Shown here: one piece after another, positions 1 through 38,707 of the stretch
Layout: each line of letters begins with the position of its first letter
Position numbering within the stretch: position 1 is the first letter of the stretch
NCBI GenBank assembly: GCA_937919825.1
Contig: CALFPA010000023.1
Coordinates: 1-38,707, forward strand
Origin: an uncultured Spartobacteria bacterium
GTDB taxonomy: Bacteria; Verrucomicrobiota; Verrucomicrobiia; Chthoniobacterales; Terrimicrobiaceae
DNA: 38,707 bases
Reading direction: 5' to 3'
Made by a program: the position numbers and the translations under genes
The notes under the pieces: generated by a model
What the model was told of the DNA's origin: nothing
Database searches by the model: none
The model's input: only the letters and a program-made list of their open reading frames with translations

Positions 1-98
1 GCGCCAGCCAGCATGGCAATCTGCCTCATTATGGCTGCCGCTCTGTTTGGGAGTAGAATTCTGGTTTTCATAGGATGGGAAACATTTCGTTGGGTGAA

Positions 99-632
99 TC
101 AATCAAAACGGACTCTGGGGTTCATTTCGCGGGGGGAATACCAAGTGATATCGAACTCCTCCTTGAGGATTTCTTTCATTCGCCGCCAGACCAGATGGCA
201 GTGACCCATTTCGTAGGGCTTTCCAACTTCCTCGGAGGCTCTCATTCCCGCCTCCTTGATTACCCAGGCATAGACCGGATCATCACTGATCGGGTCGTAG
301 AGAATTCCACTGCGAGCCTCGCCACTCTGGCTTCTGCGCTGCGCCAATTCACGCCGCCGATTTAGTTCGGGATCTGGCGTCGGCACCAGCGGTGAGTCTC
401 TGACTTTGGGCTTTCGATTCCGCAACACCTCCAGCGCGGCTTCTCGTTTCTTTTCGCGATGAGACCTCCAGAGCAAGAAGGGCAAAATCAAAATGCCAAG
501 TGGGAGGAGAAGCGGACTGAGCGCCACGACGACTACTAGTTTTAGCAACGCACGGACCTTCTGAGCGCGAGCGGAAGGAAATCGTATCCGACGGCGAGGG
601 CGTTGACTGTTGAGATAGCGAGGCCAATCCAT
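99..632 (-). CDS. Small membrane protein of unknown function
   Basis: I do not recognise a family. The 177-residue product has a basic N-terminus (about residues 1-27, many Arg and Lys), one long hydrophobic stretch (about 28-56, rich in Leu, Val and Pro, enough for one or two membrane passes), and a charged C-terminal part ending in an acidic and aromatic region (about 110-177). This predicts a membrane-anchored cytoplasmic domain. The ATG is at the 632 end and lies inside copy 1 of the 192-bp repeat, so the leader and first codons (Met-Asp-x-Pro-Arg-Tyr) are the same sequence found upstream of the ClpP-like gene. It is the third minus-strand gene of the accessory segment next to tRNA-Phe. 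A link to the ATPase/ClpP-like pair is inferred only from position and the shared leader. Confidence 0.7.
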   Translation of the reverse strand: MDWPRYLNSQRPRRRIRFPSARAQKVRALLKLVVVVALSPLLLPLGILILPFLLWRSHREKKREAALEVLRNRKPKVRDSPLVPTPDPELNRRRELAQRRSQSGEARSGILYDPISDDPVYAWVIKEAGMRASEEVGKPYEMGHCHLVWRRMKEILKEEFDITWYSPREMNPRVRFD

Positions 633-811
633 GGCTTAAAATGAAAACTCAATTTGGCGGAAGAACTCAGGTTTGGAGCGGCTCTGCGGAAGGATCTGCC
701 GGATGTGAGCGACGAGCTTTTGGATGAATTTTGTAATCATTTCGCCCGGCATCCTAAAACAGCTGGTAGGACAAAAACTGGGGGACCAGTTTTTTTCTTA
801 AAAAAAGTTTT
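620..811. repeat. 192-bp direct repeat, copy 1
   Basis: This stretch aligns without gaps to 2743-2934 (constant offset of 2123), with about 11 substitutions, or roughly 94% identity. It contains the start codon of the membrane protein at its left end and a perfect hairpin at 773-794. A short plus-strand open frame runs through both copies from a TTG (654 in copy 1). The substitutions between copies do not favour silent positions, so I do not call it a gene. In the minus direction each copy reads terminator, then leader, then gene start, so it looks like a duplicated regulatory boundary. Confidence 0.9.
773..794. terminator. Perfect hairpin with T run in repeat copy 1 (likely terminator)
   Basis: A 9-bp stem (AAAAACTGG / CCAGTTTTT) with a GGGA loop is followed by T-rich sequence on the plus strand. 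Because the stem arms end in A and T runs, it is symmetric and could terminate in both directions. It lies downstream of the minus-strand AAA+ ATPase gene, where a terminator would be expected, and is repeated exactly at 2896-2917. Confidence 0.6.
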
Positions 812-845
812 CGCCTCACAGGCGGACAAGGCGAATCCAGTAAAA

Positions 846-868
846 GGCTTAAATACATAGCTTAAGCC
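846..868. terminator. Short hairpin downstream of the AAA+ gene
   Basis: GGCTTAA (846-852) and TTAAGCC (862-868) form a 7-bp inverted repeat with a 9-nt loop, between the ATPase stop codon and repeat copy 1. There is no T run on the minus strand, so it may be an mRNA-end stabilising hairpin, not an intrinsic terminator. Confidence 0.3.
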
Positions 869-905
869 AAGTTTACCCCCCCGGAGTTGCAGCGCCACTA
901 CCGCC

Positions 906-2021
906 TCATGCAGCAAAACCGATTCTTGGCTTCTCGCGTGACTCCATTGGGTCGGAATTGAATATCTCGGCGAGAGAATAATCTGACTGCAGAGGAAGAG
1001 ACCGAGAGGCTTTATCGGCAATACGATGAGCTGCTACTGAATCGATACGCGAAAAAACATGATGGGCGACAAGACGCCCGGGCCTCATGAATGCAGCATC
1101 GATCTCCGTGGATTGACAATTGATCGAGCATACGATGTGGAGACGAAGGAAGTCGGCCAACAATCCGTCAGTGATATTTAGGATGGCTCCCACTTGCCTC
1201 TGGTTGTCCGTTCCACGGGTCATCAAAGCACCCTCGGCGTCCTCCAAAACGCATATAAATCGGAGTGAGGGATGTGCCGCATGCTGCTGACTCCAAAATC
1301 CGATAAACTCTGGATTTGAGAGCACACCGGCGTTTGCTGGTGGGATAAAGTAAAAGCGGTGGGTGTCCTTCAGCAGGAACATCAGGTGACGCAAATAGGA
1401 GGTCTTGCCTGTGCCCGGAGGGCCCTCAAACACGGTTAGACCTGAATTTTTTTGAGAAAGCTTTTCGACATAGGAGTCGGTCCATTTCGAGAATCCCGCA
1501 CCGTAATGGAGATCGAGATTTTCTGCATCGAGCGACAAGCTTCCGGAAAGCTCAACGACCTCGGTATCGATGTTATCACCGGAATTTGTGATCAGGTGGT
1601 AGCAACCTCTCGCTTTATTTCTAGGGCGGGCGTAGTCAACCCGAAAGGCGAGCGCAGCTTTCTTGGCTGTTTCCAAGTCCGGGGCAAATGATGAGAGGCG
1701 ACCATTGTCTATGTAAATGAAAACGCCCGCGTCCTCCTCGATAATAACATCCCGCCATTCCAATCCCCGCATCGATTCGCCGCGATCGGAACGCAGGATG
1801 CGAGGCCCTTTGTCGGCAAGGATGCGGTCGTGTTCCCACTCCTCGCGTTGCAGGAGAAAGCGATGCATGGGGGAAGCTCCATAGGCCGCCAAGACGGGCA
1901 ATGGGGCATCACCGAGATAATTAGCAGAGAATGACGGCATCTGTCCGAGATCAATCTGACAACGAACATACGGCGACTCAGATGGCTTAACGAGGGGCGG
2001 TTGGCTATTGGATTTTGGCAT
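906..2021 (-). CDS. AAA+ family ATPase (BCS1/FtsH-like AAA core)
   Basis: A 371-residue ATPase. The first 190 residues are a family-specific N-terminal region I cannot assign. The AAA core follows: Walker A GPPGTGKT at 200-207, a YFIPP segment near 224-228, a Walker B-like strand ending in LEDAE (about 259-263, with the acidic pair in the order Glu-Asp), an NITDGLL segment (282-288), a sensor-1 Asn near 301, and MRPGRL (312-317), which supplies the arginine finger. This matches a widespread group of stand-alone AAA proteins related to BCS1. Their substrates are mostly unknown; energy-dependent remodelling of a protein partner is the family-level expectation. It follows the ClpP-like gene by 36 bp on the same strand, so the two are probably cotranscribed and may act together. 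No transmembrane segment is evident. Confidence 0.85.
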   Translation of the reverse strand: MPKSNSQPPLVKPSESPYVRCQIDLGQMPSFSANYLGDAPLPVLAAYGASPMHRFLLQREEWEHDRILADKGPRILRSDRGESMRGLEWRDVIIEEDAGVFIYIDNGRLSSFAPDLETAKKAALAFRVDYARPRNKARGCYHLITNSGDNIDTEVVELSGSLSLDAENLDLHYGAGFSKWTDSYVEKLSQKNSGLTVFEGPPGTGKTSYLRHLMFLLKDTHRFYFIPPANAGVLSNPEFIGFWSQQHAAHPSLRFICVLEDAEGALMTRGTDNQRQVGAILNITDGLLADFLRLHIVCSINCQSTEIDAAFMRPGRLVAHHVFSRIDSVAAHRIADKASRSLPLQSDYSLAEIFNSDPMESREKPRIGFAA

Positions 2022-2057
2022 TATAAAAATCGATTTTCGGCGTTGAACTGCCGGTTT

Positions 2058-2738
2058 TCAAGCAGCACCGGATCCCCCTTTTTTTGAGCGAAGACGCCGT
2101 GTTTTTTTGGATGAGTCCGCAGGGGGTGGAGGATTGTGGATAGCGTTGAATATCTCGGCTAAAGGATCCGGATCACCGACCACATCCAGAATTCCGAGAT
2201 CGTGGAGATCTTTGGGGAAAACGCGCAGACCGGCAATTTCAGCGACTGGGATATACTCATCCATGTGGACCATGATACTTCGCAGATCTGTTTCGTGTGC
2301 CGGCTCCTCGGCAAGAACTGCGCCTGGGTAGTCCCGATTTGTTGCTCGTGCTTGTCGTGAGAAGGAAGAAATGCTCGATACCTGAATCCATGCGTCAGGC
2401 CTGATTGAGCGGGTATTCCCAGTCAACCATACGAGGATTGATCCATCAAAGAGGCAGGTATGGGAATGGATGTGAACTCTGAGCGTGGAAGGGCGCGCAC
2501 GAAGTTCGTGAAAGATCATGAGAGCAGTATCCGGCATGAGTGAACCCGGTCCCGTTAGATCAATCTGAAGCGAGGAATCTGCCCCTGACAGAATGCCTCG
2601 CAGGCTGGCAAGGAGACGAGCTGGATTTTTATCGGCAAGATTGAGGATGTGCATATCTGGGAGCCTTAAATATTCCCAGGGAGGCGATGTGGGTTGGTTT
2701 GGCCGGGGCGAAGTCGGCTCTTTAGCGGACAATTGCAA
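2058..2738 (-). CDS. ClpP/crotonase-fold-like protein lacking the catalytic serine
   Basis: A 226-residue product. The central part resembles ClpP: a beta strand and turn with LTGPGSLMPDTALMIF (about 62-77) where ClpP has its SPGGS loop and helix, then a strand and a helix with FDGSILVWLTG where ClpP has ASMGAFLLAAG. The position of the catalytic Ser is Phe here. The segment DLHDLGILDVVGD (about 178-190) resembles the AxxxGLIDxV end of ClpP and SppA proteins. The C-terminus is Pro-rich and then strongly basic. I infer a non-catalytic ClpP-fold protein. The start used is TTG at 2738. An ATG at 2755 inside repeat copy 2 is out of frame, and an internal ATG gives a protein starting at residue 29. 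The AAA+ gene follows at 36 bp. No family name is certain. Confidence 0.65.
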   Translation of the reverse strand: MQLSAKEPTSPRPNQPTSPPWEYLRLPDMHILNLADKNPARLLASLRGILSGADSSLQIDLTGPGSLMPDTALMIFHELRARPSTLRVHIHSHTCLFDGSILVWLTGNTRSIRPDAWIQVSSISSFSRQARATNRDYPGAVLAEEPAHETDLRSIMVHMDEYIPVAEIAGLRVFPKDLHDLGILDVVGDPDPLAEIFNAIHNPPPPADSSKKTRRLRSKKGGSGAA

Positions 2739-2742
2739 TATC

Positions 2743-2934
2743 GAGGCCGATCCATAGCTTAAAATGAAAACTCAGTTTGGCGGAAGAACTCAGGTCTGGA
2801 GCGGCTCTGCGGAAGGATTTGCCGGATGTGAGCGAGAAGCTTTTGGATGAATTTTGTGATCATTTCACCCGGCATCCTAAAACGGCTGGTAGGACAAAAA
2901 CTGGGGGACCAGTTTTTTTCTGAAAAAAAGTTTT
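2743..2934. repeat. 192-bp direct repeat, copy 2
   Basis: Second copy of the 620-811 repeat, immediately upstream of the ClpP-like gene. It includes a copy of the membrane-protein start codon (ATG at 2755-2753, minus strand) that leads into only a short frame here, and the same hairpin at 2896-2917. Similarity stops sharply after 2934. Confidence 0.9.
2896..2917. terminator. Perfect hairpin with T run in repeat copy 2
   Basis: Same 9-bp stem and GGGA loop as at 773-794. In this copy it lies upstream of the minus-strand operon and downstream of the tRNA-Phe gene, so it could stop transcription coming out of the tRNA gene before the ClpP-like gene. Confidence 0.5.
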
Positions 2935-3155
2935 ATGGACTCCCAAAGGCATTCGTCCCACACCCGTGCGAAGGGTCTGACTCATCACTCGCTAATCAAA
3001 TTCTTTCGCCGAATCGCTGCAAACGAGCTGATGGGAGAATGCGAAATACCATCCATGGAAAATGGCGGAAATCAGAAGACAATTTCCCACTTTCTTTCCC
3101 ACTTTGACTGATTTTGACATGAGCATCCCCTTAAATGCTTGATAAAGAGGGGGAG
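2935..3155. other. Gene-free spacer between repeat copy 2 and tRNA-Phe
   Basis: No convincing gene. It contains a short near-repeat on the plus strand (TTTCCCACTTTC followed by TTTCCCACTTTG, about 3086-3109) and an AT-rich run towards the tRNA. The tRNA 3' end faces this spacer, so it is where an integration scar would be expected, but I found no second copy of the tRNA 3' end in the window. Confidence 0.4.
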
Positions 3156-3228
<73 letters not shown>

Positions 3229-3241
3229 GCGAAGGACGAAA

Positions 3242-3270
3242 AAAGTATCTATCGAGATGGGTCGGGGCAA
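3242..3270 (-). promoter_or_regulatory. Probable sigma-70-type promoter of tRNA-Phe
   Basis: On the minus strand TTGCCC (complement of 3265-3270) and TACTTT (complement of 3242-3247) are 17 bp apart, and the tRNA 5' end is 13 nt beyond the -10 element. Spacing and position fit a stable-RNA promoter; the -10 match is moderate. Confidence 0.45.
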
Positions 3271-3475
3271 GTTTTTACTCGGGGATGTCTCGGATTCGGC
3301 GCTCCTTCTTTAGAATAATTCTCTCGGCGGCTTGAAGCTCTCAACAGTAGATACCTTTTGTAACTATGGCAGGGCTTGCAAAATTCTTTAGACAGTGGCG
3401 TGCGCCGAGACTCTTGTCTCTCGGGCGTTCAACTGCGGCCTCTTGTCATGCCTTGAAACGCTGGGTGCCGGCCAA

Positions 3476-4660
3476 GTGATATTCGAAGCGAAGCGCATCG
3501 CGATTGTCGGTGGCGGGCCCGCTGGTCTGCGAGCGGCGGAGGTTTGTGCGGCGGCGGGGATGAAGGTCGTTCTTTTCGACGCCAAGCGATCGGTCGGGAG
3601 GAAGTTTCTCGTTGCGGGGAAGGGCGGGTTGAATCTTACCAATGCCGAGCCGCGGGAGATTTTTGCCAACAGGTATTCGGGGAAAACTTCGGATTTCTGG
3701 CGAGGGGTTTTTGAGGTTTTTGATAGCGACGACCTGCGGGAATGGGCGTTGGAACTGGGATTTGAAACCTTCACGACAAAAAGCGGACGAGTTTATTTGA
3801 AGGACCTCAAAGCCGCTGGCCTGCTTCGGCGGTGGGTGGCGCGTCTGCGCGAAATGGGGGTGATTTTTCAGACGAATCACCGTCTCGTGGATCTTAAAGC
3901 CGGTGGACAATTCCAACTCGTTTTTGAAAATGGCGCCAGCGCCGAAGCTGATGCGGTGATCCTTGGCCTCGGGGGCGGCTCTTGGCCGGAAACGGGCTCG
4001 GATGGCGGTTGGATTCCACTCTTCGAGAAGCTCGGCCTCGCCACGCATCCCCTCGCCCCGGCGAATTGTGGCTGGGAGCACGACTGGCCCCCCGATGTCC
4101 TCCAAGCCGCCGAAGGGAAGCCTCTCAAAAATATCCGCGTCACCGCCGGAGAAAAATCCGCCTCCGGCGAACTGATCCTCACGCGCTACGGGCTGGAAGG
4201 CGGGCCACTCTACGCGCTCGGCTCGACCCTTCGCTCGATGGATGCTTCCGCCATTTCGATTGATCTCAAGCCGGCCCACTCTGTCGAACAACTCGTGGCT
4301 AAAATGGAATCCGTGCGTCGGAGTTTTGCCTCAGAGGCTCGTCTGCGCTGGAAACTTGGTGACGCCGCCTGCGCCCTGCTCGCCCGCAAAGAATGGAATG
4401 ACGCGCCATCGCTCGCCCGTGAGGCAAAGAATTGCGTGATCCCTCTTAAAGGCCCGAGACCGATTTCCGAAGCCATCTCGAGTGCGGGTGGCGTTCGTTG
4501 GGAGGAACTCACCGAGAATTTGATGGTGAAAAAAATCCGGGGGCTTTTTGTGGCTGGGGAGATGATCGATTGGGAGGCTCCCACGGGCGGATTTCTGCTC
4601 CAGGCCTGCTTCGCCACGGGGACCCTCGCGGCGCAAACAGCCTGCAAGTTTTGCCGATGA
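3476..4660 (+). CDS. FAD-dependent oxidoreductase of the HI0933/BaiN family (TIGR03862-like)
   Basis: Flavoprotein with an N-terminal Rossmann motif (RIAIVGGGPAGLRAAE, starting about residue 7), the family signature GRKFLVAGKGGLNLTN about 35 residues later, and a C-terminal FAD-contact segment GLFVAGEMIDWEAPTGGF. Members of this family are soluble flavin-dependent reductases related to BaiN; the physiological substrate is generally unknown. I place the start at GTG 3476, giving 394 residues beginning VIFEAKRIAIVGGG, because the family starts right before the Rossmann strand. The frame stays open to a GTG at 3395, but those 27 residues look unlike the family. There is no ATG in between. The gene converges on rlpA with only 3 bp between stop codons. 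Confidence 0.88.
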   Translation: MIFEAKRIAIVGGGPAGLRAAEVCAAAGMKVVLFDAKRSVGRKFLVAGKGGLNLTNAEPREIFANRYSGKTSDFWRGVFEVFDSDDLREWALELGFETFTTKSGRVYLKDLKAAGLLRRWVARLREMGVIFQTNHRLVDLKAGGQFQLVFENGASAEADAVILGLGGGSWPETGSDGGWIPLFEKLGLATHPLAPANCGWEHDWPPDVLQAAEGKPLKNIRVTAGEKSASGELILTRYGLEGGPLYALGSTLRSMDASAISIDLKPAHSVEQLVAKMESVRRSFASEARLRWKLGDAACALLARKEWNDAPSLAREAKNCVIPLKGPRPISEAISSAGGVRWEELTENLMVKKIRGLFVAGEMIDWEAPTGGFLLQACFATGTLAAQTACKFCR

Positions 4661-4663
4661 TTT

Positions 4664-5134
4664 TTAGCGCCGGATCCGGTGCGGACCATCCCCGACGCTA
4701 AGGACTTCGATGCGAACTTGAGTCAGCCCCTGACCGGTGAAACCCAGTTGATCGGCCACGGGCTTGGTCACATCGAGCATGCGGCCACGAATGAACGGAC
4801 CGCGGTCATTGACGCGGACTTTGGTGGATTTTCCATTTCGGAGATTGGTCACTCGGATGAAGCACGGAAGCGGGAGGGTTTTGTGGGCGGCGCAGCGGGT
4901 CCAGGGCCAGAGCTTTTCGCCAATGGCGGTTTTTCCGGGGAAGATCAAAAAATGTTCACTGTAATGCGAGGCCACGCCCGTTTCGACATGACCGACCGCT
5001 TGGCGCGGGTGCATGGGGTGGTAGCGCACGCCGCGCAGGGTGTAGGGCTTGTATTTGTAGCCGTCATAGAACGCCGCGCATCCGCCGAGGAAGATCGAGA
5101 CGAGGAGAAGGAGAGTGAGCGAGGATTTGGTCAT
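4664..5134 (-). CDS. rlpA: RlpA-family septal-ring lipoprotein with double-psi beta-barrel
   Basis: A 156-residue lipoprotein. The signal peptide ends in a lipobox LGGC with Cys19. The mature part has the RlpA core: an ETGVASHYSE region near the start, then VRVNDRGPF and GRMLDVTKPVADQLGF in the C-terminal half, typical of the double-psi beta-barrel. RlpA proteins act on denuded peptidoglycan glycan strands at the septum; some are lytic transglycosylases. The SPOR domain found in many homologues is absent. The ATG at 5134 overlaps the recO stop (ATGA), so it is translationally coupled to recO and lies last in serA-recO-rlpA. An in-frame upstream start at 5185 would spoil the signal peptide. 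Confidence 0.88.
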   Translation of the reverse strand: MTKSSLTLLLLVSIFLGGCAAFYDGYKYKPYTLRGVRYHPMHPRQAVGHVETGVASHYSEHFLIFPGKTAIGEKLWPWTRCAAHKTLPLPCFIRVTNLRNGKSTKVRVNDRGPFIRGRMLDVTKPVADQLGFTGQGLTQVRIEVLSVGDGPHRIRR

Positions 5135-5658
5135 GGCGTGAGCATTTGGATGGCGGCTCGGCGGGATGCCGGGATGCGTCCGCAATAGGTTTCGATCGCA
5201 GCAAGCGGATGGGTTTCCGCCTCCTCGATGCCAAGCAGACGGACGAGTTCTCGTTCAAAAAAATCCAAGGCCCGAAGCGTGGCGGGCTTGGCGCTGAGGT
5301 GGGCGACGGCGCGGGAGAGGAGATCGAAAACCTCCGGGTGCGGGTGCGCGGGTTGCGTAACGAGGTCGAGCAATTCGGCGAAGTAGCCACCGAGAAAAAC
5401 ATTCGCGGCGGATTTCGACTCGAAAAGGGAAAGGATTCGAACCTCACGCAAAGTGCCGAGCGGGGTTTTGCGGCCCGGGAGGTAACCGATCTCGACGCGA
5501 TGGAAGAGATCAAGGTGACCAGCGAACGGGCTATTGGCGCGGCGGGCGGCTTTGGCCATCGTGCCGATCTTGCCGTGGGCGAGCGTGAACCATGTCACGA
5601 TCAGGCTCGTGTCACTCCACGGCTGCCGGCGGATCAGGATGGCCTCTGTTTGTTCCAT
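5131..5658 (-). CDS. recO: DNA repair protein RecO, short form
   Basis: RecO helps load RecA at gaps together with RecR. The N-terminus has the OB-fold signature of RecO (EAILIRRQPWSDTSLIVTWFT, then HGKIGTMAKAARR, with the conserved PFAG segment near residue 43), followed by the helical part with LGGYFAELLDLVT. The product is 175 residues, while RecO is usually about 230-250. It stops shortly after the helical domain and lacks the four-cysteine zinc-finger region seen in many homologues. The stop overlaps the rlpA start and no continuing frame is visible, so I read this as a natural short form, not a frameshift. It lies 20 bp after serA. Confidence 0.88.
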   Translation of the reverse strand: MEQTEAILIRRQPWSDTSLIVTWFTLAHGKIGTMAKAARRANSPFAGHLDLFHRVEIGYLPGRKTPLGTLREVRILSLFESKSAANVFLGGYFAELLDLVTQPAHPHPEVFDLLSRAVAHLSAKPATLRALDFFERELVRLLGIEEAETHPLAAIETYCGRIPASRRAAIQMLTP

Positions 5659-5678
5659 GGCAACAGAGTTGCCGCCGC

Positions 5679-7283
5679 TTACAGCGAGATGACCTTCACC
5701 GCGAACATGTCCGGATCAGCGGCGAGTTTTTTCATCACCTCTTCGCTGGGCAGACTGTCGAGATTCAACATCGTGAGCGCGCGTCCACCCTGTTCGGTGC
5801 GGGAGAGGCTCATGCTGGCGATGTTGATGTTCGATTGGCCGAGGAAAGTGCCGATGTAGCCAACGATGCCTGGACGGTCGCGATTCTCGAGCATGAGCAC
5901 CACGCCGAAGGGGGTGACCTCCACGGGGTTGCTGTTCACTCGCACGATGCGCGGATCGTTTTTCGCGCCGAAGAAAGTGCCGCCGACCGAGACCTTGCTG
6001 TCGCCGCTGAAGACGGCCACATGGAGCCACTCGTTAAAATCGGTCTGCTCGCTGGAGCGAATTTCCTCCACATCGAGGCCGAGGGTCGCCGCCATGCTGC
6101 GGACATTGACGCTGTTCACTTCCTCGCCGCCGGCGTGCTTGAGGAATCCGGTAAGGATCGCACGACTGATGGCGTCGGTTGGCATTTCCACGGCCTTGCC
6201 GCCGTAGGTGATGACGATGCGGTCGTTGCGCTTTGGCGCGAGCTGGGCCGCGAAACGGCCGAGTTTGTCGCCGAGGGTGAGGTAGGGACGAACGACGGCC
6301 GCAGTCTTCGCGTCGATGCTCGGCATGTTGACGGCATTGCGAATTTCGCCGTCGAGGAGGGCGGCGCCGATCGCTTGGGCGATTTCGATGCCGACATTTT
6401 CCTGGGCTTCGGCGGTGCTGGCTCCGAGGTGCGGAGTGAAAACGATGTTCGGAGCGGAGCGGAGCGGGAAGTCGGCGGGCGGGGGCTCGACTTCGTAAAC
6501 ATCGAGCGCGGCGCCGGCGACTTGTCCAGAGTGAAGCGCCTCGCCGAGCGCGGTTTCATCCACCAAACCGCCACGGGCGCAGTTCACGATGCGGACGCCT
6601 TTTTTGCAAAGTCCCAGGCGTCGGGCATCGAGCATGTGGCGCGTCTCATCCGTGAGCGGCATGTGCATGCTGATGAAATCGACCTGCGGCATGAGCGCGT
6701 CGAGATCCTCGACGAGTTCGACTTGAAGGCTGCGGGCACGGCTGACGGAAAGGTAGGGATCGTAGGCCACAACGCGCATGCCGAAGGCCATCGCACGGCG
6801 GGCGAGCTCGGTGCCGATGCGGCCCATGCCGAGAATGCCGAGGGTTTTGTTGTAGAGTTCGACGCCTTCGAATTTCTTGCGGTCCCACTTGCCGGCCTTC
6901 ATCGAGGCATCGGCTTGGGGGATGCTGCGGGCAACGCTGACGAGGAGCGAGAAGGCATGCTCGGCGGTGGAGATCGTATTTCCGCCGGGGGTATTCATTA
7001 CGATCACCCCTCGGCGCGTGGCGGCGTCCACATCGACATTGTCCACCCCCACCCCGGCGCGGCCGACGACGCGGAGTTTCGTAGCGGCCTCGAGGACGGC
7101 GGCGGTGACTTTCGTCTGACTGCGGACGACGAGAGCGGAAAATTCGGGGATGATTTTGATGAGTTCAGCTTCAGGCAGGCCGGTATTAACAACGACCTCG
7201 AGGGCGCCGCCATTGGCGAGTTCGTCTACGCCGCGTTGAGAAATGGGATCGGCCACGAGGACCTTGGGTTTGGATGAGGACAT
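5679..7283 (-). CDS. serA: D-3-phosphoglycerate dehydrogenase (long, ACT-containing form)
   Basis: Catalyses the first step of serine synthesis, 3-phosphoglycerate to 3-phosphohydroxypyruvate with NAD+. The 534-residue protein has the full layout of the long form: substrate-binding domain with GRAGVGVDNVD (74-84), Rossmann domain with GMGRIG (152-157), catalytic His in the TPHLGAST segment, an allosteric substrate-binding domain, and a C-terminal ACT domain (RDRPGIVGYIGTFLG) that usually senses serine. I chose the ATG at 7283 (MSSSKPKVLVADPIS) because the frame upstream, open to 7349, does not resemble the family. First gene of serA-recO-rlpA on the minus strand. Confidence 0.95.
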   Translation of the reverse strand: MSSSKPKVLVADPISQRGVDELANGGALEVVVNTGLPEAELIKIIPEFSALVVRSQTKVTAAVLEAATKLRVVGRAGVGVDNVDVDAATRRGVIVMNTPGGNTISTAEHAFSLLVSVARSIPQADASMKAGKWDRKKFEGVELYNKTLGILGMGRIGTELARRAMAFGMRVVAYDPYLSVSRARSLQVELVEDLDALMPQVDFISMHMPLTDETRHMLDARRLGLCKKGVRIVNCARGGLVDETALGEALHSGQVAGAALDVYEVEPPPADFPLRSAPNIVFTPHLGASTAEAQENVGIEIAQAIGAALLDGEIRNAVNMPSIDAKTAAVVRPYLTLGDKLGRFAAQLAPKRNDRIVITYGGKAVEMPTDAISRAILTGFLKHAGGEEVNSVNVRSMAATLGLDVEEIRSSEQTDFNEWLHVAVFSGDSKVSVGGTFFGAKNDPRIVRVNSNPVEVTPFGVVLMLENRDRPGIVGYIGTFLGQSNINIASMSLSRTEQGGRALTMLNLDSLPSEEVMKKLAADPDMFAVKVISL

Positions 7284-7384
7284 TTTCGGAATGAGATGGT
7301 GCTGTTTTGTTAAAAAGTGGCAGGGTGTTAAAGCTGCCGAAGCGTTCATTTAAGACGAATGGCGGCCCACGGAAATCAATTTTT

Positions 7385-8122
7385 ATGAAATGGTCGTATC
7401 GCATCGCGCGGATCGCGGGGATTGATGTGCGGATTCACATCACCTTCCTGCTGCTCCCGCTGTATTTCGGATGGGTGGCTTGGCAGTCCGGTGGGCCCTC
7501 TGAAGCCGCTCGGGCGGTGCTGTTTATTGTTTTGCTTTTCATCTGCGTGCTTCTCCATGAATTCGGCCACGCTCTCGCGGGCCGGCATTACGGAGTGCCA
7601 ACGCCAGACATTACTCTCCTGCCGATCGGCGGGGTGGCGCGGATGCTGGCGGTTCCGGACAAACCCAAGGAGGAATTCGTCATCGCCGTGGCCGGCCCAG
7701 CCGTGAATGTCGTCATCGCGGTGGTGCTGGCTCCCGTCTTGTGGCTGACAGGCGGTCTTTTCAGCGGACCCGCCGGCGAGACTCGAGAGATCCTGCACAA
7801 TTTGCTGTTGGTGAATCTGGGATTGGTCATTTTCAACATGATTCCGGCCTTCCCGATGGATGGCGGACGAGTTTTTCGATCCCTCTTGGCGATGAAGATT
7901 CGTTGGACAAAAGCCACGCGGATCGCGGGTCGGACCGGGCAGGTTTTGGCGGGGGCATTTTGCATCGGGGGATTTCTGCAAGGGAACTTCATGCTCATGC
8001 TGATCGCGCTCTTTGTCTTCAACGGCGCTCAGGACGAGATTCGCTTTGCCAACTACCGCGAGGATTTGGAGCGCCAACCGCCTCCCCTCCCCCCAGAGGA
8101 TTGGTTCGAGCGGCGGATGTAG
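7385..8122 (+). CDS. Site-2-protease-type membrane zinc peptidase (M50)
   Basis: A 245-residue intramembrane metalloprotease. The zinc motif HEFGH is at 58-62 inside a hydrophobic segment, and the third ligand Asp159 is in NMIPAFPMDGGR (151-162), both inside predicted membrane helices as in the M50 family. Start and end are close to the minimal rhomboid-sized M50B/SpoIVFB-like form; no PDZ or CBS domain is present, but the C-terminus is Pro-rich and charged. Such enzymes cut membrane-bound anti-sigma factors or signal peptides; no such partner is next to it. I chose ATG 7385 (MKWSYRIARIAG), preceded by T-rich sequence without a Shine-Dalgarno. It is divergent from serA. Confidence 0.9.
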   Translation: MKWSYRIARIAGIDVRIHITFLLLPLYFGWVAWQSGGPSEAARAVLFIVLLFICVLLHEFGHALAGRHYGVPTPDITLLPIGGVARMLAVPDKPKEEFVIAVAGPAVNVVIAVVLAPVLWLTGGLFSGPAGETREILHNLLLVNLGLVIFNMIPAFPMDGGRVFRSLLAMKIRWTKATRIAGRTGQVLAGAFCIGGFLQGNFMLMLIALFVFNGAQDEIRFANYREDLERQPPPLPPEDWFERRM

Positions 8123-8216
8123 AGTTATTTGAAACAAGCGGATGGTTTTGCGATGAAAACCCATCGAGGAAAGCCGCCCCAGTCCCAAGAGCTACCCTCG
8201 CCGAATGATCTCTCAT

Positions 8217-8253
8217 TTGACAGATTTCAGAGAGCGTGATTACTGTAATTACA
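8217..8253 (+). promoter_or_regulatory. mazEF promoter with overlapping 10-bp palindrome
   Basis: TTGACA (8217-8222), an 18-bp spacer and TACTGT (8241-8246) make a promoter with a consensus -35. The perfect palindrome TGTAATTACA (8244-8253) overlaps the -10 and the first base of the ATG. MazE-type antitoxins commonly repress their own operon by binding palindromes in this position, so it is a good operator candidate. The predicted transcription start would fall at or next to the ATG at 8253, implying a leaderless mRNA. Confidence 0.6.
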
Positions 8254-8549
8254 TGACTCCAACACTTGAAATCCCCCTGACGCGCATTGGCAATTCGCGC
8301 GGAATCCGGTTGCCCGCCCCTCTCATAAAAAAACTGGGATTCGATGGAGGCATCCTTTTGGAGGATCATGGTGATCGGGTCGTCCTGAAGCCAACCTCCC
8401 GCAGTAAGCCGACAAAGTTATCGTGGACCGAGACCTCTCGTGAAATGGCCTACGGGGCGGAAAACTGGTCCGATTGGGAAGACTCTGCCACGGACGGTCT
8501 CAAGGACATTCCGTGGGATGAAGAGAAATCACCGCACTCCCACCCTTGA
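8253..8549 (+). CDS. mazE: MazE-like antitoxin (AbrB/SpoVT swapped-hairpin DNA binding)
   Basis: A 98-residue protein. Residues 5-45 form the AbrB-like hairpin (LTRIGNSRGIRLPAPLI, then GDRVVLKP), which binds the operon's own promoter. The remaining acidic, Trp-rich tail (ENWSDWED, DIPWDEE) is the kind of flexible segment that wraps round and inhibits MazF. Start at ATG 8253 is preferred over the upstream ATG at 8205, since that one lies in front of the likely promoter. The gene overlaps the toxin gene by 4 bp. Confidence 0.85.
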   Translation: MTPTLEIPLTRIGNSRGIRLPAPLIKKLGFDGGILLEDHGDRVVLKPTSRSKPTKLSWTETSREMAYGAENWSDWEDSATDGLKDIPWDEEKSPHSHP

Positions 8550-8866
8550 AACGCCATGATATCTACTGGTGCCGCCTCGATCCCATTGAAGGAGCCGAGA
8601 TGGCCAAGACGCGGCCCTGCGTGATTGTGAGTCGCGATGAATTGAACGCCCATCTCTCGACGGTCGTTGTTTGTCCTCTCACTTCCACTATCCACCCCCG
8701 CTGGCGCACACGCCTTGCGATCCGATGCGCGTGGCGTGCCGCTGAAATTTGCCCGGACCAAATCCGCACCATCTCCAAGTCTCGTCTCGGAGAAAAAATC
8801 GGAAAACTCACGCCGAAAACCTCCGCCGAACTCTCCCGCCTGCTCGGAGAACTGTATGCGGCATGA
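8546..8866 (+). CDS. mazF: MazF/PemK-type endoribonuclease toxin
   Basis: A 106-residue toxin with the family opening (KRHDIYWCRLDPIEGAE), the KTRPCVIVSRDELN strand-turn with the conserved Arg-Pro, a VVVCPLTST strand, and a conserved DQIRTISKSRLG segment that carries catalytic residues in MazF/PemK RNases. The expected activity is sequence-specific cleavage of mRNA. The start is a TTG at 8546 that overlaps the antitoxin stop, giving coupled translation; an ATG 11 nt further on is out of frame. It looks complete and functional. Confidence 0.9.
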   Translation: MKRHDIYWCRLDPIEGAEMAKTRPCVIVSRDELNAHLSTVVVCPLTSTIHPRWRTRLAIRCAWRAAEICPDQIRTISKSRLGEKIGKLTPKTSAELSRLLGELYAA

Positions 8867-9043
8867 TCGTGCCGACTTGGCTGATCGAATGAGCACTGGA
8901 ATTCGCCCACACAAGTAATCGGAGTGCTTTGGATAGCTGTATTAGCCATTTTCAGGAAAATAAGCGCCTGACCGAAAGAACTTCGAAAATCGACCACAAG
9001 TAAAAGCCGGAGCTCAATGCCTGGAGGCTGAGCCCGAGGATTC

Positions 9044-9541
9044 CTAAACGATCTTCATTTTTTCGATCGTGGCGGTGGTGGAGCGGCCTTCGACCATTTC
9101 GGCGAGGACGACGCGGCCGCCGTTGGCCTCGATGATGTCGCGGCCACTCACATAGTGCGCCCAGTCTTTTCCCTTCACCAAGACATCGGGGAGGATTTGG
9201 GCGATGAGGTCGCGGGGCTCGTCCTCGTCGAAAATCACAACGAAATCCACCGCGCTGAGGGAGCCGAGGACATAGGCTCGGTCTTGCTCGGGGTTTACAG
9301 GGCGGGTTGGGCCTTTGGCGCGGCGGACGGAGGCGTCGCTGTTGAGTCCGACAATGAGGGCATCCCCTTGGGAGCGGGCGAAGGCGAGGTAGTCGGCGTG
9401 GCCGCGGTGGAGGATGTCGAAGCAGCCATTGGTGAAAACAAGGGTTCGGCCCTCGGCATGGAGTCGGTCCCGCTCGGCGCGCATTTCCGAAGGGGTGAGA
9501 ATGCGAGGGAGGAATTGGGTGAGGGTCTGGGAGGGATTCAC
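9044..9541 (-). CDS. rfaE2: D-glycero-beta-D-manno-heptose 1-phosphate adenylyltransferase
   Basis: Corresponds to the C-terminal half of HldE as a separate protein (165 residues). It forms ADP-heptose from ATP and heptose 1-phosphate for the lipopolysaccharide core. The cytidylyltransferase-fold motifs are present: TNGCFDILHRGHADYL (with the HxGH nucleotide-binding motif), GLNSDASVRRAKGPTRPVN, and the terminal GRSTTATIEKMK. The companion kinase domain is not in this window. The ATG overlaps the stop of the upstream cyclase-like gene by 4 bp, so the two are coupled. It suggests the organism makes heptose-containing LPS. Confidence 0.95.
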   Translation of the reverse strand: MNPSQTLTQFLPRILTPSEMRAERDRLHAEGRTLVFTNGCFDILHRGHADYLAFARSQGDALIVGLNSDASVRRAKGPTRPVNPEQDRAYVLGSLSAVDFVVIFDEDEPRDLIAQILPDVLVKGKDWAHYVSGRDIIEANGGRVVLAEMVEGRSTTATIEKMKIV

Positions 9542-10803
9542 GCGTTGTGCTGAAAGGCAGGCATGGACTCCTTGTGGGAATCTTCGGCTAATCGACGGGC
9601 TTGCTCGATTCGGCGGAGGTAGAAATCCAGCGCGGGGTCGGGCAAGCCGGTGATGCGGGCCTTGGTAAATTCATCGACGGCTTTTTCCCACTGCTTTTCG
9701 CGGTAGTGGAGAACGCCGGTCCAGAAATGATCCCGACTGCGTTCACGTTCCGGCGAGAGGCCGTGTTTCGCTGTGAGGATTTCGTAAATTTCCACGCGGC
9801 GGCGGCGGGCGCTGACTTTGAGAATTTCGATCGGGCGGACTTCGAGCGACTCAGCCGCTGGGCTGTAGGCATCGGGGCCAATCAAAATCCGGGCGCCATA
9901 AGAGGAACTCGCGGAGCAGAGGCGGCGGGCGAAATCCACCGCCGGGCCGGCGACGCTGTAATTTGCGAGGCGGTTCCCACCAAAAAGTCCGGCGACAATT
10001 TCCCCGGAGTCGAGGCCCATGCGGACATCGAGGCAGCGCTGCCAACGGGAGTCGCATTCTTTGTTGAGTTCATCGATGCGGGCGGCGAGATCGATCGCGG
10101 CGCGGCAGGCGCGGGTGGCGTGACGCTCGTCGGGCTGGGGCGCACCGAAGACGACTCGAATGCACTCACCATTGCATTCATCTAGGTAGCCACCGGATTC
10201 CACGAGGTAATCGGAGGCGGTCTGGAGGTAAAAATTTGTGATCGCCGTGTAGTCGACGGGCGAGAGGAGCTCCATCAACTCGGCGTGGTTGTGAACGGAA
10301 ACCACCAGCACGCTCGCTTGCAATTTGCGTCCAGGAAATGAGGCGTCGAAGCGAGAATTTAAAATCTCGCGGAAGCCTGTGCGGGACATTCTGGGACCAA
10401 AGAGGCGCTCGAGACTTTGTTTTCTAGATCCACTCCGGGTGCGGACCCAAAGAAGTCCGAGGACGCCGCTGCAGAGGACGGCGAACACCGGAAGGACGGG
10501 CGAAAAAAACTGCCCGTAGATCGAAACCACGCCGGACCAGGTGCAAAGAAGGATTGCCGTGGCCAAGACGATGAAAATCCGCAGGGAGTTCCGCGTGATG
10601 TCGAGGGTCGTCCAAGCAATGCCAAACGCCAAAACCAGTGCGACGAAAACCGGCGGCCCCCAGAGTGGGCGTCCATCCATCGGGATACGTAGCGACTTGA
10701 TCAATCTCTCATCCAGAATGGTGGTGAGCCCCGATGCCAGAAGGAGCATGGCCAGGCTGGCCGAAATGGCGCCTAGGATGATGGCGGCTTTAAGAATTCT
10801 CAT
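9538..10803 (-). CDS. Membrane protein with degenerate class III nucleotide-cyclase domain
   Basis: A 421-residue protein. Residues 1-120 hold about four hydrophobic segments. A short linker with LERLFGPRMS (131-140) matches the linker preceding cyclase domains of CHASE2-type proteins. Residues about 160-345 are a class III cyclase fold: GGYLDECNGECIRVVFG (204-220), VRMGLDSGEIVAG and NYSVAGPAVDFARRL. The C-terminal 80 residues look helical and TPR-like. Both metal-binding Asp positions are changed: the first is Ser169 (VLVVSVHN) and the second is Glu213 (GEC instead of GDA). The Asn of the VNxAaR motif is Asp. I therefore infer a pseudo-cyclase acting as a sensor or binding module. It overlaps the ClpX-like gene by 14 bp and rfaE2 by 4 bp. 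Confidence 0.85.
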   Translation of the reverse strand: MRILKAAIILGAISASLAMLLLASGLTTILDERLIKSLRIPMDGRPLWGPPVFVALVLAFGIAWTTLDITRNSLRIFIVLATAILLCTWSGVVSIYGQFFSPVLPVFAVLCSGVLGLLWVRTRSGSRKQSLERLFGPRMSRTGFREILNSRFDASFPGRKLQASVLVVSVHNHAELMELLSPVDYTAITNFYLQTASDYLVESGGYLDECNGECIRVVFGAPQPDERHATRACRAAIDLAARIDELNKECDSRWQRCLDVRMGLDSGEIVAGLFGGNRLANYSVAGPAVDFARRLCSASSSYGARILIGPDAYSPAAESLEVRPIEILKVSARRRRVEIYEILTAKHGLSPERERSRDHFWTGVLHYREKQWEKAVDEFTKARITGLPDPALDFYLRRIEQARRLAEDSHKESMPAFQHNA

Positions 10804-12355
10804 CGTGTTCGTCTTGCGTGCGGTGGGAGGCCACGACCCATTGGCTCAACACACGGTCCGGCGACTCGACCGCCTCGGCGGGAATTTCGAAATCGGTTTG
10901 ACCGCTGTTGCGATGGATCAGGCCCAGCCCGAATTGATAATCCTTGAAAAGCCCCTCACACAAGTCGCGAGCTGAAATGTTTTTCTCCACCGACTTCGCC
11001 AAAATTGCCTCCACCGCCTCCGGCGAAAAGCGGAAGCGGTAGCCATGTTGCTCCCCGAAACGCTCGGCGAATTGAGTAATGACCAGGCTCTGGGCCTGCC
11101 GGGCATCCTCCGCGCCGGCTTGGAGCAGGCGCTCGATGGCGGTATCGGGATTTTCTAAAACGGCGGGCGTGACCTCCAAGGTTCGCACCGGACTTCCGGG
11201 AAGACGGTATTTGAATTCGCGCAGCAACCCCTCGCAGGTCGTCATCAATCCCCTGGCGCCGGTGTTCTCTCGAACGGCCAGCGAGGCGATGTGGCGGAGA
11301 GCCTCATCAGAAAAAACCGCCTCGATCCCATAAGCGGCAAATGCCCGCTCGTATTGGCGGATGAGGCTGCCCTCGGATTGCTTGAGGATTTCGAAAAGGT
11401 CGCCCTCAGCGAGGCTTTCACAAACGACGCGAACCGGCAGTCGTCCGATAAATTCGGGTTCGAGGCCGTAATCCACAAAATCGCTCGTGCCGGCGAGCCG
11501 CAGAAGCTCGGCGGGCAAAGTTGTCGCCGCTGCGGGGTCGGCGCCGAAACCGATCCCTGTTTTTTTCAACCGGCGGGAAACGACATCGGTCAACTTGTCG
11601 AAGGCGCCGGAGACGATGAAAAGGATGTGTCGGGTATTGATCGACTCGCGGTTGACCTTGCCGCGTTTTTGAAATTCGAGGGCGGCTTGGACTTGGGATT
11701 GGAGGTCGTTGCCACCACGAAGCGCGACATCCGTTTCCTCCATGAGTTTGAGCAAAGTCGTCTGCACACCCCGCCCGCTCACATCGCGGCCAGTGACTTC
11801 GCGGGAGGTCGCGATTTTATCGATCTCGTCGATGTAAATAATCCCGTATTGCGCGAGGGCCAGATTGCCGTCGGCTTTTTGAACCAACTCCCGCACGAGA
11901 TCATCGACATCGCCGCCGACATAGCCGGTCTCGCTGAATTTCGTCGCGTCGGCCTTGACGAACGGCACCCCGATCAAATCGGCGACATGTTTAACGAGAT
12001 AGGTTTTCCCGACACCCGTTGGGCCCGCGATGAGAACATTCTGTTTGGCGTATTCCAGTGGCGGGGCACTTGCTTCGCGGGAGGCCATCACCCGGGCGTT
12101 GTTGTAGTGATCGCACACGGCGATCCCGAGGACTTTCTTGGCCTCGTCTTGTCGAATGACAAATCGGTCGAGGTGCGCCTTCACCTCGCGGGGCGTGAAA
12201 TGAAAATCCTGAATCGCCGCAGGAACCTTGTCGGCTGGCTCGGTGGGTGTCGGTGGGTTTTCGGGGGAATTGCCCGGCGCGGCAAAGGTCGTCCGCAGGA
12301 GTTCCTGCAAGCGGCGCTGCAACTGCTCCGGGGTCGGAAGCACGGGATCGCTCAT
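10790..12355 (-). CDS. ClpX-like AAA+ unfoldase without zinc domain, doubled C-terminal subdomain
   Basis: A 521-residue paralogue of ClpX. The N-terminal zinc-binding domain is missing; a Pro-rich stretch (1-50) precedes the AAA module. Walker A GPTGVGKT is at 111-118, the pore loop GYVG at 144-147, Walker B IIYIDEID at 172-179, and RDVSGRGVQTTLLKLME at 190-206. The IGF loop (268-270), which docks ClpX onto ClpP, is kept. The ClpX RKH region is replaced by a longer insert (about 213-240). The small C-terminal subdomain occurs twice (about 327-407 and 421-505), each with FS-x-EA, ENTGARGL or EKNISARDL, and a final NPD or SPD segment. Start ATG 12355 is chosen over an upstream in-frame GTG/ATG at 12391. 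First gene of the overlapping group with the pseudo-cyclase and rfaE2. Confidence 0.88.
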   Translation of the reverse strand: MSDPVLPTPEQLQRRLQELLRTTFAAPGNSPENPPTPTEPADKVPAAIQDFHFTPREVKAHLDRFVIRQDEAKKVLGIAVCDHYNNARVMASREASAPPLEYAKQNVLIAGPTGVGKTYLVKHVADLIGVPFVKADATKFSETGYVGGDVDDLVRELVQKADGNLALAQYGIIYIDEIDKIATSREVTGRDVSGRGVQTTLLKLMEETDVALRGGNDLQSQVQAALEFQKRGKVNRESINTRHILFIVSGAFDKLTDVVSRRLKKTGIGFGADPAAATTLPAELLRLAGTSDFVDYGLEPEFIGRLPVRVVCESLAEGDLFEILKQSEGSLIRQYERAFAAYGIEAVFSDEALRHIASLAVRENTGARGLMTTCEGLLREFKYRLPGSPVRTLEVTPAVLENPDTAIERLLQAGAEDARQAQSLVITQFAERFGEQHGYRFRFSPEAVEAILAKSVEKNISARDLCEGLFKDYQFGLGLIHRNSGQTDFEIPAEAVESPDRVLSQWVVASHRTQDEHDENS

Positions 12356-12481
12356 GGGGTTCTGTATCGGCCATGGCGGCCTGCCGTGCAAGCACCGCGC
12401 AAAATGCGACTCGCCGATTGTGCGCCGGATGGGGAACTGCTAAGCATCTGACGCCATTCCCATAACCCATGATTCCACACC

Positions 12482-14188
12482 ATGCTTGAGATCAACGATG
12501 TTTCCCTGAAGGTCCCCTCCCCTGAGGGCGAGCGCGAACTTCTTTCCAATGTTTCAGCGCGATTTCCGCTCGGACACTTCGGCGCCATTATCGGCCCGTC
12601 CGGTTGTGGCAAGACGACCCTGCTGAAGCTGGTCGCGGGAATCGTCGATGGTGACGAGGAGGGCATGGTTTTTTGGAAGGGACGCAATCTCGAAAAGGAG
12701 GATTTCCTCTCCACCGAAATCTCGTATGTCCCGCAATTCAGCATCGCGCATGAGGAACTCACGGTTCGCGAGTGCGTGGAGTTCGCCATGCGTCTGCGCG
12801 TGCGCGGGGCGAAGGGAGTGGACCGAGCCTCGGCTGTGGACCAATTGCTCTCCGAGGTGCGCATGGAGGAATTTGCCGACCAGCGTGTGCAGGTCCTCTC
12901 CGGCGGCCAGCGTCGCAGACTCGCTCTGGCGATGGAAATGACGAGCCAGCCCGAAATTCTGCTTTGCGACGAGGTCACCAGCGGGCTCGACCCGCGTTCG
13001 GAGGACGAGATTGTGAAACTTCTCCACAATCTTTCCCGCCGAAAAAACAGACTCGTTCTTTCGGTCACGCACAGCCTCGAGCATTTGGATCTCTACGATT
13101 CGGTGCTGGTGCTCTACCGGGGCGTGGTCGCCTACCAAGGCCCTCCGGCTTTTTTAACCCACTACTTCAGTGTCGCCTCGCCGAACAAACTTTACGAACG
13201 CCTCGAACTCCGCGAGCCGGCAGACTGGGCGGCATCCTGGAAAAAACACCAAGAGGCGATTCAAAAAGCCGCCGAGCCCACAAAAAATGTTCCCACTGAG
13301 GAGTCGCCGGAAACGCCCGCGCCGCCTTTGGAACTGCCCGGAGCGAGCAGTCAATTCCTTGCGCTTCTGGAGCGTCGAATGCTGATTTTCACCCGCAGCC
13401 GCGCGCAGATTTTCCTGCAGCTCGGACTCATCCTGGGCTTCCCTCTTCTGGTCGCGGTCTTTGCATGGAACGGCCTGCCGGCGGTGATGAACTTGAGTAT
13501 GGGATTGGACCTCGATGTGGCCCGGCAGCTCAGCGAGGCGCGGGATTTTTTGATCCAATCCAGCAAGGTCGGCAGCCTCGTCTCGGGCATTGTGATGTTC
13601 CAAGTCATCCTGCTCACCCTCATGGGAGCAAATAATTCCGGCCGCGAAATCGCCGCCGAGCGTCGGATTTTTGAGAAGGAAAAACTTTCGGGCCTGAAAA
13701 CCGGCGCCTATGTCACCAGCAAGGCCGCGTTTCTCCTCGGCCTCGTTCTCGCGCAGTCGATCTGGATGGGAATTTTTGTCCATCATGTCTGCGGTTTCCC
13801 CGGAGATTTTGTGACGCAATTGCTCCTGCTGGTGCTGGTGAATGCCGCGATGACCTCGGTCTGTCTGGGTGTGTCGAGCCTCATGTCCAGCGCCGAGCAG
13901 GCCTCCTTGGTTTCGATCTATCTTGTGGGATTCCAATTGCCGCTCTCCGGCGCGGTGCTGGCGCTTCCGGCCTTGCTCGGCGATGCGGTGCGGCCGTTCA
14001 TTTCCGCCTATTGGAGTTGGTCGGGAATCCTGCAGACGCTGAAAAGCGAACGCTACTACGACATCGTGCAAACGGTGGTTCAGAGCCCGCTCAGCCCCCT
14101 TTCGCTTTGCCTGTGGGTGCTCCTGTCCCATATCGCCGCCGGGCTTTTCGTGGCATGGATCGGATGCGAGAGGCGCCAACTCGGATGA
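12482..14188 (+). CDS. ABC transporter, fused ATPase and ABC-2-type permease (ABCG-like half transporter)
   Basis: Nucleotide-binding domain first (about 1-230): Walker A GPSGCGKT, the signature LSGGQRRRLALAMEM, Walker B EILLCDEVTSGLDP and the switch His in SVTHSLEH. A charged Pro-rich linker (about 260-295) leads to a permease domain with about six hydrophobic segments (300-565), including the family-typical EIAAERRIFEKEKLSGLK helix. The order ATPase then membrane domain in one chain is that of ABCG-type half transporters, which work as dimers and export lipids or other hydrophobic molecules. Substrate unknown. The stop overlaps the dgt start (ATGA), so the two genes are coupled. Divergent from the ClpX-like gene, with 126 bp between the start codons. 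Confidence 0.92.
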   Translation: MLEINDVSLKVPSPEGERELLSNVSARFPLGHFGAIIGPSGCGKTTLLKLVAGIVDGDEEGMVFWKGRNLEKEDFLSTEISYVPQFSIAHEELTVRECVEFAMRLRVRGAKGVDRASAVDQLLSEVRMEEFADQRVQVLSGGQRRRLALAMEMTSQPEILLCDEVTSGLDPRSEDEIVKLLHNLSRRKNRLVLSVTHSLEHLDLYDSVLVLYRGVVAYQGPPAFLTHYFSVASPNKLYERLELREPADWAASWKKHQEAIQKAAEPTKNVPTEESPETPAPPLELPGASSQFLALLERRMLIFTRSRAQIFLQLGLILGFPLLVAVFAWNGLPAVMNLSMGLDLDVARQLSEARDFLIQSSKVGSLVSGIVMFQVILLTLMGANNSGREIAAERRIFEKEKLSGLKTGAYVTSKAAFLLGLVLAQSIWMGIFVHHVCGFPGDFVTQLLLLVLVNAAMTSVCLGVSSLMSSAEQASLVSIYLVGFQLPLSGAVLALPALLGDAVRPFISAYWSWSGILQTLKSERYYDIVQTVVQSPLSPLSLCLWVLLSHIAAGLFVAWIGCERRQLG

Positions 14189-15342
14189 GCATCGAAACCC
14201 TCTCGACTCGAAGCAGCGGGGATTTCGCCAGCGAGGAATCCCGCCAACTCGCGCCTTGGGCGGTTCCACCGAATGGCTCGGCAGGGCGCCTCCACGCCGA
14301 GCCCGGCCATACCTACCGCTCGGAAATCCAGCGCGATCGAGCCCGGGTTATTCACTGCACATCTTTCCGCCGCCTTGACGGAAAGACTCAAGTTTTCCTG
14401 AACGGCACAGGCGACCACTACCGCACCCGACTCACGCACACGATCGAGGTCGCCTCGATCAGTCGCACGATCGCTCGGGCCTTGCGACTGAACGAGGATT
14501 TGGCCGAGGCCATCGCGTTGGCCCACGACCTCGGTCACCCACCCTGCGGTCATCGGGGGGAGGAGGAATTGGATCTCCTTTTGAAAGGCCACGGCGGATT
14601 CGACCACAATGCCCAAAGCCTCCGCGTCGTGGAAATCCTGGAAGAAAAATACCCCGGCTTTTCGGGATTGAACCTCACCTGGGATGTGCTTGAGGGGATC
14701 CAAAAACACGCCGACGGCTATGTTTTTCCAGATTCCGAAAAGCGGTATCCCTCCCCTTCTCTCGAAGCGCAGGTCACGGATTTGGCCGATGAGATCGCCT
14801 ACTCCAGCCATGACCTCGACGATGGGCTCGATGCCGGTCTGATCGCGCTTGCCTCGCTGGATGAGGTGCCGCTTTGGAAGCGCGCCGAGGATTCCGCTCG
14901 GATCGAATACCCCGATCTTGATATCTCACGCTATCGGGGATTTGTGATTCGGTGCCTGGTGAACTTCTTGGTGGATGACCTCGTTTGCCAGACCACCACG
15001 AATCTCCGCGAGGCCAAGATCCAATCCCTCGAGGACCTCCGCAACCACCCGACGCGTCTCGCCTCTTTCAGCAAGCCGACAAGACAGGAACTCTCTTCCC
15101 TCCGGCGTCATTTGTTCCAAAACCTCTACCGCAGCCCCGAAGTTGCCGAGGCCAACAACAAGGCCGCTCGCAGGATTTCCGAGCTTTTCCATCACCTGAT
15201 CGAAAATCCCGAAAACCTCGGCCGCAAAGCCCAAAACCGCATCGGCCGCGATGGTCTTCATCGCGCCACGGCGGACTACATTTCCGGCATGACCGACCGC
15301 TACCTCGCGCTCCAACACCGCGATCTGCTTCCGAATGGTTAG
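14185..15342 (+). CDS. dgt: Deoxyguanosinetriphosphate triphosphohydrolase-like HD protein
   Basis: Hydrolyses dGTP (or related dNTPs) to the nucleoside and triphosphate. The 385-residue protein carries the family motifs: RSEIQRDRARVIHCTSFRRL, a GKTQVF loop, HD-domain metal ligands His85 (RLTHTIEV), His114-Asp115 (AHDLGHPPCGH) and the later Asp in DEIAYSSHDLDDG. The length fits the short dGTPase-like group, which often works as an oligomer and needs dNTP activation. I chose ATG 14185, overlapping the ABC gene stop. The frame is open further upstream to 14011, but that part runs across the transporter gene and is not family-like. Confidence 0.92.
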   Translation: MSIETLSTRSSGDFASEESRQLAPWAVPPNGSAGRLHAEPGHTYRSEIQRDRARVIHCTSFRRLDGKTQVFLNGTGDHYRTRLTHTIEVASISRTIARALRLNEDLAEAIALAHDLGHPPCGHRGEEELDLLLKGHGGFDHNAQSLRVVEILEEKYPGFSGLNLTWDVLEGIQKHADGYVFPDSEKRYPSPSLEAQVTDLADEIAYSSHDLDDGLDAGLIALASLDEVPLWKRAEDSARIEYPDLDISRYRGFVIRCLVNFLVDDLVCQTTTNLREAKIQSLEDLRNHPTRLASFSKPTRQELSSLRRHLFQNLYRSPEVAEANNKAARRISELFHHLIENPENLGRKAQNRIGRDGLHRATADYISGMTDRYLALQHRDLLPNG

Positions 15343-15490
15343 AATCGCGCCGGAAAAAAAACTTGCTGGCACGGAGGCCCGTGGCGAAGGTTTTGCCTCC
15401 TGGATGGAAATCATTTCGCAAAACAGCCCCTCAACGGCGTCGATTTCATCGCGGCTGTTCCTATCCCGCCTGTAATTTCCATATTTTCCC

Positions 15491-17122
15491 ATGTCCCAGC
15501 CCAACCACAAAAATTCTGTCGATATCTTGATCCAGTGTCCCGGTTCGCACGGAGTGATTCCTGACCATGTGCACGAGCAAGCCGCAGCATTGCACGCTTT
15601 TGGGATTAAAGTGCTTGTCCTCTGTTGCCCAGCCTACGAACGCTCCCGAAGCGTCGAATACCCCACGATCCCCTGCATGGTCGAGGGGGCCACGACGAAC
15701 CGCACAAATGCCTTCTCTCGCAAAGTCGGAAAGGCACTCCAAACCATGCGGAATCAACTAATTTTCGCTTGGGAAGTTTATAAAAATAATCCGGCGCTTG
15801 TGCTGGCGGCCAGCCATGTGGATAGCCAAAGCCCCCTGTGGGTGTGGCCACACATTCTCTTGGTTTTCTTGCGCAAGACCATCTACGGAATGAACCTCCA
15901 CTTCGCCAATCGTGACCACCACCTGGGACCGAAATGGTGGCAAAAACTTGGAAGCCACCTGGCATACAAGCCATTCCGAATTGCGGTCGCCCACAAGCGG
16001 CTTCCAGACCCCAACCCGATCCCGAAATTCATTCGCACGATTGAGGTTCCCATTGGACCCGAGAAGACCCAGCAAATTCGCGAGAATCCAAAAAAAATCC
16101 GCCAAAAGTGGAAAGTCGCCCGTGGAAAAAAAGTCTTTTTGGCCTTCGGTCACATCCGCAACCACAAGAATCTCGACCTCGTCATTCGCGCTTTGCTTGA
16201 AAATCCCCAAGCCGCCCTCGTCATCATCGGCCGGGTTTCCAACCATCGCGACCGCCCGCTCAAATACTACAAATTGCTCGCCGAGGATTTGGGGTTGTCG
16301 AAGCGAGTTTTCATCAGCGATGACTTCGTCCCGGATGAAAAACGCCAGAGCTATTTCGAGGCCGCTGATTTCATAGTTTCGACCTATTCCTCGGGATTCC
16401 ACTCGCAGAGCGCGACTCTGTCCACGGCAGTGAAAGCCCGCCGATATGTTCTCGCTTCCAGTGGAGCCAGCCCCATGCGCGACCTCGTCGAGCACTTTGG
16501 CCTCGGTGTTTTTGTGGAGCCTGATTCCAGCGAGGCCGTAGCCGATGGCATGGCGACGCTTTTGCATGGCGTCCTTCCAGAAGCCAATTGGGAAGGCTTT
16601 GAAGATCACGCCCATTGGGGAACCAATGTGACCCGCTTTCTCGAAGCCGCCGCCGATATCAAATCAAAAAGACCAACGCCCGTTCGGCAATTTGAGGGAT
16701 TCGAGGACGAAGCCGTGCCCCTCCCGACTTTATTGAGCGCGAGAGCTCTCCTTCCCGTCAAAACCCCGAAACCTCCCAAAACCAAGAAAATCGCCTCGTC
16801 AAAACCTCGCCCGGTGGTCGCCAAAAAAATTACCAAGCGCGTGGCACCACCCGAACCCGCCCTCAAACCCGTCGAGCCGGTGGTTGTCGTGGAAAAGCCA
16901 ACGGCACCCGTCTTGGAGGCCGATCCGTCCCAGCCCGTATTTCCTGGTTTTGACTCCGCGATAGAATCTCCCACAGCCTCTCCCGAAAAAGTCACTGGTC
17001 TAAACGGTCACGCTCCCGCCAAGAAAAAAGCCAAAGCCGCCGAGAAACCCAAGCCAAGCCGTGCCCGCAAACCCCGCTCTCGCGTCGCCAACCGCGAGTC
17101 CATCGGGGCGGCCGCCGCTTGA
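15491..17122 (+). CDS. GT4-like glycosyltransferase with long basic Lys/Pro/Ala tail
   Basis: A 543-residue protein. Residues about 8-395 are a two-domain GT-B glycosyltransferase: an N-terminal domain with GSHGVIPDHVHEQAAALH, a second domain starting at KKVFLAFGHIRNHKNLDLVI, and the donor-site region (FVPDEKRQSYFEAADFIVSTYSS). The acceptor and sugar are unknown; synthesis of envelope polysaccharide is likely from the family. The last 120 residues are low-complexity (KTPKPPKTKKIASSKPRP, KKKAKAAEKPKPSRARK) like histone-H1-type tails, strongly basic and presumably disordered. 148 bp separate it from dgt. Its stop overlaps a possible TTG start of the permease gene. Confidence 0.85.
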   Translation: MSQPNHKNSVDILIQCPGSHGVIPDHVHEQAAALHAFGIKVLVLCCPAYERSRSVEYPTIPCMVEGATTNRTNAFSRKVGKALQTMRNQLIFAWEVYKNNPALVLAASHVDSQSPLWVWPHILLVFLRKTIYGMNLHFANRDHHLGPKWWQKLGSHLAYKPFRIAVAHKRLPDPNPIPKFIRTIEVPIGPEKTQQIRENPKKIRQKWKVARGKKVFLAFGHIRNHKNLDLVIRALLENPQAALVIIGRVSNHRDRPLKYYKLLAEDLGLSKRVFISDDFVPDEKRQSYFEAADFIVSTYSSGFHSQSATLSTAVKARRYVLASSGASPMRDLVEHFGLGVFVEPDSSEAVADGMATLLHGVLPEANWEGFEDHAHWGTNVTRFLEAAADIKSKRPTPVRQFEGFEDEAVPLPTLLSARALLPVKTPKPPKTKKIASSKPRPVVAKKITKRVAPPEPALKPVEPVVVVEKPTAPVLEADPSQPVFPGFDSAIESPTASPEKVTGLNGHAPAKKKAKAAEKPKPSRARKPRSRVANRESIGAAAA

Positions 17123-17139
17123 TTGCCGCGAGTTTTCCG

Positions 17140-18060
17140 ATGAGTGGGGACTGGTTCTCTTTCAGCCTTCCCGATTTTTCGTATGCCTTCCTGAGTGTGT
17201 TGCTCGAAGGGGTGCCGTTCATTCTTTTCGGCACGCTCCTCTCGGGCCTCATCGACCAATTCCTCCCCTCGCGAGTGATGACTCGCTTTCTGCCGCGAAG
17301 CGCCTTCCTCGGCATCTGCCTGAGCGGCTCGCTGGGCTTGGTTTTTCCCATGTGCGAATGCGGGATCGTCCCGGTGATCCGCCGCCTCATCGCCAAGGGC
17401 CTACCGGTCTCGAACGCCATCGCCTACATGCTCGCCGCGCCGATTGTGAATCCCATCGTCGCCGTGAGCACCTACGCCGCCTTTCGCGGCCAAGGCGCGG
17501 AGGAGTTCACCGTGCTCCGCCTCGGCCTCGGCTACTTTATCGCGGTGCTTGTGGGATTCGCCGTTCTCAATCTCCCGCTCACCGCCGTGCTCCGGAGTAA
17601 AATCCTCGCTGGCCTGGAACACCCGCCGCACGACCACCATGCCCCTGTTCCATTCGGCCAACGACTCGTCGGCGCGATGGATGCCGGCGTTCGCGATTTT
17701 CTTGATGTGATGGTCTACTTCATCCTCGGCGTCGCCGTCGCCTCGCTCTTCGGCACGGCAGTGAATCAGGAATTATTTTTGCCTCTGGCGCTGAACGACT
17801 GGCTCGCCGTTCCCTCGATGATGACTCTCGCCGGCGTGCTGTCGCTCTGCAGCTCCTCGGATGCCTTCATCGCCGCGACCTTCGTTTCCTTTCCTGCGGT
17901 TGCGAAACTCGCGTTTCTGGTATTCGGTCCCATGATGGATTTGAAACTCCTGTTCATCTACAGCGCGGTTTTCACCAAGCGATTTGTCCTGGGGCTCGCC
18001 ATCGGGCTTTTTGTTTTGATCGGCCTCCTGTGCGTGAGGCTTTCCGTCATCGGCCTATGA
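17140..18060 (+). CDS. YraQ/UPF0718-family permease
   Basis: A 306-residue membrane protein with about eight hydrophobic segments in two halves. The conserved half-site MCECGIVPVIRRLI with the following APIVNPIVAVSTY and, in the second half, SLCSSSDAFIAATF with a FGPMMDLK segment, are typical of the family (DUF318). A His-rich cytoplasmic loop (HPPHDHHAP) lies between the halves. Some family members take part in copper or zinc efflux; the transported ion here is not known. The frame is also open from a TTG at 17119 that overlaps the glycosyltransferase stop; ATG 17140 gives a better N-terminus. It overlaps the next gene by 4 bp, which is its usual partner. Confidence 0.9.
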   Translation: MSGDWFSFSLPDFSYAFLSVLLEGVPFILFGTLLSGLIDQFLPSRVMTRFLPRSAFLGICLSGSLGLVFPMCECGIVPVIRRLIAKGLPVSNAIAYMLAAPIVNPIVAVSTYAAFRGQGAEEFTVLRLGLGYFIAVLVGFAVLNLPLTAVLRSKILAGLEHPPHDHHAPVPFGQRLVGAMDAGVRDFLDVMVYFILGVAVASLFGTAVNQELFLPLALNDWLAVPSMMTLAGVLSLCSSSDAFIAATFVSFPAVAKLAFLVFGPMMDLKLLFIYSAVFTKRFVLGLAIGLFVLIGLLCVRLSVIGL

Positions 18061-18884
18061 ACCACACCGCCTCCCGGTTTTGTTCGTCCGGCGTTCTGAT
18101 GGTCTGGGGCGTTGTGCTGCTCTACTTCCAATTTTCCGGCCGCATCGCCTCCTACCTCCACCCGGCATTCCATCTCTATGTGGCGATCTCGGGAGGCGTT
18201 CTGGTTTTCCTCTCGGCCGCCCTCCTGCTGACCTTTCCGAAAGCCCATGAGGGCGACCCTTGTTGCGAAGACCACGACCACTCCAGCCATTTCTTCAGCG
18301 GAGGAATCGCCTCGCTCCTCATCCTCGTGGTGCCGCTTTTGGCCACGACAAAAATCTCCCAAAGCAGCTTCGGCGCCACGGCGGTGAAAAACCGAGGCGT
18401 CGTGAGCCACATCGCCGACCTCCCCGGCTACTCGCCCGCCTTCGAACCCGCCCTGCCAAACCATGACGGCTCCATCGGCGAAGCCACCTTGATGGACCCC
18501 TCGCTTTACCTGAAAAAAAACGACTCCGGTCAAATCCTTGCCGAACTCATCGACCTCGTTTACGCGGCGGGCGACGCCGACCTGCTCGGGGATTTTGAAA
18601 ACCAGGAGGTCGAACTCGTCGGCCAATTCCTCCCCGCCCGAACCGGCAATTCCTCGGGCGACCGCTTCCGCCTCGTTCGCATGTTTGTGATGTGCTGCGC
18701 CGCCGACGCCCGCCCGGTCGGCATTTCGATCCAGGACAACCAAGCCGTCAACTTCCCCGAGATGACCTGGGTGAAGATTCGCGGCAAGGCCACCTTCCCC
18801 GTCGAAGGCGGCCGCCGCACTCCTCTCGTCATCGCCGAATCCGTTACCGAAACCGAACCTCCTCGCGAATCCTTTGTTTACTGA
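18057..18884 (+). CDS. TIGR03943/DUF1980 family partner of the YraQ permease
   Basis: A 275-residue membrane protein: two N-terminal hydrophobic segments (about 12-60), a His/Cys-rich stretch (CCEDHDHSSHF, about 69-79) that could bind metal, a third hydrophobic segment, and a C-terminal soluble domain with the family signature MFVMCCAADARPVGI. Members are encoded beside YraQ-type permeases and sometimes under metal-responsive control, so the two are taken as parts of one transporter. ATG 18057 overlaps the permease stop; 4 bp separate this gene from the next. Confidence 0.88.
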   Translation: MNHTASRFCSSGVLMVWGVVLLYFQFSGRIASYLHPAFHLYVAISGGVLVFLSAALLLTFPKAHEGDPCCEDHDHSSHFFSGGIASLLILVVPLLATTKISQSSFGATAVKNRGVVSHIADLPGYSPAFEPALPNHDGSIGEATLMDPSLYLKKNDSGQILAELIDLVYAAGDADLLGDFENQEVELVGQFLPARTGNSSGDRFRLVRMFVMCCAADARPVGISIQDNQAVNFPEMTWVKIRGKATFPVEGGRRTPLVIAESVTETEPPRESFVY

Positions 18885-18888
18885 ATCC

Positions 18889-20034
18889 ATGAACCGACTC
18901 CTGCCGATCCTCGCCGCCCTTTTCTCCCTCGCCACCCAAGCCCGCGCCGACCTCCAAGGCGCTTGGATAGCCTCGGTTCACAACATCAACTTCCCCTCCA
19001 AACAAGGCCTACCCGTCGAGGTCCAAAAACAACAAGCCACCCGCCTGCTCGACACCGCGAAATCCGCCGGCCTCAACGCCGTGATGCTCCAGGTCCGGCC
19101 CGAGGGCGACGCTCTCTACGCCTCCAGCCTCGAACCCTGGAGCCGCTACATCACTGGCACCCAAGGCGCCAATCCCGGCTACGACCCGCTCGCCTACTTT
19201 ATTGCCCAAGCGAAAGCACGCGGTCTGGAAGTCCACGCTTGGATCAACCCCTACCGCGCCGGCGCCAATTCCTCCCACCCCCGCTCCTCAAAACACATCA
19301 GCCGCCTCTATCCCAAGTATTGCTACAAAGTCGGCACCACGCTCTGGATGGACCCCGGCTCGCCGGAAATCCGCCGCCACATCAACTCCGTCGTGCGCGA
19401 ACTCGTCGAGCGCTACGACATCGCCGGCGTCCACCTCGATGACTATTTCTACCCCTACCCCACGGCCAAAGGCAGACTCCCGCATTTTCCCGACGACAAA
19501 ACCTACGCCACCTACCGCTCCTCCGGCGGCAAACTCTCGAAAGCCGACTGGCGCCGCCAGAATGTCCACTTCCTCATCCGCGACCTCAGCCAGACCGTCC
19601 ACTCCGCCCGCTCGGGCCTGCTTTTTGGCGTCAGCCCCTTCGGCATCCACAGCAAGGACACCGCGCCCTCGAACATTAAAGTTGGCGTGGATCAATACCA
19701 CGAACTCTTCTCCGACCCCCTGGTCTGGATGCACCAGGGCTGGATCGATTACCTCTCGCCGCAGCTTTATTGGAAAAACGGCGGCCCGCAGTGCTTCTCG
19801 ACCCTGCTCAGTTGGTGGCGACATCCCAAGGTCAACCCGCGAGGTGTCGCCATCGTCCCTGGAATTGCCGTCGATCGCCTCGAGTCCCAAGGCTGGCCAT
19901 CCTCCGAGATCGACCGTCAGCTTTCCCTCGAAAAATCCATCTCGCCCCGACCGCGCGGTGGATTCCTGCTCTGGAACATCGGCCCCGTCTCGAAGAACAC
20001 CAAAGGCGTGATGGCCGCCATCCGCGCCCGTTGA
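18889..20034 (+). CDS. Exported glycosyl hydrolase-like protein (GHL10/DUF187, YngK type)
   Basis: A 381-residue protein with a signal peptide (cleavage after ARA, about residue 20) and a TIM-barrel domain of the GHL10 family: LQGAWIASVHNINFPSK at the start, LNAVMLQVRPEGDALYAS, EVHAWINPYRAG, GVHLDDYFYPYP (acidic residues likely catalytic), WIDYLSPQLYW, and a final GGFLLWNIGP. The family is related to glycosidases acting on extracellular polysaccharide; the true substrate is not established. ATG 18889 is 4 bp after the TIGR03943 gene. A start 15 bp earlier is possible but adds nothing. Confidence 0.9.
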   Translation: MNRLLPILAALFSLATQARADLQGAWIASVHNINFPSKQGLPVEVQKQQATRLLDTAKSAGLNAVMLQVRPEGDALYASSLEPWSRYITGTQGANPGYDPLAYFIAQAKARGLEVHAWINPYRAGANSSHPRSSKHISRLYPKYCYKVGTTLWMDPGSPEIRRHINSVVRELVERYDIAGVHLDDYFYPYPTAKGRLPHFPDDKTYATYRSSGGKLSKADWRRQNVHFLIRDLSQTVHSARSGLLFGVSPFGIHSKDTAPSNIKVGVDQYHELFSDPLVWMHQGWIDYLSPQLYWKNGGPQCFSTLLSWWRHPKVNPRGVAIVPGIAVDRLESQGWPSSEIDRQLSLEKSISPRPRGGFLLWNIGPVSKNTKGVMAAIRAR

Positions 20035-20150
20035 TTTTTTTAAAAAAACAAACAATCCCCTTCACAAAAGCGGGTTGGGGTTTCTACTAAAAATATCAAA
20101 GGTTCTCATTGCCCCCCGAGGATTTCCTTCCTAAAGTCTCCCCCTTCGTT

Positions 20151-21497
20151 ATGTCCGGATTATCGTTAGAGATCATTTTTATTTTGTTGCTTTTGTTGGC
20201 AAACGGCCTCTTTGCCATGGCGGAGATCGCCGTGGTGACCTCCCGAAAGGCGCGCCTCAAGAGCATGGCCGATGAAGGCGACCGCGGATCCCGCCTCGCC
20301 CTCGCCCTCGCCAATGCCCCGGGCAAATTTCTTTCCACTGTCCAAGTTGGCATCACCTTTGTGGGAGTCCTCGCCAGCGCCTTGGGTGGCGCGAGAATCA
20401 GCGACCGCTTGGCAGAATTTTTTAAAAAAATCCCCTCGCTGGAAAATTACGCCGACCTCTTGGCTCTGGTCATCATCGTAGGAGTCATCACCTACCTCTC
20501 CGTCATTATTGGAGAACTTGTTCCCAAACGAATCGCCCTGAATAATCCTGAGCGTATCGCCTCGACCTTGGCACCCCCCATGTTCGGCTTGGCTAAGTTT
20601 TTTTCGCCCTTGGTGAACATTCTCAATCTCTCGAGCAATTTCCTCATGGCCTCCATGGGGATTCGAAAAGCAAAGGAATCCGTTGTTTCCGAGGAAGAAG
20701 TGCGTGTCTTGATCGATGAGGGCCTGAGCGCCGGCATTTTCAAGAAAGCCGAAAAAGAGATGGTCGAGAGTGTTTTCGAACTCGACGAACTCACCGCGGG
20801 CGACCTCATGACACCCCGCGCCCGGATGATCTGGCTGTCCATAGATGATACCGACGAGGAAAACTGGCGCCGAATCGCCGGCAGCGGCCACTCGCATTTT
20901 CCAGTATACCAGGAAACCCGGGACAATGTCACCGGCATGGTGAGCGTTAAGTCGCTCTGGGCGAACCTCTCCCTTGCAGGCCGCGTGGAACTCCGCGCCC
21001 TCGTCACCCCGCCGCTCTATGTGCCAACCGCGATGCCCGTGAGCAAACTCATCGAGGAATTTAAGAAATCCGGAAAACATATCGCGCTCGTGGTTGATGA
21101 GTTCGGTGGTTTGCAGGGCCTTGTGACTCTAAATGATGTGATGATGGCGATCGTGGGCAATCTCCCCGAGCGCGAGCAGCGCCATGAACCCAAGGCCCTC
21201 CTCCGCCAAGACGGAAGTTGGCTCGTCGATGCGATGCTGGATATCGACGAAACCAAGAAAAGCCTTGGGATCGAAGAGGATTTGCCGGGCGAGGACATCA
21301 ACCGCTACTCCACTCTCGGAGGGTTCATTCTCAGCCAACTCGGCCACATTCCGCGCGAGGGCGAGAAATTTCATTGGGACCGCTTCGACTTTGAAGTCAT
21401 CGACATGGACCGCCAACGCATCGACAAGGTTCTGGTCATCCCGAGGACTCCAAAACCCGAGAAAATCGAGGAAGAGGAACCCTCCCTCAGCGACTAA
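20151..21497 (+). CDS. CNNM/CorC-type transporter-associated protein (DUF21, CBS pair, CorC_HlyC)
   Basis: A 448-residue inner-membrane protein. DUF21 membrane domain about 1-190 with the family helix NGLFAMAEIAVVTSRKARL and VQVGITFVGVLASALGG; then a pair of CBS domains (about 205-335, with ARMIWLSIDDTDEE and LVVDEFGGLQGLVTLNDV); then the CorC_HlyC domain (LGGFILSQLGHIPREGE). Homologues are linked to magnesium or cobalt efflux and bind nucleotide in the CBS pair. ATG 20151 is preferred over an in-frame TTG at 20109. The stop codon overlaps the stop of the convergent SDR gene. Confidence 0.92.
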   Translation: MSGLSLEIIFILLLLLANGLFAMAEIAVVTSRKARLKSMADEGDRGSRLALALANAPGKFLSTVQVGITFVGVLASALGGARISDRLAEFFKKIPSLENYADLLALVIIVGVITYLSVIIGELVPKRIALNNPERIASTLAPPMFGLAKFFSPLVNILNLSSNFLMASMGIRKAKESVVSEEEVRVLIDEGLSAGIFKKAEKEMVESVFELDELTAGDLMTPRARMIWLSIDDTDEENWRRIAGSGHSHFPVYQETRDNVTGMVSVKSLWANLSLAGRVELRALVTPPLYVPTAMPVSKLIEEFKKSGKHIALVVDEFGGLQGLVTLNDVMMAIVGNLPEREQRHEPKALLRQDGSWLVDAMLDIDETKKSLGIEEDLPGEDINRYSTLGGFILSQLGHIPREGEKFHWDRFDFEVIDMDRQRIDKVLVIPRTPKPEKIEEEEPSLSD

Positions 21498-22342
21498 AAC
21501 CCCTCGCGCACCAGCGACGGCAAAGCCTCGCGGAAAGACGGAAACTCCGGCACCCACCCTGTCGCACGGAGTCTTTGATTGGAAACCCGCTTGCTGTTGA
21601 GTCCCCGCTTGCGATGCGGGTCGATCGGCCCATCCGGCGGCATCGGTTTGCCCAAAAACTCGGAAATCCACCCGTAAAGTTCCCGCTGCGTCGGAGGGTG
21701 ACTGTCGCAGACATTGTAAATGCCGGAGGAGATCGAGGGGTCGGCGAGATGCAGTAGCGCACGCGCGCCGTCCTCGCGGTGGATCAAGTTGATGAACCGC
21801 TCACCGCCCGCCTCCACCACCGCGCTGCCCTCGGCGAACTTCCGCAAAAACATCGAGCGGCCCGGCCCATAAATTCCCCCGAGTCGGGCAACGATCCCGC
21901 CTACTCGGAGCGCGACGGCCTCGGCTTCGAGAAGCACTCGTGCGGTTTCACGGAGCGGTTCGGTGGGTGAGTTTTCATCCACGAGCTCGCCGTTTTGCTG
22001 GTCATAGACCGAAGTGCTCCCCGTAAAAATCACCCGCCCCGGCGCAAAGGCAGCGATCAAATTTTCCAGCCCATCGCGATACACCGCGCGGTAGTCCTCC
22101 GCATCCCCACCTCCGGAGCTTGCACAGTGGATCAACAAGTCCAGCTGGTTCCACCCCTCAGGAGCCGCGAAAGGTTTTGAAATATCCGCCACGCGAACCG
22201 GAAACGGCAGCGAAGCCAGTCTGGCAGCGGTTCCCTCCGTGGCGCACAGGCCGAGAACCTCCCAGCCATTCTTATAAAACAAACCGGCTGCGACCTCCCC
22301 AAGGAAGCCGCAGCCGGCAAGAACTACCCGTTTAGGCTGCAA
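21494..22342 (-). CDS. SDR-family NAD-dependent epimerase/dehydratase (YeeZ-like)
   Basis: A 282-residue extended short-chain dehydrogenase/reductase-like protein. The N-terminal nucleotide-binding motif is VVLAGCGFLGEVAAG (GxGxxG in a GCGFLG form), followed by a HCASSGGG segment, SVYDQQ at the place of the active-site Tyr, and VARLGGIYGPGRS, then FINLIHREDGARAL. The GCGFLG form and length fit the YeeZ subgroup, whose reaction is not firmly known. The start is TTG 22342, directly after the rpsU TAA with no gap, so translation is probably coupled to rpsU. Confidence 0.8.
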   Translation of the reverse strand: MQPKRVVLAGCGFLGEVAAGLFYKNGWEVLGLCATEGTAARLASLPFPVRVADISKPFAAPEGWNQLDLLIHCASSGGGDAEDYRAVYRDGLENLIAAFAPGRVIFTGSTSVYDQQNGELVDENSPTEPLRETARVLLEAEAVALRVGGIVARLGGIYGPGRSMFLRKFAEGSAVVEAGGERFINLIHREDGARALLHLADPSISSGIYNVCDSHPPTQRELYGWISEFLGKPMPPDGPIDPHRKRGLNSKRVSNQRLRATGWVPEFPSFREALPSLVREGF

Positions 22343-22549
22343 TTAGCCTTGTGGGTTGAAATTGAAACGAATCTTCAGCTTGGCACGCTTGGCGTTGTTT
22401 TTCGCTTTGCGGCGCACGCGCTGAACGGGAGTTTCGAAAGCACGGAGTCGACGGACTTCATCCATCAATCCCTCCGCGTCGATCTTGCCCTTCAATCTCT
22501 TGAGAGCGCGGTCGATCGGTTCACCTTTTCTAACTAATACTTCCGGCAT
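22343..22549 (-). CDS. rpsU: 30S ribosomal protein S21
   Basis: A 68-residue basic protein starting PEVLVRKGEPIDRALKRLK, with the conserved core DEVRRLRAFETPVQRVRRK. S21 helps mRNA base pairing at initiation on the 30S subunit. A Shine-Dalgarno AGGTGA lies just before the ATG (complement of 22554-22559), one of the few clear ones here. The SDR gene follows with no gap. Confidence 0.97.
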   Translation of the reverse strand: MPEVLVRKGEPIDRALKRLKGKIDAEGLMDEVRRLRAFETPVQRVRRKAKNNAKRAKLKIRFNFNPQG

Positions 22550-22580
22550 AAATTCACCTACTTTCTAAAAATAGAGGTGC

Positions 22581-22610
22581 AGACTAGCCGCTCGAATCCC
22601 GACCCGTCAA
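22581..22610 (-). promoter_or_regulatory. Possible promoter of rpsU
   Basis: On the minus strand TTGACG (complement of 22605-22610) and TAGTCT (complement of 22581-22586) are 18 bp apart and about 32 bp ahead of the rpsU ATG. The -35 is close to consensus, the -10 is weak. Confidence 0.35.
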
Positions 22611-22711
22611 GAAAGGGTTCAGATAATATTTATTTCACTCGTTTCCTATGTTTTGCATTTTTTGGAAACTCCAATCTTGCTGCTTCCTTCCTCATCCCGC
22701 AGAGTCCCCCA

Positions 22712-23434
22712 ATGAGCAGACACGACAACCGCCAGCCGGGCCAAATCCGCCCGATCACCATCGAAAAATCCATCGCCCCGCACGCCCATGGCTCGGTTTT
22801 GATTTCCTTCGGAAACACCAAAGTCATCTGCGCCGCCATGATCGAGGAATCGGTGCCGCGTTGGATGAAAGAGCAGAATGTCCCTGGCGGTTGGATTACG
22901 GCGGAATACTCGATGCTCCCCTACTCCACCCTCACCCGCAAACAACGCGACTCCTCGCGCGGCCGCCCCGATGGACGCGGCACTGAGATCCAGCGCCTCA
23001 TCGGCCGCTCGCTCCGCGCCGTTGTGGATCTCCAAAAACTCGGCCAACGCACCCTTTGGGTCGATTGCGATGTGCTCCAAGCCGATGGCGGCACCCGCAC
23101 CGCCGCGATCACCGGCGCTTCGCTCGCCGTCGAACTCGCCGGCCGCTGGCTCGTCGAGCAGGGAAAAATCAAAGAACTCCCAGTGAAAAACCGCGTTGCC
23201 GCCGTCAGCGTCGGCATCGTGGCTAGCGAGGTTTTGGTCGATCTCGATTACCTCGAGGACAAGGACGCCGAGGTGGATATGAATGTCGTGATGACCGACA
23301 AACTCGACTATGTCGAGGTGCAGGGCAGCGGCGAGGAGAGCGTTTTCAGCCCCGCGCAACTCGAGCAATTAACCGCCGCCGCGAAGTCGGGAATCGAACA
23401 GCTTTTGGCCATCCAAAAATCCGCCCTCGGGTAA
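22712..23434 (+). CDS. rph: Ribonuclease PH
   Basis: Phosphorolytic 3'-to-5' exoribonuclease that trims tRNA precursors. The 240-residue protein has the family segments RHDNRQPGQIRPI, AHGSVLISFGNTKVICAA, GGWITAEYSMLPYST, GRGTEIQRLIGRSLRA, and VDCDVLQADGGTRTAAITGA with the active-site Asp. Length fits. ATG 22712 gives the standard N-terminus; an upstream frame to 22577 would add 45 unrelated residues. The gene is divergent from rpsU. Confidence 0.97.
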   Translation: MSRHDNRQPGQIRPITIEKSIAPHAHGSVLISFGNTKVICAAMIEESVPRWMKEQNVPGGWITAEYSMLPYSTLTRKQRDSSRGRPDGRGTEIQRLIGRSLRAVVDLQKLGQRTLWVDCDVLQADGGTRTAAITGASLAVELAGRWLVEQGKIKELPVKNRVAAVSVGIVASEVLVDLDYLEDKDAEVDMNVVMTDKLDYVEVQGSGEESVFSPAQLEQLTAAAKSGIEQLLAIQKSALG

Positions 23435-23497
23435 AAAGAGTCTCGCGGCGCCCACTCCGTTCTTGAGCTCGAGAGAGCGGATCGTTAATCAAAGCGG

Positions 23498-26400
23498 ATG
23501 CGCCATTTTGCTTACCTCCCGTTATTTGTAGCCTTCTTCGCGCTCTCGACTTCTTGCGATGCCAAGAAACCGGAGACGCCCGTTCCCCAACCCGCTCCGG
23601 CCCCGATTGGTAAAATCGAGGGCTCCTTGGATTTTGCGGATGTCGCCGTTGGCGCAACGACCGCGAAAAATTTGACGATCCAAAATACGGGAACCGCCCC
23701 TCTCGTGATCTCCGCGATTTCGTATCCGGAAAGTCTCTCGGGCCACGACAAACCCGCGACGGTGGAGCCCAATGGCACCCTGGTGATCCATGTCAAATTC
23801 TCCCCCGCCAAACCTGGCAACTTACAAGGTGCTGTCGTCATCACATCGAATGGCGGCAAATTCGAAGTCCCTGCGACCGGCACCGCGAAGGAATTATCCG
23901 GCATCCTCGAACTCGCCAAAGAAACGCCCTTTGAGCAAGTCCCCGTGGGCGAGAAGGCGACCGGCGCGTTCATTCTGCGCAACACCGGCAACGCCCCGCT
24001 CACCGTCAGCACCATTTCCTACCCCGAGGGATTCACCGGAAATTTCAGCGGTCAGATCGAGCCCGGTCAGGAACAAAAAGTCCCTCTGGTTTTTTCACCC
24101 AAGGAGCCCAAGACCTACTCAGGCGAAGCCACCGTGAATCTCTCTGTCGGCCGAGGAACGACCGCGTTGGAGATCACTGGAACCGCCGCAGCCCCCCTGC
24201 CCGCTCCCAGGGGAATGGCGACCGTTCTGTCAGGTCAACTTCCACCAGGCTCCGCCCTCGCTGGCACGGAGGTGAAAACCTTTCACATCGGCACGCATGA
24301 GGTGACCTGGGGCGAATGGAATGCTCTGCGCGAATTCGCAACAAAAAATGGTTACGACCTTCCCGCCGCTCCGGAAGGCGCGACTCCAAACCGCCCCGTG
24401 CGCCAAATCACATGGCACGACGCGGTGAAATTTTGCAATGCCCGCAGCCAACAGGAAAATCTCCAACCGGTTTACGCAGTAAATGGCGAAGTTTACCGTT
24501 CAGGAGTTGCCACCCCCATCGCAAACTCCGAAGCGAATGGCTATCGCCTCCCCACCGAAATCGAGTGGGAATGGGCCGCGCGCGGCGGAATCAAGTCCGT
24601 CGGGGCCAGCATCAGCGGAGGCAAGGAATTGGATGCAAATTCTCCCACCGAACTCACCGGGTGGGTAGACCGTTGGCGCTTCAGTGGCGGCGAGGATGTC
24701 GACGCCGTGGCATGGTATTGGGAAAATTCCGCCGCGTCGGGCGAGGATTTGCTCGATGGACGAGGCACCGCTCCGGTTGGAACGAAAAAGCCAAACGAAC
24801 TCGGGATTTTCGACATGAGTGGCAATGTCGCCGAATGGTGTTGGGACGAGGCGGATGGCGGCTCGCGCCGAGTCCGTGGTGGGGCTTGGTTCGGCTCGCC
24901 CGCCGATTGCGAGGTGTCTCGCCGGAGTTTCAATGGACCCGAAAATCCCTTCGATTTCCTCGGGTTTCGCATGGCCCGAAATCTCGCGGATGCTGCCCTG
25001 CTCGCCCAACAACCCACGGCAGAACCTGCGCTCGATTTTTCCACCAATGCCACGCTACCCAACGCCACCACGGGCATGGATTACACAGCGAAAATCGAAC
25101 TCGCCGGCGGAAAATCCCCTTATGCCGTCACCCTCAAGCCAGGCGCAAAACTCCCCGAAGGTCTGAATTTCAAAGATGGCGAAATCCAAGGCACGCCAAA
25201 AGCCGCAGGCGACTTCCGCGTTACCCTCGTCGCTACGGATTCCTCGAACCCGGTGAAAAATTCCATCGAGCGGGAATTCATCCTGCGAGTCACTCCCTAC
25301 GGCCTCGCGATCGATCCCGAACCCGCCGCAATCGCCGCAAAATACAACGAACCCCTTTCCGTAGCCTTCGCCGCACTAGGCGGTTCCTCGCCATATCGAT
25401 GGACCACCGTCGGAAAGCTACCGCGCGGGCTCAAGCTCGACCCCCAACTTGGCGAACTCACCGGAAAGCCCTTGATCGGAGGCTCAACAAACATCGTTCT
25501 ACGCCTCCGCGACGCGAAAGGCTTTGAGGCGTTTCGTGTGGTTCCTTTGACCATCTCCGTGGTGCCAATCCAAATCACCCCCAACCCCGAAAATCCATCG
25601 TCCGGCAATGTGAATATGAATTTCTCCCGGAGCTTCACACTTACCGGCGGCGTGCCGCCCTACTCGGTCAAACTCGCCGAAGGATCCACCCTCCCGCAAG
25701 GTCTCTCGATTTCCACCAGCGGATCCACCGCACGGATCAAAGGCATCCCCACCGAGACCGGAAATTTCTCCGTGACCCTGGAAGCCTCTGATTCGGTAAA
25801 AACCTCCTCCTCCCTGCCAGTCGAGATTTCCGTAGCTCCCTACAGTCTCGCGATCACCGAACCATCCCCCGATCAACTCGCCGCAAAATATCTCGAGGAT
25901 TACACAATCACTCTCAACGCCACCGGCGGTCGCCCCCCGTATTACTGGGCTGTGGTTGGCAAAGTCCCTCCCGGCCTGAGCGTCAAGGCCCTCACAGGAA
26001 TCTTCTCCGGCAAACCCACCGCCGCCGGAAAATTCCCCATCATCATCAGGGTGTCGGATGTAAATAACATCATCGTTTCGAGAAATGCCACGATCGAGGT
26101 CAGCACCTCGCCGCTCAGCCTCACGCCAGATCCTGCGCAAGCTCCCGCTGGCACGACCGGTCTCGCGTATAACTGGAAGATCGTCTTTTCTGGCGGCGTT
26201 CCGCCATACACGCTCAAGCCCGCACCGGACACTACCTTGCCAGAAGGCCTTTCTGCCTCGGTCTCTGGGTCCACCGGTAAAATCTTGGGAAACCCCGCCA
26301 CGCCCGGAACCTTCCCGCTCTTTCTCGAAGCCACCGACACACTGGGTGAAAAAGCCAACCTGCAAGCGCAGGTGACTGTCACCCCCTACGACCTCGCCAT

Positions 26401-28333
26401 CGCCCCCGAGTCCACCCAAAAGCTCGTTGGGAAATTCAAGCAGGCCCTTGATGTTCCACTCACAGCCACCGGCGGCAAACCGCCTTACAAATGGTCTATC
26501 ACCGGTTCACTCCCGAATGGGGCTTGGCTCAGCAGTTCCTCCGGAAAGCTGGCTGGAACCCCCTACACCACCGGCGAATTTCCAATCACCCTAAAAGTCA
26601 CCGACTCGAACAACATCTCGGCAGCGGCCGATGGCAAACTCGTCATCACCGCCGACCCGCTCCAAATTGTCGTCGATGCCACCGAATCCCAGCAGGCCAC
26701 ATCCGGCCTCGCAACCCGCCGCACCTTCGCGATCCAAGGCGGAGTGCCGCCTTACTCCTTGAAGCTGAAAGAAGGCAGCACGCTGCCACCGGGCATGGAA
26801 CTGGACTTCACCGGCACCAAGGGGGCAATTGAAGGAAAACCAGCGGAGCCTGGAAACTTCTCATCCATCCTTGTCGCGACCGACTCACGGGAAGAATCCA
26901 CCGAAACAAAAATCGACCTCTCCGTTTCCGCCTACGACCTGCAAGTCTCCGAGACGCTCGCTGCCCCGATCACGGCAAAATACGATCAAACTCTCGCCGT
27001 CACGCTCGCAGCCAATGGCGGCAAGCCCCCTTATGTTTGGAAAATCGAGGGCAAACTCCCAGTCGGCATCCTCCTCAAGTCGCAAAGCGGCTCACTCACC
27101 GGAAAACCTCAAACCACTGGAGAGTTCCCCATCACCTTCAAAGTCACGGACGCCAATCGCCTCTCAGCCACACGCAACGGATCCATCGTTGTCAGCGCCG
27201 AGGAATTAAAAATCGAAACCGCAACCCTGCCCCCTGGTAAAAAAGGAGTGCCCTACAGTCAAAAAGTCGAAACCTCCGGGGGAATTGCTCCCATCACACT
27301 CGGAATCGAACCCGGCACAGCCCTCGCGCCCGGACTCAATCTCGGAGAGGCTGGAATCCTCGGCACTCCTGAAGCCGGTGGCTCTTTCTCGGTTCGCATT
27401 GTGGCAATCGATTCCAAAATGACCTCCACCTCCAAGGATTTTACTCTGCTCGTTGAGGATCCCACTCCCGCACCAACTCCCGCACCAACTCCCGCACCAA
27501 CTCCCGCACCAACTCCCGCACCAACTCCGACCCCGACTCCAACGCCTGAACCCACCCCCACACCAGAGCCTTCTCCAACACCCGCTCCAACACCCGAGGC
27601 CCAACCCACTCCGCAGCCTCAAGCCGAGGCTCCTGCGCCGACCGGTTCGACTGTCTTGGTGAAGGGCGGCGAACTCCCCATCACCTCGCCCCTTGGAAAA
27701 CAACCCGTCGGCCAGTTTGTCATCGATCGCACCGAGGTGACCTTGGCCGAATGGAAAAAAATCCAGACGCAAGCCGACGCCCGCGGTTACGACATCGGCA
27801 AGGTCGGCAATGCTCCGGATGACGCCCACCCGGTCACCAATGTCAGTTGGTTTGATGCCATCAAATGGTGCAACCTCCGCAGCGAACTCGAAGGTCTCCA
27901 ACCCGCCTATGTCATCGACGGCGCGGTGTTCAAAACCGGCGAATCCGCCCCCTCTCTGGCACCCGGCGCTAATGGTTACCGCCTCCCCACCGAGACCGAG
28001 TGGGAATGGGCCGCTCGTGGCGGTGCCTCGTCCAAAGGCAACACCTACAGCGGAGCCAATGACCCCAACGCCGTGGCGTGGTTTGCAAGCAACAGCGGGA
28101 AAGAAAAAACAAAACCCGTCGCCGGCAAGTTGCCAAACGAACTTGGAGTTTACGACATGAGCGGCAATGCCCGCGAGTGGGTATGGGATGCCCACAAGGA
28201 CTACCGCCGCGTTCGTGGTGGCGGGGCTGAAGATCAATCCTTCGACTGCTCCGTTTCCGTTTCCGATTTCAACTACCCAAACAAACGGACGCCAGAAACC
28301 GGATTCCGAACCGTTCGCATACCCGCGAACTGA
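23498..28333 (+). CDS. Large exported protein: two FGE/SUMF1 domains flanking nine Ig-like repeats
   Basis: A 1611-residue secreted protein or lipoprotein (signal peptide 1-19, Cys20 after a non-standard LSTS lipobox). Two choice-of-anchor-D-like beta domains (about 38-130 and 135-225) repeat the pattern [17 protein letters not shown] and [17 protein letters not shown]. The first FGE domain is about 239-498 ([36 protein letters not shown]). Nine putative-Ig (He_PIG type) repeats follow (about 518-1322), alternating between two forms, one with GGVPPYS and one with GGKPPYxW and GxFPI. A Pro/Thr/Ala linker (about 1322-1385) leads to a second FGE domain (1386-1611; [20 protein letters not shown]). 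Neither FGE domain has the two catalytic cysteines, so they are probably binding modules. It follows rph by 63 bp; function unknown, probably at the cell surface. Confidence 0.88.
27464..27523 (+). repeat. 12-bp tandem repeat in the Pro/Thr linker
   Basis: Five units of ACTCCCGCACCA encode the Thr-Pro-Ala-Pro linker between the Ig-like repeats and the second FGE domain, followed by degenerate units to about 27610. The unit is a multiple of three, so changes in copy number keep the frame. Confidence 0.9.
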
Positions 28334-28371
28334 TCGATGGGAGACCAAGTTTTTTTGCTACGAGGGTGGCC

Positions 28372-28758
28372 ATGAAGTTTGATGGCGACATCGACGCCCC
28401 GTTTTCCCACCTTCTACGATTGGCCGATGACGAACTCCTCGCCACACTCACCGTCCTTCCCGACGAAATCCGCGAAACCTTGCGAGCCGTTCCCGTGATT
28501 CTCGAGGAATTCCCCTCGCCTGAAGCGCTCGACGATGGCATTGCCGACGACCAACTCGGCGTCTTCGAGGGTGGCACGACCGCTGACTCGGGCATTCCTC
28601 AGCCTCCCCGAATCGTTCTCTGGCTCGGCAACCTCTGGGATATGTGTGAGGCCGACGAAGCCGCCTTCCGCGAAGAAGTCCGAGTGACGCTGCTCCATGA
28701 GTTCGGCCATTTTCTGGGCTGGGACGAAGCCGATCTCTTCGATCGTGGCTTGGAGTAA
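28372..28758 (+). CDS. Zincin-type metallopeptidase (DUF1025/Zincin_1)
   Basis: A 128-residue protein of the small bacterial zincin family. The zinc motif HEFGHFLGWDE near the C-terminus (about 112-122) has the HExxHxxGxxE/D form, and PRIVLWLGNLWDM and VRVTLLHEF fit the family. Function unproven. Start ATG 28372 is preceded by GAGG at 28363-28366 at a suitable distance; a GTG at 28366 is in frame. It begins 38 bp after the large repeat protein. Confidence 0.88.
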   Translation: MKFDGDIDAPFSHLLRLADDELLATLTVLPDEIRETLRAVPVILEEFPSPEALDDGIADDQLGVFEGGTTADSGIPQPPRIVLWLGNLWDMCEADEAAFREEVRVTLLHEFGHFLGWDEADLFDRGLE

Positions 28759-28857
28759 AAACGAAACGCTTATCGGATTTGGGCCCACTCCAAATTGCCC
28801 ATTCTCTATTCTTAAAAATGGGATTGATCGACTCTCTCCCTTGGAGATGGTGGTCCA

Positions 28858-31038
28858 ATGAAGCGCCTCCTCGTTTCTGCCATCTCACTCACCATGCCTA
28901 CGATTGCAGCCATTTCAAATCCCACTCCTGCCGGAATGAATCCCATTGATGCTTGGGAAAAACTCGCCCCCGGCGTGTGGCGCACAAAAATCGGCCATTC
29001 GGAAAAAGAACTTTCCTACACCTCCCTTGCCGCCCGTCCACCCCGGTTTGAAGCCCTGAATGCCCTTCCCGAAGCTCCATTTCCTTTCCAAGGAGAACCG
29101 GTTTCCTCGCTTCAAAATGACGGCCTGGTTCTCGTTCGTATTCCTTGTGAGGAGGACGAGTCGATTTATGGGTTCGGCCTGCAACTCGACGGAATCAATA
29201 AAAGCCGACGCGTCCTTGATCTGAATGTCGACCACTGGTCTCGCGGAGGCGGCCGCACCCATGCTCCGGTGCCGTTTTATATTTCCAGCAAGGGCTACGG
29301 AGTTTTTTTCAACACCGCCCGATTCATCAAAGTCCACGCTCAAGTCGGAAACCGAAAGGATTCGTCGAACAACCCCGCCCCGGTGGACCGCAATCCCCCT
29401 CCTCAGGAGCCAGCGGCCGGGCCTTGGATGGCCCAGCCTCCCGCGAATGCGATCGAAGCCAACCTCCGTGCGCAAGGCCTCGAGGTCATTGTTTTCAGCG
29501 GCGAAAACCTCCAAGACATCGTCTCGCGCTACAACCTCTTTTGCGGCGGTGGTGCCATGCCTCCGCTTTGGGGTTTGGGTTTCTGGCATCGCGTGCCAGC
29601 GAGCTTCGATGCCGCCGAATCGACTAAGGAAGTCGAGGAATTCGCCAAGCACGACATGCCCCTCGATGTGCTAGGCCTGGAGCCCGGCTGGATGACGCGC
29701 TCGTATCCTTGCACCTTCGAGTGGCAAAAGCACCGCTTCCCTGATCCCGCAGGCTTCACCCAAGCCATGCTCAATCGCGGTGTGCGTCTCAATCTCTGGG
29801 AAAACCCCTATATCTCCCCCGACGCAAAAATCCACAAAGCCCTGGAACCGCTCTCCGGTTCCCACATGGTCTGGCTCGGCATCGTGCCCGATCTCGTATT
29901 GCCCGAAGCCCGCCAAATTCTCACGGACCAACACCGCGAGGACCACCTCGCCATCGGCGTGAGCGGTTACAAAATTGATGAGGTCGATGGCTATGACCAC
30001 TGGCTTTGGCCCGAACATGCCGTATTTCCTTCCGGCACTTCGGCTGAATCCATGCGACAGACCTACGGCCTCCTCTGGCAGCAGATGCTTCAGAATGACC
30101 TCTACCGCCCCGCCAACACCCGCACCTGGTCCCTCGTTCGTTCCAGCAATGGAGCCGCGGCCGGCATGCCATTCACGCTCTACAGCGATTCCTACGACCA
30201 CGCGGAATACATCACCGGACTCTCCGCCGCATCGCTTGGTGGGATTCTTTGGACTCCCGAAGTCCGCTCGGCCGAAACACCCGCAGAATGGCTCTCCCGC
30301 CTCCAAACCGTCTGCTTCTCGCCAGTCGCCATGCTCAACGCGTGGGCTTCGGCCACAAAACCCTGGGATTTTCCAGAGGTCACCGACCAAGTCCGCGAGG
30401 TCATCCACCTCCGGATGCGCCTCCTGCCCTACCTCTACACCACCTTCGCCGATTACAACCGCAAGGGCATCCCTCCCATCCGCGCCATGATTCTCGAGGA
30501 CGAGTCCATGATCTCCACGATCGAGGAAAAATCCGCCGAGTTGGATGATGTCAATAACCCCTACGCCGATGGCGGCATGCTCATCCTCGAGCAGAACGAC
30601 CAGTTTATGTTCGGCCCCTCGATCCTTGTGGCCCCGTATTACGGTTCGCATTCGAAAAAACGCAGCGTGCGTCTCCCCAAAGGAGATTGGTTTGATTTCT
30701 ACACCGGCGAATTCGTCGGCAACGGCACGACCATCGAAGTCTCCTCACCGGAACGCACCCCGCTTTTTGTCAAAGATGGCGCCGTGATTCCTCTCCTATC
30801 AAAAGCCATCAACAACACTCGCGAGGCAAAAGACCAAACCCTCGAAGTGCGCCACTACGGAAAAGCTCCCGGTTCCTTTGAACTCTACGAAGATGACGGC
30901 CTCACCTTCGACCATGAGAACGGTGCCTTCAGCCTCCGAAACCTCGCTTTCGAGGATGGAAAAGGAACAGAAACCGAAATCAATAAAGGCCCCAGGCTGT
31001 TCGGCGAAGTCGCCAACTGGATTTCGATGGGGAAATAA
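28858..31038 (+). CDS. Exported glycoside hydrolase family 31 protein
   Basis: A 726-residue protein. The first 20 or so residues (MKRLLVSAISLTMPTIAAIS) look like a signal peptide. The N-terminal beta domain is followed by the GH31 barrel with MPPLWGLGFWHRV, LEPGWMTRSYPCTFEW, the nucleophile region GYKIDEVDG (about 370-378) and the acid/base region YSDSYDH (about 442-448). A beta domain closes the protein (YDD region ELYEDDGLTFDHENG). GH31 enzymes are mainly alpha-glucosidases and alpha-xylosidases; the substrate cannot be read from sequence. A Shine-Dalgarno-like GGAGATGG lies just upstream of ATG 28858. It follows the zincin by about 100 bp. Confidence 0.9.
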   Translation: MKRLLVSAISLTMPTIAAISNPTPAGMNPIDAWEKLAPGVWRTKIGHSEKELSYTSLAARPPRFEALNALPEAPFPFQGEPVSSLQNDGLVLVRIPCEEDESIYGFGLQLDGINKSRRVLDLNVDHWSRGGGRTHAPVPFYISSKGYGVFFNTARFIKVHAQVGNRKDSSNNPAPVDRNPPPQEPAAGPWMAQPPANAIEANLRAQGLEVIVFSGENLQDIVSRYNLFCGGGAMPPLWGLGFWHRVPASFDAAESTKEVEEFAKHDMPLDVLGLEPGWMTRSYPCTFEWQKHRFPDPAGFTQAMLNRGVRLNLWENPYISPDAKIHKALEPLSGSHMVWLGIVPDLVLPEARQILTDQHREDHLAIGVSGYKIDEVDGYDHWLWPEHAVFPSGTSAESMRQTYGLLWQQMLQNDLYRPANTRTWSLVRSSNGAAAGMPFTLYSDSYDHAEYITGLSAASLGGILWTPEVRSAETPAEWLSRLQTVCFSPVAMLNAWASATKPWDFPEVTDQVREVIHLRMRLLPYLYTTFADYNRKGIPPIRAMILEDESMISTIEEKSAELDDVNNPYADGGMLILEQNDQFMFGPSILVAPYYGSHSKKRSVRLPKGDWFDFYTGEFVGNGTTIEVSSPERTPLFVKDGAVIPLLSKAINNTREAKDQTLEVRHYGKAPGSFELYEDDGLTFDHENGAFSLRNLAFEDGKGTETEINKGPRLFGEVANWISMGK

Positions 31039-31061
31039 AAGCCGCCAACCCCCAATTCTCG

Positions 31062-31380
31062 CTACTTGCCGGCGGAGAGCCCAAAGGCCGCGTGGGCTAG
31101 TTTGGCGGCTTGGTCGATTTGGGATTCGTCGAGGATGACGGCGATTTTGATTTCGGAGGTGGAGATCATTTGGATGTTCACGCCGCCATTGCCTAGGCAT
31201 TCGAAAAGAGTGGCAGCGACGCCGGAGTGGGAGCGCATGCCGATTCCGACCACGCTGAGCTTGGCGATGCCGCCTTGCTTCAGGACTTTCCCAGCGGCGA
31301 CTTCCACGCCGATCCGTTCGATGACCGGGCCGACTTTTTCCAGTTCTTCACCGGAGACCGAGACCTGAAACCGGCCAGTT
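31062..31380 (-). pseudogene. Remnant of a second aspartokinase (C-terminal ACT region)
   Basis: The minus strand encodes the last part of an aspartate kinase ending GLSAGK, with IAKLSVVGIGMRSHSGVAAT identical to the lysC product. The reading frame continues to about 31370, where a TGA closes it, and the segment before the identical part (VEVAAGKVLKQGG) differs from lysC (KEVEAGEVLKKGG). The first 320 or so residues of the kinase are absent. It is a 3' fragment of a paralogous aspartokinase, parallel to lysC and 1.6 kb from its 3' end. Confidence 0.8.
31081..31276. repeat. 196-bp direct repeat, copy A (aspartokinase 3' end)
   Basis: This stretch matches 32684-32879 inside lysC at a constant offset of 1603 with only 2 mismatches that I can see. 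Similarity falls sharply on both sides: the last codons before each stop differ, and beyond 31276 identity drops to roughly 70% although both sides remain aspartokinase-like. Both copies are in the same orientation and bracket the FGE remnant and the frameshifted FGE gene. Confidence 0.85.
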
Positions 31381-31430
31381 CAGAGTGCAAATGGGTATTG
31401 GTTGCCAACTCGGCGGCAGCGGCTGTCAGC

Positions 31431-31517
31431 ACCGTCTCTTTCCGCAGCTTCAGCTACGAATGTAACCTCCGGGATAAATGCCTCGGATTCCGTCTGGCCC
31501 GTAGTTCGGGAAACTAG
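31431..31517 (+). pseudogene. Probable 3' remnant of an FGE/SUMF1 gene
   Basis: A plus-strand frame ending at TAG 31515-31517 reads FRSFSYECNLRDKCLGFRLARS at its end (first half FRSFSYEC, second half GFRLARS). GFRLAR-x at the very C-terminus is the hallmark of FGE domains and matches GFRLVRSL of the neighbouring gene. Nothing else of the domain is recognisable upstream, where aspartokinase remnant sequence begins. The 3' flank is similar to that of the next FGE gene. Confidence 0.45.
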
Positions 31518-31522
31518 AAAGG

Positions 31523-31569
31523 CTCTTTTCTCTTCCTGATCAGCCTCGGCCCCACGGAGCAGGGCCCTC
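31523..31569. repeat. Conserved FGE 3' flank, copy 1
   Basis: A T/C-rich run followed by ATCAGCC and AGCAGGGCCCTC resembles the segment after the next FGE gene at 32596-32640, roughly three quarters identical by eye. It contains the 8-bp palindrome AGGGCCCT and a GGCCC/GGGCC stem. Confidence 0.5.
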
Positions 31570-31764
31570 AAGATTTCGGCGCGTTTTGATTTGGTCCTGG
31601 GGACCGCGCCTCCCTGGGGTGCCCAGCGGGGGACGCCCTGCGGCTGCATTTGTCCCAAGCCGCCCCGCGCGGCACAGGGCGGAACGCCCGATGCGGGCGT
31701 GCACACCCCAGCACTTTTCGCGGTTGCATCTTTTGAGCGCCCTAGGTAGGAACTAGAGTCCATT
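31570..31764. other. Gene-free spacer before the frameshifted FGE gene
   Basis: No gene seen. The segment is GC-rich with several short GGGCG/CGCCC inverted repeats (about 31630-31710). TTGCAT (about 31723) with TAGGAA 17 bp on may be a weak promoter for the FGE gene; this is not well supported. Confidence 0.3.
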
Positions 31765-32579
31765 ATGAGCACTTCATACTATTACCGTCGTCCTGCATCC
31801 CGGCATCGTTCGCTGGGATTTGTTTTTGCGCTTTTGCTCGCAGTTTTCTCCGCTCTGAAGATTTCAAAAGCCGTCGAGGAACCGGTAAATGCCGTTGTAA
31901 CAACCTTTATTCAGGTCGATGGGGGTAAATCAGGTCAGAAACGAGTTAGAAGTTTCGAGATTGGAAAACACGAAGTGACATGGGGCGAGTGGCAGAAAGT
32001 GAGGGATTGGGCAGTAAGTAATGGCTACGATCTAGCAAATGTCGGCGATGCCCCGAGCTACCAACATCCGGTAACGGGCGTGAGTTGGTTTGATGTGCTG
32101 AAATGGTGCAACGCTAAAAGCGAGATGGAATTTGGTCTTACGCCTGTTTACCAGTTTAAGGGGAAGGCATTTAAATCCGGAGAACCCGAAAAAAATGAAA
32201 TTAGTTCCGTTAGGATGAAGAGTGGAGCCAAGGGCTACAGGTTACCAACAAGCCAAGAGTGGGAATGGGCGGCTGGCGGGGGGAAAGAATCCACGGGCTA
32301 CAACTTTGCAGGGAGTAATAACCCTGATGATGTGGCGTTTTTCGGTTGCAAACGCATGCCAGTTGGTCAGAAAAACCCAACGAATTGGGGCTTTTTGATA
32401 TGAGCGGGAATGTGGCGGAATGGTGCTGGGATGGTGCTGAAACGCGCGCAATTCGAGGCGGCTCTTTTGCTCATAATTCAAAATGGTGGCCGTTAAGCCG
32501 CATTCATTTAGGGGCCCCAAATTCTCGTAACCCAGATAAATCTTCAAATACAGGTTTCCGCCTAGTTCGAAGCTTGTAA
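31765..32579 (+). pseudogene. Exported FGE/SUMF1-domain protein, frameshifted
   Basis: The first frame (31765-32403) encodes a signal-anchor N-terminus (about residues 17-35) and an FGE domain ([37 protein letters not shown]), then stops at 32401-32403. The rest of the domain ([20 protein letters not shown] to GFRLVRSL) continues in another frame to 32579. In the related 1611-residue protein the junction reads [10 protein letters not shown], so one A appears to be missing from the A5 run at 32371-32375. Restoring it gives VGQKKPNELG. No catalytic cysteine pair is present. The gene is AT-richer than its neighbours. It could be a true pseudogene, a sequencing error, or a site of ribosomal or polymerase slippage. 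Confidence 0.8.
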
Positions 32580-32595
32580 TTCAGAGAAACGAAAT

Positions 32596-32640
32596 CCTCT
32601 TTTTCTTAATCAGCCCCAGCCCTGACAAGCAGGGCCCTCC
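32596..32640. repeat. Conserved FGE 3' flank, copy 2, with hairpin
   Basis: Matches 31523-31569. GCCCTG (32619-32624) and CAGGGC (32630-32635) form a perfect 6-bp stem with a 5-nt loop. It lies between the converging FGE and lysC genes and may act as a shared transcript end, although no T run follows on either strand. Confidence 0.45.
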
Positions 32641-32664
32641 TCTCGCAAGGCGTATCCCCCTCGC

Positions 32665-33885
32665 CTATTTTCCCTCGGCCAAACCAAAGGCCGCGTGGGC
32701 TAGTTTGGCGGCTTGGTCGATTTGGGACTCGTCGAGGATGACGGCGATTTTGATTTCGGAGGTGGAGATCATTTGGATGTTCACGCCGCCATTGCCTAGG
32801 CATTCGAAAAGAGTGGCAGCGACGCCGGAGTGGGAGCGCATGCCGATTCCGACCACGCTGAGCTTGGCAATGCCGCCTTTTTTGAGGACCTCGCCGGCTT
32901 CGACTTCCTTGGAGATGCGATCGATGACGGGACCGACTTTTTCCAGTTCGTCACTGGACATCGTGAAGGAGATATCCGTCGTGCCGCTGACGGAGACATT
33001 CTGAACGATCACATCGATGATGACATTGGCCTTGGCCAGCGCGGTGAAGATGCGAGAGGCGGTGCCGGGTTTGTCAGGCACATGAGTGATGGTGACCTTG
33101 GCTTGCTTGCGCTCCAGGCTGATTCCGCGCACGACGACATTTTCGAGTCCGATGGATTCTTCTTTCACGATGGTTCCCCTGTTGTTGTTGAAACTGCTGC
33201 GCACCTCAAAAGGCACTTTGAATTTTTTGGCGAATTCGACCGATCGGCTTTGCATGACCTTCGACCCGCTGCTGGCCATTTCCAAAAGCTCGTCATAGGC
33301 GATGACATCGATCTTCCGGGCGTCCGGCACCACTCGCGGGTCGCAGGTGTAAACACCATCGACATCGGTATAAATCTCGCACATGTCGGCCTTGAGCGCC
33401 GAGGCAATGGCGATGGCGGTGAGGTCCGAGCCGCCGCGGCCGAGCGTGGTGATCTGGCCTTCGTCGGTCTGGCCCTGGAATCCCGCGACGATGCAGACAT
33501 TTCCCTCATCGAGAAATTTGCGGATCTGGCGCGGGGCGATGTTCGAGATTTTGGCCTTGGTGTGGACTCCGCTTGTGATGATGCCGGCTTGCGCGCCGGT
33601 GAGCGAAACCGCCTTGCCGCCCATGGAATTGATCGCCATCGCGGTGAGGGCGATGGTCGTTTGCTCGCCGGTGGAAAGGAGGACATCCATCTCGCGATCC
33701 GTGGGTGCGGAGGAGACTTCCTTGGCGAGTTTGATGAGTCCGTCGGTGACGCCAGACATTGCTGAAACGACGACGACGACTGAATTTCCCTCGCGCTGGG
33801 TGGCGAGGACTCGGCGGGCGACATTTTGGATTCGTTCGGGATTGCCGACCGAGGTTCCTCCGTATTTCTGAACGAGCAGGGCCAT
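32665..33885 (-). CDS. lysC: Aspartate kinase
   Basis: Phosphorylates aspartate, the entry step for threonine, methionine and lysine. The 406-residue protein has the amino-acid-kinase domain starting LVQKYGGTSVGNPERIQ, the GFQGQT and TLGRGGSDLTA loops and TDVDGVYTCDPR, followed by two ACT domains (from about 265 to the end) that normally bind lysine or threonine. Length is that of the alpha-subunit of Gram-positive-type and many other single-gene aspartokinases. It is last in hom-thrC-lysC, 7 bp after thrC. Bases 32684-32879 are almost identical to the remnant at 31081-31276. Confidence 0.97.
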   Translation of the reverse strand: MALLVQKYGGTSVGNPERIQNVARRVLATQREGNSVVVVVSAMSGVTDGLIKLAKEVSSAPTDREMDVLLSTGEQTTIALTAMAINSMGGKAVSLTGAQAGIITSGVHTKAKISNIAPRQIRKFLDEGNVCIVAGFQGQTDEGQITTLGRGGSDLTAIAIASALKADMCEIYTDVDGVYTCDPRVVPDARKIDVIAYDELLEMASSGSKVMQSRSVEFAKKFKVPFEVRSSFNNNRGTIVKEESIGLENVVVRGISLERKQAKVTITHVPDKPGTASRIFTALAKANVIIDVIVQNVSVSGTTDISFTMSSDELEKVGPVIDRISKEVEAGEVLKKGGIAKLSVVGIGMRSHSGVAATLFECLGNGGVNIQMISTSEIKIAVILDESQIDQAAKLAHAAFGLAEGK

Positions 33886-33892
33886 GAAAAAA

Positions 33893-34987
33893 TCAGCGTT
33901 TGTCGAGGACGGCGCGGACGGCGTCCAGAGTGGCGTCGGCTTCGAGCGGGGCGAATCCGCCGTGTTTCACCGGAGCTTCGGTATCCTTCAGCCCGTGGCC
34001 GGTGACGGTCAGGACGACCTTCGCGCCGGGGCGGATGCCTGCGCCGAACGGGCAGGTCGCGCAGCGGGAATTCGAAAAACATTTCATTAACCCGGCCACA
34101 CTCGCGGCGCTGGCGGGCTCGACGAAGATGCCTTCATTGCCAGCGAGCCAAGCTTGGGCATTGAGGATTTCGGTGTCGGTGACGATGTCGATGCAGCCGC
34201 CGGATTCGGAAACGGCATTCTTCGCGCCGTCCCAACTGGCAGGATTTCCAATGCGAATGGCCGTCGCGATGGTGTCGGGGTTTTCGACCGGATGGCCGAG
34301 AAAAAGCGGAGCGGAGCCGGCGGCTTGGAAGCCAATCATTTTCGGCAAGCGGGTCGAGCGGCCGAGGCTTTGGAATTCGCGGTAGCCTTTCCAATACGCG
34401 GTGATGTTGCCGGCGTTTCCGACAGGGAGGATGTGGATGTCGGGAGCATCGCCCAAATCCTCGATGATCTCGAACGAAGCGGTCTTCTGGCCCTCGATGC
34501 GATAGGGATTGATCGAATTCACGATGCCGACGCCCTCGACTCCGCCGAACTCGCGGACGATGCGGAGGGCGTCATCAAAGTTTCCGCGAATCGCGACGAC
34601 CTTCGCGCCGTAGACATAGGCTTGGGCGAGCTTGCCGATGGCGATTTTTCCCGCAGGCAAAATCACAACGCACTGGATGTCGGCGCGCGTGGCGTAAGCG
34701 GCGGCGGCTGCCGAGGTATTGCCGGTCGAGGCGCAAATGACCGTGTGCGCGCCGTCCTCGACCGCTTTGGAAATGGCAACCGTCATGCCGCGATCTTTGA
34801 AGGACCCGGTGGGATTCAAACCCTCGTATTTCAAGTAAACCTCAGCGCCGGTTTTTTCGCTGAGTTTCGGCGAGTGGATGAGTGGCGTGGATCCCTCGCT
34901 AAGCGAAACAACAGGGGTCGAGTCGGTGAAGGGCAGGAATTCGCGGTAGCGGGCGATCACGCCCTTGTCGTTGAGCAACGGCTTCAT
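33893..34987 (-). CDS. thrC: Threonine synthase
   Basis: PLP enzyme that converts O-phosphohomoserine to threonine. The 364-residue protein has the PLP lysine Lys64 in NPTGSFKDRGM, the CASTGNTSAAAAAYA phosphate/PLP loop and the PVGNAGNITAYWKGY segment typical of the class II-type shorter threonine synthases. ATG 34987 overlaps the hom stop (ATGA), so translation is coupled; a longer frame to 35032 lies inside hom. Near the C-terminus there is a Cys-rich spot (CATCPFG) of unknown meaning. Confidence 0.96.
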   Translation of the reverse strand: MKPLLNDKGVIARYREFLPFTDSTPVVSLSEGSTPLIHSPKLSEKTGAEVYLKYEGLNPTGSFKDRGMTVAISKAVEDGAHTVICASTGNTSAAAAAYATRADIQCVVILPAGKIAIGKLAQAYVYGAKVVAIRGNFDDALRIVREFGGVEGVGIVNSINPYRIEGQKTASFEIIEDLGDAPDIHILPVGNAGNITAYWKGYREFQSLGRSTRLPKMIGFQAAGSAPLFLGHPVENPDTIATAIRIGNPASWDGAKNAVSESGGCIDIVTDTEILNAQAWLAGNEGIFVEPASAASVAGLMKCFSNSRCATCPFGAGIRPGAKVVLTVTGHGLKDTEAPVKHGGFAPLEADATLDAVRAVLDKR

Positions 34988-36282
34988 TGGAAAGTCTCCA
35001 TGTGGAGAAGGAGCGGCGTGCCTTTCACGCAAGGCAGCGAGGCGAGCGCGGCGGCGGTTTTTTTCATCGGGCCGAACGGCGCGTCGTGGAGCGTGAGGAT
35101 GAGCGGCACGGAGCCATCGACCAATCCCTCGGGCTGGATCACGGAAAGAATGCCAATGTCGGCCTTCGCAAGCGTGCCTGCGATTTGGGCCAGGACGCCA
35201 GGGCGATCCTCCACGCCGAGGCGGAGGTAGTATTTGGAAATGGTGTCATCGATCGGCTTCGAACGACCGTAAAGGCTGTGAGCCGTGAAACCCACCGACT
35301 GGCGCGGAGATTCCAAGAAGGCCGCGGCCTCGGCGAGATCACCAAGCACGGAACTGGATGTCGGGTCCTGACCCGCACCGCGCCCGTAGAAAAGCGCCTC
35401 GCCAACGATGTCGCCTTTCACAGCCACCGCGTTGAAGACGCCGTTGACCGAAGCGAGAACATGGGATTTCGGAATGAGCGTCGGAACGACGCGCACTTCG
35501 ATCGCACCGGATTCGTCGGCTTTGATCGAGGCGATGAGCTTGATGCGGTAGCCGAGTTCCTCGGCGAAACGGATGTCGGCGGCGGTGACTTTTTCAATGC
35601 CCTCGACGAGGACATCCTTCGGATCGATCCAAAAACCGTAAGCGAGCGAGGCGAGGATGATGGCCTTGTGGGCGGCGTCCCAGCCATTGATGTCCAGCGC
35701 GGGATCGGCTTCGGCGTAACCGAGCTTTTGAGCTTCGGCGAGGACGGGCGCGAAATCCAAACCCTCGCCGGTCATGCGCGAGAGGATGTAGTTGCTCGTG
35801 CCGTTCAGAATTCCGTGGATCGCCTCGAAGCGGTTTCCGACGAAAGCCTCGCGCACCGACTTGATGATCGGGATGCCTCCAGCGACGGCGGCCTCGTAAA
35901 GAACCGGCACACGCTTCGCGCGCGCCAGTTCGAAAATCTCGCGTCCATGCTCGGCGAGCAGGGCCTTGTTGCCGGTGACGACAATCTTCCCGGCGGCGAT
36001 GGCTTTTTTCACAAACGCCAGCGGCACCTCGATGCCACCCATCAACTCGACAACAATCTGGATCGAAGGATCGGCGAGGATTTCGTCGGGGTTCGTGGTG
36101 AAAAGCGAGGCCGGCGCTGCGACATCACGGGGCTTCGAGAGGTCGCGCACGGCGATTTTTTTGACCTCGAAGGTCGTGCCGATGCGTTGCTCGAGCAGGG
36201 CGCCGTTGCGCTGGAGGTTTTTGTAAACCCCCGCGCCCACTGTGCCGAAGCCTGCGAGTCCGATGCCGATTGGTTTGCTCAT
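34984..36282 (-). CDS. hom: Homoserine dehydrogenase
   Basis: Reduces aspartate semialdehyde to homoserine. The 432-residue protein begins with the NAD(P) Rossmann motif GLAGFGTVGAGV, has the family core NGTSNYILSRM and the catalytic region EADPALDINGWDAAHK, and ends with an ACT domain (GVLAQIAGTLAKADIGI) for threonine feedback. Together with thrC and lysC it forms an aspartate-to-threonine operon; the semialdehyde dehydrogenase and homoserine kinase genes are not in this window. Confidence 0.97.
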   Translation of the reverse strand: MSKPIGIGLAGFGTVGAGVYKNLQRNGALLEQRIGTTFEVKKIAVRDLSKPRDVAAPASLFTTNPDEILADPSIQIVVELMGGIEVPLAFVKKAIAAGKIVVTGNKALLAEHGREIFELARAKRVPVLYEAAVAGGIPIIKSVREAFVGNRFEAIHGILNGTSNYILSRMTGEGLDFAPVLAEAQKLGYAEADPALDINGWDAAHKAIILASLAYGFWIDPKDVLVEGIEKVTAADIRFAEELGYRIKLIASIKADESGAIEVRVVPTLIPKSHVLASVNGVFNAVAVKGDIVGEALFYGRGAGQDPTSSSVLGDLAEAAAFLESPRQSVGFTAHSLYGRSKPIDDTISKYYLRLGVEDRPGVLAQIAGTLAKADIGILSVIQPEGLVDGSVPLILTLHDAPFGPMKKTAAALASLPCVKGTPLLLHMETFQ

Positions 36283-36355
36283 TGGAAAGGGCGAGGACTA
36301 TCGGCGAGCGGCTGTTTTCCTGTAAAGACAGAACACGGGGCGGTCATCGAACCGA

Positions 36356-37105
36356 TCAGGGTTCGCTTGGTTCCGCCGAGGTCTCTGCGGATTCCTCGGT
36401 TGGAGCGGCGGGTTGGAGAGGCTGGATGTGGCAGTCGCCAACAAAGACACCGCCCTTTTCCACCACGAGGGATGGCGAGTGAACCGTGCCTTCCAGCCAA
36501 CCGCCCTTCAGCACGCGCACGATGCCACGGGACTTCACCGGAGCGCGCAGCTTGCCCTCGACGGCCATTTGGTCGGCCTCGATGGGGTGTGCGCTGTCGA
36601 TTTGGGCCTTGCGCTCGATGAGCACCGATCCGGCGGTGATGCGGCCCGGGCAGGGTTTTTGCATGGCGAGTCGGGCCTCGCCTTCGCAGTGGAGGTGGCC
36701 GTTGAAAATGCCCTCGATGCGGGCGGAGCTGCACACGATCCAGTCATTCCCGATGATGCCTTTTGGGCCGAGCTTCAGGTGGCCGCGGGTGTCCACGGCG
36801 CGCGAGATACTTTCGTTGATGGAAACATCGATCAACTCGATCGGGGCGTAGCAACCGGGGCAGATCGTGCTTTGGGCTTTTTGCGAAACCTCGTGGGTGC
36901 GGCCGCACTTCAAGCAATGCACCGGCTTGCCTTGACCGGTTTTTTTCCCGGCAAAGGAAGGCAGTGAGGTTTCACCACCAGAGGCGGTGACTTCGTAGTG
37001 GGCGCCGCAGGAACGGCAGTTTGTCGAGACGAGGTTTGGCGACTCGAGCTGCACAAAACCGCACTCCGGGCACCGAAACGGTGTCTTCGGCGGTGTGGGA
37101 GGCAT
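36356..37105 (-). CDS. Bactofilin-family protein with two N-terminal zinc ribbons
   Basis: A 249-residue protein. Two zinc-ribbon-like units with CPECG...CRSCG (about 12-34) and CLKCG...CPGCY (about 64-85) are followed by a bactofilin beta-helix domain (about 95-230, with repeated short beta strands such as GHLHCEGEARL and GRITAGSVLIERKAQI). The last 20 residues are acidic and Pro-rich. Bactofilins self-assemble into cytoskeletal filaments attached to the membrane. The addition of zinc ribbons is less usual. The gene follows the other bactofilin by 6 bp and shares its transcript. Confidence 0.88.
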   Translation of the reverse strand: MPPTPPKTPFRCPECGFVQLESPNLVSTNCRSCGAHYEVTASGGETSLPSFAGKKTGQGKPVHCLKCGRTHEVSQKAQSTICPGCYAPIELIDVSINESISRAVDTRGHLKLGPKGIIGNDWIVCSSARIEGIFNGHLHCEGEARLAMQKPCPGRITAGSVLIERKAQIDSAHPIEADQMAVEGKLRAPVKSRGIVRVLKGGWLEGTVHSPSLVVEKGGVFVGDCHIQPLQPAAPTEESAETSAEPSEP

Positions 37106-37111
37106 GGAGCC

Positions 37112-37525
37112 TTAGGCGGCGCTTTCGATGGAGGGCGAACTGGAACGGGATCCGAGGCTGCCGGTCTTGGCGGGTGTGACCTCCGAATGCCCGATGAAGG
37201 TAGCGCCTTCCTCGATGATGATGCGCATGGCCTTGAGGTCGCCGAGAAGTTCCGCGTTCGACTTGAGTTCGCAGCGCTCTTGGACGGTCACATTGCCATT
37301 CACGGTGCCGTGGATGGTGACGGACTTGGTGCGGACTTCGCCTTTGATGACGGCGTTTTTGCCGAGCGTGAGAACGCCTTCGGAGATGATCTCGCCGTCG
37401 AGTTTGCCATCGAAAATCATTTCGCTGTCGAACTTGAGCGTGCCGGTCAGCTCGACATCGCTGGTGAGGATGTTTTTGGAGGTGGAGGGTTCCGAAACCA
37501 AGGAGGTGATGTTGTTGAGGTTCAT
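37112..37525 (-). CDS. Bactofilin (polymer-forming cytoskeletal protein)
   Basis: A 137-residue bactofilin: short N-terminal tail, beta-helix core (about 18-115) starting NILTSDVELTGTLKFDSEM, with GKLDGEIISEGVLTLGKNA and VTIHGTVNGNVTVQERCEL, then a Ser-rich tail. Forms membrane-associated filaments that place cell-wall or appendage proteins. First gene of a two-gene bactofilin operon, divergent from the histidine kinase. Confidence 0.92.
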   Translation of the reverse strand: MNLNNITSLVSEPSTSKNILTSDVELTGTLKFDSEMIFDGKLDGEIISEGVLTLGKNAVIKGEVRTKSVTIHGTVNGNVTVQERCELKSNAELLGDLKAMRIIIEEGATFIGHSEVTPAKTGSLGSRSSSPSIESAA

Positions 37526-37658
37526 GTCGAGCGGGACGCTACACGCTTTGGATCGGACGGGTCAACAGCCTGCGGTTGGAAAAAACACATCGCCCACCCG
37601 GGGGTCTTTGCGGTTGACCCGACAGGCGCGAGTTCTTACCTTGCGGCTACTTTTCCTC

Positions 37659-38707
37659 ATGGCCAAACCAGCCGTTTTCGCTTCCCCCCTCACTTCACCG
37701 TTCTCGACAGCTCAGCCTTCCGCGATGATCAGTGCTTCATCCCTTCACGAAACTTGGGACCTGCTCCCGGTGATTATCTGGAAACTCTCGGCCAATGGAT
37801 TCGTCTTGGCCGCCAACCGCGCCAGCGGGGAGCTTTTGGGTTATGATCCCGCCGAGTTTCTAAACCGCCCGGCGGATGATTTTCTCGTTAATTCGATCGA
37901 TTTCAAATTCCTCAAAAATCGCATCGAGATGATCGGGAGGGTGGCAAACCAAGAGGCTTGTCTGCTTTGCAAAGATGGATCGACCCGCCATGTCGTGATC
38001 GATGCGGGAGCCGAGACCTCCGGTGGATCACTTGGCGAAATTTACTGTGCCATCAGCGACCGCTCTCAACGCAAAAGGACCGAGGCCCACGCACGCGAAC
38101 AGACCGAGCTTTTGCTTCGGAACGAAGAGGCGATCATCATCCAAAACCTCGAGGGACAGGTGATCTATTGGAGCATGGGTGCCGAGAGACTCTATGGACT
38201 GCCCGCTTTCGAAGCGATCGGCCGGCCACTTCCTCGTGAACTGGGCGGTGATCCCCAAATCCTCACCGAAGCCAGACGCTGCGCTCTGAGCACCGGGGAG
38301 TGGCGCGGAGAGTTGAAAAATTCCACGGCGACCGGCACGCAGTTTGTCGTGGAAAGCCGCTGGGCTCTTCTCCGCGACCAATCCGGAAACCCGCAATCGA
38401 TTCTTATCATCAATGAGGACGCCGCCGAGTCCCGCCTCCTCGAGGAAGAACGACTCCGCGCGCAACGCCAAGAGTGTATCGGCAATCTGGCCGGCGGCAT
38501 CGCCCATGACTTGAACAACATTCTTCAACCCATCTCGATCGCGATCGATATGTTCCGGGGGCGCTTGGCAGACAATGAAAGCCAGGAGGTTTTGGGAATG
38601 CTGGACTCGAATGTGCGTCGCGCCACGGAACTCGTCCGGCAGATTCTGACCTTTACCAGCGGCGTGGGTCCAGAGCGGCAGACCGTGGAGATAAATTCCC
38701 TTTTTGG
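37659..38707 (+). CDS. PAS-PAS sensor histidine kinase, partial (runs off the window)
   Basis: The frame from ATG 37659 stays open to the last base of the window, about 349 residues. Two PAS domains are visible: one around 30-130 (LPVIIWKLSANGFVLAANRA, GYDPAEFL) and one around 155-265 (EEAIIIQNLEGQVIYWSMGAE). A HisKA-type H box follows, GNLAGGIAHDLNNILQPISI, with the phosphorylated His in AHDLNN. The catalytic ATPase domain would lie beyond the end. There is no membrane segment in the part seen, so it is a cytoplasmic sensor. Whether a receiver domain is fused cannot be seen. It is divergent from the bactofilin pair. Confidence 0.9.
   Translation, partial: MAKPAVFASPLTSPFSTAQPSAMISASSLHETWDLLPVIIWKLSANGFVLAANRASGELLGYDPAEFLNRPADDFLVNSIDFKFLKNRIEMIGRVANQEACLLCKDGSTRHVVIDAGAETSGGSLGEIYCAISDRSQRKRTEAHAREQTELLLRNEEAIIIQNLEGQVIYWSMGAERLYGLPAFEAIGRPLPRELGGDPQILTEARRCALSTGEWRGELKNSTATGTQFVVESRWALLRDQSGNPQSILIINEDAAESRLLEEERLRAQRQECIGNLAGGIAHDLNNILQPISIAIDMFRGRLADNESQEVLGMLDSNVRRATELVRQILTFTSGVGPERQTVEINSLF

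What the first reader, a model, noticed from the sequence alone, without database searches (positions are those of the whole stretch)
619..2938. AAA+ ATPase and ClpP-like protein bracketed by two copies of a 192-bp repeat
The repeat (620-811 and 2743-2934, about 94% identical, no gaps) reads terminator hairpin, leader and gene start in the minus direction. It sits ahead of both the membrane-protein gene and the ClpP-like/AAA+ pair. This looks like a modular cassette in which each transcription unit carries the same boundary element, or a segment inserted by homologous duplication. The three genes could form one undescribed system: a membrane anchor, an ATP-driven remodeller and a ClpP-fold scaffold. 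That functional link is inference from position.
Basis: partly seen in the sequence, partly recalled or inferred. Interest (0 to 1): 0.62.

Follow-up and report, generated by a model that had tools for sequence, protein, structure and literature searches.

The report
Promoter-micropeptide module heading ClpP-like genes
The repeated DNA beside a ClpP-shaped protein and an ATP-driven protein machine is one copy pair of a module scattered through one genus of uncultured Verrucomicrobiota: a conserved promoter-like stretch plus a tiny 34-residue peptide gene that sits in front of a small set of payload genes, an apparently undescribed gene family and regulon.

Summary
The repeat is real (605-811 and 2728-2934; 94% over 197 nt). 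It is not a terminator and not specific to this pair. It belongs to a dispersed module found in 15 of 16 genomes of the genus (2-12 copies each, 7 here). On the minus strand each full copy has a promoter-like block (TCCCCC-N-G-N4-[AT]TGTCC ... TAnnnT, spacing 17) and, about 10 nt on, a micropeptide ORF (MITK-helix-...-QxEFxF). Synonymous codon variation at the invariant Q, E, F, F shows that the peptide is selected. 17 of 18 genes of the membrane-protein family (99-632) follow such a module, and ClpP-like genes follow it in 8 genomes, in six of them with the micropeptide fused to the ClpP-like N terminus. The ClpP fold is supported by structure prediction (Z about 10), but no Ser or His is conserved, so it should be a pseudo-protease; it was found only in this genus. 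The AAA protein is a Cdc48/BCS1-type AAA, wider in the order and in jumbo phages. AAA and ClpP-like genes are neighbours in four species, which supports a link; all three genes together occur only here. Likely a non-proteolytic remodelling pair under a shared, unknown regulator.

The parts
605..811 (-). module copy 1 (promoter-like block, micropeptide ORF, first codons of the membrane gene)
731..785 (-). promoter-like block of copy 1 up to the micropeptide start (R1 hit, E 2.7e-14)
636..740 (-). micropeptide ORF, copy 1: MITKFIQKLVAHIRQILPQSRSKPEFFRQIEFSF*
99..632 (-). 177-aa membrane protein (family 'c8'), starts 4 nt after the micropeptide stop; conserved domain 102-401
906..2021 (-). AAA ATPase, Cdc48/BCS1-like core (Walker A GPPGTGKT, Walker B VLEDAE, RPGRL), C-terminal IGFAA tail
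2058..2654 (-). ClpP-fold protein without conserved Ser or His (ORF open from TTG 2738; probable start ATG 2654)
2666..2755 (-). stub ORF (MDRPRYCN...) that begins like the membrane gene: truncated 5' end carried with copy 2
2728..2934 (-). module copy 2
2853..2908 (-). promoter-like block of copy 2 up to the micropeptide start (R1 hit, E 6e-15)
2759..2863 (-). micropeptide ORF, copy 2: MITKFIQKLLAHIRQILPQSRSRPEFFRQTEFSF*
3155..3228 (-). tRNA-Phe(gaa), upstream of copy 2

Best explanation
The repeat is a dispersed 5' module kept across a genus: a promoter of an unidentified regulator or sigma factor (TCCCCC-N-G-N4-[AT]TGTCC ... TAnnnT), then a nearly leaderless mRNA that begins with a micropeptide gene (amphipathic helix plus QxEFxF) and continues into a payload gene. 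In the window one copy drives the membrane protein and the second drives the ClpP-fold protein and the AAA ATPase; the second copy probably arose by recent duplication of the first, because it still carries the membrane gene's first codons. Shown: module, conservation, coding selection on the micropeptide, fusion of the micropeptide to ClpP-like proteins, predicted ClpP fold without conserved catalytic residues, conserved AAA-ClpP-like adjacency. Inferred: that the block is a promoter, that the micropeptide acts as a docking or targeting peptide, and that the AAA ring works with a proteolytically dead ClpP-fold scaffold to remodel, not degrade, a client (this last part alone about 0.35).
For: Module: R1 finds 2-12 copies in 15 of 16 genus genomes, best E mostly 1e-12 to 1e-17, G004 only 8e-5; TAnnnT exactly 17 nt after TGTC in 49 of 59 copies vs 2% for random TGTC. 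Coding: QxEFxF ORF in 42 of 59 copies vs 0.2% of random windows; Q CAG24/CAA18, E GAG26/GAA16, F TTT28/TTC14, F TTT22/TTC20; in the last 6 codons pairwise differences 0.18/0.24/0.56 by codon position. Payload: 17 of 18 genus c8 genes lie within about 0.7 kb downstream of a module (coordinates); ClpP-like first after the module in 8 genomes, micropeptide fused in six. ClpP fold; no Ser or His among invariant or near-invariant columns. AAA: Cdc48/BCS1-like. Adjacency.
Against: No expression data; no regulator identified; recA promoters in the genus lack the block, so it is no general SOS promoter. TAGGA could instead be a Shine-Dalgarno site. Some copies (C46, C102, C108 of this genome) keep the block but not the micropeptide. 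The AAA C-terminal IGF-like tail is also found in relatives without the ClpP-like gene and in phages, so it is no proof of ClpP docking. Most ClpP-like genes have no AAA neighbour. The coding statistics use ORFs selected for the motif, though the random control used the same criteria.
Confidence: 0.6

Rival explanations
1. The module is a non-autonomous mobile element (MITE/REP-like) that happens to land near gene starts; micropeptide and gene order are by-products.
For: Dispersed, multi-copy, copies of different length, two near-identical copies 2.1 kb apart; some copies lie in repeat-rich intergenic DNA.
Against: Recurrent payload families in the sense direction (c8 13 cases, ClpP-like 8, two others 6 each), micropeptide subtype tracks payload type, amino-acid-level selection; no terminal inverted repeats seen.
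Confidence: 0.15
2. The ClpP-like/AAA pair is an orphaned part of a MoxR-vWA ternary system: in G012 and G013 the same two genes sit in a MoxR-vWA-ClpP-like-AAA-LRV-DUF1810 operon. (This concerns the pair, not the repeat, and can be true together with the best explanation.)
For: Operons in L050 and L051 and, without the ClpP-like gene, L058 of another family; vWA gene present in five genus genomes.
Against: The vWA gene is absent from this genome, which is 99% complete; most AAA relatives have no MoxR-vWA neighbours.
Confidence: 0.35
3. One reading: a terminator-leader boundary element duplicated by homologous recombination, defining a cassette.
For: Recent duplication is plausible (94% identity; truncated membrane-gene start kept in copy 2); a hairpin folds in the window copies.
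Against: Hairpin not conserved in other copies; element genus-wide and in front of other genes.
Confidence: 0.1

Closest known systems
ClpP peptidase family (S14)
   Same: Predicted fold of the first about 95 residues (Z about 10 to ClpP structures); genetic neighbour of an AAA ATPase
   Different: No conserved Ser or His for a catalytic triad; no sequence similarity found to any solved ClpP; partner is not a Clp/Hsp100 unfoldase; found in one genus only
Cdc48/p97 and BCS1 classical AAA ATPases
   Same: AAA core matches Cdc48 (E about 1e-11) and BCS1 (E 1e-8)
   Different: Single AAA domain with an N-terminal part of about 170 residues of unknown fold; conserved C-terminal IGFxx tail shared with jumbo-phage AAA proteins
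MoxR-vWA ternary conflict systems (PMC7159879)
   Same: In two relatives the pair sits in an operon with MoxR and vWA genes
   Different: No VMAP, iSTAND, FtsH or beta-propeller component recognised; LRV/HEAT-repeat and DUF1810 genes instead; vWA absent from this genome
Mycobacterial PafBC (RecA-NDp) DNA-damage promoters
   Same: TGTC-containing element close upstream of a TAnnnT -10 without a -35 consensus (motif letters recalled from memory; a -26 motif is described in PMC11804915)
   Different: Extra conserved TCCCCC block; recA lacks it; no PafBC/WYL regulator tested

Membership tests
ClpP peptidase | ClpP fold | tested here: met
   top 50 all ClpP, Z 9.4-10.6, confident N-terminal part only
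ClpP peptidase | Conserved Ser-His-Asp triad | tested here: not met
   27 invariant and 13 near-invariant columns contain no Ser and no His in 21 members
ClpP peptidase | Works with a Clp/Hsp100 unfoldase carrying an IGF-type loop | tested here: inconclusive
   Neighbour is a Cdc48/BCS1-type AAA whose C-terminal IGFxx tail also occurs without a ClpP-like partner
MoxR-vWA ternary system | MoxR and vWA genes with the pair | tested here: not met
   vWA absent from this genome; met in G012 and G013
Classical AAA (Cdc48/BCS1) | AAA core with Walker A/B and arginine-finger region | tested here: met
Intrinsic terminator / boundary element | Conserved stem-loop followed by a T run | tested here: not met
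   stable stem in the window copy only, of seven sequences folded
MITE/REP-like mobile element | Terminal inverted repeats, target-site duplication | tested here: inconclusive
   None reported by the repeat search over the window copies; empty sites not compared
LexA or PafBC damage regulon | Motif upstream of recA | tested here: not met
   no such motif before recA in the genomes whose upstream region could be read

The most novel reading that the evidence does not exclude
A previously undescribed regulon with its own promoter type whose transcripts start with a short interaction peptide (helix plus QxEFxF, perhaps a sliding-clamp-like or other docking motif), the peptide recruiting a genus-specific dead ClpP-fold ring and membrane proteins to one target under stress, with the AAA ATPase as motor.
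Probability: 0.15. Interest if true: 0.75.

Novelty: new variant of a known kind. Interest (0 to 1): 0.52.

Why it matters
A short coding sequence with an invariant motif that stands before, or is fused to, several payload families is a ready handle on an unknown regulon in uncultured Verrucomicrobiota. A ClpP-fold protein that has lost its catalytic residues and sits beside a Cdc48-type AAA would be a new case of a dead protease chamber kept as a scaffold. Both can be tested with ordinary biochemistry in E. coli.

Tried and rejected
SOS/LexA operator idea (inverted TCCTA...TAGGA): dropped because the inverted repeat is not conserved and recA lacks the motif. Six-codon upstream ORF ([AT]TG TCC TAC ...): considered; a promoter with TAnnnT explains the invariant A31 and T35 columns at least as well; not excluded. 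IGF tail as proof of ClpP docking: rejected, phage relatives share it. Terminator: rejected. Rfam: only the tRNA above a family's gathering score. Viral, phage and plasmid searches for the ClpP-like protein: none; no exact module match in viral contigs. Pfam, NCBIfam, PADLOC: no family for the ClpP-like or membrane protein above cut-off. AlphaFold2 of the AAA protein was poor (mean pLDDT 52.7) and was not used. The beta-clamp hexapeptide resemblance of QxEFxF is from memory only and untested.

Full report
The repeat. Copies at 605-811 and 2728-2934 match over 207 nt at 92%, 94% over 197 nt. Five further partial copies lie elsewhere in the same 2.7 Mb genome, and related copies lie in other genomes of the genus. 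The genus belongs to Terrimicrobiaceae/Spartobacteria MAGs by the titles of the matching records.

What the repeat contains. Read on the minus strand it holds a complete 34-codon ORF in both copies, MITKFIQKL[VL]AHIRQILPQSRS[KR]PEFFRQ[IT]EFSF*. In copy 1 the stop lies just before the start of the membrane gene. Aligned copies from the genus share invariant columns T, CCCC, TGTC, A, C, then A31 and T35 (a TAnnnT), then ATGA. A sequence model (R1) of this 56-nt block finds it in 15 of 16 genus genomes, 2-12 copies each, and more weakly in other families of the order. An exact-type pattern gave the same picture with few hits of the reversed control. Of 59 genus copies, 49 have TAnnnT exactly 17 nt from TGTC, against 126 of 6121 random TGTC sites.

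The micropeptide is coding. 42 of 59 copies have an ORF starting in the expected place with QxEFxF, against 45 of 20,000 random windows. The invariant residues use both synonymous codons freely, stop codons vary, and differences in the last six codons sit mostly in third positions. In six genomes the same peptide is the N terminus of a ClpP-like protein (L065, L066, L068, L074, L075, L076), with the same block upstream. Outside the genus the block-like motif stands before other genes (by inspection a UmuD-like peptidase, a vWA protein, a YbjN protein, small hydrophobic ORFs) without the micropeptide; single hits there may be chance.

What follows the module. The membrane-gene family (c8, no Pfam match) occurs in 11 of 16 genus genomes and in two of the other 61 genomes searched. 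By comparing coordinates, 17 of its 18 genus members lie within about 0.7 kb downstream of a module. ClpP-like genes follow a module in 8 genomes, a KRRxFLSL protein in 5, a DUF4236 protein in 6. In this genome copies also precede an epimerase-like gene (name from inspection only) and a large restriction-helicase gene.

The ClpP-like protein. AlphaFold2 with 21 sequences gives a confident N-terminal part of about 90 residues. All 50 best structural matches are ClpP (Foldseek agrees, with SppA also listed). No Ser or His is invariant or nearly so, and no solved structure is found by sequence profile. So: ClpP fold, probably no peptidase. It was found only in this genus: 14 of 16 genus genomes, none of 42 others in the order sample; 21 loci in the scan of one genome per species, all from MAGs of this group; none in phages, plasmids or viral contigs. 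Besides the module, its neighbours are LysM proteins, often next to LytTR/sensor-kinase genes, or lipid A acyltransferase-like proteins.

The AAA protein. Profile comparison puts it with Cdc48/AFG2 and BCS1. It occurs in 15 of 58 relatives and 10 of 27 genera and has relatives in jumbo phages. Its C-terminal tail (LAEIF...IGFxx) is shared by phage relatives.

Link between the two. In the genus the closer AAA clade occurs in G000, G001, G006, G012, G013. The ClpP-like gene is next to it in the same order in G000, G012 and G013 and divergent about 0.7 kb away in G006; in G001 the AAA gene lies at a contig end and cannot be judged. In G012 and G013 the pair is inside a MoxR-vWA-LRV-DUF1810 operon; the MoxR-vWA ternary conflict systems of PMC7159879 are the nearest described relatives. 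This genome has no relative of that vWA protein.

Origin of the arrangement. Copy 2 still carries a stub of the membrane gene's start (2666-2755), so it was probably copied from a module-membrane gene unit, and the ClpP-like/AAA pair now stands behind it. In G011 a ClpP-like gene is also followed by a module and the membrane gene, tandemly duplicated. That is inference.

Mechanism committed to: shared regulator, near-leaderless transcript, micropeptide as docking or targeting peptide, dead ClpP-fold ring as scaffold for an AAA remodeller. The first part (module, coding peptide, predicted fold, missing catalytic residues, adjacency) is shown; the rest is inferred.

Noticed in passing
window 31062-31307 and 32665-33885: An 81-aa ORF (31062-31307, -) is nearly identical to the C-terminal end (ACT region) of the aspartate kinase encoded at 32665-33885 (-): a partial gene duplication.
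   Followed up: no
window 23498-28333: 1611-aa protein with two sulfatase-modifying-factor-like regions separated by many Ig-like repeats and a TPAP-rich stretch (by inspection).
   Followed up: no
L050, L051, L058: Operons MoxR - CoxE-type vWA (weak SprT-like match) - (ClpP-like) - AAA - LRV/HEAT repeats - DUF1810: a possible undescribed MoxR-vWA system.
   Followed up: partly
L064, L067, L070, L071, L073, L077: ClpP-like genes next to a LysM membrane protein and/or a LytTR response regulator and LytS-like sensor kinase.
   Followed up: partly
L064 7495-8453 and 9623-10577: Tandem duplication (97%) of ClpP-like end, module and membrane gene in G011, spacing about 2.1 kb, close to the spacing in the window.
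   Followed up: partly
L141, L142, L144, L145, L146: In another genus the TCCCCC..TGTCC motif precedes a small hydrophobic ORF (e.g. L141 MNTFIDLLFHALLLLAVFSTGLLIAELRDARTR).
   Followed up: no
window 3155-3228: tRNA-Phe whose 3' end faces module copy 2, about 220 bp away; a possible island insertion site; no integrase was looked for.
   Followed up: no
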